From: Candidatus Planktophila lacus
GTDB lineage: Bacteria; Actinomycetota; Actinomycetes; Nanopelagicales; Nanopelagicaceae
Length of the DNA stretch: 64,000 nucleotides
Direction: 5' to 3'
Assembly: GCF_002287925.1 (NCBI RefSeq)
Contig: NZ_CP016769.1
Span: 124,001-188,000 of the forward strand
Part shown: piece by piece, positions 1 through 64,000 of the stretch
How positions within the stretch are numbered: the stretch's first letter is position 1
How the letters are laid out: every line of letters starts with the position of its first letter
The notes under the pieces: model-generated
The model's database searches: none
Told to the model about the DNA's origin: nothing
The model's input: the letters and a program-made list of their open reading frames with translations, nothing else
Program-made: the position numbers and the translations under genes

Positions 1-493
1 TTAACATTTTTTTAATTTTTTCATTTTGAGTGTGTGGAGCATCGGGTGAAGTTGCAGCATATTCAGCCTTATCTTCTTCGCTTGGTTCTACAAAAGGAAG
101 ATGAGTCACTGCTCCAGACGGGTGGTAGTTAGCCCCGACGAGAATCAGCGATTTAACTAGCTCGGGGCGAGCAATCGCAACCGACATCGCAATGATTCCG
201 CCATCTGACCAACCAATTAAATGTGCGGGCTCTTTGACGACATCTTCTAGATAGGCAATTGCTTCACGGATTTGAAAATCAAAATGAAAAGAACCTGCTT
301 GATCGCCCGTGTAGCCATGTCCAGTGCGATCGTAGGCAAATAAATGAAAATCAGGTTCTAGATCAGGCGTTAAGACATAATCCCAGTGCGAAGTTTGGCT
401 TAAGCCACCGTGCAGAAGTAGAACTGCTTCACCGTTGTTCTCCCATTCGTATGAATAGGTTTGGTGTCCACGTAAATCAATGTAGTCAGGCAT
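1..493 (-). CDS. alpha/beta hydrolase, 3' end cut by window edge
   Basis: About 164 residues are visible, starting at the ATG at 493 and staying open to the window edge, so the C-terminus is missing. An oxyanion-type LLHGG lies at residues 26-30, a strand-loop FAYDRTGHG at 52-60, and the nucleophile elbow GWSDGG at 94-99 (Ser96). This is the classic N-terminal half of an alpha/beta hydrolase. The catalytic acid and histidine would lie outside the window and the substrate cannot be told. The gene starts 14 nt after the stop of the NADH dehydrogenase gene on the same strand, so the two are probably cotranscribed. Confidence 0.85.
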   Translation of the reverse strand, partial: MPDYIDLRGHQTYSYEWENNGEAVLLLHGGLSQTSHWDYVLTPDLEPDFHLFAYDRTGHGYTGDQAGSFHFDFQIREAIAYLEDVVKEPAHLIGWSDGGIIAMSVAIARPELVKSLILVGANYHPSGAVTHLPFVEPSEEDKAEYAATSPDAPHTQNEKIKKML

Positions 494-507
494 GGTTGCT
501 GCTTTGG

Positions 508-1740
508 CTACAGGCTATCCATGATGTGGCGATTGCCGCGGTCGAATGTTAAATAGTTCCAGGTCCAATCGGCGATAGTGCCGATCTTGTTGCGCCCGCC
601 AAGTAAGTAGAACAAATGCAACCACAACCAGGCATACCAAGCTGGAATTCCTGTGATCTGAATGCCTTTAAATTGCACAACTGCTTTGTGGCGACCGATC
701 GTTGCCATTGAACCTTTATCCAAATACTTGAAATCTTGTAGCGCGTGTCCGCGCGCGGCACGCATAATCTGTTTTGCAACCCAACGTCCTTGTTGCATCG
801 CAACTGGTGCAACCATCGGCAAGAAACCACCATCTGCGCCCTTTGCGCTAGAGATATCACCGATCGCCCAAATATGTGGGTAGTGATTAACCTGCAAGTT
901 CTGCGCAACGCTGATGCGGGTTCCTTCAAGTGGCAAGTTAAGTAGCCCACCAGTTGGTTCACCTTTAACGCCGGCTGCCCAGATGGTTACCTCTGATGGA
1001 ATTACAGATCCATCCTTAACAAGAATCTGACGTGGCTTTACTTGTTGCACAGCGGTATTGAGCAGAACCTTGACGCCAAGTTTCTCTAAATCTTTCTTAG
1101 CTCGCGCAGACAACTTTTCGCTAAACATCGGCAAGATTCTTGGCCCTGCTTCAATCAAGTAGATATCGATATGTTCTGCGGCATTTGCCTCATCGTTCTT
1201 AAGGGGACCACGTTTTAGCTCAGCAAGAGCACCAGCCATTTCAACGCCAGTTGGACCGCCGCCGACAACGCTAAGTGAAAGTCGGGTCTGATCTTCAAAG
1301 CGACAGAGATCCTCAAAACGGCGCATTACCTCAGCGCGAATACCAATTGCTTCATGCACGCTCTTCATACCAAGTGCATGCTCATTTACACCTGTAACTC
1401 CGAAATCTGCAGTTGCTGAACCGAGTGCAACGATTAAATGATCGAATTCAAGTACTTCTGATGAATCAAGCTTTACTGATTTGTTTTTGTGATCAACCGA
1501 GATTGGGGAACCCATTCGGAATTTCACGCCGCTCTTGCGCAGTGCGCCTCGGACTGGATGCGCCACATGGTCTGCAGCAAGGCCAGCAGTTGCTACCTGG
1601 TAGAGCAAAGGCAGAAATGTTTGAAAGTTGTGGCGATCAACAACGGTTACATCGGCGTCTTTCGATAGCGCCTTGGCTGCGGTTAGCCCGCCAAAGCCTG
1701 CGCCTAGAATTACGACGCGAGGTCGATTAGAAGAAGCCAT
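508..1740 (-). CDS. ndh: type II NADH:quinone oxidoreductase (NDH-2)
   Basis: A 410-residue FAD protein. The N-terminal dinucleotide-binding motif GAGFGG is at residues 13-18, a second NAD(P)H-binding motif GGGPTGVE lies near residue 160, and a GDISSAKG segment followed by VAPVAMQQG forms the FAD/quinone region. The C-terminus has a tryptophan- and leucine-rich amphipathic stretch (WYAWLWLHLFYLLGG) typical of the membrane anchor. NDH-2 enzymes pass electrons from NADH to the quinone pool without pumping protons. Its start is only 23 nt from the divergent gene at 1764, so the promoters must overlap or lie inside the opposing genes. A homologous flavoprotein such as a sulfide:quinone reductase is less likely because of overall similarity to actinobacterial Ndh. 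Confidence 0.9.
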   Translation of the reverse strand: MASSNRPRVVILGAGFGGLTAAKALSKDADVTVVDRHNFQTFLPLLYQVATAGLAADHVAHPVRGALRKSGVKFRMGSPISVDHKNKSVKLDSSEVLEFDHLIVALGSATADFGVTGVNEHALGMKSVHEAIGIRAEVMRRFEDLCRFEDQTRLSLSVVGGGPTGVEMAGALAELKRGPLKNDEANAAEHIDIYLIEAGPRILPMFSEKLSARAKKDLEKLGVKVLLNTAVQQVKPRQILVKDGSVIPSEVTIWAAGVKGEPTGGLLNLPLEGTRISVAQNLQVNHYPHIWAIGDISSAKGADGGFLPMVAPVAMQQGRWVAKQIMRAARGHALQDFKYLDKGSMATIGRHKAVVQFKGIQITGIPAWYAWLWLHLFYLLGGRNKIGTIADWTWNYLTFDRGNRHIMDSL

Positions 1741-1763
1741 GTGCAGAGTCTAGGCTCTCCACC

Positions 1764-3260
1764 ATGAACTCGCAGAACTCAGGGCGTTTGATACTTGTAA
1801 CTGGCGCATCGGGCTATGTCGGCGGCCGTTTGGTACGCGACCTCGTAAGCGATAAATGCGATGTGCGAATTTTGGTACGCGATGCGCAGAAAGTTGCCGA
1901 TCAACCGTGGGCTAAGGATGTCAATATCGTTGAAGGCAACGCCACTGTAATTTCAGATTTGGATCGCGCTCTCAAGGGCGTGCATACCGCTTTCTATCTT
2001 TTGCACTCTATTAATTTAGGTAAAAACTTCGACGATATTGAATCTGAGATGGCGCGTAATTTTGCAGTTGCTGCAGAAAAGCAAGGCGTTAAGCAGATCG
2101 TTTACTTAGGTGGAATTGCTAACGATAAGAACCGTAGCCAGCACTTAGCATCTCGCATGAATACAGGTGCACAGTTAGCTTCAACATCTGTTCCTGTTTT
2201 AGAACTTCGCGCTGGAATCATTATCGGTTCGGGATCAGCTTCCTTTGAGATGTTGCGCCACCTAACTCACCGCCTGCCGATTATGACTACGCCAAAATGG
2301 GTCTCGAATTTAACGCAACCAATTTCCATCCGCGATGCGCTGTATTACTTGCGTAAAGCTGCTTCACTTGAAAAGCCGGTGGGCAAGGTTTGTGACATCG
2401 GCGGCAAAGAAGTTCTCTCTTACGCTGACATGATGCAGAAATTTGCCAAGTTATCTGGCCTGCGTAAACGTTGGATTGTTCAGGTACCAGTTTTAACCCC
2501 AAAACTTTCTTCACTATGGATCGGTTTTGTAACGCCAGTGCCAACATCGCTTGCACGCCCACTTGTTGAATCTTTGATTAGCGAAGTAGTTGCAGATCCA
2601 GCAAAGAGCATTGACGCAATTATCGCGCCACCACCAGAAGGTTTTATCGATGTCGAAGGCGCAATCACCTTGGCGCTTTCTCGTATTGCAGATCGCGATG
2701 TGATTACTCGTTGGTCTGATGCCGCATTTCCAACTGCGCCTTGGCAGAAAGCGCAAGGTGATCCCGAATGGGCGGGTGAAATGGTTCTGCGCGATCGTCG
2801 CGAATCAAATACTGAAGCAAGTGCAGCCTCCGTGTGGCAGGCAATTGAAAGTATTGGCGGCGAAAACGGTTACTACGGCGCCGATTTTCTCTGGTTCTTA
2901 CGCGGTTTATTAGATCGCATCTTCGGTGGAGTCGGACTTCGCCGTGGCCGGCGCGATCCGCTAACTCTGCGCGTTGGTGACAGTTTAGATTTCTGGCGCG
3001 TTGAAGAGTTAGAACGCGGTAAGCGTTTAAAACTTTATGCCGAAATGGTTCTGCCGGGAAAAGCTTGGCTTGAATTTAGCGTTATCGATAACGGAACCGA
3101 TCGCACTGTTGTACAAGAAGCTAGCTTCTCGCCACGTGGTTTAGGCGGTCAGTTGTATTGGTACTTTGTACTTCCCTTCCACATCTTTGTTTTCCCAACG
3201 ATGATGCGAAATCTGATTCGAAAGGCCAATCGCACCGACCATGCCAATTCACGCCTTTAA
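1764..3260 (+). CDS. NAD(P)-binding epimerase-like protein with DUF2867 domain
   Basis: A 498-residue two-domain protein. Residues 1 to about 300 form an atypical SDR/NmrA-like Rossmann domain with VTGASGYVGGRL near residues 12-23 and YLLHSI in the middle. Residues from about 340 onward resemble DUF2867, a domain often fused to such reductases in actinobacteria. The reaction is unknown. The ATG at 1764 has no clear ribosome site (upstream sequence ccac), which suits a leaderless transcript. The 3' end overlaps the next gene by 20 bp, so the two probably share a message. Confidence 0.85.
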   Translation: MNSQNSGRLILVTGASGYVGGRLVRDLVSDKCDVRILVRDAQKVADQPWAKDVNIVEGNATVISDLDRALKGVHTAFYLLHSINLGKNFDDIESEMARNFAVAAEKQGVKQIVYLGGIANDKNRSQHLASRMNTGAQLASTSVPVLELRAGIIIGSGSASFEMLRHLTHRLPIMTTPKWVSNLTQPISIRDALYYLRKAASLEKPVGKVCDIGGKEVLSYADMMQKFAKLSGLRKRWIVQVPVLTPKLSSLWIGFVTPVPTSLARPLVESLISEVVADPAKSIDAIIAPPPEGFIDVEGAITLALSRIADRDVITRWSDAAFPTAPWQKAQGDPEWAGEMVLRDRRESNTEASAASVWQAIESIGGENGYYGADFLWFLRGLLDRIFGGVGLRRGRRDPLTLRVGDSLDFWRVEELERGKRLKLYAEMVLPGKAWLEFSVIDNGTDRTVVQEASFSPRGLGGQLYWYFVLPFHIFVFPTMMRNLIRKANRTDHANSRL

Positions 3261-4593
3261 TTCAGAGGTCGAATCCCTTGCCAACGAGATCCTGGCATAC
3301 AGCCTGCTGCGCTTAAAAGATGATCCACCGCTAGATGGTCCGCGTACCGCTGAAGATTTATTTCAAGAAGTTGGCAACACCATCACCGCAAAAGGTTTAG
3401 GCGGACATGAAGCACTCGAAGTATTTACAAATGTTTTAGCAAAGGCCTGTATCTCAACAGATCACCCGCGCAACTTAGCCTTTATTCCATCTGCACCAAC
3501 TGAATACTCGAATCTCTTCGACCTAGTTGTTGGTGCCAGTTCACTTTATGGGGGATCTTGGCAAGAAGGTGCGGGCGCAGTCTTTGCTGAAAACCAAGCA
3601 CTTCGTTGGATCGCAGATTTAGCTGGACTTCCACAATCTGCCGGTGGTGTTTTTGTGCAAGGTGGAACTATTGGAAATCTTTCTGCGCTGGTTGTGGCGC
3701 GCGCTGCAGCACGCACGAAATATCCAAATACTTCACGTTGGGCAATTGCCTGCAGTGCAGAGGCTCATTCATCAATTGCTAGCGCTGCACAAATCATGGA
3801 CGTTGAACTTCTAAAGATTGAGCCAGGTGCTGATCGCAAGATGCATGGCGATGCACTTGGTGCGGCAATTGATCAATTGCATGCCACAACGCAAACCCGC
3901 GTCTTTGCTGTTGTTGCAACTGGCGGAACTACAAACCTCGGAATCATTGATGACCTAGCAACAATTGCCGAAGCAACACATGCTCGCGATATTTGGTTCC
4001 ACGTTGATGGCGCTTACGGTCTTGCAGCGCTTTGTGCACCGTCTGTGCGCGCGAAATTTAACGGTGTAGAACAAGCCGACTCTTTAATCGTTGATCCACA
4101 TAAGTGGCTCTTTGCGCCATTCGATGCCTGCGCACTTATCTATCGCAATCCAGATCTTGCCAAAGAAGTTCACACTCAGCACGCTTCATATTTGGAAACT
4201 TTGCATGATGACACTTGGTCACCGGCGGATTATGCAATTCACTTAACGCGTCGTGTCCGCGGATTACCTTTCTGGTTTTCACTTGCAGCACATGGCACAG
4301 ATGCTTACACCGAAGCGATGGAGGAAACACTTACCGTGGCTCGCGATGCCGCCGAACTTGTTCGCCAACATCCCAATTTAGATTTGATTCACGAACCTGA
4401 ACTTTCTATTGTTGCCTTTACTCGCAAAGGTTGGGCGCCAAGTGATTATCAAAAGTGGAGCGATAAATTATTGGCTGATCAGATCGGCTTTATCCCACCA
4501 TCATCAGATAAAGGCCAATCAATCTTGCGCTTTGCGATAGTTAACCCTTGGACGAAGATCACAGATATATCTATGATCTTGGATACTCTTTAA
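3241..4593 (+). CDS. PLP-dependent amino acid decarboxylase (group II)
   Basis: A 450-residue protein of the pyridoxal-dependent decarboxylase family that includes aromatic-L-amino-acid and glutamate decarboxylases. Visible marks are the phosphate-binding QGGTIGNLSAL stretch, HVDGAYG (aspartate that contacts the pyridine nitrogen) and VDPHKWLF, where Lys288 would form the Schiff base. Length fits the family. It overlaps the upstream epimerase-like gene by 20 bp in another frame. Substrate cannot be fixed from sequence; tyrosine, phenylalanine, tryptophan or an acidic amino acid are all possible. Confidence 0.88.
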   Translation: MPIHAFNSEVESLANEILAYSLLRLKDDPPLDGPRTAEDLFQEVGNTITAKGLGGHEALEVFTNVLAKACISTDHPRNLAFIPSAPTEYSNLFDLVVGASSLYGGSWQEGAGAVFAENQALRWIADLAGLPQSAGGVFVQGGTIGNLSALVVARAAARTKYPNTSRWAIACSAEAHSSIASAAQIMDVELLKIEPGADRKMHGDALGAAIDQLHATTQTRVFAVVATGGTTNLGIIDDLATIAEATHARDIWFHVDGAYGLAALCAPSVRAKFNGVEQADSLIVDPHKWLFAPFDACALIYRNPDLAKEVHTQHASYLETLHDDTWSPADYAIHLTRRVRGLPFWFSLAAHGTDAYTEAMEETLTVARDAAELVRQHPNLDLIHEPELSIVAFTRKGWAPSDYQKWSDKLLADQIGFIPPSSDKGQSILRFAIVNPWTKITDISMILDTL

Positions 4594-4650
4594 AATTTAG
4601 TAAGGTGTAAATCCCACAATTTCTGCTACTGCTGGTTTAAGATTTACTCC

Positions 4651-4917
4651 ATGTCAGCGCTCGAAAATAATGATGTGCAGGGTTCTTCACTCTCCGACCT
4701 CGAAGTACGCATCCTTGATTTCGAGAGCAATTGGTGGCGCTTTGCCGGTGCAAAAGAATCTGCAATTAAAGAGCTCTTTGACCTCACCGCTCCTCGTTAC
4801 TACCAACTACTCAATGACCTGATCGACCGGGACGATGCCCTAGCGGCCTCTCCAATGCTCGTTAAGCGCCTGCGCCGCCTCCGTGAGGCTCGTATGAGTG
4901 CGCGTTCAGCCCGATAA
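4651..4917 (+). CDS. DUF3263 family protein
   Basis: An 88-residue protein matching the small actinobacterial DUF3263 family: a core of SDLEVRILDFESNWWRFAG, then KESAIKELFDLTAPRYYQ and an arginine-rich C-terminus. The middle resembles a short helix-turn-helix, so DNA binding is possible, but no function is established that I know of. It lies just upstream of the groEL regulatory region in the same direction. Confidence 0.8.
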   Translation: MSALENNDVQGSSLSDLEVRILDFESNWWRFAGAKESAIKELFDLTAPRYYQLLNDLIDRDDALAASPMLVKRLRRLREARMSARSAR

Positions 4918-4973
4918 CAACCAATTCACCGCCCTCGTTTTGCGACAGGGAATAAGACCGTCTAGATTTGGCG

Positions 4974-5000
4974 TTAGCACTCTCGGGGTGTGAGTGATAA
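4974..5000. promoter_or_regulatory. CIRCE element (HrcA operator) upstream of groEL
   Basis: The inverted repeat TTAGCACTC-N9-GAGTGATAA matches the CIRCE consensus (TTAGCACTC-N9-GAGTGCTAA) with a single mismatch in the right arm and the exact 9-nt spacer. It ends 51 bp before the groEL start codon. CIRCE is bound by the heat-shock repressor HrcA in actinobacteria and firmicutes, so groEL here is probably HrcA-repressed. hrcA itself is not in the window. Confidence 0.93.
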
Positions 5001-6674
<1,674 letters not shown>

Positions 6675-6679
6675 GCTAA

Positions 6680-7351
6680 ATGACAAAAGGGTTCGACGCA
6701 GAAGATTTAGCAAGAAGTGCTGCACTTGGCGATGCCGAAAAGCCATCGCAAGTCGGTAACTTCATCTCTGTCGAATTCGATGACGAAGATCGCGTTGCAA
6801 GTTATTTATTCGACGCAGATATTCAGGGTTATAAAGGTTGGCGCTGGTGCGTCACTGTTGCAAAGGTAGATGCATCAGCGCAACCAACCGTTTGTGATGT
6901 TGTTGTTCTTCCTGGTCCAGATTCACTTATGGCACCAGAATGGATCGAATATAAAGATCGCATCTTGCCTGAAGATATTCAGCCGGGTGTAATTGTGCCA
7001 AGCGTTCTAGATGACACTCGTTTAGTCCCTGGTGCAAACGCACTTATTCAAGATGAAGATTTAGATGCGGCGCAGATTTACGAACTTGGTTTAGCTCGTC
7101 CACGTGTACTTTCAATTGAAGGTCGCGATCAAGCAAGTAAGCGTTGGTACACAGGCGATCGCGGACCAAATACGCCGCTGGCGCAGAACGCACCAAAGCC
7201 TTGCAACTCATGCGGATTCTTTATTCCTATCGCAGGTTCGCTACGCGCCTCATTTGGCGTATGTGCAAATGCGATCGCTCCAGATGATGCCCGCGTAGTT
7301 TCAGTCGATCACGGCTGCGGCGCGCACTCTGAAGCCACGCTCCCTAATTAA
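6680..7351 (+). CDS. DUF3027 family protein with cysteine cluster
   Basis: A 223-residue protein of the actinobacterial DUF3027 family. The conserved core GYKGWRWCVTVAKVD is followed by VVLPGPDSLMAPEWIEY. The C-terminal 40 residues hold CNSCGF, then VCANA and HGCGAH, a spacing that could bind a metal such as zinc. Members usually sit beside a cold-shock gene, as here (next gene at 7447). Function is unknown. The 5-nt gap to groEL suggests it is coexpressed in the heat-shock operon. Confidence 0.85.
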   Translation: MTKGFDAEDLARSAALGDAEKPSQVGNFISVEFDDEDRVASYLFDADIQGYKGWRWCVTVAKVDASAQPTVCDVVVLPGPDSLMAPEWIEYKDRILPEDIQPGVIVPSVLDDTRLVPGANALIQDEDLDAAQIYELGLARPRVLSIEGRDQASKRWYTGDRGPNTPLAQNAPKPCNSCGFFIPIAGSLRASFGVCANAIAPDDARVVSVDHGCGAHSEATLPN

Positions 7352-7352
7352 T

Positions 7353-7368
7353 AGGGGTTCCCGCCCCT
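7353..7368 (+). terminator. possible terminator after groEL-DUF3027
   Basis: A short hairpin AGGGG-ttcccg-CCCCT directly after the DUF3027 stop, followed by CTTTGCTT rather than a clear run of T. It could end the groEL transcript, but the weak T tract leaves this uncertain. Confidence 0.35.
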
Positions 7369-7446
7369 CTTTGCTTGCGATAAACTTGGATCCTGCCCGC
7401 GCCCCTGCGGCTACACGAGTACTGAAATTCTTATAAGGAGAACGCC

Positions 7447-7830
7447 ATGCCTACAGGTCGCGTTAAATGGTTTAGCCTCGAAAAGGGTTTCGGATTTATC
7501 TCAAATGATGAAGGCGAAGATGTTTATCTTGCTGCATCATCTCTTCCAGAAGGCGTTCCTTCGGTAAAGCCTGGCACAAAGGTTGAGTTCAGCATCATCG
7601 ATAGCCGTAAAGGTCCACAAGCGATGTCGATCCATATCGTTGAGGCACCGGTTTCACTCGCGGAAAATTCACGAGTCAATAACGATGACCTTGCTGCGAT
7701 GATCGAAGACACAATTAAGATTTTGGATAAAGTCGGAAATGGTTTGCGCCATGGACGTCATCCATCTGGCACCGATGCAGAACGCCTTGGTCGCGTTTTG
7801 CGCGGTATTGCTAGCCAGCTAGAAGCTTAA
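7447..7830 (+). CDS. cold-shock domain protein with C-terminal extension
   Basis: A 127-residue protein. Residues 1-66 are a cold-shock domain with GRVKWFSLEKGFGFIS; the RNP1 motif KGFGFI (13-18) is intact. The RNP2 position reads DVYLAASSL where classic CspA proteins have a VFVH core, so one phenylalanine and the histidine are replaced. Residues 67-127 are a conserved actinobacterial extension of unknown role. It probably binds single-stranded nucleic acid. A TAAGGAG ribosome site precedes the ATG. Confidence 0.9.
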   Translation: MPTGRVKWFSLEKGFGFISNDEGEDVYLAASSLPEGVPSVKPGTKVEFSIIDSRKGPQAMSIHIVEAPVSLAENSRVNNDDLAAMIEDTIKILDKVGNGLRHGRHPSGTDAERLGRVLRGIASQLEA

Positions 7831-7841
7831 ATACTTCTGAT

Positions 7842-8042
7842 CTAAATGCCGCTGCGCGCTGCGCGGCGCTTTGAGTAACGAATACCCCATGCACCAAGTG
7901 CTGCACCTGCAACGCATGTCCAAATTAATTTGCTCTCTGCACCTGTGATCGCAAAATATAAAGCTGCGATAACCCACGCAATGGTGCCTAAAGTGATTAG
8001 AGTTACGACAGACTTGATTTCTGAATTATTGTTTAAAACCAC
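7842..8042 (-). CDS. DUF2530-like small membrane protein
   Basis: A 66-residue protein when read from a GTG at 8042. An open frame runs further upstream but lies opposite the start of the MFS gene at 8061, so the shorter form is chosen. Two hydrophobic stretches (LITLGTIAWVIAALYFAI and IWTCVAGAALGAWGI) predict two membrane helices ending in a basic SKRRAARS tail. Length and pattern resemble DUF2530, which often sits next to DUF3027 and MFS genes in actinobacteria. Function unknown; the start is uncertain. Confidence 0.6.
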   Translation of the reverse strand: MVLNNNSEIKSVVTLITLGTIAWVIAALYFAITGAESKLIWTCVAGAALGAWGIRYSKRRAARSGI

Positions 8043-8060
8043 AAAGGAAGCATACAAGCG

Positions 8061-9329
8061 ATGGCGGTAAAAGCAGACGGTAACTGGCGTTCTTTTCGCC
8101 ACCGTAATTACCGCATTCTCTTTCCGGCAAATGCCGCATCCAATATCGGCACCTGGGCACAACGCATCGCTCAAGATTGGTTGATTCTGCAGTTAACTGG
8201 CAATAGTGGAACATATCTTGGCTTGGTTACCGCGGTGCAATTTGCTCCGGTTCTCTTCTTCTCACTGCACGGTGGTGTACTCGCAGATCGAGTGAATAAA
8301 CGCAAACTCCTTATTGCAACTAACTTCATCGGCGCACTTTCTTCCCTTGGTTTAGGAATTCTTGTTTTGCTCGGCCAAGTACAGATCTGGCATGTCTTTT
8401 TCTTTGCTTTAGCCCTGGGAATTTCTTCAGCGCTAGATGCGCCAATTCGCCAATCATTTACCTCAGAGATCGTTGGCCATTCCGATATCGCCAATGCGGT
8501 CAGCTTAAACTCGGCCAATTTCAACGCCGGGCGCTTAGTTGGCCCTGCGCTATCTGGCTTTCTTATCGCGCGCTTTGATACAGGTCCATCATTTGTTATC
8601 AACTCAATTACCTATGTTTTTGTCATCTTTGCCTTGATGCAGATGCGCGAATCAGAGTTCTTTATCTCAGAGAAGAAAGAGACGCTCGGGACCATCCGCG
8701 AAGGAGTTAATTACGCACTCGCACGCCCTGATCTATATGTCGTAATGCTGGTGGTCTTCTTCGTTGCCACCTTCGGTTTAAATAACCAGATCTTCAACGC
8801 ACTTATGGCAACTGAAGCATTTGGTAAGGGTCCGGCATCTTTTGGTTTGCTTGGCACGTATCTAGCAATTGGTTCGTTATCAGGTGCGCTATTTTCGGCG
8901 CGCCTAGAGAAATTTCGCAAAGCCACCTTTGTTATTAAGTTAGGAATCGTTTTCTCTACCGGGGTAATCATTCTCTCTATGGCGCCAACCTTTACTTGGT
9001 ATGCGATCTGGTTGCCTTTCGTTGGCTTCTGCGCACTTACCTTGTTGATCACTGCAAATTCGTTGATTCAAGTTAATTCAGATCCAGCGATCCGCGGTCG
9101 CGTTAGTGGAATTTACTTACTTATCTTTATGGGTGGAACGCCCTTTGGTTCACCAATTATCGGCTGGCTCGCTGAGGTCATCGGTATTCGTCAAACAATT
9201 GCATTATGTGGAGCCACCGCACTAACTGCTTGCCTCATAATTTGGGTTGTCTTTAGAAATAAAGTTAAAGTGCCGAAAGATATTTCGGTTGAAGGCGTAC
9301 TACCTGCCACCTATGACGATCAGCGCTAA
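8061..9329 (+). CDS. MFS transporter (EntS/multidrug-like)
   Basis: A 422-residue polytopic protein with about 12 predicted helices. The start has RNYRILFPANAASNIGTWAQRIAQDWL, characteristic of the MFS_3 subgroup that includes enterobactin exporter EntS, and the loop GGVLADRVNKRK is the MFS signature between helices 2 and 3. It is probably a drug or metabolite exporter; the substrate is unknown. An AAAGGAAG ribosome site lies at 8043-8050 and abuts the start of the divergent DUF2530-like gene. Confidence 0.87.
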   Translation: MAVKADGNWRSFRHRNYRILFPANAASNIGTWAQRIAQDWLILQLTGNSGTYLGLVTAVQFAPVLFFSLHGGVLADRVNKRKLLIATNFIGALSSLGLGILVLLGQVQIWHVFFFALALGISSALDAPIRQSFTSEIVGHSDIANAVSLNSANFNAGRLVGPALSGFLIARFDTGPSFVINSITYVFVIFALMQMRESEFFISEKKETLGTIREGVNYALARPDLYVVMLVVFFVATFGLNNQIFNALMATEAFGKGPASFGLLGTYLAIGSLSGALFSARLEKFRKATFVIKLGIVFSTGVIILSMAPTFTWYAIWLPFVGFCALTLLITANSLIQVNSDPAIRGRVSGIYLLIFMGGTPFGSPIIGWLAEVIGIRQTIALCGATALTACLIIWVVFRNKVKVPKDISVEGVLPATYDDQR

Positions 9330-9380
9330 TAAACCGATCAAGGTAAGTACGGTTACTAAACGGCGAGTGCGATAGTTCAT
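9300..9380 (-). CDS. possible 26-residue single-span membrane peptide
   Basis: The ATG at 9380 directly follows the TAA stop (9381-9383) of the MFS gene on the same strand, an arrangement suited to translational reinitiation. The peptide starts MNYRTRRLVTV and continues with a hydrophobic LTLIGLLALIVIGG, a positive-inside single helix. Its end overlaps the 3' end of the opposing MFS gene by 30 bp. I recognise no family; chance cannot be excluded at this length. Confidence 0.35.
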   Translation of the reverse strand: MNYRTRRLVTVLTLIGLLALIVIGGR

Positions 9381-10544
9381 TTAAATATTATTCGCGCCCA
9401 GGTGCTTCGATGGTGAAAGTGCAACCATCGTGAAACCAAGTGCAATCAGCACCGGAACCATGATGTAAGCGCGTGAAATACCGAAGTTATCGCCCAAGAT
9501 TCCGAGCAATAACGGTGAGCAAGCGATTGCGATACCTGCAGCGATTGAGCTCTTGCCCATAGCCAAATCTGGACGGCCTTCGCTAAATGCCACCATGCGC
9601 AGCGTAAATAGTGGGAATTGCACTGAGATTCCAAGTCCAACCATAAATAGCGTGATTAAGCACAGCGCCAAGATGTGAGAAGACCAGAAGAGTCCGAAGG
9701 CAACAAATTGCAAAGCAAGTGCGATCTTTAACTGTTCATCCGCATGGAAACGCTTTAGAACGCGACCGGCATACCAGCGCCCTGTTCCAACGCCGGTACC
9801 AAAGGCGATTACCGCAAGCGTTGAAATAGCAGCACTTGCATCGGTGCGATCACTAATCAACGATGCTGACCAGAAAGATGTTGCAAACTCTGCACTGATC
9901 GAGATAAAGAATCCGGTAAATGAGAACCAAAAACCGCGCGATAACTTTCCGCGTTGTGGACCATCTTCATCAGGCGTATGCGAATCTGGTTCGTGCTTAC
10001 GCCCCAAAATAAATAGCGCCACGATAAAGGGAATGGTGATCAACATTCCAACGCGCCATTGATCGCGGACAATATTTGCAGTTGATCCAATTACAAAGTT
10101 TCCAGTAACAAATCCTGCAATTGCCACAGCATTGATCTGTGCGACCGCAGTATGTGAACGTTCTGCGAAGGCATGAGAACCAGCTGTATTTACATTGTTA
10201 ATAACAACGGAGATTCCCCAACCTGCAATAAGTGTTGCTAGCAGAGTTAGTTGTACTGGGGGAGCAAAGACGAAAAATACAATGCCGATTGAAAATACTG
10301 TTAAACCGATCCAAGTTGTATTTGAACGACCAAAGCGGTGGACCAACTTCGAATTCATACCACCGGCGATAATTGCGGCAACGCCCATTGCAGTTCCGTG
10401 AAGTCCGGCAACGCCAAGTGATGTGCCTTGATCTTCGCGAAGTAAAGCCTGTGATGGGCCAAAACCGCCAGTAAAGAAGTTAACAGTCGCTACTTGAAGT
10501 GCGAGCAGCCAGAACTGCCCGTTACGCTGAAATGTCTTTGGCAT
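9381..10544 (-). CDS. MFS transporter
   Basis: A 387-residue protein with about 12 hydrophobic helices and an MFS-like repeat organisation (NSKLVHRFGRSNT after helix 2; GRWYAGRVLKRF at the equivalent position in the second half). The substrate is unknown. It begins 7 nt after the serC stop, which makes it the third gene of a pdxH-serC operon. That might hint at transport of a vitamin B6 or serine-related compound, but this is only context. Confidence 0.85.
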   Translation of the reverse strand: MPKTFQRNGQFWLLALQVATVNFFTGGFGPSQALLREDQGTSLGVAGLHGTAMGVAAIIAGGMNSKLVHRFGRSNTTWIGLTVFSIGIVFFVFAPPVQLTLLATLIAGWGISVVINNVNTAGSHAFAERSHTAVAQINAVAIAGFVTGNFVIGSTANIVRDQWRVGMLITIPFIVALFILGRKHEPDSHTPDEDGPQRGKLSRGFWFSFTGFFISISAEFATSFWSASLISDRTDASAAISTLAVIAFGTGVGTGRWYAGRVLKRFHADEQLKIALALQFVAFGLFWSSHILALCLITLFMVGLGISVQFPLFTLRMVAFSEGRPDLAMGKSSIAAGIAIACSPLLLGILGDNFGISRAYIMVPVLIALGFTMVALSPSKHLGANNI

Positions 10545-10551
10545 CTGAGCT

Positions 10552-11673
<1,122 letters not shown>

Positions 11674-11679
11674 CTAAGA

Positions 11680-12339
11680 CTACGGGTAGTAGCGAGTGAT
11701 CTCCCACTCGGTTTCGCTGTTAGCCCGCTCATAGCGCAAGCGATCATGCAGCCTTGAATAGCGCCCTTGCCAGAATTCAATACTCATCGGTGTAACGCGA
11801 TAGCCGCCCCAATGTGGTGGCTTCGGAACGATGCTGCCCTCGGGCCATTTCTCAGATGCACCGGCGAAGCGTTGTTCTAGTTCTTCGCGCGATGAAAGTG
11901 GGGATGATTGCGCACTTGCCCATGCACCGATTTGGCTGGACCACGGACGCGTTGCAAAGTATTCGGCTGATTCACTTTCGGAAATCTTTTCGACAAATCC
12001 ACTTATCGAAACTTGGCGTTCCATCGCAAACCAGGGAAATAAAAGTGTGACTTGCGAATTTAGCTCCATCTCCTGTGCTTTACGCGATGAGTAATTTGTA
12101 AAGAAGGTGAAGCCGCCTTCCGAGATATCTTTTAATAAAACGGTGCGCGTAGAGATATGTTCGCCAGCACCCAAGGTTGAAAGCACCATCGCGTTGGCTT
12201 CGACGATGACGGCATTTGCCGCGGCCTCATGGAGCCAGGTATTGAAAGCGGCGAATGGATCGGCGGGTAAATTCTCGAGTCCAACCTCGCCGTAAGAACG
12301 GCGCATGGCACGGATCGCTTCACGGTCGAGTTCGCTCAT
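11680..12339 (-). CDS. pdxH: pyridoxamine 5'-phosphate oxidase
   Basis: A 219-residue FMN enzyme that oxidises pyridoxine or pyridoxamine phosphate to PLP. Typical segments are RTVLLKDISEGGFTFFTNY, SSRKAQEM, LLFPWFAMERQVSISG and the C-terminal EFWQGRYSRLHDRLRY. The methionine at 12339 (MSELDREAIRAMRRSYG) is chosen because a further in-frame ATG only six codons upstream adds nothing conserved. It is the first gene of a three- or four-gene operon and diverges from citrate synthase across 107 bp. Confidence 0.94.
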   Translation of the reverse strand: MSELDREAIRAMRRSYGEVGLENLPADPFAAFNTWLHEAAANAVIVEANAMVLSTLGAGEHISTRTVLLKDISEGGFTFFTNYSSRKAQEMELNSQVTLLFPWFAMERQVSISGFVEKISESESAEYFATRPWSSQIGAWASAQSSPLSSREELEQRFAGASEKWPEGSIVPKPPHWGGYRVTPMSIEFWQGRYSRLHDRLRYERANSETEWEITRYYP

Positions 12340-12446
12340 AGATGTATCGAACCTCACTTTTACCTCTGCGTCATCTTCTAGGACTTCCTAGTGATTTCCT
12401 GGATGGGTGGTCGTCAGCACCCCCTCGGACGGTGCAGAATTGGAGC

Positions 12447-13562
12447 ATGTCAGATGATTTCAAACCCGGCCTGGAAGGCGTTATCGCCTTCGAATCACAA
12501 ATTGCAGAACCAGATAAAGAAGGCAGCGCACTGCGTTATCGCGGCGTTGATATCGATGACCTTGTTGGTCGCGTTACCTTCGGAAACGTTTGGGGTCTAC
12601 TCGTAGACGATCTCTTCAATCCAGGTTTACCAAATGCTGAACCGTTCCCACTACCTGTTCACTCAGGTGATGTGCGCGTAGATATCCAATCAGCGATTGC
12701 GATGTTGGCACCAGCATGGGGTTTCAAACCACTACTTGATATTTCAGATGAAGAAGCGCGCAGCAACCTGGCACGCACATCTGTAATGGTTCTTTCATAT
12801 TTGGCACAAGCTGCTCGCGGTACTTGGCAGCCAATGGTTCCGCAATCAGAAGTTGATAAGGCGCACACAGTTGTTGAGCGCATGATGATCCGTTGGCGCG
12901 GAGAGCCTGACCCACTTCACGTTCGCGCGATCGATGCTTACTTTGTATCAGCTGCAGAGCACGGAATGAATGCATCAACATTTACCGGTCGCGTAATTGC
13001 TTCAACTGGTGCAGATGTTTGTGCAGCAATCTCTGGTGCAATCGGTGCGATGTCAGGTCCACTTCATGGTGGCGCTCCATCACGTGTATTACACATGATT
13101 GAAGAAGTAGAAAAGTCTGGCGATGCAACCGCTTACGTAAAGGGCTTACTTGATCGCAAAGAGCGCTTGATGGGATTCGGACACCGCGTTTACCGCGCCG
13201 AAGATCCACGCGCTCGCACACTTCGTCGTACTGCTAAAGAACTTAACGCACCACGTTACGCGGTTGCAGAAGCGCTTGAAAAGGCTGCTCTGCAAGAGCT
13301 TCGTGAGCGCCAACCAGATCGCGTCTTGGAGACAAACGTTGAATTCTGGGCAGCGATTATCTTGGACTTCGCACAAGTACCAGCACCACTCTTTACATCA
13401 ATGTTTACTGCAGCTCGTACTGCAGGTTGGTCAGCACACATTCTCGAGCAGAAGCGCACTGGTCGTTTGATCCGTCCATCTGCACGTTATGTTGGCAAGG
13501 GCCCACGTAAACCTGAAGATGTTGATGGCTGGGATGACTCAGTCGGAATGCTCCACCTCTAA
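12447..13562 (+). CDS. citrate synthase (second actinobacterial type)
   Basis: A 371-residue enzyme condensing acetyl-CoA and oxaloacetate. It carries GPLHGGAPSRV and the signature GFGHRVYRAEDPRA with its catalytic histidine. It is shorter than the main GltA and matches the 'citrate synthase 2' form found divergent from pdxH in actinobacteria. Methylcitrate synthase is the main alternative. The ATG at 12447 begins MSDDFKPGLEGV, the conserved N-terminus; the upstream open frame overlaps the pdxH start and is not conserved-looking. Confidence 0.9.
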   Translation: MSDDFKPGLEGVIAFESQIAEPDKEGSALRYRGVDIDDLVGRVTFGNVWGLLVDDLFNPGLPNAEPFPLPVHSGDVRVDIQSAIAMLAPAWGFKPLLDISDEEARSNLARTSVMVLSYLAQAARGTWQPMVPQSEVDKAHTVVERMMIRWRGEPDPLHVRAIDAYFVSAAEHGMNASTFTGRVIASTGADVCAAISGAIGAMSGPLHGGAPSRVLHMIEEVEKSGDATAYVKGLLDRKERLMGFGHRVYRAEDPRARTLRRTAKELNAPRYAVAEALEKAALQELRERQPDRVLETNVEFWAAIILDFAQVPAPLFTSMFTAARTAGWSAHILEQKRTGRLIRPSARYVGKGPRKPEDVDGWDDSVGMLHL

Positions 13563-13573
13563 AGCGCAAAGAA

Positions 13574-14938
13574 ATGGCTATACGTCGAAACATCGTTTGG
13601 TTTCGACGTGATCTGCGTATTTCTGATCATCCTGCTTTAGTTGCAGCGATCGAAAATAGCGATGAGATAGTTCCTGTCTTCATCCTTGATAAAGCACAGA
13701 TTGCTGAAGCCGGCGAAAAACTCCTCGCTTACATGGGGCAATCACTTCGCGCGCTTGATGAATCACTTGGCAATAAGTTGCACATTATTGAAGGCGATCA
13801 AGTTGAAGTCTTAAAAGAACTTATCGAGCTATATGGCGTAACTGAAGTTCATATCTCAACTGAATACGAACGCTACGGCGCAGAACGCGATCTACGTGTT
13901 GAAAAAGCGGGCATCAATTTAATTCGTACCGGAAGTCCTTACGCAGTTGCACCGGGACGCGTTGTAAAGCCAAGCGATGGAACTCCGTATCGCGTTTACA
14001 CACCGTTCTATCGCGCTTGGTGTGTTCATGGTTGGCGGGCACCTGCCAAGACTCCGAAAGAGATTAAAGCTCCAACTCCACCTGCTAAGTACCGTGCTTT
14101 TCCTGATTTTCCGATGCCAGAAGGCGTTGAAGTAATTAAGGCCGGAGAAGCTGCAGCCCTTGCACGCTTTAAAGAGTTTGTTAAGAAGGGCCTCGATAGT
14201 TACGACGAGAACCGTAACTTTGCCGGAATTGATGGCACATCCAAGATGAGTACTTACCTAAAGTTTGGCGAGATCCATCCGCGTACCTTGATCCAAAACT
14301 TAGGCGATTCCAAGGCGCACGATACTTTCCGTAAAGAGATTGCTTGGCGCGAGTTTTATGCTGATGTTCTCTTTAACAACCCGCACACCGATACCGATTA
14401 CTACGCACCACAATTTAAGGCGATGCGTTATGACAAACCCGGCAAACAATTTAAAGCTTGGTGTGAAGGCAAGACCGGCTACCCATTTGTTGATGCCGCG
14501 ATGCGTCAGTTGGTTCAAGAAGGTTGGATGCACAACCGCACACGAATGGTTGTGGCCTCTTTCTTGGTTAAGGATTTGCACCTTGAGTGGCAACTTGGAG
14601 AACGTTTCTTTGCCGAACATTTAGTTGATTTTGATCCCGCATCAAATGCTCATGGCTGGCAATGGACTGCCGGCACCGGCACCGATGCTTCACCTTATTA
14701 CCGCGTTTTTAATCCCATCGAACAAGGTCGACGTTTTGATGAAAACGGCGATTACATTCGCAAATATGTTCCCGAACTAGCCCATTTATCTGCGGCGGAG
14801 ATACACGAGCCATGGCTTTACTTAGATGGATATTCCAAGGGATATGCAGAACGAATTGTTGATCACGCTGCCGAACGTCTGGAATCTCTAGAAAGACTTA
14901 AGGAAATTAAGGCTGATAAACCGCTGCCTCCACAATAG
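13574..14938 (+). CDS. phr: deoxyribodipyrimidine photolyase, class I
   Basis: A 454-residue cryptochrome/photolyase family protein. The N-terminal antenna domain starts NIVWFRRDLRISDHPAL. The C-terminal FAD domain has WREFYADVLFNNP, NRTRMVVASFLVKDL and HGWQWTAGTGTDASPYYRVF, where the conserved tryptophan and asparagine-rich loop hold FAD and the pyrimidine dimer. It uses blue light to split cyclobutane dimers, useful for a surface-water organism. It starts 11 nt after citrate synthase. A cryptochrome role cannot be excluded from sequence alone. The last 32 bp overlap the convergent GGDEF gene. Confidence 0.93.
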   Translation: MAIRRNIVWFRRDLRISDHPALVAAIENSDEIVPVFILDKAQIAEAGEKLLAYMGQSLRALDESLGNKLHIIEGDQVEVLKELIELYGVTEVHISTEYERYGAERDLRVEKAGINLIRTGSPYAVAPGRVVKPSDGTPYRVYTPFYRAWCVHGWRAPAKTPKEIKAPTPPAKYRAFPDFPMPEGVEVIKAGEAAALARFKEFVKKGLDSYDENRNFAGIDGTSKMSTYLKFGEIHPRTLIQNLGDSKAHDTFRKEIAWREFYADVLFNNPHTDTDYYAPQFKAMRYDKPGKQFKAWCEGKTGYPFVDAAMRQLVQEGWMHNRTRMVVASFLVKDLHLEWQLGERFFAEHLVDFDPASNAHGWQWTAGTGTDASPYYRVFNPIEQGRRFDENGDYIRKYVPELAHLSAAEIHEPWLYLDGYSKGYAERIVDHAAERLESLERLKEIKADKPLPPQ

Positions 14939-16292
14939 CTACACCGCTGCGCTTTGCTTCATACATTGCCGCATCTGCACGTTGCAGTAAATCACCGTTC
15001 TTATCATTTCTTACATGGCCGATACTTACGCTAATTGAGATTTGATTTCCACCGACAGTAAATGGATAACTCAACGTTGCTCGCAAAGCATACGCAACTT
15101 CTAAAGTTGTATCGGGGCTACCGAGCACGATTACTCCAAACTCATCCCCGCCAAGTCTTGCCAGCACAGATCCCGTTGGAAGCGACCGACTAAAGCGCAT
15201 CGCAACTTGTTGCAGAATTTGATCGCCCATCTCATGTCCGTATTGATCGTTAACTGGTTTAAATCCATCTAGATCCAATAAAAGTAGCGCACCTTCCACG
15301 CCACTTAGCGCGCCGATTTCAGCAACTAAACGGCGACGATTGGGTAGTCCAGTTAACTCATCTGTTCGTGCCAAGATCTTCTCTTCACCTAAATTACTGG
15401 CTTGCCTGATCACTAGAGTCATTCTTATAAAGGCCATAAACAACGTAGCGATAGTTGGAATAACAACATAGATCGGGAAGTAATCAGGACGGAGCGCAAT
15501 TGCAGATAGCAGCGCCGGGCTGATAAAGATAGAGACTGCAATTAACGCTGGATGTATTTTGGTTTCAGGCTGCAGATTATTTGGCGCTTCCCATAAAGAG
15601 AAGGTGATGATGGTTATTCCGAGCAACCAACCGTTATCGCTGATCTGTCCAAATTGGTAGGAATTAGTAATTTGCGCCCAAAGAAAATAGAAATCAGTGA
15701 TTGCAAAAATCATAACTCCAGAAATCAAAAGCGCTGATCTATTTGAAAATCCAGAGACAACTGCGCTAACGATGGCGATTACAACTAAGGCGATGTCGCA
15801 GACGGGATATAAAACTGCAAAGAAGGCGCTCGTGCTATCCCCAGGGATATTGGAGATAAATTGAATAAGAATCAACGCAGTAACTATTGAACTCAAGCCC
15901 AGCCCAAAGATCGCCGCATCTAGCAGCTCAAGTAAACGCAGCCGCTGCCTCCGGCCAAGAATGCGTGGAATTGCCAAGAAAGCAAAAGGATAGAAGAGCG
16001 CATATGCGATATTTGAAAACAATAAAGAATTAGCGCTGAAGTTAAAGAATTGAGCAAGGCTCGAATAGAGCGAACCGATTCCCCATGAGGCAATTGCTAG
16101 CGCAGTGAAAGAGATGGCAAATGGATCACTATGCAGCGGTGCGCGGATTAGCGAGATAATCGCGGCAACGATAATTAAGTTAAAGAGAAATAGATCTAGA
16201 ACAATTCCAGCATTTATCTGCAGAATTTTGGCGACGGTATGCCCGACCAGAATTGCTGGAGCGAACCATTTCCAGATTAGATGCGTGCGCAC
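14907..16292 (-). CDS. membrane-bound GGDEF diguanylate cyclase
   Basis: A 461-residue protein. Residues 1 to about 300 form some eight hydrophobic helices without a domain I recognise. The C-terminal GGDEF domain has DELTGLPNRRRL, LLLLDLDGFKPVND and an intact GGDEF at 381-385, so it is probably an active cyclase making c-di-GMP from two GTP. No RxxD inhibitory site is present five residues before GGDEF, and there is no EAL domain. The membrane half probably senses a signal. Its 3' end overlaps the photolyase gene. Confidence 0.88.
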   Translation of the reverse strand: MRTHLIWKWFAPAILVGHTVAKILQINAGIVLDLFLFNLIIVAAIISLIRAPLHSDPFAISFTALAIASWGIGSLYSSLAQFFNFSANSLLFSNIAYALFYPFAFLAIPRILGRRQRLRLLELLDAAIFGLGLSSIVTALILIQFISNIPGDSTSAFFAVLYPVCDIALVVIAIVSAVVSGFSNRSALLISGVMIFAITDFYFLWAQITNSYQFGQISDNGWLLGITIITFSLWEAPNNLQPETKIHPALIAVSIFISPALLSAIALRPDYFPIYVVIPTIATLFMAFIRMTLVIRQASNLGEEKILARTDELTGLPNRRRLVAEIGALSGVEGALLLLDLDGFKPVNDQYGHEMGDQILQQVAMRFSRSLPTGSVLARLGGDEFGVIVLGSPDTTLEVAYALRATLSYPFTVGGNQISISVSIGHVRNDKNGDLLQRADAAMYEAKRSGVAIVEAAVYQP

Positions 16293-16379
16293 CCACGTAA
16301 GTTAAGGCGCGCGATTAAGCAAAACGAATAGGGCTAACCTAAGGCTTGCTCAAACTAACGAACGGCTTACGTTAAAGAG

Positions 16380-17003
16380 TTAGAAACCCTTGCTGCAGAT
16401 CAACTTGGCCATGCCAAGTGTGGTCTCAATATCGGTCTTTGAGCTCTCATATTGGCTGAGCGCTTGTTCTTTTGCTCGCTCACTGCGATCACCCTGCTTA
16501 CCAACAGTTGAGTAGGCCTTAATCGCTGCTTCATAACTACGAACCGCTGCGGCGTACTTATCGATAGTCGCCTTGTTCTTAGTTAGATTTGCAGTATCTG
16601 CTCGCAGCGCAGTTAGCGCAGTGTTGATCGTTGCAATCTTTGCCTGATATTCAGGGATCAATTTATTGGCTTTCTCAGTTTCGATCGCTTGCTTGGCCAT
16701 ATCTGCATCTAGCTTTGCAACAGTTTCATCTGTCGCAGCTTTGATCTTTGGCAAGTTTGCAACTGCCTTGTTATAAGTATTAGCTGTGTTAAGGCAATCC
16801 AGTGACAACCAAGTTAGCTTTGAATTCTTGACCAATGGGTTCTTTGCACAACGGTATGAAGAACCGCTTACCTTTGTGGTTTGGCCAGCCTTTTTACAAG
16901 CAACGCCATTGCTGACCTTGGTTGCAGCACTTGCTGGTACTGCAGTGATAGATGCGAGTACGAGAGCGGTGGCTCCGGCTACGACGATGGCCTTACGAAA
17001 CAT
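16380..17003 (-). CDS. secreted protein with coiled-coil middle and N-terminal cysteine module
   Basis: A 207-residue protein read from the ATG at 17003, chosen because GGAGG sits 5 nt upstream and because the signal peptide MFRKAIVVAGATALVLAS begins there. Cleavage probably follows ASA near residue 26. Next comes a small module GVACKKAGQTTKVSG...YRCAKN with two cysteines spaced 15 residues apart, then an alanine/lysine-rich helical region of about 120 residues that looks like a coiled coil. A final cysteine (LICSKGF) ends the protein. No function is known. The module resembles ones I associate with secreted acI proteins. Confidence 0.75.
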   Translation of the reverse strand: MFRKAIVVAGATALVLASITAVPASAATKVSNGVACKKAGQTTKVSGSSYRCAKNPLVKNSKLTWLSLDCLNTANTYNKAVANLPKIKAATDETVAKLDADMAKQAIETEKANKLIPEYQAKIATINTALTALRADTANLTKNKATIDKYAAAVRSYEAAIKAYSTVGKQGDRSERAKEQALSQYESSKTDIETTLGMAKLICSKGF

Positions 17004-17084
17004 GAAAACCTCCATTGATGATGTCGTTATTTTAGCCAATGAGTGCTTGCATATCGGGGATGCAAGCGGAGAAAAGCATGTGAA

Positions 17085-17849
17085 TTAGCGTTGTTTGACT
17101 CGCAAATTCATTCCGACCCTGCGAACCAGTGGTCGTGGAGCCAGAGTGATGAAACCCACCAAGAGTTTGTACTGCCATCCCGGAACCGAGACTGCCTTTC
17201 CTGCCTGCGCATCCTTCCAAGCCTGTGCGACAAGTCGATCCGAGTTAAGCCACATAAACTCTGGTAATCCCGCCATCTTCATACGGCCGCGTTGATGAAA
17301 CTCGGTACGAGTAAATCCCGGACAGAGCGCGGAAACTTTTATCTTGGTAGCTGCAAGTTCGGTATGCATTGATTCGCTCAAAACAGTTAGATACGACTTC
17401 GAAGCGCTGTATGCACCACCCGCAATAAAACTAGCAACCGATGAGACGTTAATTACCGTTCCAGAATTGCGTTCTTTCATTCCGGGAAGTGCAACATGCA
17501 TCAAGCGCATGGGCGTGCGCACCAATACTTTGAGGACTTCTTCCTCTTTTGCTAAATCACTCATCGTGAATGCCTTATTGATTCCAAAGCCAGCGTTATT
17601 AATCAGTACTTCAATCTCATTGTTTTTAACAAACTCTTCAGCTTTGGCACATCCAGATTCAGTTGCTAAATCAGCGACGATAACAACTGATTCGGCACCG
17701 AATTTATCCTTCAACCCTTGCGCTCGTTCGTGTAGACGAGCCTCATCGCGTGCGACCAAGACCAGGTTAAAACCTTGCGCCGCAAGCAAGCGAGTAAAGC
17801 TCTCACCTATTCCGGCAGTTGCACCTGTTACTAGCGCCCACTTTTTCAT
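17085..17849 (-). CDS. short-chain dehydrogenase/reductase
   Basis: A 254-residue classical SDR: cofactor motif TGATAGIGESF near residue 8, LINNAGFG, and the catalytic serine with YSASK. The substrate is unknown; similarity to the DltE/YqjQ-like SDRs suggests a ketone or long-chain substrate. It is the last gene of an operon with the GMC oxidoreductase (18 nt gap) and the saccharopine dehydrogenase-like gene. Confidence 0.88.
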   Translation of the reverse strand: MKKWALVTGATAGIGESFTRLLAAQGFNLVLVARDEARLHERAQGLKDKFGAESVVIVADLATESGCAKAEEFVKNNEIEVLINNAGFGINKAFTMSDLAKEEEVLKVLVRTPMRLMHVALPGMKERNSGTVINVSSVASFIAGGAYSASKSYLTVLSESMHTELAATKIKVSALCPGFTRTEFHQRGRMKMAGLPEFMWLNSDRLVAQAWKDAQAGKAVSVPGWQYKLLVGFITLAPRPLVRRVGMNLRVKQR

Positions 17850-17867
17850 TTCGCCTCCGCAACTAAT

Positions 17868-19541
17868 TTACTTAAGAGCGCCATAAGCGCTGGCCGGAAC
17901 AACTGGATCGTTAGGTCGTATTGGAGCAAGATACTTGTAAGGAGCGTTTTGTGCGGGACGCTGATCAGCCTCACCTTTATTTGGCCACAATGACATTGCG
18001 CGCTCTGCTTGTGCAGTAATTGTTAGCGATGGATTCACACCTAGGTTTGCGGTGATGGAAGCCCCGTCTACTACATGAAGAGTTGGGTAGTTATAAACGC
18101 GGTGGTACGGATCGATAACTCCAGTTTTTTCATTTGCCCCAATTACACAGCCACCAACAAAGTGAGCGGTAAATGGTGCGCTAATTAAATCCCCAATATG
18201 CCCGCCTGCGATTCCACCATATTCATTTGCGATATGTCGCACCGCTTCATTGGCCGCGGGAATATAAGTAGCATTTGGCTTATCGCTATCGTTCTTGGAA
18301 GTTAACTTAAATCCAAATAAGCCGCGCTTTCCCTTTACGGTTACGGCAGAGTCAACATCTTGCATAACAAGTGCGATTACCGTCTTCTCGCTCCAGTGGC
18401 GCACATCAATTATTCGCAAAAGCAGCGAAGGCTTGGCTAAGAACTGCTTTAACCAATCGCGGCGCCTTTCTTTTCCAGTAAACCCATCGGTCATGATCGT
18501 TTGCAGCAATCCCATGAAGTTGCTTCCTTTGCCATAACGAACAGGTTCAATATGGGTATGTTCATCAGGAAAGAAGGAAGAGGTTATAGCTGCGCCACGA
18601 CTGAAATCATTGTCGTGGTTATCCATAAGTGCACCAGTGAGGGCTTCACTATTTGTTCGGGATAGCGCGCCCAGGCGATCTGAAATGAGTGGTAATTGTT
18701 TACGTTTCATCTTATGCAATAACTTCTGAGTGTTAAATGTTCCGGCAGCAACCACAAGTTGATCTGCAATAAAGGTTGGTCCGCGCGAACCATCCCAAGC
18801 TCCGGTCTTCTCTGTTTTAACTATCCATTTTCCATCGCTGCGCTCTTCGAATTCTGTAACCGTTGTCATTGGAAATACTTTTGCACCTGCGCCCTCGGCA
18901 AGTCCCAGATAATTCTTGGGCAGAGTGTTCTTTGCGTTGTGGCGACAACCGGTCATACATTCACCGCAGTTTGTGCAGCCTTTGCGATCTGGTCCTTTGC
19001 CACCAAAGTAAGGATCACTCGCTGCTACGCCTTCACCTTTTCCAAAGTAAATTCCAAGTGGTGCCATCTTAAAAGTTTGTCCAACGCCCATCTTGGTTGC
19101 CGCAGATTTCATAGCCGCATCAGATGGCGAGAAGTAAGGATTCTCTTCAACTCCCAACATGCGTCGTGCTTGTTCATACCAAGGTTCGAGTTCGCGTTTC
19201 CAATCAGTGATATCTGCCCACTGTTTATCTTGGAAGTATTTATCGCCAGGTTGGTACAAAGTATTGGCGTAGACCAGTGAACCTCCGCCAACGCCTGCGC
19301 CACAAAGGACAAGTACATCGGGGAGGATATGAATTCTTTGGATTCCGAAACAACCGAGTGCTGGCGCAAATAGAAATTTATTTACGCGCCATGAGGTCTT
19401 AGGGAAGTCCTTATCTGCAAATCTCTTTCCGGCTTCAAGGACAGCTACGGTGTAACCCTTCTCGCGCAATCGAAGCGCAGTAACGGATCCACCAAAACCG
19501 GATCCGATTACTACGACATCGAACTGCAATTCCTTCGCCAT
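17868..19541 (-). CDS. GMC/cholesterol oxidase-like FAD oxidoreductase
   Basis: A 557-residue flavoprotein with the FAD motif VVVIGSGFGGSVTALRLREKG at the N-terminus and GAGVGGGSLVYAN, as in actinobacterial ChoD-type proteins. It also has CTNCGECMTGCRHNAKNTL, a ferredoxin-like cysteine motif present in that subgroup, and VDGASITANLGVNPSLTITA at the C-terminal substrate and FAD region. ChoD-like enzymes are named after cholesterol oxidase but often act on unknown alcohols. No signal peptide is seen, so it is cytosolic. It lies between two other oxidoreductase genes. Confidence 0.85.
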   Translation of the reverse strand: MAKELQFDVVVIGSGFGGSVTALRLREKGYTVAVLEAGKRFADKDFPKTSWRVNKFLFAPALGCFGIQRIHILPDVLVLCGAGVGGGSLVYANTLYQPGDKYFQDKQWADITDWKRELEPWYEQARRMLGVEENPYFSPSDAAMKSAATKMGVGQTFKMAPLGIYFGKGEGVAASDPYFGGKGPDRKGCTNCGECMTGCRHNAKNTLPKNYLGLAEGAGAKVFPMTTVTEFEERSDGKWIVKTEKTGAWDGSRGPTFIADQLVVAAGTFNTQKLLHKMKRKQLPLISDRLGALSRTNSEALTGALMDNHDNDFSRGAAITSSFFPDEHTHIEPVRYGKGSNFMGLLQTIMTDGFTGKERRRDWLKQFLAKPSLLLRIIDVRHWSEKTVIALVMQDVDSAVTVKGKRGLFGFKLTSKNDSDKPNATYIPAANEAVRHIANEYGGIAGGHIGDLISAPFTAHFVGGCVIGANEKTGVIDPYHRVYNYPTLHVVDGASITANLGVNPSLTITAQAERAMSLWPNKGEADQRPAQNAPYKYLAPIRPNDPVVPASAYGALK

Positions 19542-19556
19542 CGCAGCCTCCCGTTT

Positions 19557-20798
19557 TTAAACGGTTAACTCCGCGACTGAGATTCCAGCTGTTGATTCAT
19601 CACGAATATGCCAACTGGTTCCATACTCTTCAAGTAGATCAAGGAAAGGCTTGGCATCAAACCATTCTGGGCCGTTTACGCCTTCTGGTTTCCAAGTTCC
19701 TTTATGCAATAACTCCATCGCAATAACTGGATTAATTGCAGTCTGCCAAACAACTGCTTGATCTCCATAGTTAGCCATCGACCATTCGTTATCTACAACG
19801 TTGTACATGTAGCACGCATATGGTTTGCCTGACTTATCAAGGCCTTTAACTAAAGTGCCGGCGCAAGTTTTTCCGCGCATACGTTCACCAAGAGTTGCTG
19901 GATCTGGAAGAGATGCGGCAAGCAGATCGCGCGGTGAAACAGGATGGCCTTGAACTTCAACTGTCTCTTTACGATCCATACCAAGCATATGAATTGTCTT
20001 GAGAGTCGTGATGAATTGCGCACCAAGTCCGTATTTGAAGTTAACTTTCTTGGCATCGACTTTCTGCGGAATCAAAACAACTTCTTCGTGCTCAACGTTT
20101 ACGCACTCAACAGGCCCGATTCCTTCAGGGAAATCAAAGACCTCGAGTTCACTAAATGGTTCAGTTGTAAACCAACCGCGACCATCTTCCCAAACTAGTG
20201 GCGGATTCAAACACTCTTCAATAGTTGTCCAGATTGAAAAAGATGGAGCAAAGTCAGCGCCTTCAACTACCAAGTTAGAACCATCGAGAATAGTTACTTC
20301 ATCGATTCGGCTAAAGAGATGGTCAGATGCATATTTAGCAAAGACATCGCTCATTCCTGGCTCGATACCCATACCGACTAGCGCGTAAATACCGCGTTCG
20401 CACCAGTTCCAGTCACGAGCGAATTGTTCATCGCCGAGCTTTACTCCAGTTTCAGAATTTGGGTAATGCGGATGCGGACGAGAAAGAGACATCGCCATAT
20501 CCATGTAATTTGTATTTTCAATTTCACAAGCTAAGAAGATCGGCATAACAAAGCGCGGATCTACGGCGTTAATGACAATATCTGGATTGGCCTTGCGAAT
20601 CAGTGCGCGAATATCCTCGAGCTCTGCGGCGTTCACCTCCGCAGCTGAAAAGCGGGGATCTTTTACTCTTGCTACTGCTTCTTCGGCGCGTGACAGGTGG
20701 CGATCTGCAATGACCATTGAGGTAATAAATGGTCGACGAGATGCGATATTTGCTATTGCCCTGCCAACTCCGCCTGCGCCGATAACGAGCGCTTTCAT
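19557..20798 (-). CDS. saccharopine dehydrogenase family protein
   Basis: A 413-residue protein with the Rossmann motif VIGAGGVGRAIANIASRRP at the start and NPDIVINAVDPRFVMPI, followed by GMGIEPGMSDVFAKYA. These match the LYS1/carboxynorspermidine dehydrogenase group, which makes or cleaves C-N bonds with NAD(P)H. Saccharopine, carboxynorspermidine or a related secondary amine are candidate substrates. It is the first gene of a three-gene operon with the GMC enzyme and the SDR (gaps of 15 and 18 nt). Confidence 0.82.
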   Translation of the reverse strand: MKALVIGAGGVGRAIANIASRRPFITSMVIADRHLSRAEEAVARVKDPRFSAAEVNAAELEDIRALIRKANPDIVINAVDPRFVMPIFLACEIENTNYMDMAMSLSRPHPHYPNSETGVKLGDEQFARDWNWCERGIYALVGMGIEPGMSDVFAKYASDHLFSRIDEVTILDGSNLVVEGADFAPSFSIWTTIEECLNPPLVWEDGRGWFTTEPFSELEVFDFPEGIGPVECVNVEHEEVVLIPQKVDAKKVNFKYGLGAQFITTLKTIHMLGMDRKETVEVQGHPVSPRDLLAASLPDPATLGERMRGKTCAGTLVKGLDKSGKPYACYMYNVVDNEWSMANYGDQAVVWQTAINPVIAMELLHKGTWKPEGVNGPEWFDAKPFLDLLEEYGTSWHIRDESTAGISVAELTV

Positions 20799-20902
20799 GG
20801 GTGGCCTTTCATTCTTTAATACACACGATTCGTTGTTGAACGCGTTAGCCCTATGTTAATCGTAGAGATAACCTTTGCCAAGCGAAGATAACTTTTACGC
20901 AG

Positions 20903-20978
20903 GTCCCCGTAGCTCAGTGGATAGAGCAACCGCCTCCTAAGCGGTAGGTCGCAGGTTCAACTCCCGCCGGGGACACCA
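20903..20978 (+). tRNA. tRNA-Arg (anticodon CCT)
   Basis: A full cloverleaf. The acceptor stem is GTCCCCG with CGGGGAC, the D arm GCTC/GAGC, and the anticodon stem ACCGC/GCGGT around loop CTCCTAA with CCT at 20936-20938. The variable arm is AGGTC, and the T arm GCAGG/CCCGC has one A-C mismatch. The discriminator is A and CCA is encoded at 20976-20978. It reads AGG arginine codons. Confidence 0.96.
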
Positions 20979-20986
20979 TAAAAACT

Positions 20987-21826
20987 TTAACTGAAAATTA
21001 CAGTGCGATGCCCAACGATAAAGATGCGATCTTCTGCATAGAGTTTTACCGCTTTAGCAAGTACGCGACGCTCGATATCACGACCAAGTGCGATCAATTC
21101 TTCAGGTGAAGATGAATGAGTTACATGTGCAACATCTTGTTCGATGATTGGACCTTCATCTAAATCAGCAGTAACAAAGTGCGCTGTTGCACCGATGATC
21201 TTTACACCGCGATCATGGGCTTGGTGATAAGGCTTAGCGCCTTTAAATCCTGGCAAGAACGAGTGATGAATATTGATGATCTTGCCTGGAAGTGCCGCGC
21301 AGAAATCGTTAGATAGAACTTGCATGTAACGCGCTAGAACTACGAAATCAATCTTTAACTCTGCAACTTTCGCCAGCAACGCTTTCTCTTGAGCAGCCTT
21401 ATTTGAGGCATCAACTGGCAGATACATAAATGTAATTCCATGAGATTCAACTAACTGCTTTAGATCTTCACGATTGGAAACAACGAGTGGTATCTCAATT
21501 GGTAGCTCGCCGAGTTCAAGCAAATACATTAGATCGCGCAGGCAGTGGCTCTCTTTAGTAACCATAACGAGCGCGCGTGGTTTCTTAGCGGTTTCACGAA
21601 TATGCAGAGCTGGTGAGAATTTTCCAAGTCCATCGCCCAGGCTCTTCTCTGCAGCTGCCAGGCCTTGCGAGGTTTCAAAGCGAGTGCGCATCACAAAGGT
21701 ATTTGTCGTGTGATCTGTGAACTGTTGGTTTTCAATGATGTTGCCACCGCAGTTAAGCACGGCAGTTGTCATCGCATGGACAATGCCTGGTTGGTCTGCG
21801 CATTGCAGATTTGCGATGAGATCCAT
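20987..21826 (-). CDS. purU: formyltetrahydrofolate deformylase
   Basis: A 279-residue enzyme with an N-terminal ACT domain (ADQPGIVHAMTTAVLNCGGN) and a C-terminal formyltransferase fold with INIHHSFLPGFKGAKPYHQA and DLDEGPIIEQD, giving the catalytic Asn-His-Asp set. It hydrolyses 10-formyl-THF to formate and THF, balancing one-carbon units. It is convergent with the tRNA-Arg, with only 8 nt between. Confidence 0.95.
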   Translation of the reverse strand: MDLIANLQCADQPGIVHAMTTAVLNCGGNIIENQQFTDHTTNTFVMRTRFETSQGLAAAEKSLGDGLGKFSPALHIRETAKKPRALVMVTKESHCLRDLMYLLELGELPIEIPLVVSNREDLKQLVESHGITFMYLPVDASNKAAQEKALLAKVAELKIDFVVLARYMQVLSNDFCAALPGKIINIHHSFLPGFKGAKPYHQAHDRGVKIIGATAHFVTADLDEGPIIEQDVAHVTHSSSPEELIALGRDIERRVLAKAVKLYAEDRIFIVGHRTVIFS

Positions 21827-21862
21827 GACGTAAGGGTACGCGTTAGCGGTTATAGATAGAAA

Positions 21863-23977
21863 TTAGTGCGTCATGGTGAAGCGGCGCAGCGGCTTTGGCG
21901 CCCACCAGTTGGTCTCACCAAAGAGCCTCATCAACGCTGGAACTAACAAGGCGCGAATTAGCGTGGCATCTAGCAACACGGCGAGTGAAACTCCAAAGCC
22001 CAACATCTTGATCGATGTCACGCCGCTAGTCATAAATGCAGCGAAGACGACTGCGAGAAGGAGCGCTGCTGCAGTAATTATTCGTGCAGAACGTTGCAGT
22101 CCAGTTGCTACTGATTCGATATTGCTCTTGCCAGCCATATGTTCTTCGCGAATGCGAGAGAGCAGGAAGAGTTCATAATCCATAGAAAGTCCAAAGACAA
22201 CCACTGCAACCAAAATAACGGTTCCAGAATCTAGCGTTCCGGTAACGGTGAAATCACCCACTAACCATTTGAGATTACCGTCGATAAATATCCACGTGAC
22301 TGCGCCAAGAGTTGCAGTTAGCGATAGAGCATTTAGCAATACCGCTTTAATCGGCAAGATAATTGAACCGGTAAAGATAAAGATCAAGATCATTACCCAG
22401 AATGCGATCCAACCAAGTGCCAGCGGCAAAGTTCGGGAGATTCCACTTTGCGAATCTGTGAAATCGGCAGCTGCGCCACCAATAAGAGCGCCATCTGGTT
22501 TATCCAAGGCGCGAATTTCTTTAATCAATCTTTCAGCATCCATGGTGCGAGAAGATTGGCCCGGAATGACTTGAATACGTAAATCACTTCCGTAAGTTTC
22601 GATTTCGCCGACGCGTGCAATTCCGTCAACTTTGGCAACCGATGTAAGGAAATCACTTACTTGGCTTTCTCTTCCGACACCGTTGGGAATAACAACTTCG
22701 ATGGGGCTACCTTCAAATCCGCTAAATCGTTCGGTGATCTTTGCTGATCCAATCGCAGCAGGATCACTAGCTGGCAGAACGCGAGAATCTACCTGTGCAA
22801 ATGCAATATTTGTAATTGGCGCAGCCATTACTCCAAGCAACAGAAGTGAACCAATCACAACTGGTACTGGTCGCTTCATGACATTGCGCGCAGTGTGCGC
22901 CCAACGACCATCTTCCTTAGGAGTTATTCCACCTTTTCGTACAGCGCCCTTATCAATCTTGTGTCCAAGCAGCGCCATGATTGCAGGTAGCGGAATTAAC
23001 GCACCAAGAACTGCCAAGGTAACAACGCTTACCCCGGCATAGCCAAATGACTTAAGAAAATCTAAAGGAAAGAATAAGAGCGCGCTAAGCGTTACAAGCA
23101 CAGTAAGACCTGAGTAGAAGACAGTCTTACCCGCAGTGTTAATAGTTGTGCGCACCGAGTCTTCAACGCTCTTGCCAGAGTGCAACTCTTCGCGGAAGCG
23201 ATTGACCATTAATAAGGCGTAATCAATACCAAGACCTAGCCCAAGACCGGTGATCAAGTTAAGGGCAAAAATGCTCACATTGGTAAAGAGGGTAATTAGA
23301 TAAATAATAAAGAAGGCGCCGAGGATTGCGCTAATTCCAACTACCAGTGGCATCGCTGATGCAACGAGCGCTCCAAATACAAAGATAAGTAATAAGAAAG
23401 TCAACGGAATCGCGATGGATTCGGCAAGTAACAAATCTTGTTCAATTTTATGGTTAATCGCATAAGTGACTACACCGGCACCTGCTGCATAGATCGTCAG
23501 ATCTCCGCGCTTGCCATCGAAAGCAGCTTGAATATCTTTACCAATTTGTCCGATCGAATCAAAGTCACCTACCTCGGTATTTGCATAGGCAAATAAAAAT
23601 GCCGCCTTACCGTCAGTTGATTTCAAGTTAGGTGCGCCACCAGTTGACCAGAAAGATAAAGTCTTTGAAATTCCAGCAATTTGCCCGACTTCTTTCTCAA
23701 CTGCAAGTGCTTCTTGTGAAATCGCAGCGGCATCAACGCTCTTGTCACCGCTATCAATAATTAAAATAGCAACAGGTTCTTCAACTTTGAACTTTTCAGA
23801 TAAGTATGTTGCCGCTTTTGCAGATTCGCTATTGAGATCTGAATAGCCACCCGAATCTAATTTTCCAAAGGCGAGTGAGCCAATACCACCGGCGAGGAGA
23901 ATTCCGAGAGTGAAGAGGATTAAAACACGCTTGCTGCGCTTAACAATGAAATGACCGAGGCGTTCGAACACAAGCAA
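21863..23977 (-). CDS. MMPL/RND family transporter
   Basis: A 704-residue RND protein with about 12 helices: one at the N-terminus (VLILFTLGILLAGGIGSLAFG), a large outer domain, a block of five helices with GLGLGIDYALLMVNRFREEL, then a repeat of the same plan with FGLSMDYELFLLSRIREEH. The GxxxD-Y pairs are the proton-relay signature of MMPL transporters, which export lipids or drugs. The first 22 codons lie inside the 270-bp duplication, so a truncated copy of this start exists at 24169-24247. Confidence 0.92.
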   Translation of the reverse strand: MLVFERLGHFIVKRSKRVLILFTLGILLAGGIGSLAFGKLDSGGYSDLNSESAKAATYLSEKFKVEEPVAILIIDSGDKSVDAAAISQEALAVEKEVGQIAGISKTLSFWSTGGAPNLKSTDGKAAFLFAYANTEVGDFDSIGQIGKDIQAAFDGKRGDLTIYAAGAGVVTYAINHKIEQDLLLAESIAIPLTFLLLIFVFGALVASAMPLVVGISAILGAFFIIYLITLFTNVSIFALNLITGLGLGLGIDYALLMVNRFREELHSGKSVEDSVRTTINTAGKTVFYSGLTVLVTLSALLFFPLDFLKSFGYAGVSVVTLAVLGALIPLPAIMALLGHKIDKGAVRKGGITPKEDGRWAHTARNVMKRPVPVVIGSLLLLGVMAAPITNIAFAQVDSRVLPASDPAAIGSAKITERFSGFEGSPIEVVIPNGVGRESQVSDFLTSVAKVDGIARVGEIETYGSDLRIQVIPGQSSRTMDAERLIKEIRALDKPDGALIGGAAADFTDSQSGISRTLPLALGWIAFWVMILIFIFTGSIILPIKAVLLNALSLTATLGAVTWIFIDGNLKWLVGDFTVTGTLDSGTVILVAVVVFGLSMDYELFLLSRIREEHMAGKSNIESVATGLQRSARIITAAALLLAVVFAAFMTSGVTSIKMLGFGVSLAVLLDATLIRALLVPALMRLFGETNWWAPKPLRRFTMTH

Positions 23978-24040
23978 ACTATGTAGGATTAGCCTTAGTT
24001 AGGCAATTGAGAATTGCGTATTGAGGGGGTGAAACGCGTC

Positions 24041-24160
24041 ATGTCACAACTGTTCCCAGAATCTTCTAAAGATGAACGCGATCCGCGTGAGGATGAAAAC
24101 GAATCAAAGCGACGCGAGGAAGAGATTAAAGGTGATAAGCCGCCTCATCACGACGACTGA
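24041..24160 (+). CDS. small highly charged peptide, copy 1
   Basis: A 39-residue open frame from ATG 24041, with GAGGGGG about 11 nt upstream; an in-frame GTG at 24029 is a less likely start. It begins MSQLFPESSKDERDPRED, then a Glu/Lys/Arg-rich stretch, ending PPHHDD. It looks like a disordered acidic-basic peptide. No family recognised. It is transcribed divergently from the MMPL gene, 63 bp away. Confidence 0.55.
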   Translation: MSQLFPESSKDERDPREDENESKRREEEIKGDKPPHHDD

Positions 24161-24168
24161 TCTCAGCA

Positions 24169-24247
24169 ACTATTCAGATTTGAAGAGGATTAAAACACGC
24201 TTGCTGCGCTTAACAATGAAATGACCGAGGCGTTCGAACACAAGCAA
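24169..24247 (-). pseudogene. duplicated 5' fragment of the MMPL transporter gene
   Basis: The second repeat unit carries the first 22 codons of the MMPL gene (ATG at 24247). The frame then crosses the repeat junction into a copy of the fmdB tail and stops after three more codons (KSE). This is a non-functional by-product of the duplication, but it keeps the upstream promoter region. Confidence 0.85.
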
Positions 24248-24310
24248 ACTATGTAGGATTAGCCTTAGTTAGGCAATTGAGAATTGCGTATTGAGGGGGT
24301 GAAACGCGTC

Positions 24311-24430
24311 ATGTCACAACTGTTCCCAGAATCTTCTAAAGATGAACGCGATCCGCGTGAGGATGAAAACGAATCAAAGCGACGCGAGGAAGAGATTAAA
24401 GGTGATAAGCCGCCTCATCACGACGACTGA
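24311..24430 (+). CDS. small highly charged peptide, copy 2
   Basis: Identical at the DNA level to the copy at 24041, including the ribosome site. This is the copy next to fmdB and, if the duplication inserted toward the MMPL side, the ancestral position relative to fmdB. The stop codon is 9 bp before the convergent fmdB stop. Confidence 0.55.
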   Translation: MSQLFPESSKDERDPREDENESKRREEEIKGDKPPHHDD

Positions 24431-24439
24431 TCTCAGCAA

Positions 24440-24646
24440 CTATTCAGATTTAGATGGTGTCGCAGGTTTTGGTGCTGAATCTGTTTTATAGAAACCAGAT
24501 CCTTTAAATACAACGCCAACTGCAGAATAAACTTTTTTAACTTCGCCCTTACATTCTGGGCAGGAAGTTAGAGGCTCATCAGAGAAGCTCTGGAACGCCT
24601 CAAAGGCGTGCTCGCAAGCAGAACATTGATATTGATATGTAGGCAC
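24440..24646 (-). CDS. FmdB family zinc-ribbon protein
   Basis: A 68-residue protein beginning MPTYQYQCSACEHAFEAFQS, with a second CPEC pair. The two CxxC knuckles form the zinc ribbon of the FmdB (putative regulatory protein) family. The tail is low-complexity (Pro/Ala/Ser/Lys). Members are very common in actinobacteria, and their role is not well defined. An AGGAG ribosome site (revcomp) lies just before the start. Confidence 0.92.
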   Translation of the reverse strand: MPTYQYQCSACEHAFEAFQSFSDEPLTSCPECKGEVKKVYSAVGVVFKGSGFYKTDSAPKPATPSKSE

Positions 24647-24770
24647 GCGCTATCACTCCTTCTCTTATTCTTTTAAATCACAGCCCCAAATCACAGGCTA
24701 GGGGCTGGTGGTTAAGTCTAAGGAAGTGAGACGATAGAGGCGAATTAAGAGGAGATTTGAGAGAGGGCAG

Positions 24771-25295
24771 GTGTCACAAGTGAAGCGTTTAGCGGCAGTT
24801 ATTGCAGCGCTGGGATTTACCGTTCTTCTAGCAGCGCCTGCGCTTGCTAACTCTCTTGTTGCCACATCACCAATCGCTGGTTCGACTCTCAAAGTAGAGC
24901 CAAGTGCAGTGACGATCACTGTTGAAATCACACCTATGGATATGGGCAATGAAGTAACTGTCACAGATCCATCCGGTCGTCGCGTAGATGATGGCACCTT
25001 AACTGTCGCCGGAAACGATTTGATTGTTGGAATGAAACCAATTACTCAGTCAGGTGTTTATAAAGTCTCTTACAACATTATCTCCGAAATGGATCTGCCA
25101 CTCGAAGGATCTTTCGTCTTTAACTTTTCAACTCCAACAATTTCCGTGCCAGAAGAAGTGGTTCCAACAACGCCTGCAAAGATAGAAGGCAGCGACTTTG
25201 GAACCAACTTATTTGTAATCGGACTGCTTGTTGCCTCACTTGCAGTTCTGATTGCACTTGCGCTCTATGCGCGAAAGATATTTAACGAGCGATGA
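24771..25295 (+). CDS. CopC-domain secreted/membrane protein lacking histidines
   Basis: A 174-residue protein from a GTG start (24780 GTG is an alternative). A signal peptide (LAAVIAALGFTVLLAAPALA) precedes a CopC/YcnJ-like beta-sandwich (TSPIAGSTLKVEPSAVTITVE), and a C-terminal helix (LFVIGLLVASLAVLIALALYA) anchors it. CopC proteins bind Cu(II) through an N-terminal histidine and a second histidine, but this protein has no histidine and no cysteine, so normal copper binding seems lost. The 4-bp overlap with the CopD-CtaG gene argues for a shared role. Confidence 0.85.
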   Translation: MSQVKRLAAVIAALGFTVLLAAPALANSLVATSPIAGSTLKVEPSAVTITVEITPMDMGNEVTVTDPSGRRVDDGTLTVAGNDLIVGMKPITQSGVYKVSYNIISEMDLPLEGSFVFNFSTPTISVPEEVVPTTPAKIEGSDFGTNLFVIGLLVASLAVLIALALYARKIFNER

Positions 25296-27145
25296 ATTTA
25301 CTGGAGATAAGTAAATTCTTATCCCTAGCTGCGGGCATCACCACAATCGGTTTGCTCCTGGCCATCGCCTTCTTTTTAAATGATGTTGAGGGAAAACTTG
25401 GCGAGAGAGCCAAAGCCCTAAGAAACATAACTTCATTTGCAGCACTAGCTTGGGCGATAGCAACTGGTATTTCGATAGTTGCCACATTGGCGAATATTCT
25501 CGGAACAGATCTATCTGGGGCTTTAGATCCAACTTCAATGCGTTCCTTTATCTCGCAGATAACGCTCGGTAAATATATGTTTGCGCAACTTTGTCTGGCG
25601 CTGCTCGTTGCGACGATTGTGGCTCGCATCAAAGGCGTTGCCGGAGCAAACGCACTGCTCTTGCTAAGTCTGGCGGCGATCATCGCACCAGTCTTTGAAA
25701 GCCATTCTGCATCTAGCGGTTCACATGCACTGGCTATTGGATCTCTAGTTGTACACGTCGTCGCTATTTCACTCTGGGTTGGTGGTTTAGTAGCGATCAC
25801 CTTCTTAAAGGCGCAAGATCGTGCAATGGCGCTGCCACGCTTTAGCGCTTTGGCTTTATGGGCGGCGATAGCAGTATCAGCAAGTGGAACTGCAAATGCG
25901 TGGGCCAGACTTAATTTTCAAAGCGCTTGGAGCTCAGACTATGCGCGCTTAGTTCTCCTAAAGATTTTATTAACGGCAGTACTTATCTTCTTTGGCTATT
26001 TAAACCGCCGCCAATTAAAGGGATCGCTCAAATTAGATGGCAAGCAGTTGGGCCGTTTACTTTCAGTTGAAGTCTTCATCATGGCTGTAACTACCTTCGT
26101 TGGTTCAAAACTTTCAACGATGCAGCCACCTTTGCGTTCCGAAAGTTCCGTGCTCGATCCTGGCTTGGCAGTTGCTGGAATCGCAACGCCACCACCTCCA
26201 AACCTTTGGCGCTTGATCTCGCTCTACGATCCTGATGCGTTGATGATTGGTGTATTGGTAACTGCCGTCGCACTCTATATAAGAGGAGTAATCATTCTTA
26301 CGCGCCGCGGAGATAAGTGGCCAGTAGGACGAACCGTTGCCTTTGCACTTGGAATTAGCGCAATTGATTATGCGACAAGCGGTGGCTTAGGTGTTTACGC
26401 CAAGTTCTCATTCGAGTATCACATGATCGCGCACATGCTTCTCGGAATGGTTGCACCAATCGGAATCGTTTTAGGAGCACCAATTACCTTGGCGCTGCGC
26501 ACTTTGCCACAAGGTCGTACGAGTGAAGAACGCGGAGTTCGTGGAACGCTAATTGCATTACTTCATTCAAAACCTGCGGCGGTATTCACAAACCCAGTCT
26601 CTGCTCTGGCCCTCTTTGATGGCTCACTCTTTGTTCTATATATGACGCCGCTCTTTGGAAATTTGATGCAGTCGCATCTCGGCCATCTTGTAATGAGCGT
26701 TCACTTCTTACTTGCCGGAATTCTTTTCTTCCACGTAATAATTGGCATTGATCCAAATCCCCGAAAAGTTCCACACATTGTGCGCATAGTTATTCTCTTT
26801 GCAGCTATGAGCATCCACGCCTTCTTTGCGGTCGCACTAATTTCCACTTCGACTCTGCTCGATCAGGGTTACTTTGCTTCGCTGCAAACACCATGGAATT
26901 TAGATTTGCTGGCAGACCAGCACGCTGGTGGTTCTGTGGCATGGGCGATGGGCGAGATCCCAATCCTGCTTGCGCTGGTTGCCACTTTTATTCAATGGAT
27001 GCGCGATGACTCTCGCGAGACCAAGCGCATTGATCGAAATGAAGCGCGCTTAGCGGCCATGGGTGAACCTGATGAACTTGCTCAATACAATGCATACTTA
27101 TCTAACCTTGCAGAACAAGACCGAGATAGAAAAGGCAGAGGCTAA
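25292..27145 (+). CDS. fused CopD domain and CtaG cytochrome c oxidase assembly protein
   Basis: A 617-residue membrane protein with about 14-15 helices. The first half resembles the copper import protein CopD (SASSGSHALAIGSLVVHVVAIS, then LWVGGLVAITFL). The second half is a CtaG_Cox11-like domain (FEYHMIAHMLLGMVAPIGI, LGHLVMSVHFLLAGILFFHVI, IGIDPNP), as in the actinobacterial bifunctional proteins. It probably brings copper to the terminal oxidase. It is cotranscribed with the CopC-like gene (overlap ATGA) and with the acyl-CoA dehydrogenase 2 nt later. Confidence 0.9.
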   Translation: MNLLEISKFLSLAAGITTIGLLLAIAFFLNDVEGKLGERAKALRNITSFAALAWAIATGISIVATLANILGTDLSGALDPTSMRSFISQITLGKYMFAQLCLALLVATIVARIKGVAGANALLLLSLAAIIAPVFESHSASSGSHALAIGSLVVHVVAISLWVGGLVAITFLKAQDRAMALPRFSALALWAAIAVSASGTANAWARLNFQSAWSSDYARLVLLKILLTAVLIFFGYLNRRQLKGSLKLDGKQLGRLLSVEVFIMAVTTFVGSKLSTMQPPLRSESSVLDPGLAVAGIATPPPPNLWRLISLYDPDALMIGVLVTAVALYIRGVIILTRRGDKWPVGRTVAFALGISAIDYATSGGLGVYAKFSFEYHMIAHMLLGMVAPIGIVLGAPITLALRTLPQGRTSEERGVRGTLIALLHSKPAAVFTNPVSALALFDGSLFVLYMTPLFGNLMQSHLGHLVMSVHFLLAGILFFHVIIGIDPNPRKVPHIVRIVILFAAMSIHAFFAVALISTSTLLDQGYFASLQTPWNLDLLADQHAGGSVAWAMGEIPILLALVATFIQWMRDDSRETKRIDRNEARLAAMGEPDELAQYNAYLSNLAEQDRDRKGRG

Positions 27146-27147
27146 CG

Positions 27148-28299
27148 ATGAGCGCGAACGATCTTTACGCACTTCCATCTGAGTACAACGATCTACGTGA
27201 GAGCGTTCGCGCGCTTGCTGAAAATGAGATTGCTCCACATGCTGCAGCTGTAGATGAAGACCATCGCTATCCGCAAGAAGCGGCAGATGCTCTGCTTAAG
27301 GCTGGCCTAAGCGCGGCGCATGTTCCGACTGAATTTGGTGGAGAAGGTGCAGATGCACTTGCCGTAGTAATAATTATTGAAGAAGTTGCCCGGGTTTGTG
27401 GTTCGTCATCACTTATCCCTGCAGTAAACAAACTTGGATCGCTGCCACTAATTCTGAGCGGAAGCAAAGCGCAGAAAGAAAAGTGGCTGCCACAACTTGC
27501 AAAAGGTAAAGGATTTTCTTACTGCCTCTCTGAATCTGAAGCTGGCTCAGATGCATCTGCACTTAAAACTAAGGCAGAGTTAAAAGATGGATCTTGGGTA
27601 ATCAATGGAAGCAAGAAATGGATCTCTAACGCTGGCGTATCTGAGTTCTATACAGTTATTGCGCAGACCGATCCAAGTAAAGGATCTAAAGGAATAACCG
27701 CCTTTATCGTTGAAAAATCTGACCCTGGAGTTTCTTTTGGCGCCCCAGAAAAGAAGATGGGTTTTCGCGGATCTCCAACTCGCGAAGTGTATTTCGATAA
27801 CGTAATAATCGGAGATGATCGCCGGATCAGCGAAGTCGGCGCAGGGTTTGCACTTGCGATGGATACTTTGGATCACACTCGCATCACCATCGCGGCACAA
27901 GCGCTGGGTATTGCACAGGGTGCGTTAGATGTTGCAACCAAGTACTCACACGAACGTAAACAATTTGGTAAAGAGATCTTTGATTTCCAAGGTGTGCAAT
28001 TTATCTTGGCAGATATGGCGATGAATATTGAGGCTGCTCGTCAGTTAACTTACGCTGCTGCAGCACGTAGCGAACGAGGCGATAAAGATCTGAAATTCTT
28101 CTCTGCAGCAAGCAAGACATTCGCGAGCGATGTTGCCATGAAGGTAACAACAGACGCAGTGCAGGTTTTGGGCGGATATGGCTATGTCTCTGACTATCCA
28201 GTCGAACGCATGATGCGTGATGCCAAGTTAACTCAAATTTACGAAGGCACTAATCAGATTCAGCGAATTGTTATGGCGCGCAATCTACCTAAAGGTTAA
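27148..28299 (+). CDS. acyl-CoA dehydrogenase
   Basis: A 383-residue flavoprotein of the short/medium-chain acyl-CoA dehydrogenase family. Visible are YCLSESEAGSDASALKTKA, FIVEKSDPGVSFG, GFRGSPTREVYFDNV and the C-terminal QIYEGTNQIQRIVMAR, whose glutamate is the usual catalytic base. It introduces the alpha-beta double bond and passes electrons to ETF. The exact chain length is unknown. It follows CopD-CtaG by 2 nt. Confidence 0.93.
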   Translation: MSANDLYALPSEYNDLRESVRALAENEIAPHAAAVDEDHRYPQEAADALLKAGLSAAHVPTEFGGEGADALAVVIIIEEVARVCGSSSLIPAVNKLGSLPLILSGSKAQKEKWLPQLAKGKGFSYCLSESEAGSDASALKTKAELKDGSWVINGSKKWISNAGVSEFYTVIAQTDPSKGSKGITAFIVEKSDPGVSFGAPEKKMGFRGSPTREVYFDNVIIGDDRRISEVGAGFALAMDTLDHTRITIAAQALGIAQGALDVATKYSHERKQFGKEIFDFQGVQFILADMAMNIEAARQLTYAAAARSERGDKDLKFFSAASKTFASDVAMKVTTDAVQVLGGYGYVSDYPVERMMRDAKLTQIYEGTNQIQRIVMARNLPKG

Positions 28300-28305
28300 T
28301 TGAAG

Positions 28306-28863
28306 CTAAGAATTGAATCTAAGAATTAGATCTGGTGTTGCTGCAGCGTTTAACGGCACATCAAATTCTTCGCGAGGTAAATCAACGCTAGAAATCTCAT
28401 CTGGATGAATCAATCCAATACTCCATGCAGAAAGTTTCGGAAGTGCGCGATCGTAGAAGCCGCCGCCTTGTCCTAAGCGATATCCAGATCTATCAATGCG
28501 TAGCGCTGGTACAACAATTAAATTGATCACTGAAAGATCGGTAAGCGCGGCACCGGTTGGTTCAAGAAGCTGTTTTGATAATTTGCTTGGTGCAAGTTGA
28601 TCGCTCGCTCCGCTCCAACGCACCCATGCGAGATCGACTCCGTTTACTCGCGGCAGGTAAAGATCTTTGCCGCTCTTCAATAACGCTTCATTTAGCTCTT
28701 GCGTATTTGGTTCATCGCCATAAGAGATATAACTGGCGATAGCGCTTGCCTTAGAAAATTCTGAAGATGTAGCAAGGTGTGAAAAAGAGTGATCTAGATA
28801 TCTTTCGTGGCGTTCAAAGCGATAGCGAGTGCGAAGTTCAGACTTCTCGCTTGTTGCACTCAT
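28306..28863 (-). CDS. 5-formyltetrahydrofolate cyclo-ligase
   Basis: A 185-residue protein of the MTHFS family with the signature YRLGQGGGFYDRAL near residue 130 and ASYISYGDEPNT near residue 45. It converts 5-formyl-THF to 5,10-methenyl-THF with ATP. It is divergent from the glp-like gene (45 bp apart), as is usual around the actinobacterial glp locus. Confidence 0.92.
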   Translation of the reverse strand: MSATSEKSELRTRYRFERHERYLDHSFSHLATSSEFSKASAIASYISYGDEPNTQELNEALLKSGKDLYLPRVNGVDLAWVRWSGASDQLAPSKLSKQLLEPTGAALTDLSVINLIVVPALRIDRSGYRLGQGGGFYDRALPKLSAWSIGLIHPDEISSVDLPREEFDVPLNAAATPDLILRFNS

Positions 28864-28908
28864 CTAAATCCCCAATTATCTACTGCACTAGAAGTATTGT
28901 TTCCGATT

Positions 28909-29835
28909 ATGTCAGACCGCACTCGTGTAGATGAGTTTCTCTCCTCTCTATTAGCGATCTGTCGACCACTCGAAGCGTTCGAGATGTCCCTGCTAGATGC
29001 GCATGGCGCAACTCTTGCCGAGGATATTTATGCCGGAGAACGTCTAGTTCTCAAATCCGGTTCCAGAATTCGTTCAACTCAGATCGGACTTGCCGCATCT
29101 ATTGGGCGCGATCATTTGCCTACGCGTCCGCACCCGCGCGTTGTTGTGCTTTCAGCAGGTCCAGATTTAGTTGAACCAGGTAAAGAGTTAAAGGCCGGCG
29201 AAGAGTACGAGACTAATTCGTGGTTGCTCACTACTGCAGTACGTGAAGTTGGAGCAGTTGCATATCGCGTCCACACAATTCCTGACGACGAAGCTCAACT
29301 TCAGGCGGTTATTGAAGATCAATTAGTTCGCGCTGATTTAATTATTATCAGTGGAGAACGCCACGATGATTCATTTGATTTGATTACCCGCACACTTTCG
29401 GCAATGGGTGAAATAAACACCGTCGATATCGCTATCGAATCTAGCGGCCGCCATAACTTTGGCGTTATTGGTCCGGATAAGACTCCGGTCGTAACTCTGC
29501 CAGGTGATCCAGTCGCCGCTTACATCTCATTTGAACTTTTCATCCGGCCGATGATTCGCACAATGCTTGGTGCGGCAACAATTCATCGCCCATCGATTAA
29601 GGCAAAGCTGGAGAAAGCAATTACCTCTTCTGGCGGATATCGTTCTTATATCCGCGCAGTCTTATCTGAAGATGGAAAATCAGTTCTCCCATTGTTATCT
29701 CAAGGTTCAAGTACTCAAGATGAACAAGCCACTCTCTCTGATGCCAACGCATTTATTGCAGTTCCAGAAGGTGATCTAAATATCACCGCAGGAAGTGATG
29801 TCACAGTTGTCGTGCTCGAGCGCCGTTATATATAA
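28909..29835 (+). CDS. glp: Glp-type MoeA/gephyrin-like protein, shortened
   Basis: A 308-residue protein read from ATG 28909 (MSDRTRVDEFLSS). It has MoeA features: TRVDEFLSSLLAICRPL and LLDAHGATLAEDIYA at the start, a MoCF-type domain with RPHPRVVVLSAGPDLVEPG, and the late TLPGDPVAAYISFELFIRP. Normal MoeA is about 400 residues; the segment with FDNSAMDGYA and most of domain II is missing. The active-site SGGVSxG-type loop reads ISGERHDDSFD. Both suggest it is not a molybdenum enzyme. Its neighbours (5-FCL, RimJ, a GlpR-like membrane protein) match the Glp cell-division locus described in corynebacteria, where Glp binds FtsZ. I infer a division role. Confidence 0.75.
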   Translation: MSDRTRVDEFLSSLLAICRPLEAFEMSLLDAHGATLAEDIYAGERLVLKSGSRIRSTQIGLAASIGRDHLPTRPHPRVVVLSAGPDLVEPGKELKAGEEYETNSWLLTTAVREVGAVAYRVHTIPDDEAQLQAVIEDQLVRADLIIISGERHDDSFDLITRTLSAMGEINTVDIAIESSGRHNFGVIGPDKTPVVTLPGDPVAAYISFELFIRPMIRTMLGAATIHRPSIKAKLEKAITSSGGYRSYIRAVLSEDGKSVLPLLSQGSSTQDEQATLSDANAFIAVPEGDLNITAGSDVTVVVLERRYI

Positions 29836-29855
29836 GTATTGATATAGGTCTAAAT

Positions 29856-30440
29856 ATGTCTGAGCACTGGCCGATTTTCTTAACTGATGGCGAGTTGCAA
29901 TTACGCCCGCTGCGAATCCGCGATCGCCGACGTTGGCTTCATGTTCGCTCTGAAAATAAAGATTGGCTCTCTGATTGGGAGGCCACCCTTCCGAAAGTTC
30001 CGGGAGAGAAGAACTCCAGCCAACTCCCTTCATTTAGCGAGATGGTGAGATGGCATCGCCGTGAAGGGCGCAACGGACGCTCATACTCATTAGCTATCTG
30101 GCAGATTAACGAGCAAGGGCGCAACCTAATCGGGCAGATAACGATGGGCGGTGTTTCATATGGAGCGATGCGCGGGGCGCATATCGGCTATTGGATAGAT
30201 CGCGCATATGCCAACCGTGGATTTACAACACAAGCGGTAAATATGTTGACCCGCTTTGGCTTTGAAGAACTGGCCTTGCATCGAATCGAAATAAATATTC
30301 GCCCCGAAAATGCACCTTCGATAAAGGTCGCCGAGAAAGCTGGATATATTTTTGAAGGGCTACGTCCTAGGTATTTACATATCGATGGAAAATGGCGTGA
30401 CCATCACTGTTATGTGAAAGAAAATTTCCAGGTCATTTAA
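29856..30440 (+). CDS. GNAT acetyltransferase, RimJ/RimL type
   Basis: A 194-residue GNAT protein. The start LQLRPLRIRDRRRWLHVRSEN is followed by GAHIGYWIDRAYANRGFTTQ (acetyl-CoA-binding loop) and ALHRIEINIRPENAPSIKVAEKAGY, typical of the RimJ N-acetyltransferases. Targets are unknown; in E. coli RimJ acetylates ribosomal protein S5. It sits between the glp-like gene and the GlpR-like gene, as in other actinobacteria. Confidence 0.85.
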   Translation: MSEHWPIFLTDGELQLRPLRIRDRRRWLHVRSENKDWLSDWEATLPKVPGEKNSSQLPSFSEMVRWHRREGRNGRSYSLAIWQINEQGRNLIGQITMGGVSYGAMRGAHIGYWIDRAYANRGFTTQAVNMLTRFGFEELALHRIEINIRPENAPSIKVAEKAGYIFEGLRPRYLHIDGKWRDHHCYVKENFQVI

Positions 30441-30490
30441 GCCTCTAAATCCACAGGGTGGCAGGGGTGCTCCCCTAACCTTTACCTATC

Positions 30491-31267
30491 ATGGCTTCTG
30501 GAATTATTTATCTTTCGATAATCGGCATGTGGGTGGCTTACTTCCTCCCACGCTGGGTGCACGATCGAAACGAGTTCTCTGGAAAAAATGTAGAGAGATA
30601 TAAAAGCGCGCTTCGCATAGTTGCAGAAAATTCTCCAGGTGGAAGTTCTGGAACCGGGGTAATTCACACCGACCTAGATCGAGAAGCAAAAATTGCCCAA
30701 CAACTTATGCGCCGCAGAATTATCTTCTTATTAATTATTATCGCTTTCGTAATGACGACAGTAGGTGCGATTATGCAAACTCTTGCAATTTCATTTATAG
30801 GAGTGCCAGTTGTTGGGTTAGTTCTCTACTTGGTACATGTTCGCCACCAAACAACAACCGACCGAGCGCGTCGACGTCGCGTTACTCAGATTCATCGCAC
30901 AACAGTTGGTGTCTCATCAACAAATTTGGCAGATGTTGTTGCACCGAAACCTTCAACTGAACATTGGATTCCACTTTCCGAACGCGAACTTACTGGTGTA
31001 ACGCTTTTGCCTAAGGGAACAGCAGCTGCTCGCGGAGAATGGCAACCAAACTCTGTGCCGGTTCCAACTTATGTAAATGCTCCTAAGGCGATTACTCCAA
31101 AGCGAGTAATTGATCTGACAACACCTGGCCAGTGGAGTGAAGAACAAGAGCGCCTAGAACGCGAAGCCCTTGCCGCGGCTGCGCCATCGCGCGATGAAAT
31201 ATTTGATCAACAACTTGCAGATGAAGCTGTTGAGCGCATGAAGCGCAACCGCGCCGCTAACGAATAG
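30491..31267 (+). CDS. GlpR-like membrane protein (cell division receptor candidate)
   Basis: A 258-residue protein. One short helix at residues 4-19 (GIIYLSIIGMWVAYFLP), followed by RWVHDRNEF, opens the conserved N-terminus. Then come a basic cytosolic linker, two close helices at about 76-95 and 98-117, an Arg-rich patch TTDRARRRRV and a long charged tail. The topology and position match the membrane receptor (GlpR) that pairs with Glp in corynebacteria. Not to be confused with the glycerol repressor GlpR. Function is inferred from context. Confidence 0.65.
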   Translation: MASGIIYLSIIGMWVAYFLPRWVHDRNEFSGKNVERYKSALRIVAENSPGGSSGTGVIHTDLDREAKIAQQLMRRRIIFLLIIIAFVMTTVGAIMQTLAISFIGVPVVGLVLYLVHVRHQTTTDRARRRRVTQIHRTTVGVSSTNLADVVAPKPSTEHWIPLSERELTGVTLLPKGTAAARGEWQPNSVPVPTYVNAPKAITPKRVIDLTTPGQWSEEQERLEREALAAAAPSRDEIFDQQLADEAVERMKRNRAANE

Positions 31268-31273
31268 TTAGAT

Positions 31274-32578
31274 TTAAACCCAGGAAGGCAGCCACATACG
31301 CGCCTGCCATGAATCGTAAGTAATCACATCTCCTGTGAAAAGCGGCAGGAAGAATATGAAGTTTATAAAGATCGCAAAGGCGATAAAACCCAAAACCAGA
31401 TAGGTATTTCGCTTACTTTCAAAGTGCATGAGTAGCGCGTAGGCGCAGTAAATAACGGCGAGAATCAAGAAGGGCTGAAAGACAATTGCATAGAAGGTAA
31501 ATACTGTCCGCTCTTGAAAGAAGAACCAAGGTAGATATCCAGCAGCCATTCCAGCAATAATTAAATTAAGTGGCGGCTCATAACGTTTAACGGCTATCGA
31601 TCTAATCCAAAAGCCAACAACTACAGCAAGTGCGATAGTTCCCAACCACCAGAGCAGCGGAGTTCCAAGCGCTAAAACTTCTTGCGAACAATTATCTGCC
31701 CCGCAGGTCTTTGGGGTTTCGTAGTAGAAAGAGGTTGGTCTTCCCATTATCAACCAACTCCAAGGATTGGATTGGTAAGAATGTTTTTCGACTAACCCGG
31801 TGTGAAAGCCCAACATTTGGGAGTGATAGTGAAGGAATGATGTAATTATATTTTCGGAGTAATCGCGCGCCCATCCGCGGCTACTGGCAAACCAACCAGA
31901 CCAAGAAGTTATATAAATTGATATTGGTAGCAACCCATATTGCGCTGCGGTCTTTACAGTCGGCTTGAATAAATCGCGCCCAGTGTTATGTGCAAATGCT
32001 CGGTAGAGCGCAACAACTGCAAATAGCGCAAGGAAATACAGCCCACTCCATTTGGTTGCAACCGCTAGACCGAGTGCGATACCAGCCCACCAGTGCCAAC
32101 GCGCTAAGAAGAAATAAGTCGCAAGCAGAATGAAGAACGAGAGATAGATATCCAGTAACGCGGTACGAGAATGTACTAATGCCAATCCATCCATCGCCAT
32201 AAGTGCACTTGAGGCAATTGTTAGATAGGAATTTCTAAATAAACGATTTGCGATAAGGGCGATTAAAACAATCATGGCAGAGCCAAGAAGTGCGCCCATA
32301 AAGCGCCAACCAAATTCGTTATTCCCGAATAGCTTTATACCTAGCGCTATCAGCCACTTTCCAACCGGTGGGTGAACGACAAATTCCGGGTCATCTCCAG
32401 ATATTTCAACGCCGTGTGCCAAATAATCGCGCGCGCCATCTACGTAATAAACCTCGTCAAAGACGAAGCCCTTCGGAGTTCCGAGATTGAAGAGCCGCAA
32501 GGCAAGTGAGATCAAAGTGATCGCGCCAACGTAGATGCGGGTTTTCACATACCTAGCGTACTGAGAGGATGTACCCAT
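31274..32578 (-). CDS. dolichyl-phosphate-mannose-protein mannosyltransferase (PMT family)
   Basis: About 434 residues and roughly ten helices. The first loop has GTPKGFVFDEVYYVDGARDYL, whose Asp-Glu pair is the catalytic motif of PMT enzymes, and TKWSGLYFLALFAVVAL follows later. It transfers mannose from polyprenyl phosphomannose to Ser/Thr of exported proteins at the outer face of the membrane. Divergent pairing with rsmI is typical of actinobacteria. The start is uncertain: the ATG at 32578 shares a CCATGG with the rsmI start, and a GTG at 32548 is possible. Confidence 0.9.
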   Translation of the reverse strand: MGTSSQYARYVKTRIYVGAITLISLALRLFNLGTPKGFVFDEVYYVDGARDYLAHGVEISGDDPEFVVHPPVGKWLIALGIKLFGNNEFGWRFMGALLGSAMIVLIALIANRLFRNSYLTIASSALMAMDGLALVHSRTALLDIYLSFFILLATYFFLARWHWWAGIALGLAVATKWSGLYFLALFAVVALYRAFAHNTGRDLFKPTVKTAAQYGLLPISIYITSWSGWFASSRGWARDYSENIITSFLHYHSQMLGFHTGLVEKHSYQSNPWSWLIMGRPTSFYYETPKTCGADNCSQEVLALGTPLLWWLGTIALAVVVGFWIRSIAVKRYEPPLNLIIAGMAAGYLPWFFFQERTVFTFYAIVFQPFLILAVIYCAYALLMHFESKRNTYLVLGFIAFAIFINFIFFLPLFTGDVITYDSWQARMWLPSWV

Positions 32579-33419
32579 GGCGCTCACGTTGGCAGCAACT
32601 CCTCTGGGAAATCCAGGCGATGCAAGCCCACGCCTAAAAGATGCGATCGCAAACGCTGAAGTTATTGCTGCCGAAGATTCACGCCGCTTTCATCGCTTAT
32701 GTTCTGATATCGAAGTTACCTTTACTGGTCGCGTTATTTCATTCTTTGATGGCAACGAAACAGAACGCACGCAAGAGATTCTTGAATTATTACGCGCTGG
32801 TAAAAATGTATTAGTCGTATCGGATGCTGGCATGCCAACAATTAGCGATCCGGGATTTCGTTTGGCACGTGATGCGATCGCTGAAAATTTAGCGGTAACA
32901 GTAATTCCTGGACCAAGTGCCCCAGTTATGGCGCTTGCGTTATCTGGGCTTGCAACAGATCGCTTTACCTTTGAAGGGTTTGCACCGCGCGCACTTGGTG
33001 CACGTCAAGCACTCTATGAATCACTCCGCTTTGAAGAGCGCACTATGGTTTTCTTCGAAGCTCCACATCGCATAACCGAATCACTGCAAGATGCCCTTGC
33101 GGTATTTGGTAGGGATCGCAAGGCGGCGATCTGTCGCGAGATGACCAAGACTTATGAAGAAACAGTTCGCGGAACACTTGCTGAACTAGTTGCTTGGTCC
33201 ACCTCAAAAGAGATTTTGGGAGAGATAACCATGGTCATCGCCGGTGCGGCTGTCGGAACGGCAGAAGTGACCGCAGAACAGATGGTTGCGCGAGTTCGTG
33301 AATTTGAGGCGGCGGGCATGGATCGTAAGGCGGCAATTGCAACTGTGGCCGATGAATTCGACCTGCCTAAGCGGATCGTTTATGCAGCGGTAGTTGATGC
33401 GAATAAGATGCGTTCGTGA
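32577..33419 (+). CDS. rsmI: 16S rRNA (cytidine-1402-2'-O)-methyltransferase
   Basis: A 280-residue tetrapyrrole-methylase-fold enzyme: LAATPLGNPGDASPRLKDA, VIAAEDSRRFHRL and VVSDAGMPTISDPGF are RsmI signatures. It uses SAM to methylate the 2'-OH of C1402 in 16S rRNA. A GAGAGGA ribosome site lies about 8 nt before the ATG. The stop overlaps the metG GTG start by 4 bp. Confidence 0.95.
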   Translation: MALTLAATPLGNPGDASPRLKDAIANAEVIAAEDSRRFHRLCSDIEVTFTGRVISFFDGNETERTQEILELLRAGKNVLVVSDAGMPTISDPGFRLARDAIAENLAVTVIPGPSAPVMALALSGLATDRFTFEGFAPRALGARQALYESLRFEERTMVFFEAPHRITESLQDALAVFGRDRKAAICREMTKTYEETVRGTLAELVAWSTSKEILGEITMVIAGAAVGTAEVTAEQMVARVREFEAAGMDRKAAIATVADEFDLPKRIVYAAVVDANKMRS

Positions 33420-34978
33420 AATCTTTCTACCTAACAACGCCGATTTACTATGTAAATGATGCGCCACATATTGGCCATGCATATACAACCGTTGCCGGCG
33501 ATGTCTTAACTCGTTGGCATCGCCAACGCGGCGAATCTGTCTGGTTCTTAACAGGCACCGACGAGCATGGTCAGAAAGTAATGCGTACCGCTGAGCAAAA
33601 TAACGTTGCTCCACAAGCTTGGGTAGATCGCTTGGTGCAAGAAGCCTGGAAGCCAAATTGGACTGCGCTAAATATCGCAAACGATGATTTCATCCGTACC
33701 ACTGAAGCCCGTCACACCGAACGTGTGCAAAAGTTTTTGCAATCACTTAAAGATGCTGGGCATATTTATGCTGGTAAATATGAAGGCCCATATTGCGTTG
33801 GCTGCGAAGAATTTAAGCTGCCTGGCGATCTAATCGATGCCGATGGACAGAAGCTCTGTCCAATTCATAGCAAGCCGGTTGAACTCGTAAATGAAAATAA
33901 CTGGTTCTTCCGTTTATCTGCATTTGTTGAACCTTTACTTGAGCACTACCGCAAAAATCCAGATGCCTGCCAACCAGAAAGTGCGCGCAACGAAGTTGTC
34001 TCATTCCTTGAAGGCGGCGTTTCTGATCTTTCAATTTCACGTTCTACATTTGATTGGGGAATTCCAGTTCCTTGGGATACCGATCAAGTTGTCTACGTTT
34101 GGTTCGATGCGCTCCTTAACTACGCAACTGCAGTCGGTTTAACTGATGCGCCGGAAACAGAAGGCGGCAAGAAGTTTGCACAGACTTGGCCAGCAGATGT
34201 TCACTTAGTTGGAAAAGATATTTTGCGCTTCCACGCGGTTATCTGGCCGGCGATGTTGATGGCTGCAGGTTTAGAAGTTCCTAAGAAAGTATTTGCTCAC
34301 GGTTGGTTGCTAGTTGGCGGCGAGAAGATGAGTAAGAGCAAGCTCACCGGTATCGCACCTTCTGATATCACCGATCACTTCGGCGTCGATGCTTTCCGTT
34401 ATTACTTCTTACGCGCTATTCCTTTCGGCAGCGACGGCTCTTTCTCTTGGGAAGATATGTCAGCTCGCTATACATCAGAGCTCGCAAATGACTTTGGCAA
34501 CCTGGCTTCACGCTTGGCTGCGATGATTGAAAAATACTGCGAAGGTAAAGTGCCGGCGAAAGCTACCGATGCCGGACTTTCTGCAGCGCTAACTAGCACC
34601 GTTGAAAAAGCCGATGCTGCAATGGTCGCACTTGATTTCCAGGGCGGAATCAACGTGGTTATGGATTTCTGCAAGAAGGTAAATGGCTATGTCACCGAGA
34701 AAGAGCCATGGATCCTGGCGAAAGATCCAGTAAATAAAGCAGCGCTAGAAGAAGTTTTATATAACACCGCCGAATCACTTCGCGCACTTGCCGTCTTGTT
34801 GCATCCAGTAATGCCGGCAACAACAGAAATCTTGTGGGAATCACTTGGTGCCAATGCAACTATTGGTTCACTTGCAGATCAGCAGATCTCGAAGGTTGCA
34901 CAATGGGGACAACTTCCCGAAGGAACTCTTGTAACTAAGACTCCAGTGCTATTTCCACGACTCGAGATTAAAGAGTAA
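33416..34978 (+). CDS. metG: methionyl-tRNA synthetase
   Basis: A 520-residue class I synthetase from a GTG start. HIGH motif in YYVNDAPHIGHAYTT, a zinc-type CVGCEEF...CPIHSK pair, and KMSKSKL (KMSKS). The C-terminal dimerisation domain of the longer forms is absent. It charges tRNA-Met and initiator tRNA. Overlaps rsmI by 4 bp; tatD follows 6 nt later. Confidence 0.97.
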   Translation: MKSFYLTTPIYYVNDAPHIGHAYTTVAGDVLTRWHRQRGESVWFLTGTDEHGQKVMRTAEQNNVAPQAWVDRLVQEAWKPNWTALNIANDDFIRTTEARHTERVQKFLQSLKDAGHIYAGKYEGPYCVGCEEFKLPGDLIDADGQKLCPIHSKPVELVNENNWFFRLSAFVEPLLEHYRKNPDACQPESARNEVVSFLEGGVSDLSISRSTFDWGIPVPWDTDQVVYVWFDALLNYATAVGLTDAPETEGGKKFAQTWPADVHLVGKDILRFHAVIWPAMLMAAGLEVPKKVFAHGWLLVGGEKMSKSKLTGIAPSDITDHFGVDAFRYYFLRAIPFGSDGSFSWEDMSARYTSELANDFGNLASRLAAMIEKYCEGKVPAKATDAGLSAALTSTVEKADAAMVALDFQGGINVVMDFCKKVNGYVTEKEPWILAKDPVNKAALEEVLYNTAESLRALAVLLHPVMPATTEILWESLGANATIGSLADQQISKVAQWGQLPEGTLVTKTPVLFPRLEIKE

Positions 34979-34984
34979 TTTCCT

Positions 34985-35857
34985 ATGGCAGATCGCCACA
35001 ATCGCGATATTGATCGCCCACTGGCGCCAGCGCCGAAACCACTTCCTGTTCCAACGGTAGATGCGCATGCGCATTTAGAAATCGTTACCGATGCTGCACC
35101 TGATTCGGCAGAAGTAAAGCAAGTTTTAGATGATGCAAAAGCCGCTGGCGTAGATCGCGTTGTACAAGTTGGATATTCGGCAGAACAATCAAAATGGTGT
35201 GTTGCAGCAGCCGAACACTTTAACGACCGCGTGCTTGCCGCAGTTGCGCTGCATCCCAATGAAGCGCCCGTTGTTCCTGATTTAGAAGCCGACTTAAAGA
35301 TCATCGAAGAACTTGCGAGCCACCCACGCGTTCGCGCAATTGGTGAGACTGGATTAGATTATTTCCGCACTCCACCAGAACTTCGCAAACGCCAACAGGA
35401 TTCATTTAAATGGCATATTGAATTAGCAAAGAAGACAAAGAAGGCGTTAGTAATCCACGATCGCGATTCACATGATGATGTCTTATCTATCTTGCTTGAA
35501 GTCGGCGCTCCCGAAAAGACTGTCTTTCACTGCTTCTCAGGCGGGGTAGATATGGCCAAGCTCTGCATTGATCGCGGATACATACTCTCTTTTGCAGGCA
35601 CGCTAACTTTTAAGAACGCCCCCGAACTTCGCGATGCGGTAAAACTTGTGCCACACGATCAACTATTGGTTGAAACAGATTCACCTTTCTTATCTCCTAT
35701 GCCAAATCGCGGCGCGCTAAATACTCCAGCGCAGATCGCAAATATCGTTCGCGCTATGGCTGAAGAACGTAACGAGAGCGTTGGTGCATTGGCCCAATCA
35801 CTTTCCGATAACGCCGAACGCATCTTTGGATCATTTGCCGCAGGTTCTACGTTATGA
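34985..35857 (+). CDS. tatD: TatD family metal-dependent DNase
   Basis: A 290-residue TIM-barrel amidohydrolase. Metal ligands are seen in TVDAHAHLE, AIGETGLDYF, VIHDRDSHDDV, FHCFSGG and VETDSPFLSP. TatD proteins act as Mg-dependent 3'-5' exonucleases or on damaged DNA. The metG-tatD-rsmA order is a long-conserved cluster. Overlaps rsmA by 4 bp. Confidence 0.95.
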   Translation: MADRHNRDIDRPLAPAPKPLPVPTVDAHAHLEIVTDAAPDSAEVKQVLDDAKAAGVDRVVQVGYSAEQSKWCVAAAEHFNDRVLAAVALHPNEAPVVPDLEADLKIIEELASHPRVRAIGETGLDYFRTPPELRKRQQDSFKWHIELAKKTKKALVIHDRDSHDDVLSILLEVGAPEKTVFHCFSGGVDMAKLCIDRGYILSFAGTLTFKNAPELRDAVKLVPHDQLLVETDSPFLSPMPNRGALNTPAQIANIVRAMAEERNESVGALAQSLSDNAERIFGSFAAGSTL

Positions 35858-36693
35858 CCCTGCTTGGTGCTGCAGAAATTCGCGCCCTTGCTGAAAAGTT
35901 AGATTTAAAACCTGCCAAAGCACTTGGCCAGAACTTTGTAATTGATGCCAACGTTTGCCGCAAGATAGTTCGCACCGCAGGCGTTACTGCCGGCGATGTC
36001 GCACTTGAGATCGGTCCGGGCCTCGGTTCGCTAACTCTTGCGCTGATGGAAGAAGCAACCAGCGTAATTGCTGTTGAAATTGATTCACGTTTAGCTAACC
36101 AATTGCCTATAACAGCTGCGCTACATAGCGATCGCAGCGAAATTCTCACTGTCATCAATCAGGATGCCCTGCAAGTTAAATCGCTTCCAGGTGAGCCAAC
36201 AGTCTTAGTTGCGAACTTGCCTTACAACGTTTCAGTTCCCGTCTTCTTACATCTTCTAGAAATTCTTCCAACTCTGCGCAGCGGCGTGGTTATGGTGCAA
36301 GCCGAAGTTGCAGATCGCTTGGCCGCAAAGCCAAATACCAAGGAATATGGAATTCCGAGCGTTAAAGCGGCATGGTGGGCAGATGTATCAGGCGCTGGTT
36401 CAGTTTCACGTTCGATCTTCTGGCCGGCGCCAAATGTGGATTCAAAGTTAGTTGGATTTAAACGTCGTGCAACACCAGGTAATGAAACTCTGCGCAAAGA
36501 AGTCTTTACGATTATCGATCTAGCATTTGCACAACGTCGCAAGATGCTCCGTGCTGCTCTTTCATCTCGCTATGGCGGTTCCGCTGCCGCTGAAGCGCAC
36601 TTAATCGCAGCGGGAATCGACCCAACGTTGCGCGGTGAATCACTCGACATCCATGGCTTCTGCAAAATTGCCCAACAAGGATTAGAGTCTTAG
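35854..36693 (+). CDS. rsmA: 16S rRNA dimethyladenosine methyltransferase
   Basis: A 279-residue KsgA protein: KALGQNFVIDANV, the SAM site LEIGPGLGSLTLAL and the catalytic NLPYNVSVPVFLHLL. It dimethylates A1518 and A1519 of 16S rRNA during small-subunit assembly. Starts within the tatD stop (ATGA) and is followed after 1 nt by ispE. Confidence 0.97.
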   Translation: MTLLGAAEIRALAEKLDLKPAKALGQNFVIDANVCRKIVRTAGVTAGDVALEIGPGLGSLTLALMEEATSVIAVEIDSRLANQLPITAALHSDRSEILTVINQDALQVKSLPGEPTVLVANLPYNVSVPVFLHLLEILPTLRSGVVMVQAEVADRLAAKPNTKEYGIPSVKAAWWADVSGAGSVSRSIFWPAPNVDSKLVGFKRRATPGNETLRKEVFTIIDLAFAQRRKMLRAALSSRYGGSAAAEAHLIAAGIDPTLRGESLDIHGFCKIAQQGLES

Positions 36694-36694
36694 C

Positions 36695-37615
36695 GTGTCC
36701 AAAACTAACCGCAACTCTGTCACCGTACGAGTTCCTGCCAAGGTAAATCTGCAATTGGCAGTTGGCCCACGTGAGGCCGATGGTTTCCATAACTTAGTTA
36801 CTGTTTTTCAAGCGATCTCAATTTATGACGATGTCACAATCACAAAATCTGCACCAGGTAATGGAATAACTATTTCAATCATCGGCGATCACACTCATGG
36901 CGTGCCAGCCGATGCCACTAATTTGGCGGTAAAGGCAGCGCAGTTAATCGCCGACGACTACGACTTTGTCATTGATGCCCATATAGAAGTGAATAAATCG
37001 ATCCCTGTTGCAGGTGGCATGGCCGGCGGAAGCGCCGATGCCGCAGCAGTAATTGTTGGTGTAAATGAACTTTACGAACTCGAGATGTCACGAGAAGAGA
37101 TGCATGAATTCGGCTCACAGCTTGGTAGTGATGTTCCTTTTATGATTTCTGGCGGCACAGCAATTGGCCAAGGTCGAGGAGATCAATTAACGGCAGCGTT
37201 ATCGCGCGGCACTTATCACTGGGTATTAGCGCTCTCAACTGTTGGTTTATCAACTCCTGCGGTTTATCAAGAGTGCGATCGACTGCGCGCTGGTTTAGAT
37301 ATCGCAGCGCCACAAACTAGCGATGCGCTGATGCAATCTTTACTTGCTGCAGATTCGAAAGCAGTAGGTCAGGCGCTACATAATGATCTGCAATCGGCGG
37401 CTTGTTCGCTGCGCCCGGCGCTAACTTTAGTTCTAGATGTCGGCGAAGAATATGGCGCACTTGGTTCAATTGTTTCTGGCTCTGGGCCAACAGTTGCATT
37501 CCTAGTTGCCGATGAAGATCAGGGTTTAGATCTAGCAGTTGCGTTAACTTCTAGCGGAGTTGTTGGCAGCGTTGCCCGAGCTTATGGCCCAGTGCACGGT
37601 GCGAAAGTTATTTAG
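36695..37615 (+). CDS. ispE: 4-diphosphocytidyl-2-C-methyl-D-erythritol kinase
   Basis: A 306-residue GHMP kinase from a GTG start. VRVPAKVNLQLAVG at the N-terminus and the ATP loop PVAGGMAGGSADAAA near residue 108 are diagnostic. It phosphorylates CDP-methylerythritol in the non-mevalonate isoprenoid pathway. Last gene of the rsmI-metG-tatD-rsmA-ispE run; its stop overlaps the convergent marR gene by 4 bp. Confidence 0.96.
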   Translation: MSKTNRNSVTVRVPAKVNLQLAVGPREADGFHNLVTVFQAISIYDDVTITKSAPGNGITISIIGDHTHGVPADATNLAVKAAQLIADDYDFVIDAHIEVNKSIPVAGGMAGGSADAAAVIVGVNELYELEMSREEMHEFGSQLGSDVPFMISGGTAIGQGRGDQLTAALSRGTYHWVLALSTVGLSTPAVYQECDRLRAGLDIAAPQTSDALMQSLLAADSKAVGQALHNDLQSAACSLRPALTLVLDVGEEYGALGSIVSGSGPTVAFLVADEDQGLDLAVALTSSGVVGSVARAYGPVHGAKVI

Positions 37616-38106
37616 TTTTCTTCCAAGTGCGCAGCGAGTGCGCTAAGCAAATCTGCCAGCGCTACTTTCTGATCACGGGTTAAGCCCTTTAACAGTTCAC
37701 GTTCTTGTTCAAGCAAACCTTCTAGCGCCTTATCAACTGCGCGCATTCCGGATGCGGTTAAAGTAACGAGTGATCCACGGCCATCATCAGGATCTGGTTG
37801 GCGAGTGATTAATTTCAATTCTTCTAAGCGATCTAAACGATTTGTCATGGTGCCGCTTGTGACAAGTGTTTCTTGCATAAGTGCGCCAGGGGAGAGTTGA
37901 TATGGATCGCCAGAACGACGCAGTGCAGCTAAAACATCGAAGCCCGAAGTTTCCAGGTCAGCGAAAGCATCACGACGGGCGATATCTAAATTTCGAGAGA
38001 TACGTGAAATACGGCTAAGCACCGCAAAGGGGCTGATATCTAAATCGGGGCGCTCGCGCTTCCAATCCGCGATTAGGCGGTCGACTTCATCACGGTGCGC
38101 GCTCAT
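37612..38106 (-). CDS. MarR family transcriptional regulator
   Basis: A 164-residue winged-helix protein starting at ATG 38106 (MSAHRDEVDRL); the longer open frame covers the tRNA-Gln gene and is rejected. The MarR core is visible: GFDVLAALRRSG, ETLVTSGTMTNRLDRLEE (recognition helix) and the wing PDDGRGSLVTLTASG. Target genes are unknown, as none of the neighbours is an obvious efflux partner. Confidence 0.9.
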   Translation of the reverse strand: MSAHRDEVDRLIADWKRERPDLDISPFAVLSRISRISRNLDIARRDAFADLETSGFDVLAALRRSGDPYQLSPGALMQETLVTSGTMTNRLDRLEELKLITRQPDPDDGRGSLVTLTASGMRAVDKALEGLLEQERELLKGLTRDQKVALADLLSALAAHLEEN

Positions 38107-38185
38107 AGGTCTAGAGGATATATCGCTTACGGGGATCGCCCTGAAATGGTCGCGAGCACACATAGATATGAGGGAGAATATGCGT

Positions 38186-38257
38186 TCCGCCATTGTGTAG
38201 TGGCTAGCACATGGGCCTTTGAAGCCCAGGGTCCAGGATCGATACCTGGTGGCGGAG
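38186..38257 (+). tRNA. tRNA-Gln (anticodon TTG)
   Basis: Acceptor TCCGCCA with TGGCGGA, D arm GTGT/GCAC, anticodon stem TGGGC/GCCCA around CTTTGAA with TTG at 38219-38221, variable GGGT, T stem CCAGG/CCTGG, discriminator G. CCA is not encoded (CAA follows). The T loop reads ATCGATA, with A where T54 is usual. Confidence 0.94.
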
Positions 38258-38330
38258 CAATATTTATTGCCCGCCGATGGAGCTAGCGGAGCCATCAAGT
38301 AGATCAAGAGCAACCAGTTAGACTTACTAC

Positions 38331-39767
38331 ATGAGTGCAAATCTCGAAACGGTTGTTGTTCTCGCCGCCGGTGAAGGCACTCGCATGAAATCAGCAACGC
38401 CAAAGGTATTGCACGAAGTTGCCGGCCGCTCACTTGTTGGCCACGTTCTTAACGCCGTTAGCGCGCTCGCCCCAAAGCAAGTACGAGTTGTAGTTGGTGC
38501 AGGTCGTGAAGCAGTTGAAGAACATCTGCGCGAAGTCGCACCGAATGTCACAACAGTTTTCCAAGAACGTCGCGGTGGCACTGGCCATGCAACGCAGTTG
38601 GCGCTCGCAGGTACAGATATTTCAGGAACTATCTTGATCTTGGCGGGCGATACGCCGATGCTTACCGGGGAATCACTTAAGCAACTCCTTGCTACTCACC
38701 ACGAAGGTGGCTTCACCGCATCGGTTTTAACTGCAGAACATCCTGACCCAACTGGTTACGGACGCATTGTTCGCGGCGATGATGGCTCACTTCTTCGTAT
38801 CGTTGAAGAACGCGATGCTGATGACTTTGTTAAGGAGATCTACGAAGTCAATTCTGGGGTTTACGCATTCGATGCCAAGAAACTTGCTGGCGCAATTGGC
38901 AAGCTAACTAACGATAATTCGCAGGGTGAGCTCTATCTGACTGATGTCATCGAAATTCTGCGCAATGAAGGCGGCACAATCGCAGCGGCGCTAATTGAAG
39001 ATTTCATCGAAATCTTGGGCGTTAACGATCGCGTGCAGTTAGCAGAAAGCGCTGCTTTGCTCCGTGATCGCATCAACGAAGGTTTCATGCGCGCAGGAGT
39101 AACTATTGTCGATCCGACAACAACTTGGATTGATGCAACTGCTGAAATCGCAAACGATGTAACTATCTTTCCTGGCACTGCGATCTTGGGATCTTCAAAG
39201 ATCGCAACTGGCGCAGTTATTGGACCTCGCACCACGCTCGAATCTTGCAAGGTGTTTGAGGGCGCAAACATTGTTGAATCGAATTGTTTTGAAGCAACTA
39301 TCGGCGCCAGTGCAAACGTTGGCCCGTACTCATATCTGCGTAAAGGCACAGTTCTTGGAACTGGCGCAAAGGCTGGCGCATTCGTTGAAATTAAGAATGC
39401 AAAAGTTGGCGATGGTTCTAAAGTTCCACATCTTTCATATGTGGGCGATGCCACCATCGGTGAAGGCTCAAATATTGGCGCAGCCACGATCTTTGTTAAC
39501 TATGACGGAATAGATAAGCATCACACCACTATCGGAGATCACGTCCGCATCGGTAGCGATTCGATGTTAGTTGCACCTGTTTCAATTGGTGACGGGGCTT
39601 ACACCGCGGCTGGTTCTGTAATTACTGAAGATGTTCCGGCCGGTGCCATGGGTGTCGCTAGAGGTAAGCAACGAAATGTATTAGGTTGGGTCATGCGCAA
39701 GCGATCCGGCACCAAATCAGCAATTGCTGCCGAAGCTGCCGAAAAACGCGACGAGAAGAAAGGCTAA
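38331..39767 (+). CDS. glmU: bifunctional N-acetylglucosamine-1-phosphate uridyltransferase
   Basis: A 478-residue two-domain enzyme. The N-terminal nucleotidyltransferase has VVLAAGEGTRMKSATPKVLH. The C-terminal half is a left-handed beta-helix with hexapeptide repeats and the acetyltransferase segment GPYSYLRKGTVLG, followed by VGDATIGEGSNIGAATIFVN. It makes UDP-GlcNAc for peptidoglycan. It begins 73 bp after the tRNA-Gln; prs follows within 5 nt. Confidence 0.97.
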   Translation: MSANLETVVVLAAGEGTRMKSATPKVLHEVAGRSLVGHVLNAVSALAPKQVRVVVGAGREAVEEHLREVAPNVTTVFQERRGGTGHATQLALAGTDISGTILILAGDTPMLTGESLKQLLATHHEGGFTASVLTAEHPDPTGYGRIVRGDDGSLLRIVEERDADDFVKEIYEVNSGVYAFDAKKLAGAIGKLTNDNSQGELYLTDVIEILRNEGGTIAAALIEDFIEILGVNDRVQLAESAALLRDRINEGFMRAGVTIVDPTTTWIDATAEIANDVTIFPGTAILGSSKIATGAVIGPRTTLESCKVFEGANIVESNCFEATIGASANVGPYSYLRKGTVLGTGAKAGAFVEIKNAKVGDGSKVPHLSYVGDATIGEGSNIGAATIFVNYDGIDKHHTTIGDHVRIGSDSMLVAPVSIGDGAYTAAGSVITEDVPAGAMGVARGKQRNVLGWVMRKRSGTKSAIAAEAAEKRDEKKG

Positions 39768-39772
39768 TTTCC

Positions 39773-40753
39773 TTGAGCGAAATTCGTTTGTCCTCAGAGA
39801 AAAAACTTCGACTCTTTTCAGGCCGCGGATTTCCTGAGCTGAGCGAAGCAGTAGCCGAAGAACTTGGTATTCCGCTAACACCAACATCTGCATATGACTT
39901 TGCCAACGGCGAAATTTTTGTTCGCTTCGAAGAATCAGTTCGTGGTTGCGATGCCTTTGTGATTCAAAGCCACTCTGCCCCAGTTAATAAGCAGATCATG
40001 GAACAACTAATCATGGTTGATGCCCTTAAGCGCGCATCTGCAAAGCGCATCACAGTGGTCGCACCTTTCTATGGTTATGCACGTCAAGATAAGAAGCACC
40101 GTGGTCGCGAGCCAATCACTGCGCGTCTGATGGCAGATCTCTACAAGGCAGCTGGCGCTGACCGCCTGATGGTTGTTGATCTTCACACTTCACAAATCCA
40201 AGGTTTCTTTGACGGACCAGTTGATCACTTATTCGCACTGCCAATGCTGGCAAATTATGTTGGCAGCAAAGTAGATCGCAGTCGCTTAACAATTGTTTCT
40301 CCTGACTCAGGCCGCGTACGCGTTGCCGAACGCTGGTCAGAACTTCTCGGTGGCTGCCCAATCGCATTTATCCATAAAACCCGCGATCCACGTATTCCAA
40401 ATGAATCAGTTACTGGAAAAGTTGTTGGTGAAGTCGAAGGCCAGACATGTGTAGTAATTGACGACATGATCGATACTGCAGGAACAATTACCAAAGCAGT
40501 AGATGCCTTATTTGCAGCAGGAGCAAAAGAAGTTATCGTCGCGGCAACTCACGCAGTCTTTTCTGGCCCAGCAGTTGATCGCCTAAAGGCTTCAAAGGTC
40601 ACCGAAGTTGTCGTGACCGATTCACTTCCGATCGATGAAGATAAGCGCTTTGATGGGCTGACCGTCCTCTCAATCGCGCCGCTTCTGGCTCGTGCGATCC
40701 GCGAAGTCTTCGAAGATGGGTCTGTAACAAGCCTTTTTGACGGACACAGCTAA
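39773..40753 (+). CDS. prs: ribose-phosphate pyrophosphokinase
   Basis: A 326-residue PRPP synthetase. The TTG at 39773 (then SEIRLSSEKKLRLFSGRG) is preferred; the upstream frame lies within glmU. Signatures are DLHTSQIQGFFDGPVDHLF, YARQDKKHRGREPITA and the PRPP-binding VVIDDMIDTAGTI. It makes PRPP for nucleotides, histidine and tryptophan. The glmU-prs-rplY-pth order is standard for actinobacteria. Confidence 0.96.
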   Translation: MSEIRLSSEKKLRLFSGRGFPELSEAVAEELGIPLTPTSAYDFANGEIFVRFEESVRGCDAFVIQSHSAPVNKQIMEQLIMVDALKRASAKRITVVAPFYGYARQDKKHRGREPITARLMADLYKAAGADRLMVVDLHTSQIQGFFDGPVDHLFALPMLANYVGSKVDRSRLTIVSPDSGRVRVAERWSELLGGCPIAFIHKTRDPRIPNESVTGKVVGEVEGQTCVVIDDMIDTAGTITKAVDALFAAGAKEVIVAATHAVFSGPAVDRLKASKVTEVVVTDSLPIDEDKRFDGLTVLSIAPLLARAIREVFEDGSVTSLFDGHS

Positions 40754-40894
40754 GCCGCGCTAACCTTTGCCCAGGTTTCCGGCGAGGGTGAAAAACTCCG
40801 TAATCGACGGTAAGGATTTAACTCCTGCTGGAACTTCGTGTTAAAAAAGTAAGGCCCCGAAGTATTCAGATCAAAACAAACAGGAGTAATAAAA
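40754..40894 (+). other. 141-bp untranslated leader before rplY
   Basis: No gene fits here. Short pairings such as CCGT-aatcg-ACGG near 40797 and a stretch reading GGCGAGGGTGAAAAACTCC suggest a structured 5' leader. It ends in a CAGGAG ribosome site before ATG 40895. It does not match any riboswitch I can name. Confidence 0.3.
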
Positions 40895-41515
40895 ATGGCT
40901 GAAATCAAGATCACCGGAACAACTCGCACAGAGTTCGGTAAAGGCGCATCACGTCGCGCACGCGTTGCAGGTCTAGTTCCTGCAGTTATCTACGGCCATG
41001 GCGAGAAGCCACAGCACATCACACTTCCAGCGCGCGAACTCGGCGTTGCTTTGAAGCAATCAAACGTTCTCCTTCAAATCGATATCGATGGCAAGGATCA
41101 ACTAACACTTCCAAAGGCGATTGTTCGCCATCCACTTAAGCAGATCCTTGAGCACATCGACCTCGTTGCTGTTCGTCGTGGTGAAAAAGTTACTGTTGGC
41201 GTTCCTGTTCACACAGAAGGCGAACACGATCGTGACGGAATTCTTGAGCACGTTAACCACACAATTGAAGTTGAAGTTGAAGCAACTGCTATTCCTTCAT
41301 TCTTCACACTTGATCTAACAGGTCTTGCAGCTGGTCAATCACTCTATGCAGAAAACGTTGCACTTCCTGCTGGCGTTAAGTTGATCTCTGACCCACGCAC
41401 AATCGTGGTTCACCTATCTGAGCGTTCAACTGCGGTTGAAGAAGTTGCAGTTGTTGCACCTGCAGCAGATGCAGCAGCGGCACCAGCAGCTGATGCAGAG
41501 AAGAAAGACGCTTAA
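40895..41515 (+). CDS. rplY: 50S ribosomal protein L25/general stress protein Ctc
   Basis: A 206-residue long-form L25 (CTC type). Residues 1-92 bind 5S rRNA (RTEFGKGASRRARVAGLVPA then VIYGHGEKPQHI). The C-terminal beta domain (EGEHDRDGILEHV) is followed by an Ala/Asp-rich tail of about 25 residues (VAPAADAAAAPAADAEKK), a low-complexity extension common in actinobacteria. Confidence 0.95.
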   Translation: MAEIKITGTTRTEFGKGASRRARVAGLVPAVIYGHGEKPQHITLPARELGVALKQSNVLLQIDIDGKDQLTLPKAIVRHPLKQILEHIDLVAVRRGEKVTVGVPVHTEGEHDRDGILEHVNHTIEVEVEATAIPSFFTLDLTGLAAGQSLYAENVALPAGVKLISDPRTIVVHLSERSTAVEEVAVVAPAADAAAAPAADAEKKDA

Positions 41516-41532
41516 GCCTTACTCTTTACCTC

Positions 41533-42117
41533 GTGAGTACATCTCCTTGGATAATTGTTGGCCTCGGTAACCCGGGCGAACAATATGAAGCCACTCGCCA
41601 TAACGTTGGCCAGATGGTTATTGATGAACTCGCTAAGCGTCACAACGTAAAGCTAAGTACACATAAGTCACGCACCGACATCGCCGCCTACAAGTTAGGC
41701 GTCGGTGTCGATGCTTTTTCTGTGATCCTTTCAAAATCAAAGAGTTACATGAACGAATCTGGCGGACCGATTAAGGCTCTCGCTAACTTCTATTCAGTTG
41801 AACCACAACAAGTAATTGTTCTTCATGATGAGTTAGATATTCCCTTTGCCGCAATTCGTTCCAAGATCGCAGGCGGAGATAACGGCCATAACGGTTTGAA
41901 ATCGCTCACCTCAGCATTTGGCACCGCTGAGTACTACCGCGTTCGCCTTGGCATAGGTCGCCCCATGGGACAGCAAGATCCAGCAGACTTTGTATTGAAG
42001 CAATTTAGTAAGGAAGAGAAGAAAGATTTAGGAGAATTTCTAGATCGTGGCGCAGATGTTGTTGAGTCGCTAATTACTAAAGGTCTTGATTTAACTCAAT
42101 CGCAATTTAATTCTTAA
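41533..42117 (+). CDS. pth: peptidyl-tRNA hydrolase
   Basis: A 194-residue enzyme from a GTG start: GLGNPGEQYEATRHNVG carries the catalytic histidine, with SYMNESGGPI, VLHDELDIPF and GGDNGHNGLKSL. It releases tRNA from dropped-off peptidyl-tRNA. Its stop is 1 nt from the convergent ppc stop, leaving no room for a separate terminator. Confidence 0.96.
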   Translation: MSTSPWIIVGLGNPGEQYEATRHNVGQMVIDELAKRHNVKLSTHKSRTDIAAYKLGVGVDAFSVILSKSKSYMNESGGPIKALANFYSVEPQQVIVLHDELDIPFAAIRSKIAGGDNGHNGLKSLTSAFGTAEYYRVRLGIGRPMGQQDPADFVLKQFSKEEKKDLGEFLDRGADVVESLITKGLDLTQSQFNS

Positions 42118-42118
42118 A

Positions 42119-44845
42119 TCAGCCAGTATTACGAAGGCCAGCGGCAACACCGTTAATAGTCAGCAGTAGAGCGCGAACCAACATCGCATCTGGCGCTTCT
42201 CCAGCAGTGCGCACACGGTGCAAGAGGTTTACTTGGAGCAAATGCAGTGGAGAAAGATATGCATCGCGCACCTGCAAGGTACGAGCCAGAATTGGTTGAT
42301 CTCCCAGCAGCGTCTCTTTCTCAGTAAGAGCAAGGATCTCTTTAACCGTTAACTCAAATTCCTCAGTAATTGTGTCGAGGAAGTGATGAAGCTCGGTAGG
42401 AACCAGAGTTTCTACATAGCGTTTTGCAGTTACTAAATCTGTCTTAGCTAAAGTCATCTCCACATTACTAATGAAGGTATGGAAGAAGTGCCATTCCTTA
42501 AGCATCTTCTTCAAGACATCTGATTTACCAGCCTCGCGCGCAGCCTTTAGTCCAGTACCAACGCCGAACCAACCCGGCACGATCTGTCGTGATTGGGTCC
42601 AACCAAATACCCACGGAATCGCACGCAGTGAATCAAGCCCGCCTGCTGCATCTGGGCGACGCGATGGACGTGAACCTAAGAAGAGATTTCCAAGTTGTTC
42701 TACCGGTGTTGAGGCATAGAAGTAAGCAGGAAGATCTGGGTGATCAATCAACTTTCGGTAGCGCGCAAAAGAGTTATCGCTGATCAAGTTCATGCATTCA
42801 TTCCACTGCGCTAAATCTGCTGGGCTTTGACGAGCCGCGCGGTTAAGAATCGTTGCCTCAAGAGATGCGGCAAGTGTTAACTCAACATTCTCGCGAGCAA
42901 GAGCTGGAAGTGCGTACTTGTCGCTAATAACTTCGCCTTGTTCAGTCATCTTGATCTGTCCATCAACTGAGCCCCATGGAAGTGCAACCAAAGCATCGTA
43001 AGTTGGTCCGCCGCCGCGACCCACAGAACCACCGCGACCATGGAAGAGACGAAGTTTCACACCGTACTTCATCGCGACATCACGAAGCGCACGTTGTGCA
43101 CGGTGGATCTCCCACTGACTTGTTGCAATACCTGCATCTTTATTTGAATCTGAATATCCCAACATCACTTCTTGCACATCATCGCGCAGCCCAACGAGCG
43201 AGCGATAAGTTGGATCAGAAAGGAGTTTTTCTAGAATTTCCCCAGCAGCACGAAGTTCTGCAACTGTTTCAAGCAGTGGTGCAAAACCGATCTTGGCGAT
43301 CTTCTTATCGAGATCGACTAAACCGGCAGCCTTACCAATTACCGCTGCGGCAACTAGATCATCCGCACCCTTTGTCATTGAGATGATGTAAGTCTCGATT
43401 ACCTCAGGGCCAAATCTTGCGATTAGATCATCAATTGCTTTAAAGGTATCGAAAGTCTTCTTTCCGGCTGCATCTAAAGTCGTTAGATCTAGTGGACTCT
43501 TCTTCGCTAACTCTGAAATAAGTACCGGAAACTTTTCATTATGTGACAGGTCAATGTAACCCGCAGGCATTACTTGCTTTAAAAGGTTGTGGTGGGCATC
43601 AGAATGTTCGCGAACATCGAGAGTTGCATGGGTAAGACCGAAGGCGGCGATACTGCGGATTGTGCGCTCTAGAAAGCCGGTTGCGATTAGCTCGCCACGA
43701 TGGGCAGCCAATGAATCGCGCATCAAAGTTAAATCTGCGATTAGTTCTGCAGAATTTGCATAGTCTCGCCCTGGAACATGTGGAGCCTGAGATGCATGGC
43801 GATTGCGTGTAAATATAAGTCGGTGCGCGATAGCAGTTGCCTTTAAGCGATACGGCTCCTGCTGATTTAAACGTAGGAAGCGTGGCTCAAACTCTGGAAT
43901 ATTCTTTAGATCTTCTTCAATAGAGGCTTGTAATTCAGGAGTTGTACCAACTATGCGAGTCGAAATAGAGAGCATCTGACGCAGCTCATCCATCGCTGAA
44001 ATCGAAGTGCGGATCGCGTGGGCAACTTGGAGCGCAATCGCATCTTCAGTAACTTGCGCAGTGATATTTGGATTACCGTCGCGATCGCCACCGATCCAGG
44101 TACCGAAGGTAAGTGGACGGGCAGTTACTGGCAGATCGATATCAAGGCGCTTTAGTTCGCGCGCAAAATCATTTAAAACTTCTGGAACGGTATTTAAAGC
44201 AAGATCATCTAAGTAATAAAGAGCGTTCATCGCTTCATCCAGAGGTTCTGGACGATTTAAACGAAGTTCATCGGTCTGCCAAAGGAGATCTACAGTTTCT
44301 GCCAAGCGCTCGTTCTGGCGCGGATTTAAATCTTGGTCTAACAACTTTGCAACTTCACCGAGTTTATTTAGGATCGAACGGCGCGCAGCTTCGGTTGGGT
44401 GTGCGGTAAATACGGGGCGAACCATAAGTTCGCTAACCCATTGTTCTAAATCTGCGTGAGTAAAGGAATGGCCCGGAGTTTGTGCTTTATAGGCCTCTTC
44501 AATTTTATCGATTGCGCGGCTTAGCCAAGAGCCACCTACTGCGCGAGATTGCGCAAGAACACGTGCGCGGTGAACTTGTTCTGCAACATTTGCTAAATGG
44601 AAGTAAGTACTAAAGGCGCGCACCAATTGCACAGAATCTTCGACGGAGAGTTTTTCTAGTAATTCAATACCGCCGCCTTCGCGGACCGCTTTACGCACAG
44701 ATTCCACGAGATCGAGAAGCTCTTGTCCTTCTTGGCGAACAAGTGATTGACCTAGAAGATCGCCAAGCTTGCGTACATCGCTACGCAAAATTGCATCATC
44801 GCTTGCGATGTTGTTGGCGTTAGCGGGGCTCTGCGTCACGGGCAT
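42119..44845 (-). CDS. ppc: phosphoenolpyruvate carboxylase
   Basis: A 908-residue enzyme with VFTAHPTEAARRSILNKL (catalytic His), VMLGYSDSNKDAGIATSQW, and FHGRGGSVGRGGGPTYDAL, ending in the conserved ...RNTG. It adds bicarbonate to PEP to form oxaloacetate, refilling the TCA cycle. Full length. It is divergent from mfd across 159 bp containing two hairpins. Confidence 0.97.
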   Translation of the reverse strand: MPVTQSPANANNIASDDAILRSDVRKLGDLLGQSLVRQEGQELLDLVESVRKAVREGGGIELLEKLSVEDSVQLVRAFSTYFHLANVAEQVHRARVLAQSRAVGGSWLSRAIDKIEEAYKAQTPGHSFTHADLEQWVSELMVRPVFTAHPTEAARRSILNKLGEVAKLLDQDLNPRQNERLAETVDLLWQTDELRLNRPEPLDEAMNALYYLDDLALNTVPEVLNDFARELKRLDIDLPVTARPLTFGTWIGGDRDGNPNITAQVTEDAIALQVAHAIRTSISAMDELRQMLSISTRIVGTTPELQASIEEDLKNIPEFEPRFLRLNQQEPYRLKATAIAHRLIFTRNRHASQAPHVPGRDYANSAELIADLTLMRDSLAAHRGELIATGFLERTIRSIAAFGLTHATLDVREHSDAHHNLLKQVMPAGYIDLSHNEKFPVLISELAKKSPLDLTTLDAAGKKTFDTFKAIDDLIARFGPEVIETYIISMTKGADDLVAAAVIGKAAGLVDLDKKIAKIGFAPLLETVAELRAAGEILEKLLSDPTYRSLVGLRDDVQEVMLGYSDSNKDAGIATSQWEIHRAQRALRDVAMKYGVKLRLFHGRGGSVGRGGGPTYDALVALPWGSVDGQIKMTEQGEVISDKYALPALARENVELTLAASLEATILNRAARQSPADLAQWNECMNLISDNSFARYRKLIDHPDLPAYFYASTPVEQLGNLFLGSRPSRRPDAAGGLDSLRAIPWVFGWTQSRQIVPGWFGVGTGLKAAREAGKSDVLKKMLKEWHFFHTFISNVEMTLAKTDLVTAKRYVETLVPTELHHFLDTITEEFELTVKEILALTEKETLLGDQPILARTLQVRDAYLSPLHLLQVNLLHRVRTAGEAPDAMLVRALLLTINGVAAGLRNTG

Positions 44846-44907
44846 ATCCTCTCAGGAATACTCATGAGTTTGATACGCGATTATGCGCGTTAGACTTAAC
44901 CCAACAA

Positions 44908-44932
44908 GCCCCCTCCCTTTTGGGAACGGGGC
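44908..44932 (+). other. GC-rich hairpin in the mfd leader
   Basis: GCCCC-c-TCCC-tttt-GGGA-ac-GGGGC forms a strong stem-loop. No T run follows directly; a second hairpin begins 2 nt later. It may be part of an attenuator or leader before mfd, or of the ppc promoter region. Confidence 0.5.
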
Positions 44933-44934
44933 CT

Positions 44935-44965
44935 TACGGCGTTTTCTCTTGAGAAATCGCCCGTA
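44935..44965 (+). other. second hairpin in the mfd leader
   Basis: TACGGCG plus TTTTCTC pairs with GAGAAA plus TCGCCCGTA, with small bulges. It lies 39 nt before the mfd start. Together with the hairpin at 44908-44932 it gives a conserved-looking tandem structure. Confidence 0.45.
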
Positions 44966-45004
44966 GGGATTGCGTTTTCTCACATATTGGAAAGGGATGA
45001 TCAA

Positions 45005-48000
45005 ATGCGTGCATTAGTGCAGATGCTTGGGGCAGATACTGCCGTTGCATCCTGTATCGACGGTGCGCAAAAGATAATTTCCCCGGCCCCTACTTATCCA
45101 TTTTTGCTTGCACTGCGCGCGCAGAGTAAACCGTTACTTGTAATCACTAGCTCAAGTCGTGGCGCTGAGGATTTAGCGAGCGAACTCCGAGAGTTACATC
45201 AGAACGTTCTCGAATTTCCGGCCTGGGAAACACTGCCTCACGAGCGCTTAAGCCCGCGCAGTGACACTGTTGCCAGAAGGCTGGCGACGCTATCAACGCT
45301 TGCGAGAAAAGATTTAGAGAGCCCAATAGTTGTTGCACCGATTCGCGCAGTTATACATAGATTCATCGCCAATTTAGCAACATCGCCTCTGCAAACTTTA
45401 GAAATAGGCGGCGAAGTAGATTTAACTTCGCTAGTAGAGCATTTAACACAGTTGGCATATACCCGCACCGACTTAGTTGAAAAGCGTGGTGAGTTTGCCG
45501 TGCGCGGTGGAATCGTTGATCTCTTCTTACCGCTATCGGAACATCCGATACGCATTGACTTCTTTGGCGATGAGATCGAAGAGTTAAGTTATTTCGAGGT
45601 TTCATCGCAGAGAACCACCAGCCCAGTTGTTGGAAAGCTTTCAATTCTGCCGTGCCGCGAACTTTTGCTAACTGAAGAAATTCGTTTTCGCGCAGAGAAG
45701 GCGAAGGATAAGTACCCGGCAGCGCTAGAAATTCTCGATCGCATGGCGCAAGGCATCATTTCCGAAGGAATGGAATCGCTAATTCCCATTCTCATCAATG
45801 AAACGGAGACAATTTTTCAAAGAATTCCAGTAGGCAGTGAAGTTGTATTCATTGATGACGAGCGAATTCGTATGCGCACCATGGATTTACTTGCCACAAA
45901 TGAAGAGTTCTTTGAGGCAGCCTGGTCCCACGCCGCACTCGGCGCTGTTGCACCCTTACCCGTTACTGATGCGACCTATCTTTCATGGGATGCACTAAAT
46001 GAAGAAGTAGTTCGTTGCGGTTTAAAGCAACGCGCCCTTAATCCATTTGGCACGGATTTAGATACCGAAGCCACCTTCTTAGATTTCAGCGCCATCGATC
46101 CGCTACGAGGAGATGCCGATCGCGCAGTTGCCGCAATGCAGGAAGCGGTAAGCCAAGGGTTCTCAATTATCTTCTCAACGGCTGGACAAGGAATGGCTGA
46201 ACGCTATGCCGGCATCTTCCGCGATGCCGATCTACCCGTTTTCATTACGCCAGAACTAAAAGCAATTCCAACTAAGGCTGCCATACATATAACGCAATCA
46301 TCTATTGCACATGGATTCTCTTCCCTTGAATCGCGAATTCTATTTATGACCGAACGTGATTTAACTGGAAGTAAGGCTTCAGCAAAAGACGGTGTGCGCA
46401 TGCCGTCAAAACGTAAACAAGCTGTTGATCCGTTAGAACTGCGCGCAGGTGACTTTGTTGTCCACGAGCAACACGGCATCGGTCGTTATGTCGAGATGGT
46501 GCAGCGCACCATTAACGGAGTCACTCGCGAGTACTTAGTTATTGAATACGCACCTGCTAAACGCGGCCAACCCGGAGATCGCATCTTTGTTCCAACAGAT
46601 ACTTTGGATCAAGTTTCCAAATACGTCGGAGGCGAAGCACCTGCAGTGCACCGCATAGGTAGTGGCGAATGGCAGAAGGCAAAGGGTCGCGCCCGCAAGG
46701 CGGTTAAACAGATTGCTGGCGAGCTAATTCGTTTATATGCCGCACGTACTTCCTCACCTGGTTATACATTCTCTGCTGATACGCCATGGCAGCGCGAGCT
46801 AGAAGATGCCTTCTCTTACATTGAAACTCCTGATCAACTTTCGACTATCGAAGAAGTAAAGCGCGATATGGAGAAGCCTTACCCAATGGATCGCATCATC
46901 TGCGGCGATGTTGGTTATGGAAAGACCGAGATCGCAATTCGCGCAGCTTTTAAAGCGGTGCAAGATGGCAAGCAGGTCGCAGTTCTAGTTCCGACAACGC
47001 TTCTTGTGCAGCAGCACGCCAAGACTTTTGCAGAACGATATTCAGGTTTCCCAATTCGCGTTGCCGGAATGTCACGCTTTAACACCGCTAAAGAATCGAA
47101 AGAGATCCTTGCCGAATTAGCGGCCGGTAGCGTCGATGTTGTAATCGGCACCCATCGATTGCTTTCACAAGATGTGATCTTCAAGGATCTGGGGCTCGTC
47201 ATTGTCGATGAAGAGCAACGTTTTGGCGTTGAGCAGAAAGAATCGCTTAAGAAGATGCGCACAACGGTGGATGTTTTAGCGATGTCGGCAACGCCTATTC
47301 CGCGCACCTTGGAAATGGCCGTTACTGGTATTCGCGAGATGTCCACGATTACAACGCCACCTGAAGAGCGCCATCCGATCCTTACCTACGTTGGACCAAG
47401 TGAAGATGCGCAGATTCGCGCAGCGATTCACCGCGAACTATTGCGCGACGGTCAGATTTTCTATATTCATAATCGCGTTGAATCTATCGATCGCGCGGCG
47501 GCAAAGATCCAAGAGTTAGTTCCAGAAGCACGTATCCGCATCGCACATGGGCAGATGTCCGAAGGTTCACTTGAAGATGTAATCCTGGGATTCTGGAACC
47601 GTGACTTCGATGTTCTTGTCTGCACCACGATTGTTGAAAGCGGGCTAGATATTGCAAATGCCAATACTTTAATTGTGGAGCGCGCTGAAAACTTCGGGCT
47701 TTCGCAGTTGCACCAGTTGCGTGGTCGTGTTGGTCGCGGACGCGATCGCGCTTACGCCTACTTCTTATATCCGCAAGATCAACCACTGACCGAGGTTGCA
47801 CTAGATCGCTTGAAAACAATCGCCACAAATACTGACTTAGGCGCAGGTATGCGCGTTGCACTTAAAGATCTAGAAATTCGCGGCGCCGGTAACTTACTGG
47901 GCGGCGAGCAATCAGGACACATTGCCGACGTTGGATTTGATTTATACATGCGAATGGTCGGTGAAGCCGTTAATGATTACAAGACAGGCATTATTGATAA

Positions 48001-48490
48001 AGAAGAAGAAAGCCACGAATGTAAAGTTGAACTTCCAGTAAATGCGCATCTGGCCGAAAGTTATGTACCCGGAGAGCGTTTACGACTTGATCTCTATCGT
48101 CGTTTAGCAGATGTTGCTAAACCTGAAGATGTGCAATCAATTCGTGAAGAGTTGCTCGATAGATTCGGCGAACTCCCTGAAGAAGCGGTTGCGCTGTTGG
48201 CAGTTGCACAATTACGTGCGCTAGCTAAATCACAAGGAATCCGCGAAGTAGTAGCCACTGGAAAATTCCTACGACTTTCACCAATCTCCTTGCCCGAATC
48301 ACGTCAATTACGACTTGCACGTTTGTATCCAGGGTCTATCTATAAGGGCCCAACGAATACAGCGCTGGTCACTTTGCCGAAAAACCCTGCATGGAACCCG
48401 TCTAATCCCACCGCTGAAATAGTGGATACTTCTCTCCTGACCTGGGTAACTGAGGTCGTCAACCAGCTAACGAAAGCGAGCACCACGTGA
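45005..48490 (+). CDS. mfd: transcription-repair coupling factor
   Basis: A 1161-residue Mfd protein. The start at ATG 45005 is chosen because AAAGGGA ends 7 nt before it. Domains in order are a UvrB-like N-terminus (about 1-350), the RNA polymerase interaction domain around VHEQHGIGRYVEM, then the helicase with GDVGYGKTE (Walker A), VDEEQRFGV (DEEx), SATPIPRTL and GRVGRGRDRAY (motif VI), and a C-terminal TRCF domain. It removes stalled RNA polymerase and recruits UvrA. Its stop overlaps the next start by 4 bp. Confidence 0.97.
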   Translation: MRALVQMLGADTAVASCIDGAQKIISPAPTYPFLLALRAQSKPLLVITSSSRGAEDLASELRELHQNVLEFPAWETLPHERLSPRSDTVARRLATLSTLARKDLESPIVVAPIRAVIHRFIANLATSPLQTLEIGGEVDLTSLVEHLTQLAYTRTDLVEKRGEFAVRGGIVDLFLPLSEHPIRIDFFGDEIEELSYFEVSSQRTTSPVVGKLSILPCRELLLTEEIRFRAEKAKDKYPAALEILDRMAQGIISEGMESLIPILINETETIFQRIPVGSEVVFIDDERIRMRTMDLLATNEEFFEAAWSHAALGAVAPLPVTDATYLSWDALNEEVVRCGLKQRALNPFGTDLDTEATFLDFSAIDPLRGDADRAVAAMQEAVSQGFSIIFSTAGQGMAERYAGIFRDADLPVFITPELKAIPTKAAIHITQSSIAHGFSSLESRILFMTERDLTGSKASAKDGVRMPSKRKQAVDPLELRAGDFVVHEQHGIGRYVEMVQRTINGVTREYLVIEYAPAKRGQPGDRIFVPTDTLDQVSKYVGGEAPAVHRIGSGEWQKAKGRARKAVKQIAGELIRLYAARTSSPGYTFSADTPWQRELEDAFSYIETPDQLSTIEEVKRDMEKPYPMDRIICGDVGYGKTEIAIRAAFKAVQDGKQVAVLVPTTLLVQQHAKTFAERYSGFPIRVAGMSRFNTAKESKEILAELAAGSVDVVIGTHRLLSQDVIFKDLGLVIVDEEQRFGVEQKESLKKMRTTVDVLAMSATPIPRTLEMAVTGIREMSTITTPPEERHPILTYVGPSEDAQIRAAIHRELLRDGQIFYIHNRVESIDRAAAKIQELVPEARIRIAHGQMSEGSLEDVILGFWNRDFDVLVCTTIVESGLDIANANTLIVERAENFGLSQLHQLRGRVGRGRDRAYAYFLYPQDQPLTEVALDRLKTIATNTDLGAGMRVALKDLEIRGAGNLLGGEQSGHIADVGFDLYMRMVGEAVNDYKTGIIDKEEESHECKVELPVNAHLAESYVPGERLRLDLYRRLADVAKPEDVQSIREELLDRFGELPEEAVALLAVAQLRALAKSQGIREVVATGKFLRLSPISLPESRQLRLARLYPGSIYKGPTNTALVTLPKNPAWNPSNPTAEIVDTSLLTWVTEVVNQLTKASTT

Positions 48491-49092
48491 AGAAGATCCT
48501 TGTAGCCCTAACTATCGCAACAGGGTTGCTCCTTACCGGCTGCTCACAGTCCAACGAAGCAGCAACAGTTGGCGACTTTAAAATTACCCAAACTGAACTA
48601 CAAAGCAGCATTGATGCAGTGATGGCAGAGCGCAAAAAAGTTGATACATCACAGATGCAGCTCGAAACTGGCGATGAGCTAAACCGCGGCCAGCTTCGCT
48701 TTAAGATTTTGATGCACACCTTTGATGAGATCGCTAAAGAGTTAGATCTTGAGATTACTTCAAGCCAAGTTGTAGCTCGTAAGCAGCAGATCTCTCAATC
48801 TCTCGGTGGCGATGCTGAACTTCCAAAGAACTTAGTTAACGCTGCGATTGCACCGCAAGATTTTGATACCTATGTGCGTGCGATTCTTATCTCTGAACGC
48901 ATCACTACAGCGCTTGCACAATCTGGCGTTGCCGAAGCCGATGTAGCAACGCAGTTAGGAAAGCTACTTTCTGCAAAAGCAAAAGAGCTCGGCGTTAAAA
49001 TCAATCCACGCTACGGCTTCTGGGATACCGAAGCTGGCGATGTTGTCGCAGCTGATGTAACTGGTGGCGCCGTAACTCCATCAGCTGAATAA
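48487..49092 (+). CDS. SurA-N-like lipoprotein
   Basis: A 201-residue protein from a GTG start. The signal peptide ends in the lipobox LLTGC (Cys19). The mature part begins ATVGDFKITQTELQSSIDAV, like the SurA N-terminal chaperone domain that opens many parvulin-type proteins, but no PPIase domain follows. It probably assists folding of exported proteins. The location between mfd and mazG is usual in actinobacteria. Confidence 0.85.
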   Translation: MKKILVALTIATGLLLTGCSQSNEAATVGDFKITQTELQSSIDAVMAERKKVDTSQMQLETGDELNRGQLRFKILMHTFDEIAKELDLEITSSQVVARKQQISQSLGGDAELPKNLVNAAIAPQDFDTYVRAILISERITTALAQSGVAEADVATQLGKLLSAKAKELGVKINPRYGFWDTEAGDVVAADVTGGAVTPSAE

Positions 49093-49111
49093 CACCAACC
49101 GCGATATTTCG

Positions 49112-49756
49112 ATGGCCGGCTCAGAACTTCAACGCCTCGTTGAGGTAATGGATCGGTTGCGTTCTCCCGGCGGTTGCCCTTGGGATGCAGAACAAACCCA
49201 CGAGTCACTCGTTAAATACTTGCTTGAAGAGTCATACGAATTTATTGATTCCGTTGATGCAAAAGATCGCGAAGGCATGCGCGAAGAACTTGGCGATGTT
49301 TTGCTGCAGGTCTATTTCCACTCACGCATCGCCGAAGATCATCCAACAGATCCATTTTCAATCGAAGATGTAGCGCGCGCAATTGCGGATAAGTTAATTC
49401 GCCGCCACCCACATGTCTTTGAAGGCCTAGAAGTATCTGGAACAGATGAAATCATCGATAACTGGGAAGAGATCAAGGCAAAAGAAAAGGGCCGTACATC
49501 AGCCCTTGATGGCGTCGCACTTGCACAGCCTGCGCTGCCACTTGTTGAAAAACTTCTCTATCGCGCCGAAAAATATAAAGTTCCAGTTGCGCTAAAGAAA
49601 TATGAAAGTGATCAGCCTGCGACAAATGAAAGCGTGGGCGAGGCGCTAGCTTCAATAATTGCGTGGGCGCGAGATAACGAAATTGACCCAGAAAACGCGC
49701 TGCGCCTATATGGGCGCCAAATTGCCGAGCAAATTAAGGCTACTGAGTCGCGGTAG
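49112..49756 (+). CDS. mazG: MazG nucleoside triphosphate pyrophosphohydrolase
   Basis: A 214-residue protein with LRSPGGCPWDAEQTHESLVK, then LLEESYEFIDSVD and MREELGDVLLQVYFHSRIAE, giving the metal-binding glutamates of the MazG fold. It hydrolyses dNTPs or damaged nucleotides to monophosphates. Only one clear MazG domain is seen, with a shorter C-terminal half than the tandem E. coli form. Confidence 0.94.
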   Translation: MAGSELQRLVEVMDRLRSPGGCPWDAEQTHESLVKYLLEESYEFIDSVDAKDREGMREELGDVLLQVYFHSRIAEDHPTDPFSIEDVARAIADKLIRRHPHVFEGLEVSGTDEIIDNWEEIKAKEKGRTSALDGVALAQPALPLVEKLLYRAEKYKVPVALKKYESDQPATNESVGEALASIIAWARDNEIDPENALRLYGRQIAEQIKATESR

Positions 49757-49782
49757 TATTGCCCTATACCGTTCAGCGCTGA

Positions 49783-51099
<1,317 letters not shown>

Positions 51100-51112
51100 T
51101 TAAGGCTTAAAG

Positions 51113-51553
51113 ATGCGACGCGGGCGACGTAGTTATTCATCACGTCGTCCGTCTCGCCGTCTTTCTTATAACCGCCGCAAATCTCGCGCCAATGCACGTC
51201 CGTTAGCGCTTATTGCAATCATCTTTATCTTCACGCTAACTCTTGCACCACCCATCAAGAATTACTTCACGCAGCGCGCCCAGATCAGCGCTCTTAAATC
51301 TCAAGTTGTCACAGATCGCGCAGCACTTGATGCTGCACGCGCTGAACTAGAACTTTGGAAAGATCCTGATTACATCAAGTCACAAGCGCGCGAACGTCTG
51401 CACTTTGTCTTGCCCGGCGAGCGTCAGTACATCGTGACCGGCACCAAGGATGATCCAACGCTTCCCGATACAACAAAGGTAGTTTCACAATTGCCTGAAG
51501 GCGCACCTTGGTACACCAAGTTGATCGCATCCGTTACCGAATCTGGTCTTTAA
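51113..51553 (+). CDS. ftsB: FtsB/DivIC-type septum protein
   Basis: A 146-residue protein: a basic N-terminus (RRGRRSYSSRRPSRRLSYN), one membrane helix (LALIAIIFIFTLTLAPPI), then an outer coiled coil (ISALKSQVVTDRAALDAA) and a C-terminal DPDYIKSQARERLHFVLPGE. This is the actinobacterial septum formation initiator, part of the divisome complex with FtsL and FtsQ. It lies 13 nt after eno. Confidence 0.9.
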   Translation: MRRGRRSYSSRRPSRRLSYNRRKSRANARPLALIAIIFIFTLTLAPPIKNYFTQRAQISALKSQVVTDRAALDAARAELELWKDPDYIKSQARERLHFVLPGERQYIVTGTKDDPTLPDTTKVVSQLPEGAPWYTKLIASVTESGL

Positions 51554-51555
51554 CA

Positions 51556-52047
51556 ATGACCGATAAAGCAACACAGAAGGATTTAGATTGCATTGAATTA
51601 CAGCTGGGCCGCACTCCGCGCGATGTACATGCCATTGCCTACCGCTGCCCTTGCGGCAACCCAGCTGTTGTTGAAACACCTCCACGCCTTAGCCATGGCG
51701 AACCATTTCCAACTTTTTACTATGCAACTTGTCCACGCTTAACAGGTGCAATATCCACTCTCGAATCAACAGGTTTGATGGCAGAAATGAATGAACGCCT
51801 TGCCGTTGATGCCGAACTTGCAGGCGCATATGCCGCAGCACATGATGATTACCTCGCAGCGCGCGCAGCGCTAAAGATGGATGTTCCTGAAGTCGAAGGA
51901 ATCTCTGCCGGTGGAATGCCCAATCGCGTTAAATGTTTACATTCACTCGTTGCACATTCACTTTCTGCCGGCCCTGGTGTTAATCCACTTGGTGATGAAG
52001 CTTTAGCCAAGTTACCTGAATGGTGGAAGGACGAACCATGCGAGTAG
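51556..52047 (+). CDS. DUF501 family protein
   Basis: A 163-residue protein from ATG 51556. DUF501 hallmarks are LGRTPRDVHAIAYRCPCGNP, ETPPRLSHGEPFPTFYYATC and NRVKCLHSLVAHSLSAGPGV. Cysteines at CPCG and later C positions could bind metal. Function unknown, but always found with ftsB and ppx in actinobacteria. Confidence 0.92.
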   Translation: MTDKATQKDLDCIELQLGRTPRDVHAIAYRCPCGNPAVVETPPRLSHGEPFPTFYYATCPRLTGAISTLESTGLMAEMNERLAVDAELAGAYAAAHDDYLAARAALKMDVPEVEGISAGGMPNRVKCLHSLVAHSLSAGPGVNPLGDEALAKLPEWWKDEPCE

Positions 52048-52946
52048 CAGCCATCGATTGCGGTACCAACTCAATACGTCTACTTATTGCAGATATTGAA
52101 GGCACCAATTTCCGCGAAGTTACACGACTCATGGAAGTTGTCCGACTTGGGCAAGGCGTCGATAAAACTGGGCAATTCCACCCAGATGCAATCGCTCGCA
52201 CACTCGCCGCAGTTGATATCTATGCAGCAGAGATTGCAAAGCGCGGAGTAGAAAAGATTCGCTTCTGTGCAACCAGCGCTACACGCGATGCCACCAACCG
52301 CGACCTCTTTATCGAAGGCGTTTTCGAACGTTTAGGAATCCGTCCAGAAGTTATCTCTGGCGATGAAGAAGCCCGTCTTTCATTTATGGGCGCAACTAAA
52401 GATCTACCAGCAGCCGACGGCCCATTCCTTGTCGTTGATATTGGTGGGGGATCTACCGAATTCGTATTCGGCACCGAAACTGTCGAATCAGCAAAGAGCG
52501 TAAACATCGGCTGTGTGCGCATGTCAGAGCGTCACTTCACCGGCGATCTTCCAGATCCTGGCCAAGTTGCTGCTGCAACTGAAGATATTGATGAAGCAAT
52601 CTCTCAAGCTGCAAAGTTAGTTCCAATCACTAAAGCCAAGACACTCATCGCTGTAGCCGGAACTGCAACAACTGTTGCAGCAGCCGCGTTAGATCTTCCT
52701 GAATACGACCGTTACGCAATTCATCTTTCACATATTCCTGCAGAAAAAGTTCACCAAGTTTCACAAACGCTTATAAAGATGGCCCGCACCCAACGCGAAT
52801 CACTTGGCTATATGCACCCAGGTCGCGTCGACGTTATCTCTGCAGGTTCTCTCGTCCTCTCACGCATCATGCGCGCAACTGGCGCCGCTGAATTCGTTGC
52901 CTCTGAATCAGACATTCTCGACGGAATGGCTTGGTCGCTTGTATAA
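52038..52946 (+). CDS. ppx: exopolyphosphatase/Ppx-GppA family
   Basis: A 302-residue ASKHA-fold protein from ATG 52038 (MRVAAIDCGTNSIRLLI), overlapping DUF501 by 10 bp. The second motif FLVVDIGGGSTEFV follows. It degrades polyphosphate or pppGpp. Short form, as in other actinobacteria, without the C-terminal HD domain. Confidence 0.93.
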   Translation: MRVAAIDCGTNSIRLLIADIEGTNFREVTRLMEVVRLGQGVDKTGQFHPDAIARTLAAVDIYAAEIAKRGVEKIRFCATSATRDATNRDLFIEGVFERLGIRPEVISGDEEARLSFMGATKDLPAADGPFLVVDIGGGSTEFVFGTETVESAKSVNIGCVRMSERHFTGDLPDPGQVAAATEDIDEAISQAAKLVPITKAKTLIAVAGTATTVAAAALDLPEYDRYAIHLSHIPAEKVHQVSQTLIKMARTQRESLGYMHPGRVDVISAGSLVLSRIMRATGAAEFVASESDILDGMAWSLV

Positions 52947-53631
52947 ATCGCTCGACCTGCTTGATTCCGCAATTGTTAAATGCAAGAAATGTCCACGCCT
53001 CGTTGATTGGCGCGAAGAAGTAGCCGTTACAAAACGCAAAGCGTATGAAAACGAAAAGTATTGGGGAAAGCCGGTACCCGGTTTCGGTCCTTCTAATGCG
53101 CAAATAGTCATCCTCGGCCTTGCACCAGGTGCACATGGCGCCAACCGCACAGGCCGCGTATTCACTGGCGATTCTTCAGGCGACTGGCTCTACAAATCTC
53201 TTCACAAAAATGGTCTAGCAAAGATCGCTACAAGCAAAAGCAAAGATGATGGCCAGAAGTTAATTAACACTCGCATCCTATGCGCCGTTCGATGTGCGCC
53301 ACCGGATAACAAGCCAACAAATGAAGAGAAAAATACCTGCGCACCTTTCTACAAAGATGAGATCGCACTTCTTATGCCCACAGCCAAATCATTTCTAGCT
53401 CTTGGAAATCTTGCTTGGACAACGCTGCTTACAACTCTCCAAGAACTTGGTTGCGAGATTCCAAAGCCAAAACCAAAGTTTGGACATGGCGCTACCGCTG
53501 TATTTATTGGCCCAGATGGAATCAAACGAACCGTCATCGGCAGTTACCATCCCAGCCAACAGAACACATTTACAGGGAAATTGACCGAGAAGATGTTGGA
53601 TTCGGTGATTAAAAAGGCAAGTAGACTCTGA
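52939..53631 (+). CDS. family 5 uracil-DNA glycosylase (UdgB-like)
   Basis: About 230 residues from a likely TTG start at 52939, overlapping ppx by 8 bp; a longer frame lies within ppx and looks non-conserved. CKKCPRLVDWREEV and later cysteines fit an Fe-S cluster, and the active loop GLAPGAHGANRTGRVFTGD and the late GSYHPSQQNTFTGK match type 5 UDG. It removes uracil and related deaminated bases from DNA. Confidence 0.87.
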   Translation: MYKSLDLLDSAIVKCKKCPRLVDWREEVAVTKRKAYENEKYWGKPVPGFGPSNAQIVILGLAPGAHGANRTGRVFTGDSSGDWLYKSLHKNGLAKIATSKSKDDGQKLINTRILCAVRCAPPDNKPTNEEKNTCAPFYKDEIALLMPTAKSFLALGNLAWTTLLTTLQELGCEIPKPKPKFGHGATAVFIGPDGIKRTVIGSYHPSQQNTFTGKLTEKMLDSVIKKASRL

Positions 53632-53641
53632 CCTTCGCATG

Positions 53642-53714
53642 GCCCCGATAGCCCAATGGCAGAGGCAGAGGACTTAAAATCCTCCAAGTGTGGGTTCGAC
53701 CCCCACTCGGGGCA
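53642..53714 (+). tRNA. tRNA with anticodon TAA, short variable arm (tRNA-Leu-like)
   Basis: A complete 73-nt cloverleaf. The acceptor GCCCCGA pairs perfectly with TCGGGGC; the D arm has a 3-bp stem; anticodon stem GAGGA/TCCTC surrounds CTTAAAA with TAA at 53675-53677; variable CAAGT; T stem GTGGG/CCCAC with loop TTCGACC; discriminator A; no encoded CCA. UAA would read leucine UUA codons, but normal bacterial tRNA-Leu has a long variable arm, which is absent here. The fold is certain; the amino acid is not. Confidence 0.85.
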
Positions 53715-54040
53715 CAACTTCGTGCGTAAAGTATCGCGCGCTCAGTGTAAATAATCTAGTAATGAATTATGAATGCATACATAAATGCATACACAATTAA
53801 TACATAACTGTCGGAGGATTTGAAGGCGCTAATCAGGTTCTCATTTCATTTCACCCCTGATCATCTGCGCTCGAGCAAAGCTCTCACTCCTCTGCCTCTG
53901 CCATTGGGCTAAAACAGACCCCCGGTTGTTAATTTTGAGCGTGGAGGTATCTGTACTACCTCTCTAGAAATATCTCCTAACGCTTAAAATTCACTACAAG
54001 AGTATGGCTATCACTATCCCATCTACCCTACTCTTCTATT
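53715..54040. other. gene-free AT-rich stretch beside the tRNA
   Basis: A 326-bp region with no gene. It contains two direct copies of ATGCATAC 12 nt apart near 53776, a GGAGGA at 53813 followed too closely by a TTG frame of 30 codons, a hairpin with ATCAGG/CCTGAT arms around 53831-53861, and an inverted 24-nt copy of part of the tRNA at 53888-53911. It may be a remnant of an inserted element. No integrase is present. Confidence 0.5.
53888..53911 (-). repeat. inverted 24-nt copy of tRNA D-arm and anticodon stem
   Basis: On the minus strand it reads TAGCCCAATGGCAGAGGCAG plus AGGA, identical to 53649-53672 inside the UAA tRNA. The two sites are 215 nt apart in opposite directions. Confidence 0.92.
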
Positions 54041-55027
54041 ATGCAAAAAAAGATTTTGAAGGGTGTCCTTGCATCGATACTCCTAATCCCTTCAATCACT
54101 CCTGCTAATGCTGCCCTAGATGCACCGATAAATCTTGATAACCCAAGAGTTGTAGCAATGTTTGGTAATGATATTGATAAAGCGGCTTGGTCAGGTTATC
54201 TATACTCATCGCGAATTGTTTTTTCTGCCGCACACAGTCATTACAATTTCGACAGTAGCGGAAATCTCATTTATAAAGAACCAGGGATATTCACAGTCGG
54301 CAAGCCCAATTCATCCGCAAAAGATAGTAGTGGCAGAGTAAAGGTTGTGAAATTATTTTTAGCAGATTTCAAGACAATCCCAAGCGGTGGTGCTATAAAT
54401 GATTTTGTCATTTACGTACTTGAAAAAGATTTAGTGCCTATGGTGCCTGGCAAGTTGATAACACCCGAGATAACTCAAGAACTTGTCGAAGCCAAGGCTG
54501 AGGTGGAATTCCACGGTTACGGTGAGTATCGGGATCGTTGTGCAGCTGGTCAATCTCCCCCTTGCAAGAAAGACTGGCAAAATCCAAACCAGATAACAAG
54601 TGAGTTTCCAAGAAAAAATGTGATGAAATTATCACCTGTATTGTCTTCTTGGATGGACTCACAAAAAATGAGCGAGATGGCCAATGAAAGATTTATTTCA
54701 GATCCTCAAGGTTGCCCTGGTGATTCAGGTGGACCAATTACAACAATTTATAAAGGTGAAAGGATTTACCTTGGAATGGGGCTAGATGCAGGCGGAGTTT
54801 ACGCTTGTGGCGCCGGTGGTTCTCCTAGAAATGAACCTAATGCTTTTGGACACTTTTCACCAGTATATAAGCACTTGGATCTACTAAGAGATGCAGAGGC
54901 TTTTGTGAAACAACAAGTTTCAACAAAGTCAAAAACAGAGGTATCAATCACCTGTGTTAAAAGCAAATTAGTCAAGAAGGTTACGGCTGTTAATCCCAAA
55001 TGTCCTTCTGGATATAAGAAGAAGTAA
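54041..55027 (+). CDS. secreted trypsin-like serine protease with Cys/Lys-rich tail
   Basis: A 328-residue S1-type protease. The signal peptide (residues 1-24) ends near PANA. The catalytic triad is His65 (FSAAHSHY), Asp121 (INDFVIYVLE) and Ser229 (CPGDSGGP). Residues 303-328 form a separate tail with ITCVKSKLVKKV and PKCPSGYKKK, repeated in the partial protease at 63452. The tail might anchor or sort the protein. The upstream sequence has no clear ribosome site, and the region is more AT-rich than neighbours. Confidence 0.88.
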   Translation: MQKKILKGVLASILLIPSITPANAALDAPINLDNPRVVAMFGNDIDKAAWSGYLYSSRIVFSAAHSHYNFDSSGNLIYKEPGIFTVGKPNSSAKDSSGRVKVVKLFLADFKTIPSGGAINDFVIYVLEKDLVPMVPGKLITPEITQELVEAKAEVEFHGYGEYRDRCAAGQSPPCKKDWQNPNQITSEFPRKNVMKLSPVLSSWMDSQKMSEMANERFISDPQGCPGDSGGPITTIYKGERIYLGMGLDAGGVYACGAGGSPRNEPNAFGHFSPVYKHLDLLRDAEAFVKQQVSTKSKTEVSITCVKSKLVKKVTAVNPKCPSGYKKK

Positions 55028-55144
55028 CAGGCTCTCCACCTCCCAGTTTGAGAGAAATCTCCAATCCAGACCTCCCGATTGAGCGTGGTCAAGGCTTTGA
55101 AATGAAATTCTCAGGAAAGTGGTTTTAAATAGTCCTACCTACCT

Positions 55145-55160
55145 CGCCCCGAAGGGGGCG
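55145..55160 (+). terminator. GC hairpin between protease and Bax-inhibitor gene
   Basis: CGCCCC-gaag-GGGGCG is a perfect 6-bp stem with a tetraloop, followed by GGATTTCC. It could end the protease message, though the T run is weak, or sit in the leader of the next gene. Confidence 0.4.
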
Positions 55161-55183
55161 GGATTTCCTAGAAAGGGAAATTA

Positions 55184-55936
55184 GTGCGCAGTTCAAATCC
55201 AGTTCTAACTCGTTCGAACCGTGGTTTTGCTCAAATGGATCCAACTCGTTTGAGTAACGATTCACTCGAAGCAACATACGCAGCACCAGCAGCATCATCA
55301 CTTCGTACCGGTCGCATGACTATGGACGATGTCGTAATGCGCACTGCAACTTTGTTTGCGGTTTTGGTTGCAGTCGGTGCATTTGCATGGGGCGCTAATA
55401 GCCCAGGGCTTGCACTTGTTGGCTTCCTCGGCGGTTTTGTTCTTGCAATGGTTAACACTTTTTCCAAGAAAGTTCGTGTACCTCTAATCGTTGCTTTTGC
55501 AGCAGCGCAAGGACTTGCACTCGGAACAATCAGCCGTATCTACAACGAAGCCTATTCAGGCATCGTTGGCCAAGCAGTCATCGGAACGCTTTGTGCATTC
55601 GGTGGAATCTTGGTTGCATACCGCAGCGGAAAGATCCGCGTAACACCTAAGTTCACTCGCATCATGGTTGGTGCGTTGATGGGTTACTTGGTCTTCTCGC
55701 TCATCACGATCTTTACAGGACGTCCAGGCGGAGCAACTGGTCTACTCGTAGCAGTAGCAGCTGTTGCACTAGCAACATTCTTCCTAGTTCTTGATTTCGA
55801 TCAGATTGAAAAATCAATTGCTGCAGGCGCTCCTCAAGAAGAGTCATGGCGCATGGCATTTGGCTTGATGGTCACAATCGTTTGGTTGTACCTAGAAGTT
55901 TTGAGACTGCTCTCAATCCTTCGTAACAGTGACTAA
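55184..55936 (+). CDS. Bax inhibitor-1/YccA family membrane protein
   Basis: A 250-residue protein from a GTG start with AAAGGG 7 nt upstream. After a 40-residue cytosolic start there are about seven helices, with AFAAAQGLALGTISRIYNEA, a BI-1 family hallmark, and the C-terminal WLYLEVLRLLSIL. YccA-type proteins modulate membrane proteases or calcium leak; the role here is unknown. Confidence 0.92.
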   Translation: MRSSNPVLTRSNRGFAQMDPTRLSNDSLEATYAAPAASSLRTGRMTMDDVVMRTATLFAVLVAVGAFAWGANSPGLALVGFLGGFVLAMVNTFSKKVRVPLIVAFAAAQGLALGTISRIYNEAYSGIVGQAVIGTLCAFGGILVAYRSGKIRVTPKFTRIMVGALMGYLVFSLITIFTGRPGGATGLLVAVAAVALATFFLVLDFDQIEKSIAAGAPQEESWRMAFGLMVTIVWLYLEVLRLLSILRNSD

Positions 55937-55945
55937 ATAAATAGA

Positions 55946-57166
55946 TTAACTAGATTGCCCGAGATGCGAACTCCGCGTCTCGGGCAATTTTGTTGCCGCA
56001 AAGAGTGCGATAAACATTAGCCCTGCGCTAACTGCAAATGCGGGGCGGAATCCGTAATGGTCTGCGATAAAGCCAAGTGCGATAGGTGCAACCATGGCAC
56101 CGGCATCACCGGACATCTGGAAGAGCGCGATTACTTGCCCGCCCTTACCTCTCATAACGTCACCCACAATTGCCGATGGAGTAGTTGATAAGAAGGCTGC
56201 TCCTACGCCAGAGATAGCCATTGATACTAGGAACATCCATGGTTGATAGGTGAAAAATAAAATTACTACTGATGAAGCGACCAGAGAAGAGCCAAGTAGT
56301 GCAGAGAATCTACGCCCTTTTTCATCAGAGAGACTTCCGGCCTTAAGCAAGAGAATTCCTTGCACGATTGATGCAATCGTAAATCCGATCCCAAGGAATC
56401 CGGCAGTTGAGTTTAGATCTTCAACCATGAAGAGCGGCAGGATAGAACGGCTCATTCCGAAGAAGATAGAAGCGCTGCAGAAAGAGATTATTAGCGCGAT
56501 TAGGTATGGCTTGCTTGAAAGCGCATCGCGCAGTGGAGTCTTTACTTGTGTGCTTTTTTCAGTTGGGCGCGCTGCAAGTGTTGAGTTTCGAAGTAAGAAA
56601 CCACCGGCAGCGCTGGAGATAACTAGTAGAACTGCATAGATAAATAGTGGCGCACGAAGCGAGAAGGCGGTTAAGAATCCACCGATAACCGGGCCAGCCA
56701 TCATGCCCAACAAGAAACTGCCGTTGTAAAGAGATTGTGCACGTGCACGTCTGGTGTCATCGACTGCGCGCAGAACAATTGAACCGGCAGCAACTGAGAA
56801 CATTGATGAGCCAAGACCACCAGCTGCGCGGTAGATCAGTAGTTGTTCGTAATTCTGTGAGAAGGCTGCAGCAAAAGATGAAAGGGCAACAAAGCCAACA
56901 CCAGTTGTGTAAACGATTCTCTCACCGAATTTATCAACTAACTTTCCTGCAAATAGTCCGCTAGCAAATCTTGCAAGTGCAAAGGAAGAGATGATTAAGC
57001 CAACTTGTGCGTTATTTACACCAAAAGATTTAGCAAAGAGCGGAATTGTTGGCGCGATAATTCCAAATCCAACTGCAACGAAGAAAGATGAAAAAACTAG
57101 AACCCCAACTTCGCGTGGGAACTCAGCAAAAGGATTTGAGGGTTTAAAGCGAGCCGAAAGGTTCAA
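55946..57166 (-). CDS. MFS transporter (drug exporter-like)
   Basis: A 406-residue protein with about 12 helices. Motif A appears in LFAGKLVDKFGERIVY, and GSLSDEKGRRFSALLG gives the second-half equivalent. It resembles the DHA1-type multidrug exporters. The substrate is unknown. Its last codons encode the stem of the terminator for the convergent Bax-inhibitor gene. Confidence 0.88.
   Translation of the reverse strand: MNLSARFKPSNPFAEFPREVGVLVFSSFFVAVGFGIIAPTIPLFAKSFGVNNAQVGLIISSFALARFASGLFAGKLVDKFGERIVYTTGVGFVALSSFAAAFSQNYEQLLIYRAAGGLGSSMFSVAAGSIVLRAVDDTRRARAQSLYNGSFLLGMMAGPVIGGFLTAFSLRAPLFIYAVLLVISSAAGGFLLRNSTLAARPTEKSTQVKTPLRDALSSKPYLIALIISFCSASIFFGMSRSILPLFMVEDLNSTAGFLGIGFTIASIVQGILLLKAGSLSDEKGRRFSALLGSSLVASSVVILFFTYQPWMFLVSMAISGVGAAFLSTTPSAIVGDVMRGKGGQVIALFQMSGDAGAMVAPIALGFIADHYGFRPAFAVSAGLMFIALFAATKLPETRSSHLGQSS
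55954..55988 (+). terminator. intrinsic terminator for the Bax-inhibitor gene
   Basis: ATTGCCCGAGA pairs perfectly with TCTCGGGCAAT (11 bp), with extra GCG/CGC pairing inside the loop, followed by TTT. It starts 18 bp after the stop of the gene at 55184 and lies within the 3' coding end of the opposing MFS gene. It may also terminate in the other direction. Confidence 0.85.
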
Positions 57167-57240
57167 ATGTTTTTACCGTATGCCTTTCAGGCGTAGCGAG
57201 AGTGTTTCAAAGTTGGGGTTGATTGCGCTAAGTTTACTCT

Positions 57241-58233
57241 GTGAAATCTGTTATCGCTGAAGACTTAGTTAAAACTTATCGCAATGGGGCAGTTCGTGCC
57301 TTAGATCACCTGTCACTTGATGTTGAAGAAGGCACTGTGTTGAGCGTGCTTGGTCCAAATGGCGCAGGAAAGACAACATGTGTGCGCATTCTTGCAACGC
57401 TGTTACGACCTGATTCAGGTCGCGCAATGGTCGGTGGCATCGATGTAATCAAGCATCCTGAAAAAGTGCGCGAAGTAATTGGTTTATCAGGTCAATATGC
57501 AGCCGTAGATGAGATTTTAACTGGCTGGGATAACTTAGTTATGTTTGGTCAGCTCTATCACTTAGGAAAGAAAGCATCAGTTGCTCGCGCTGAAGAGTTG
57601 CTAGAGCGATTTTCACTTACCGAAAGTGCAAAGCGCCCAATCAAGACTTACTCCGGCGGAATGCGTCGTCGCCTCGACCTAGCAGCATCCCTAATCGTTA
57701 AGCCAAAGGTTCTCTTTCTAGATGAGCCAACCACGGGCCTTGATCCACGCGGTCGTCAGGAAATGTGGAGCGTTATTGAAGAGTTAGTTAAAGGCGGAGT
57801 TACTTTGCTTTTGACTACTCAATATCTAGAAGAAGCCGATCAACTTGCAGATGAAATCGCGGTTATCGATCACGGCAAAGTAATCGCGCGCGGAACATCT
57901 GATGTATTGAAGAAGCAGGTCGGTGGCGAACGCCTTGAGATTGTTGTTGAAACACAGCACATCGCAAAGACTGTTGAAGTTGTCTCAACTGTGAGTGGCC
58001 ATAAAGCAATTGTTGATGAAGGTCTGCGCATGATCTCGGCCCCAGTTTCAACTGGTGCAACTGCGCTAATCGAAACACTTCGTTCGCTCGATATTGCAGG
58101 TATTCATCCACTTGATGTCAGCCTCAAGCGCCCATCGCTTGATGATGTGTTTCTTTCACTTACCGGCCATGCCGCTGAGGAGAAGAAAGAAGAAGTTGAA
58201 ACCAAGGGACGCAGAAAGAAGGCAAAGAAATGA
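57241..58233 (+). CDS. ABC transporter ATP-binding protein (DrrA type)
   Basis: A 330-residue ATPase from a GTG start. Walker A GPNGAGKTTC near residue 39, signature YSGGMRRRLDLA, Walker B VLFLDEPTTGLDP, and a C-terminal extension with SLKRPSLDDVFLSLTGH, a mark of daunorubicin-resistance DrrA ATPases. It powers export of a lipid or drug with the permease at 58230. The tail is rich in Lys and Glu. Confidence 0.93.
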   Translation: MKSVIAEDLVKTYRNGAVRALDHLSLDVEEGTVLSVLGPNGAGKTTCVRILATLLRPDSGRAMVGGIDVIKHPEKVREVIGLSGQYAAVDEILTGWDNLVMFGQLYHLGKKASVARAEELLERFSLTESAKRPIKTYSGGMRRRLDLAASLIVKPKVLFLDEPTTGLDPRGRQEMWSVIEELVKGGVTLLLTTQYLEEADQLADEIAVIDHGKVIARGTSDVLKKQVGGERLEIVVETQHIAKTVEVVSTVSGHKAIVDEGLRMISAPVSTGATALIETLRSLDIAGIHPLDVSLKRPSLDDVFLSLTGHAAEEKKEEVETKGRRKKAKK

Positions 58234-59021
58234 GCGCTGTAACTGACACGCTAATCATTACGCAACGTCAGTTGCGTTTGCTAACTCGCGTTCCAGAAGT
58301 TTTAATTTTCTCGACTATTCAGCCCGTAATGTTCGTACTTCTCTTCCGCTACGTATTTGGCGGTTCAATTGATACAGGTCAACCTGGGGGATATGTACAA
58401 CTTTTGATGCCGGGAATCTTCGTTCAGACCGTGGCATTTACTTTGGCCGGAACTGCATCGGGTCTTGCTGAAGATATGAAGAAGGGTTTGATCGATCGCT
58501 TTAGATCGCTACCTATCTCACAATCGGCGCTCGTTATGGGTCGAACACTTGGCGATTCGCTGCTCAATATTGTGGTTCTCGCAGTTATGGGTATTGCAGG
58601 TTACTTAGTTGGATGGCGTCCAACTTCTGGGCTACTTAGCGTTGCTATTGGCTTCTTATTTCTACTCTTCTTTGGATACGCACTTTCTTGGGTCGGAATC
58701 TATGTAGGACTTTCCGCATCTGATGCGCGCGTAGTGCAGAACGTCAGCTTCCTGGTGACTTTCCCACTTACCTTCTTATCAAATGCATTTGCGCCAACAA
58801 CCGGAATGCCGCGTGCGCTGCAGTACTTTGCAGAGTGGAACCCAGTCTCAACGATGGTTGCTGCTTGTCGTGAGCTCTTTGGCCTTGAAAACCAATTCGG
58901 TGCAACCGCTGGCTCTTTCCCAAGCGAAAACCCACTGCTGACTTCATTTATCTACATGATCATCATCATGGCGATATTTATCCCAATCAGCGTTAGAAAA
59001 TATCAGCGCGCTTCAGATTAG
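58230..59021 (+). CDS. ABC transporter permease (DrrB type)
   Basis: A 263-residue ABC-2 permease with six helices. FRYVFGGSIDTGQPGGYVQL, MKKGLIDRFRSLPIS and LTFLSNAFAPTTGMP are DrrB/NodJ-like. It starts within the ATPase gene stop (ATGA) and forms the exporter with it. Confidence 0.92.
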   Translation: MSAVTDTLIITQRQLRLLTRVPEVLIFSTIQPVMFVLLFRYVFGGSIDTGQPGGYVQLLMPGIFVQTVAFTLAGTASGLAEDMKKGLIDRFRSLPISQSALVMGRTLGDSLLNIVVLAVMGIAGYLVGWRPTSGLLSVAIGFLFLLFFGYALSWVGIYVGLSASDARVVQNVSFLVTFPLTFLSNAFAPTTGMPRALQYFAEWNPVSTMVAACRELFGLENQFGATAGSFPSENPLLTSFIYMIIIMAIFIPISVRKYQRASD

Positions 59022-59770
59022 TTATTTTGGCTTTGACCGATAGCGCAAAAGCCATCGTGCCAACTCTTCTTTGCATATTTAATCGGTGCGATGTCACTTA
59101 GTTTTCTGTAATTTGCGCTAAACACATCGGCTATCTTCTTGAAATTTGAAGTGGATATTCCTACTTGATCTGTGCCAATCTTTGACAACTTCTTATTCTC
59201 GTTGCCAAATTTATCGGTACTAATTGTTGCTTTGCTCCACAACATGTTTACGACAATTCCCTTTGTTGGAAACTCCAGCGCTTTCATATCGTCATTTATT
59301 TCGAAATCAATTGCAATGTGTTTAACGAAATTATTAAAAGTATCATCATCATTTGGATAAGTTTTACCCGCACAATATACTGCTGCACTTAAACCATTGA
59401 CATTATCCATTTGAGTTCCGACTAGCGATCCATGAGTTAGATCAGCATTTTCGCCGCCAATCTCAGCATTTGCAGTAATCGTTACAACCGAAAAAGCTTC
59501 ATCTGATTCCACAGTAATTCCACTAATGAACTTTGAAAGAGCCTGATCGTTTATATCTACTGCAGTGCTCCAGTAATCAAGTCGAGAAACAAAGTTATCA
59601 TTTAGGACCTTTATAAATTGTTCCTTGGGAGGCAGGCTGGGAGTTGGTTCCGCACTTACCTGCGACTGAGCGCTTTCTTCATATGACATAGATTCATCTG
59701 TAGAAGATGAGCATCCGGAAAGAATCAGTGCGAGGGCTATTACGGAAGTGAATGCAATTTGTTTTTTCAT
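59018..59770 (-). CDS. unrecognised lipoprotein
   Basis: A 250-residue protein with lipobox ILSGC (Cys20), then a Ser/Glu/Pro linker of about 30 residues. The folded part has DYWSTAVDINDQALSKFISG, two cysteines (VYCAGK and GFCAIG) and no family I recognise. The gene has more A+T than its neighbours. The 3' end overlaps the permease gene by 4 bp. Confidence 0.72.
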   Translation of the reverse strand: MKKQIAFTSVIALALILSGCSSSTDESMSYEESAQSQVSAEPTPSLPPKEQFIKVLNDNFVSRLDYWSTAVDINDQALSKFISGITVESDEAFSVVTITANAEIGGENADLTHGSLVGTQMDNVNGLSAAVYCAGKTYPNDDDTFNNFVKHIAIDFEINDDMKALEFPTKGIVVNMLWSKATISTDKFGNENKKLSKIGTDQVGISTSNFKKIADVFSANYRKLSDIAPIKYAKKSWHDGFCAIGQSQNN

Positions 59771-59889
59771 TCCACGATGTTAGGAGATTTACCTGCTGAA
59801 GGTCAACAGACTCACAGCAAAAAAACGAAATAATAGTTAATAGCCAGTGCATAAAAGATAACTGATTTATCGGTAGTAGGGAATTTATC

Positions 59890-61596
59890 TCAGTGAGATT
59901 CGCGGGATATATGTTCTCCGCTAGATCCAACTAAGAAATCGAGATCGCAACCTGTATCTGCCTGCATTACGTGGTCGATATATAACTTCTGCCATCCACG
60001 TGCAGATTTAGCGAAACCATCGACGGTTGCCGTATTTGGCTTACGCGCAGCAAGGTCAGCATCGGAAACATCTATATTTAGCGTGCGAGCTTCAACATCA
60101 AGTTCGATGAAGTCACCTGTCTGCACAAGACCAAGCGGTCCACCCGCAGCTGCCTCTGGTGCAACATGCAGAACAACAGTTCCGTAGGCAGTACCGCTCA
60201 TGCGACCATCACAGATACGCACCATGTCGCGCACACCTTTATCGAGCATCTTCTGTGGCATCGGCATATTGGAAACTTCAGGCATTCCGGGATAACCCTT
60301 TGGTCCGCATCCGCGCAGAATCAAAACTGAGTTCTCATCTACATCAAGGTTCGGATCATTAATGCGCGCTTTGAAATCTTCAATGCTGTCGAAGACCATC
60401 GCTTTACCGCGGTGCTTTAACAAGTTGGCACTTGCTGCTGCTGGCTTAATAACTGCGCCAAGTGGTGCAAGATTTCCGCGCAGAACTGCAATTCCAGCAC
60501 TTGGCTGCAACGGTTCTTTGCGAGAGCGGATTACATCAGTGTCATAAATTTCAGCTTCTGATAAGCCTTTAACCAAAGGAGTTCCGAGCACTGTAATTGC
60601 CTTTGGATCAAGCAGATCTTCAAGCTCTTTAAACACTGCGCGCAAACCACCAGCGCGATGGAAATCTTCCATTAAGTACTTGCCGGCAGGTTGGAGATTA
60701 ACCAGCAGTGGAACGCGAGAACCCGTGCGATCGAAATCATCAAGCGTTAGATCAATACCTAAGCGGCCAGCAATCGCAAGCAAGTGCACAACCGCATTTG
60801 TTGATCCACCGATACCAGCAAGAGCCACGATGGCATTTAAGAATGAACCTTTAACCATGATGTCACTTGGCTTCAAACCTTCATGCACCATCTCAACGAT
60901 GCGGCGACCAGATTCTTGTGAATACTGAAGCAAGCGGCTATCTGGTGCTGGCGTGCCAGCGATACCTGGAATAACCATGCCAAGTGCTTCAGCCATGATT
61001 CCCATAGTTGATGCTGTTCCCATGGTGTTGCAATGTCCACGGCTACGGATCATCGCGGACTCTGAATCTAAGAACTTGGCTTCACTAAGTTTCTTAGCAC
61101 GCACTTCTTCACTCAACCTAAATACATCTGTGCCACAGCCAAGTGGTGTTCCTTGGAAAGTTCCGGTCAACATCGGCCCACCAGGAACAACTAGCGCTGG
61201 AATATCAACTGAAGATGCCGCCATCAACAAAGATGGAATCGTCTTATCGCAACCACCGAGAAGTACAACTCCATCGATTGGATTAGCGCGGATTAATTCT
61301 TCCGTTGCCATTGCCGCCATATTGCGCCACAACATCGCTGTAGGGCGAACTAGAGTTTCACCCAAAGATACAGCTGGCATATTTAGCGGAACGCCGCCGG
61401 CTTCCCAGATTCCGTTCTTTACATACTCCATCACTTCATTTAAGTGAGAGTTGCAGGGAGTTAAATCTGATGCGGTATTTGCAATCGCGATATGCGGGCG
61501 GCCATCAAAGGCATCTTTCGGCAAACCGCGGCGCATCCATGCGCGGTGAATGAATCCATCACGGTCTTTGCCTCCATACCAATGGGCGCTGCGCAT
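59890..61596 (-). CDS. IlvD/Edd family dehydratase, probably sugar-acid type
   Basis: A 568-residue Fe-S dehydratase. Cluster cysteines are in TPCNSH, GGCDKT and SRGHCNTMGTAS. The opening RSAHWYGGKDRDGFIHRAWM is like the arabonate/xylonate dehydratases rather than the branched-chain enzyme IlvD. It removes water from an aldonic acid to give a 2-keto-3-deoxy acid. It diverges from the zinc dehydrogenase and SDR genes, which would supply the oxidised sugar. Dihydroxy-acid dehydratase remains an alternative. Confidence 0.88.
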   Translation of the reverse strand: MRSAHWYGGKDRDGFIHRAWMRRGLPKDAFDGRPHIAIANTASDLTPCNSHLNEVMEYVKNGIWEAGGVPLNMPAVSLGETLVRPTAMLWRNMAAMATEELIRANPIDGVVLLGGCDKTIPSLLMAASSVDIPALVVPGGPMLTGTFQGTPLGCGTDVFRLSEEVRAKKLSEAKFLDSESAMIRSRGHCNTMGTASTMGIMAEALGMVIPGIAGTPAPDSRLLQYSQESGRRIVEMVHEGLKPSDIMVKGSFLNAIVALAGIGGSTNAVVHLLAIAGRLGIDLTLDDFDRTGSRVPLLVNLQPAGKYLMEDFHRAGGLRAVFKELEDLLDPKAITVLGTPLVKGLSEAEIYDTDVIRSRKEPLQPSAGIAVLRGNLAPLGAVIKPAAASANLLKHRGKAMVFDSIEDFKARINDPNLDVDENSVLILRGCGPKGYPGMPEVSNMPMPQKMLDKGVRDMVRICDGRMSGTAYGTVVLHVAPEAAAGGPLGLVQTGDFIELDVEARTLNIDVSDADLAARKPNTATVDGFAKSARGWQKLYIDHVMQADTGCDLDFLVGSSGEHISRESH

Positions 61597-61660
61597 CTTT
61601 GCTAACTCCTTTAATTCGCACCGCTATCGGTGCTGATATCGGTTTGAGTATAGTGACGGC

Positions 61661-62677
61661 ATGAAGGCCCTGACTATAACTTCGCCAAACAATTCCATTG
61701 TTGAAGATGTTCCAGAGCCAGTAGCAGGGGATAACCAAGTCGTTGTCGATGTAACGCGCGTTGGAATCTGCGGGACTGATCAAGAGTTCTTCACCGGAGA
61801 AATGGTTTATCTCCACAGCAATCAAGCGAAGTATCCAGTTCGCATCGGCCACGAATGGTGCGGCATTGTTTCTGAAATTGGTAAAGGTGTAAATCCCAAG
61901 TGGCTTGGTCAACGCGTCACTGGTGACACGATGCTGGGATGCGGAACTTGTTACCGCTGCACATCAGGGCGCCAACATGTTTGCGATGATCGCTATGAAA
62001 TCGGAGTTCGCAACGGATGGCCGGGCGCTTGCGCTGAAAAACTTCTTGTTCCAGAACGCGCGCTACACCTACTCCCAGATTCAATCGATGATGCAATCGG
62101 CGCACTAATCGAACCTGCTGGCAATTCACTTCGCGCAGTTGAAGCAGCACTTGCCGGCCCTGGAAAAGAAATCTTGATCTACGGAACTGGCACCATCGGA
62201 CTTCTCTGCGCACAACTTGCCCAAGCTGCAGGTGCCAACGTGCACCTAGTAGGACGAAACGAACGAACCATAAAACTCGCTCATGAAATCGGAATCAAAA
62301 ACGCAGGAACTGATTTGATAAAACCAAGAACTGGCTTTGACGGAATCATTGATGCAACCAATCACAAATCTATTCCGCACGAAATAGTTCAGGCTGTTGA
62401 ACCGGGCGGGCGCGTTGTGTACATCGGCATCTCGGGAGAGCCAAGCCTCATCGATTCACGCGATCTGGCGCTGAAAGATGTAACCGCAGTCGGAATTCTC
62501 TCTGCATCTCCTGGCCTTAAAGGTGCCATTGAAATCTTTGCGCGCGGTGAAGTAGATCCTCGCCCGCTTATTGCTGCAACAATTTCACTTAATGAAGTTC
62601 ACGTTGTCTTTATGGGCAAGCGTCCAAAAGGCGCCGGTGATGGCCCAAAGATCCATATCGATCCCCGGATGAAGTAA
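61661..62677 (+). CDS. zinc-dependent alcohol/sugar dehydrogenase
   Basis: A 338-residue MDR protein. Catalytic zinc ligands appear in VGICGTDQEFF and IGHEWCG; the structural zinc cysteines are in GCGTCYRCTSGRQHVC. The Rossmann segment is YGTGTIGLLCAQLAQAAG. The set resembles sugar or polyol dehydrogenases. It starts 64 bp from the divergent dehydratase, so a shared promoter region is likely, and precedes the SDR by 9 nt. Confidence 0.9.
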   Translation: MKALTITSPNNSIVEDVPEPVAGDNQVVVDVTRVGICGTDQEFFTGEMVYLHSNQAKYPVRIGHEWCGIVSEIGKGVNPKWLGQRVTGDTMLGCGTCYRCTSGRQHVCDDRYEIGVRNGWPGACAEKLLVPERALHLLPDSIDDAIGALIEPAGNSLRAVEAALAGPGKEILIYGTGTIGLLCAQLAQAAGANVHLVGRNERTIKLAHEIGIKNAGTDLIKPRTGFDGIIDATNHKSIPHEIVQAVEPGGRVVYIGISGEPSLIDSRDLALKDVTAVGILSASPGLKGAIEIFARGEVDPRPLIAATISLNEVHVVFMGKRPKGAGDGPKIHIDPRMK

Positions 62678-62686
62678 GGAATAGAA

Positions 62687-63448
62687 ATGACCAGCACTTC
62701 ATCAGTTGAATTCAACGGCCAAGTAGTCGTTATCTCAGGCGCAGCAACCGGTATCGGCAAAGCCAGCGCACAGTTAATCGCTGCACGTGGTGCAACCGTT
62801 ATCGCACTCGATTTCAACGCCGCAGCACTTAATGAACTTTCAAAAGAGCTTTCACTTGCTGCAAACCAAAGCCACGTCTGCGATATTTCTAGCCAAGACC
62901 AGATTGATAAAGCGATCTCAGCAATCTTGAAGGACCACGGCAAGATCGATGCGTTAGTTAATACCGCGGGAATAGTCGGTCCATCAAATACCGTAGTTGA
63001 AGATGTTAATTGGTCAGACTTTGAAAAGGTCTTGCAAGTAAATCTCTACGGAGCAATCTGGCTTACTCAAGCGGTGATTCCTTCAATGAAAGATAAAAAG
63101 TACGGCCGCATCGTGCACCTGGCGTCAATCGCAGGTAAAGAAGGAAACCCAGGACTTTCTCCTTACAACACTTCAAAAGCAGGCATGATTGGTTTTGTTA
63201 AAGGTGTAGCGAAAGAGATTGCGCCACACGGCGTTGTTATCAATGCACTTGCACCGGCTGTAATTAGCACGCCGATGAATTCAAATACCAGCGAAGAAAC
63301 CTTGAAGTACATGATCAGCCGAATCCCAATGGGGCGTGTTGGTCAGCCTGAAGAAGTCGCCGAGATCGTTGCCTTTATGGCATCCAAGGCGTGCTCATTT
63401 ACAACGGGCTTTACCTTCGATGCCTCCGGCGGAAGAGCTACTTACTAA
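62687..63448 (+). CDS. SDR family oxidoreductase
   Basis: A 253-residue classical SDR with VISGAATGIGKASAQ, LVNTAGIVG, the catalytic SIAGKEGNPGLSPYNTSKAG (Ser-Tyr-Lys) and a C-terminal TTGFTFDASGGRATY. It probably oxidises a sugar or a sugar-derived alcohol together with the neighbouring dehydrogenase and dehydratase. The NAD/NADP preference is unclear. Confidence 0.92.
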   Translation: MTSTSSVEFNGQVVVISGAATGIGKASAQLIAARGATVIALDFNAAALNELSKELSLAANQSHVCDISSQDQIDKAISAILKDHGKIDALVNTAGIVGPSNTVVEDVNWSDFEKVLQVNLYGAIWLTQAVIPSMKDKKYGRIVHLASIAGKEGNPGLSPYNTSKAGMIGFVKGVAKEIAPHGVVINALAPAVISTPMNSNTSEETLKYMISRIPMGRVGQPEEVAEIVAFMASKACSFTTGFTFDASGGRATY

Positions 63449-63451
63449 TTC

Positions 63452-64000
63452 CTAACTAGCAGACGACTTTTTCTTGTAACCCGCAGGGCACTTTGGACTT
63501 AAATTTGAGATCTTTTTTGTGAGTTTACCTTTGATGCAGATAATGGTGATCTTCTTCGCTGCTGGCTTCACTGGCGCTTGCGTTGGCGTTGGAGCAACAG
63601 CACCCACATAACTAAAAGCTGATTCGACGAGTTCTATGTTTGCACTAGGTAAACCCTGAGTTGCGACGCAGACTATGTTGCAGGTCTTTGTGCAACCAGC
63701 ACCATTACTCGAACTCTGGGAGCCAACGTAAATCAGCTTTCCGGAGACTTCTTTCAGTAGAGGAGAGCCTGAATCGCCCCCACAAATTGTCTTGTCAACT
63801 GAAATTTTAGTGACAGAGAATGTTCCTTTGACCAAGGAATCAAATTGATTGGGTACTTCCTTGCTAAATACCGTTGTTAATTGATTAGGGGTAGGGCTTG
63901 TTTCCCTGCAAGGAGGTGACTCCACTAATGCTGTGCAGCCGTAGCCAACATGCATAACTGAAGATTCCTCAGACATCCAAGTATTCACCTGCACCAAATT
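63452..64000 (-). CDS. secreted trypsin-like protease, C-terminal part
   Basis: The frame is open to the window edge, so the N-terminus lies outside. The visible part has the catalytic serine in CGGDSGSPLL, cysteines in GAGCTKTCNIVC, a Pro/Thr/Ala linker (VAPTPTQAPVKPAAKK) and a tail with IICIKGKLTKKI and PKCPAGYKKK. His and Asp of the triad are not in the window. The tail matches the one at 54950-55024. Same family as the protease at 54041. Confidence 0.85.
   Translation of the reverse strand, partial: NLVQVNTWMSEESSVMHVGYGCTALVESPPCRETSPTPNQLTTVFSKEVPNQFDSLVKGTFSVTKISVDKTICGGDSGSPLLKEVSGKLIYVGSQSSSNGAGCTKTCNIVCVATQGLPSANIELVESAFSYVGAVAPTPTQAPVKPAAKKITIICIKGKLTKKISNLSPKCPAGYKKKSSAS

Follow-up and report, generated by a model that had tools for sequence, protein, structure and literature searches.

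A short member of the MoeA family in Planktophila (Nanopelagicaceae) descends from a full-length Glp by what was most likely a single excision of domain II, with a degraded active site and with moaC and mogA lost from the operon. The gene is under strong purifying selection, is constantly accompanied by glpR, and occurs with no detectable DivIVA. The short Glp probably serves as a non-enzymatic, membrane-anchored divisome scaffold paired with GlpR and acting without Wag31. This domain-II-free, Wag31-free form of Glp-GlpR would be a new variant. In the corynebacterial module, FtsZ is joined via Glp and GlpR to Wag31, the elongasome partner of GlpR (PMC10522489).

Locus Organization and Genomic Context

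The window, the whole stretch of DNA analysed, comprises 64 kb, and three plus-strand genes were found at its positions 28909-31267. The first, glp (28909..29835), encodes a gephyrin-like relative of MoeA that is 308 aa long and has no domain II, as identified by alignment, Pfam, phylogenetic tree, and structure search. It is followed by rimJ (29856..30440), encoding a RimJ-type GNAT acetyltransferase whose place between glp and glpR is conserved, and by glpR (30491..31267), encoding a 258-aa membrane protein recognized by homology search and hydrophobic segments. A divergent 5-formyltetrahydrofolate cyclo-ligase gene (28306-28863) is located upstream of glp. The genome consists of a single 1.46-Mb contig, is 99.96% complete, and belongs to Planktophila within the Nanopelagicaceae. 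The gene order, coordinates, and Glp, RimJ, and GlpR identities proposed in the initial annotation were all upheld, and its assignment of the module to a different actinobacterial lineage was correct. As in C. glutamicum (Cgl0883/Cgl0885; PMC10522489), the orthologous Glp-GlpR pair is separated by one gene.

The named relatives belong to Candidatus Planktophila and other Nanopelagicaceae, e.g., strain IMCC26103 with 92% identity. The order and strand of glp-rimJ-glpR were intact in 147 of 157 family loci; of the other 10, nine end too soon to tell and one is a fragment. An assembly artefact or chance was ruled out, the short form being present in more than 140 genomes. Several MAGs from lakes that are deposited under the names Bifidobacterium breve or Streptomyces griseus (L184, L185, L208, L212, and L219) encode a Planktophila-type Glp and look mislabelled.

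Domain Architecture of the Short Glp

The 308-aa protein departs from the four-domain (I-IV) plan of Glp, since domain II is missing from the alignment. Pfam matches were obtained for MoCF_biosynth (2e-14) and MoeA_C (1e-10), and the MoeA_N match was limited to residues 6-44. The closest solved relative by sequence was C. glutamicum Glp (8bve/8bvf, E 3e-38); the alignment to 8bve spans residues 147-415 of that protein plus the first 37 residues of the short Glp. In the alignment, LLDAHGATLA runs straight into EDIYAGERLVLKSGSRI, with domain II wholly gone, and this direct junction indicates that both halves of domain I are retained. The halves meet at A37/E38 (...GATLA/EDIYAG..., 29017..29022, plus strand), and the missing part corresponds approximately to residues 40-143 of C. 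glutamicum Glp, in which domain II comprises residues 46-145 (PMC10522489). The initial annotation had described most of domain II as lacking; the loss is real, but its extent was understated, because the domain is absent in full.

The AlphaFold2 model of the short Glp (pLDDT 82, pTM 0.81) gave 8bvf, the complex of Glp with the FtsZ C-terminal peptide, as its top structure match (E 6e-25, TMq 0.72), ahead of every other MoeA structure in the search. The proline-rich, Glp-like hinge 2 (PTRPHPRV, 29119..29142, plus strand), a signature described in PMC10522489, is the best-conserved stretch among the short forms. Hinge 1 contains one proline (RPLEAF), as in E. coli, and most relatives have two. 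The Planktophila module shares with that of C. glutamicum a degenerate catalytic loop, a proline-rich hinge 2, and a conserved FtsZ C-terminal peptide, has 8bvf as its best structural match, and differs in having neither domain II, nor M361/Y369, nor a separate MoeA in the genome.

Former Active Site and Molybdenum Cofactor Synthesis

The fold of domains I, III, and IV is shared with the Mo-insertase MoeA (E. coli 1g8l; gephyrin E domain). Unlike 1g8l, the short Glp lacks domain II and with it the catalytic residues D59 and T100 (E. coli MoeA numbering), while E188 and K262 are replaced, the GGVSxG loop is changed, and no molybdenum cofactor (Moco) pathway is present in the genome. The importance of the MoeA catalytic residues is well established; the solved MoeA structures matched in the structure search include mutants at several of them. 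The former Mo-insertase loop, SGGVSVGEADY in E. coli, now reads SGERHDDSFDL (29350..29382, plus strand), so that GERHDD stands in place of GGVSxG, as the initial annotation had stated and the alignment confirmed. Neither MoaA nor a second MoeA or any other PF00994 protein was detected in the 99.96% complete genome, Glp being the sole one, and for this reason Glp cannot serve Moco synthesis. The predicted loss of Mo-insertase function was therefore borne out by the missing domain II and catalytic loop, the lack of MoaA, and the single PF00994 protein, and the search for a true moeA in the genome revealed nothing besides the short Glp. Likewise, Kang et al. report that, among four complete acI genomes, just one encodes the Moco pathway and formate dehydrogenase (PMC5301498).

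Several active-site positions in the short forms were switched and then fixed: E188 is replaced by D wherever a residue stands there, GNP by GDP in ~88%, and most forms share an acidic loop SGExxDxSFxL. This pattern would suit a re-tooled ligand-binding protein or enzyme, in which the old molybdopterin pocket binds something else. Such a reading is improbable, however, given that the pocket has lost domain II on its border, that the loop and the LPGDP region are less conserved in short forms than in full-length Glp, and that no related metabolic genes lie near glp.

Phylogeny and Origin of the Short Form

The Glp tree, built without domain II columns, placed the 308-aa protein in the Glp clade, apart from the MoeA paralogues; the border of this clade is not sharp, with three sequences labelled MoeA falling inside. 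The 24 short forms constituted one clade (SH-aLRT 100), which joined full-length Glps from two Nanopelagicaceae genera (support 99) inside the Glp group. Since a single short clade is nested with same-family full-length forms, domain II was most likely lost once. Among the sampled genera of the family, full-length Glp was found only in g29 (404 aa) and g38 (405 aa), at loci L079 and L092. These proteins share the family and locus of the short Glp and are its nearest full-length relatives in the tree; unlike it, they comprise 404-405 aa, retain 7/7 catalytic residues, and have moaC directly downstream in the order galU-glp-moaC. The complete g29 locus is galU-glp-moaC-mogA-rimJ-glpR, and the g38 contig ends after moaC. 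No short form was detected in other families among the listed, stronger matches from 268 class genomes outside the family.

Of 151 genomes of the family, 40 encode MoaA; a short Glp is present in many of these, often together with a separate MoeA of ~390 aa. The short form is thus independent of Moco loss, and Moco loss as the cause of the domain II loss was ruled out by the coexistence of short Glp with MoaA and MoeA in several genomes. Some Planktophila relatives (L111, L112, and L160-L162) encode a distant ~390-aa MoeA with the loop GGTADGP that branches well away from Glp; this MoeA may be the working insertase or a replacement gained later.

Selection and Conservation

Within the genus, dN/dS was ~0.05 for glp, 0.12 for rimJ, and 0.06-0.10 for glpR; these values are rough owing to high dS in many pairs, but closely related pairs with a dS of 0.1-0.3 gave consistent ratios for glp and glpR. 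A pseudogene was ruled out by these ratios. A streamlined genome without the Moco pathway might be expected to hold a relic gene decaying after the loss of Moco synthesis, but this explanation has next to no probability, being already contradicted by the low dN/dS of glp, by the presence of a Glp match in 84 of the 85 family genomes of good quality, and by short forms in genomes keeping MoaA and MoeA.

The mean entropy in the short clade was 0.7-0.8 for domain I, 0.3 for hinge 2, and 1.9 for domain IV. Conservation is thus centred on domain I and the hinge, not on the catalytic loop, and domain IV is the least conserved. In full-length Glps, conservation is higher in domain III than in domain I. 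The conserved surface of the short Glp draws attention to domain I and the hinge, which may be the side facing GlpR.

GlpR

GlpR was found to be a true homologue, with a blastp value of 7e-21 to a distant class member and an iterated HMM reaching a Mycobacteriales gene at 6e-24; one class locus (L172) gave no GlpR match. The protein has three hydrophobic segments (about 4-22, 75-95, and 97-117) and a tail of 140 aa. Its first loop comprises ~50 aa with a pI of ~7, and the tail has a pI of 8.4, so that this GlpR has neither a long acidic IDR1 nor a strongly basic IDR2; the first disordered region of C. glutamicum GlpR is 192 aa long with a pI of 4.05 (PMC10522489). The short, neutral first loop, together with the lack of Wag31 in the genome, sets the Planktophila module apart from the corynebacterial one.

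Two stretches of the tail are shared widely. The motif WxPxxVPVPTYVxAPKA..RVIDLTxPGxW (31040..31138, plus strand) is common to many orders of the class, and its IDLTxPGxW part resembles the DLDVPxF peptide of FtsZ and might, speculatively, mimic FtsZ at the dimer groove of Glp. The extreme C-terminus NRAANE (31247..31264, plus strand) follows the pattern R-x-A-[VA]-[NG]-[ED], seen in most orthologues across the class and possibly a short binding motif.

Division Partners and Proposed Role

The C-terminus of the FtsZ encoded in the same genome is EIDVPDFMK, which closely resembles the pattern of the C. glutamicum peptide, and the retention of this peptide makes FtsZ binding by the short Glp possible. 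In C. glutamicum Glp, the FtsZ peptide sits on the domain IV hairpin with the signature residues M361 and Y369, and the contacts are partly main-chain (PMC10522489). The counterpart hairpin of the short Glp (29641..29697, plus strand) is poorly conserved and keeps neither residue; the FtsZ-contact residues, whose presence had been named at the outset as a test of the division reading, are thus absent in the case of M361 and Y369. The hydrophobic V338 and L360 are retained in kind (I and L). In the compared set, M361 was confined to Corynebacteriales-type Glps and absent from most full-length class Glps; Y369, widespread among full-length Glps of the class, was lost in the short clade, where the hairpin is very variable.

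SepF was found in 15/15 family genomes and MreB in all 15 tested. DivIVA/Wag31 (PF05103) was undetected in 26/26 family genomes, including the one studied here, and was found in 14/14 class relatives (12 above the curated cut-off), one of them with a 1.4-Mb genome. In the three family genomes inspected (L145, L146, and L147), ileS directly follows sepF-yggT, where a class relative has divIVA; in L145, this divIVA-less site lies at positions 7232-8016, equal to ~595231-596015 of contig C1 of the genome under study. A divergent DivIVA was looked for at the sepF locus of these three genomes, and none was seen; a very divergent coiled-coil replacement elsewhere in the genome is possible. Literature searches yielded nothing useful about DivIVA in Nanopelagicales or about cell division in acI bacteria. 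Since no DivIVA was found, no partner for GlpR-Wag31 binding is known in the family, and half of the known Glp-GlpR function cannot apply. The match with the corynebacterial module claimed in the initial annotation holds for Glp, RimJ, and GlpR but not for the Wag31 arm.

The loss of M361/Y369, the poorly conserved hairpin, and the absence of DivIVA, along with a retained and syntenic GlpR, are also consistent with a scaffold that has lost FtsZ binding and, still attached to GlpR, takes part in a different membrane process. We regard this as unlikely, though a more serious alternative than a re-tooled pocket, because the FtsZ C-terminal peptide is conserved, M361 is missing from most full-length class Glps as well, and the contacts in C. 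glutamicum are partly main-chain (PMC10522489). The divisome scaffold reading draws on the best match to C. glutamicum Glp, the nested tree, the catalytic residues and moaC kept in the two full-length genera, synteny, dN/dS, the conservation of domain I and the hinge, the FtsZ peptide, SepF, MreB, and the lack of MoaA and of a second MoeA; against it stand the absence of M361/Y369, the weak conservation of domain IV, the missing Wag31, and a GlpR without the long acidic first region. According to the divisome scaffold reading, GlpR would anchor a Glp dimer of domains I, III, and IV to the membrane where the cell divides, and the dimer would help to tie FtsZ or an early divisome protein there alongside SepF. 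The module would have no Wag31 arm, and cell growth would presumably be MreB-directed. Its ancestor probably moonlighted, combining the roles of Mo-insertase and scaffold, and this lineage would have retained the scaffold half only.

The separation of Glp-GlpR from Wag31 in the family makes the role of the pair apart from the elongasome testable with a small natural protein. These abundant freshwater actinobacteria offer a natural test of the division module in a form that lacks both the enzyme half and the polar-growth protein that the module was believed to serve.

Class-Wide Link Between moaC and an Intact Active Site

At all loci examined, every glp of the rimJ/glpR type adjoining moaC has 7/7 catalytic residues. 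The arrangement glp-moaC-mogA-rimJ-glpR with an intact active site was found in most of the class, as judged from loci L095-L109 and L164-L173. Each glp without moaC in this set has a degenerate loop, namely in C. glutamicum (where the absence of moaC was judged by published gene numbers), in one genome of the Mycobacteriales, in G047 and G040, and in the short clade. The loss of moaC-mogA coincides with that of the catalytic loop across class loci, and the losses of the loop and moaC fall at no fewer than four separate places on the tree. Because moaC adjacency tracks an intact active site, Glp is suggested to have begun as a moonlighting enzyme, and the conserved residues suggest that it may function as a Mo-insertase across most of the class, with catalysis lost repeatedly, an intact sequence being an indication of activity rather than proof.

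According to PMC11733289, all MoeA-family proteins are highly similar in four domains, bacteria with Glp carry two or more copies of MoeA, and Glp has been repurposed and does not moonlight, the enzymatic role being lost in Glp as a group. The class-wide moaC link suggests a conflict with the last view, and the genome under study is at odds with the two-or-more-copies view, since Glp is its only MoeA-family copy. A three-domain Glp as the sole MoeA-family protein departs from that published picture (PMC11733289). It is tentatively proposed, at slightly less than even confidence, that Glp was ancestrally moonlighting across Actinomycetia as a Mo-insertase in a moaC-mogA operon and a GlpR-bound scaffold, that the two roles were decoupled at least four times, and that Glp was trimmed in Nanopelagicaceae to a domain-II-free scaffold with FtsZ and GlpR, DivIVA being lost and MreB kept. 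The Glp of G040 (L107, family f5, 1.4-Mb genome) has a degenerate loop, IDGAGARTRA, with domain II and DivIVA kept, and is an independent intermediate case in another small-genome family.
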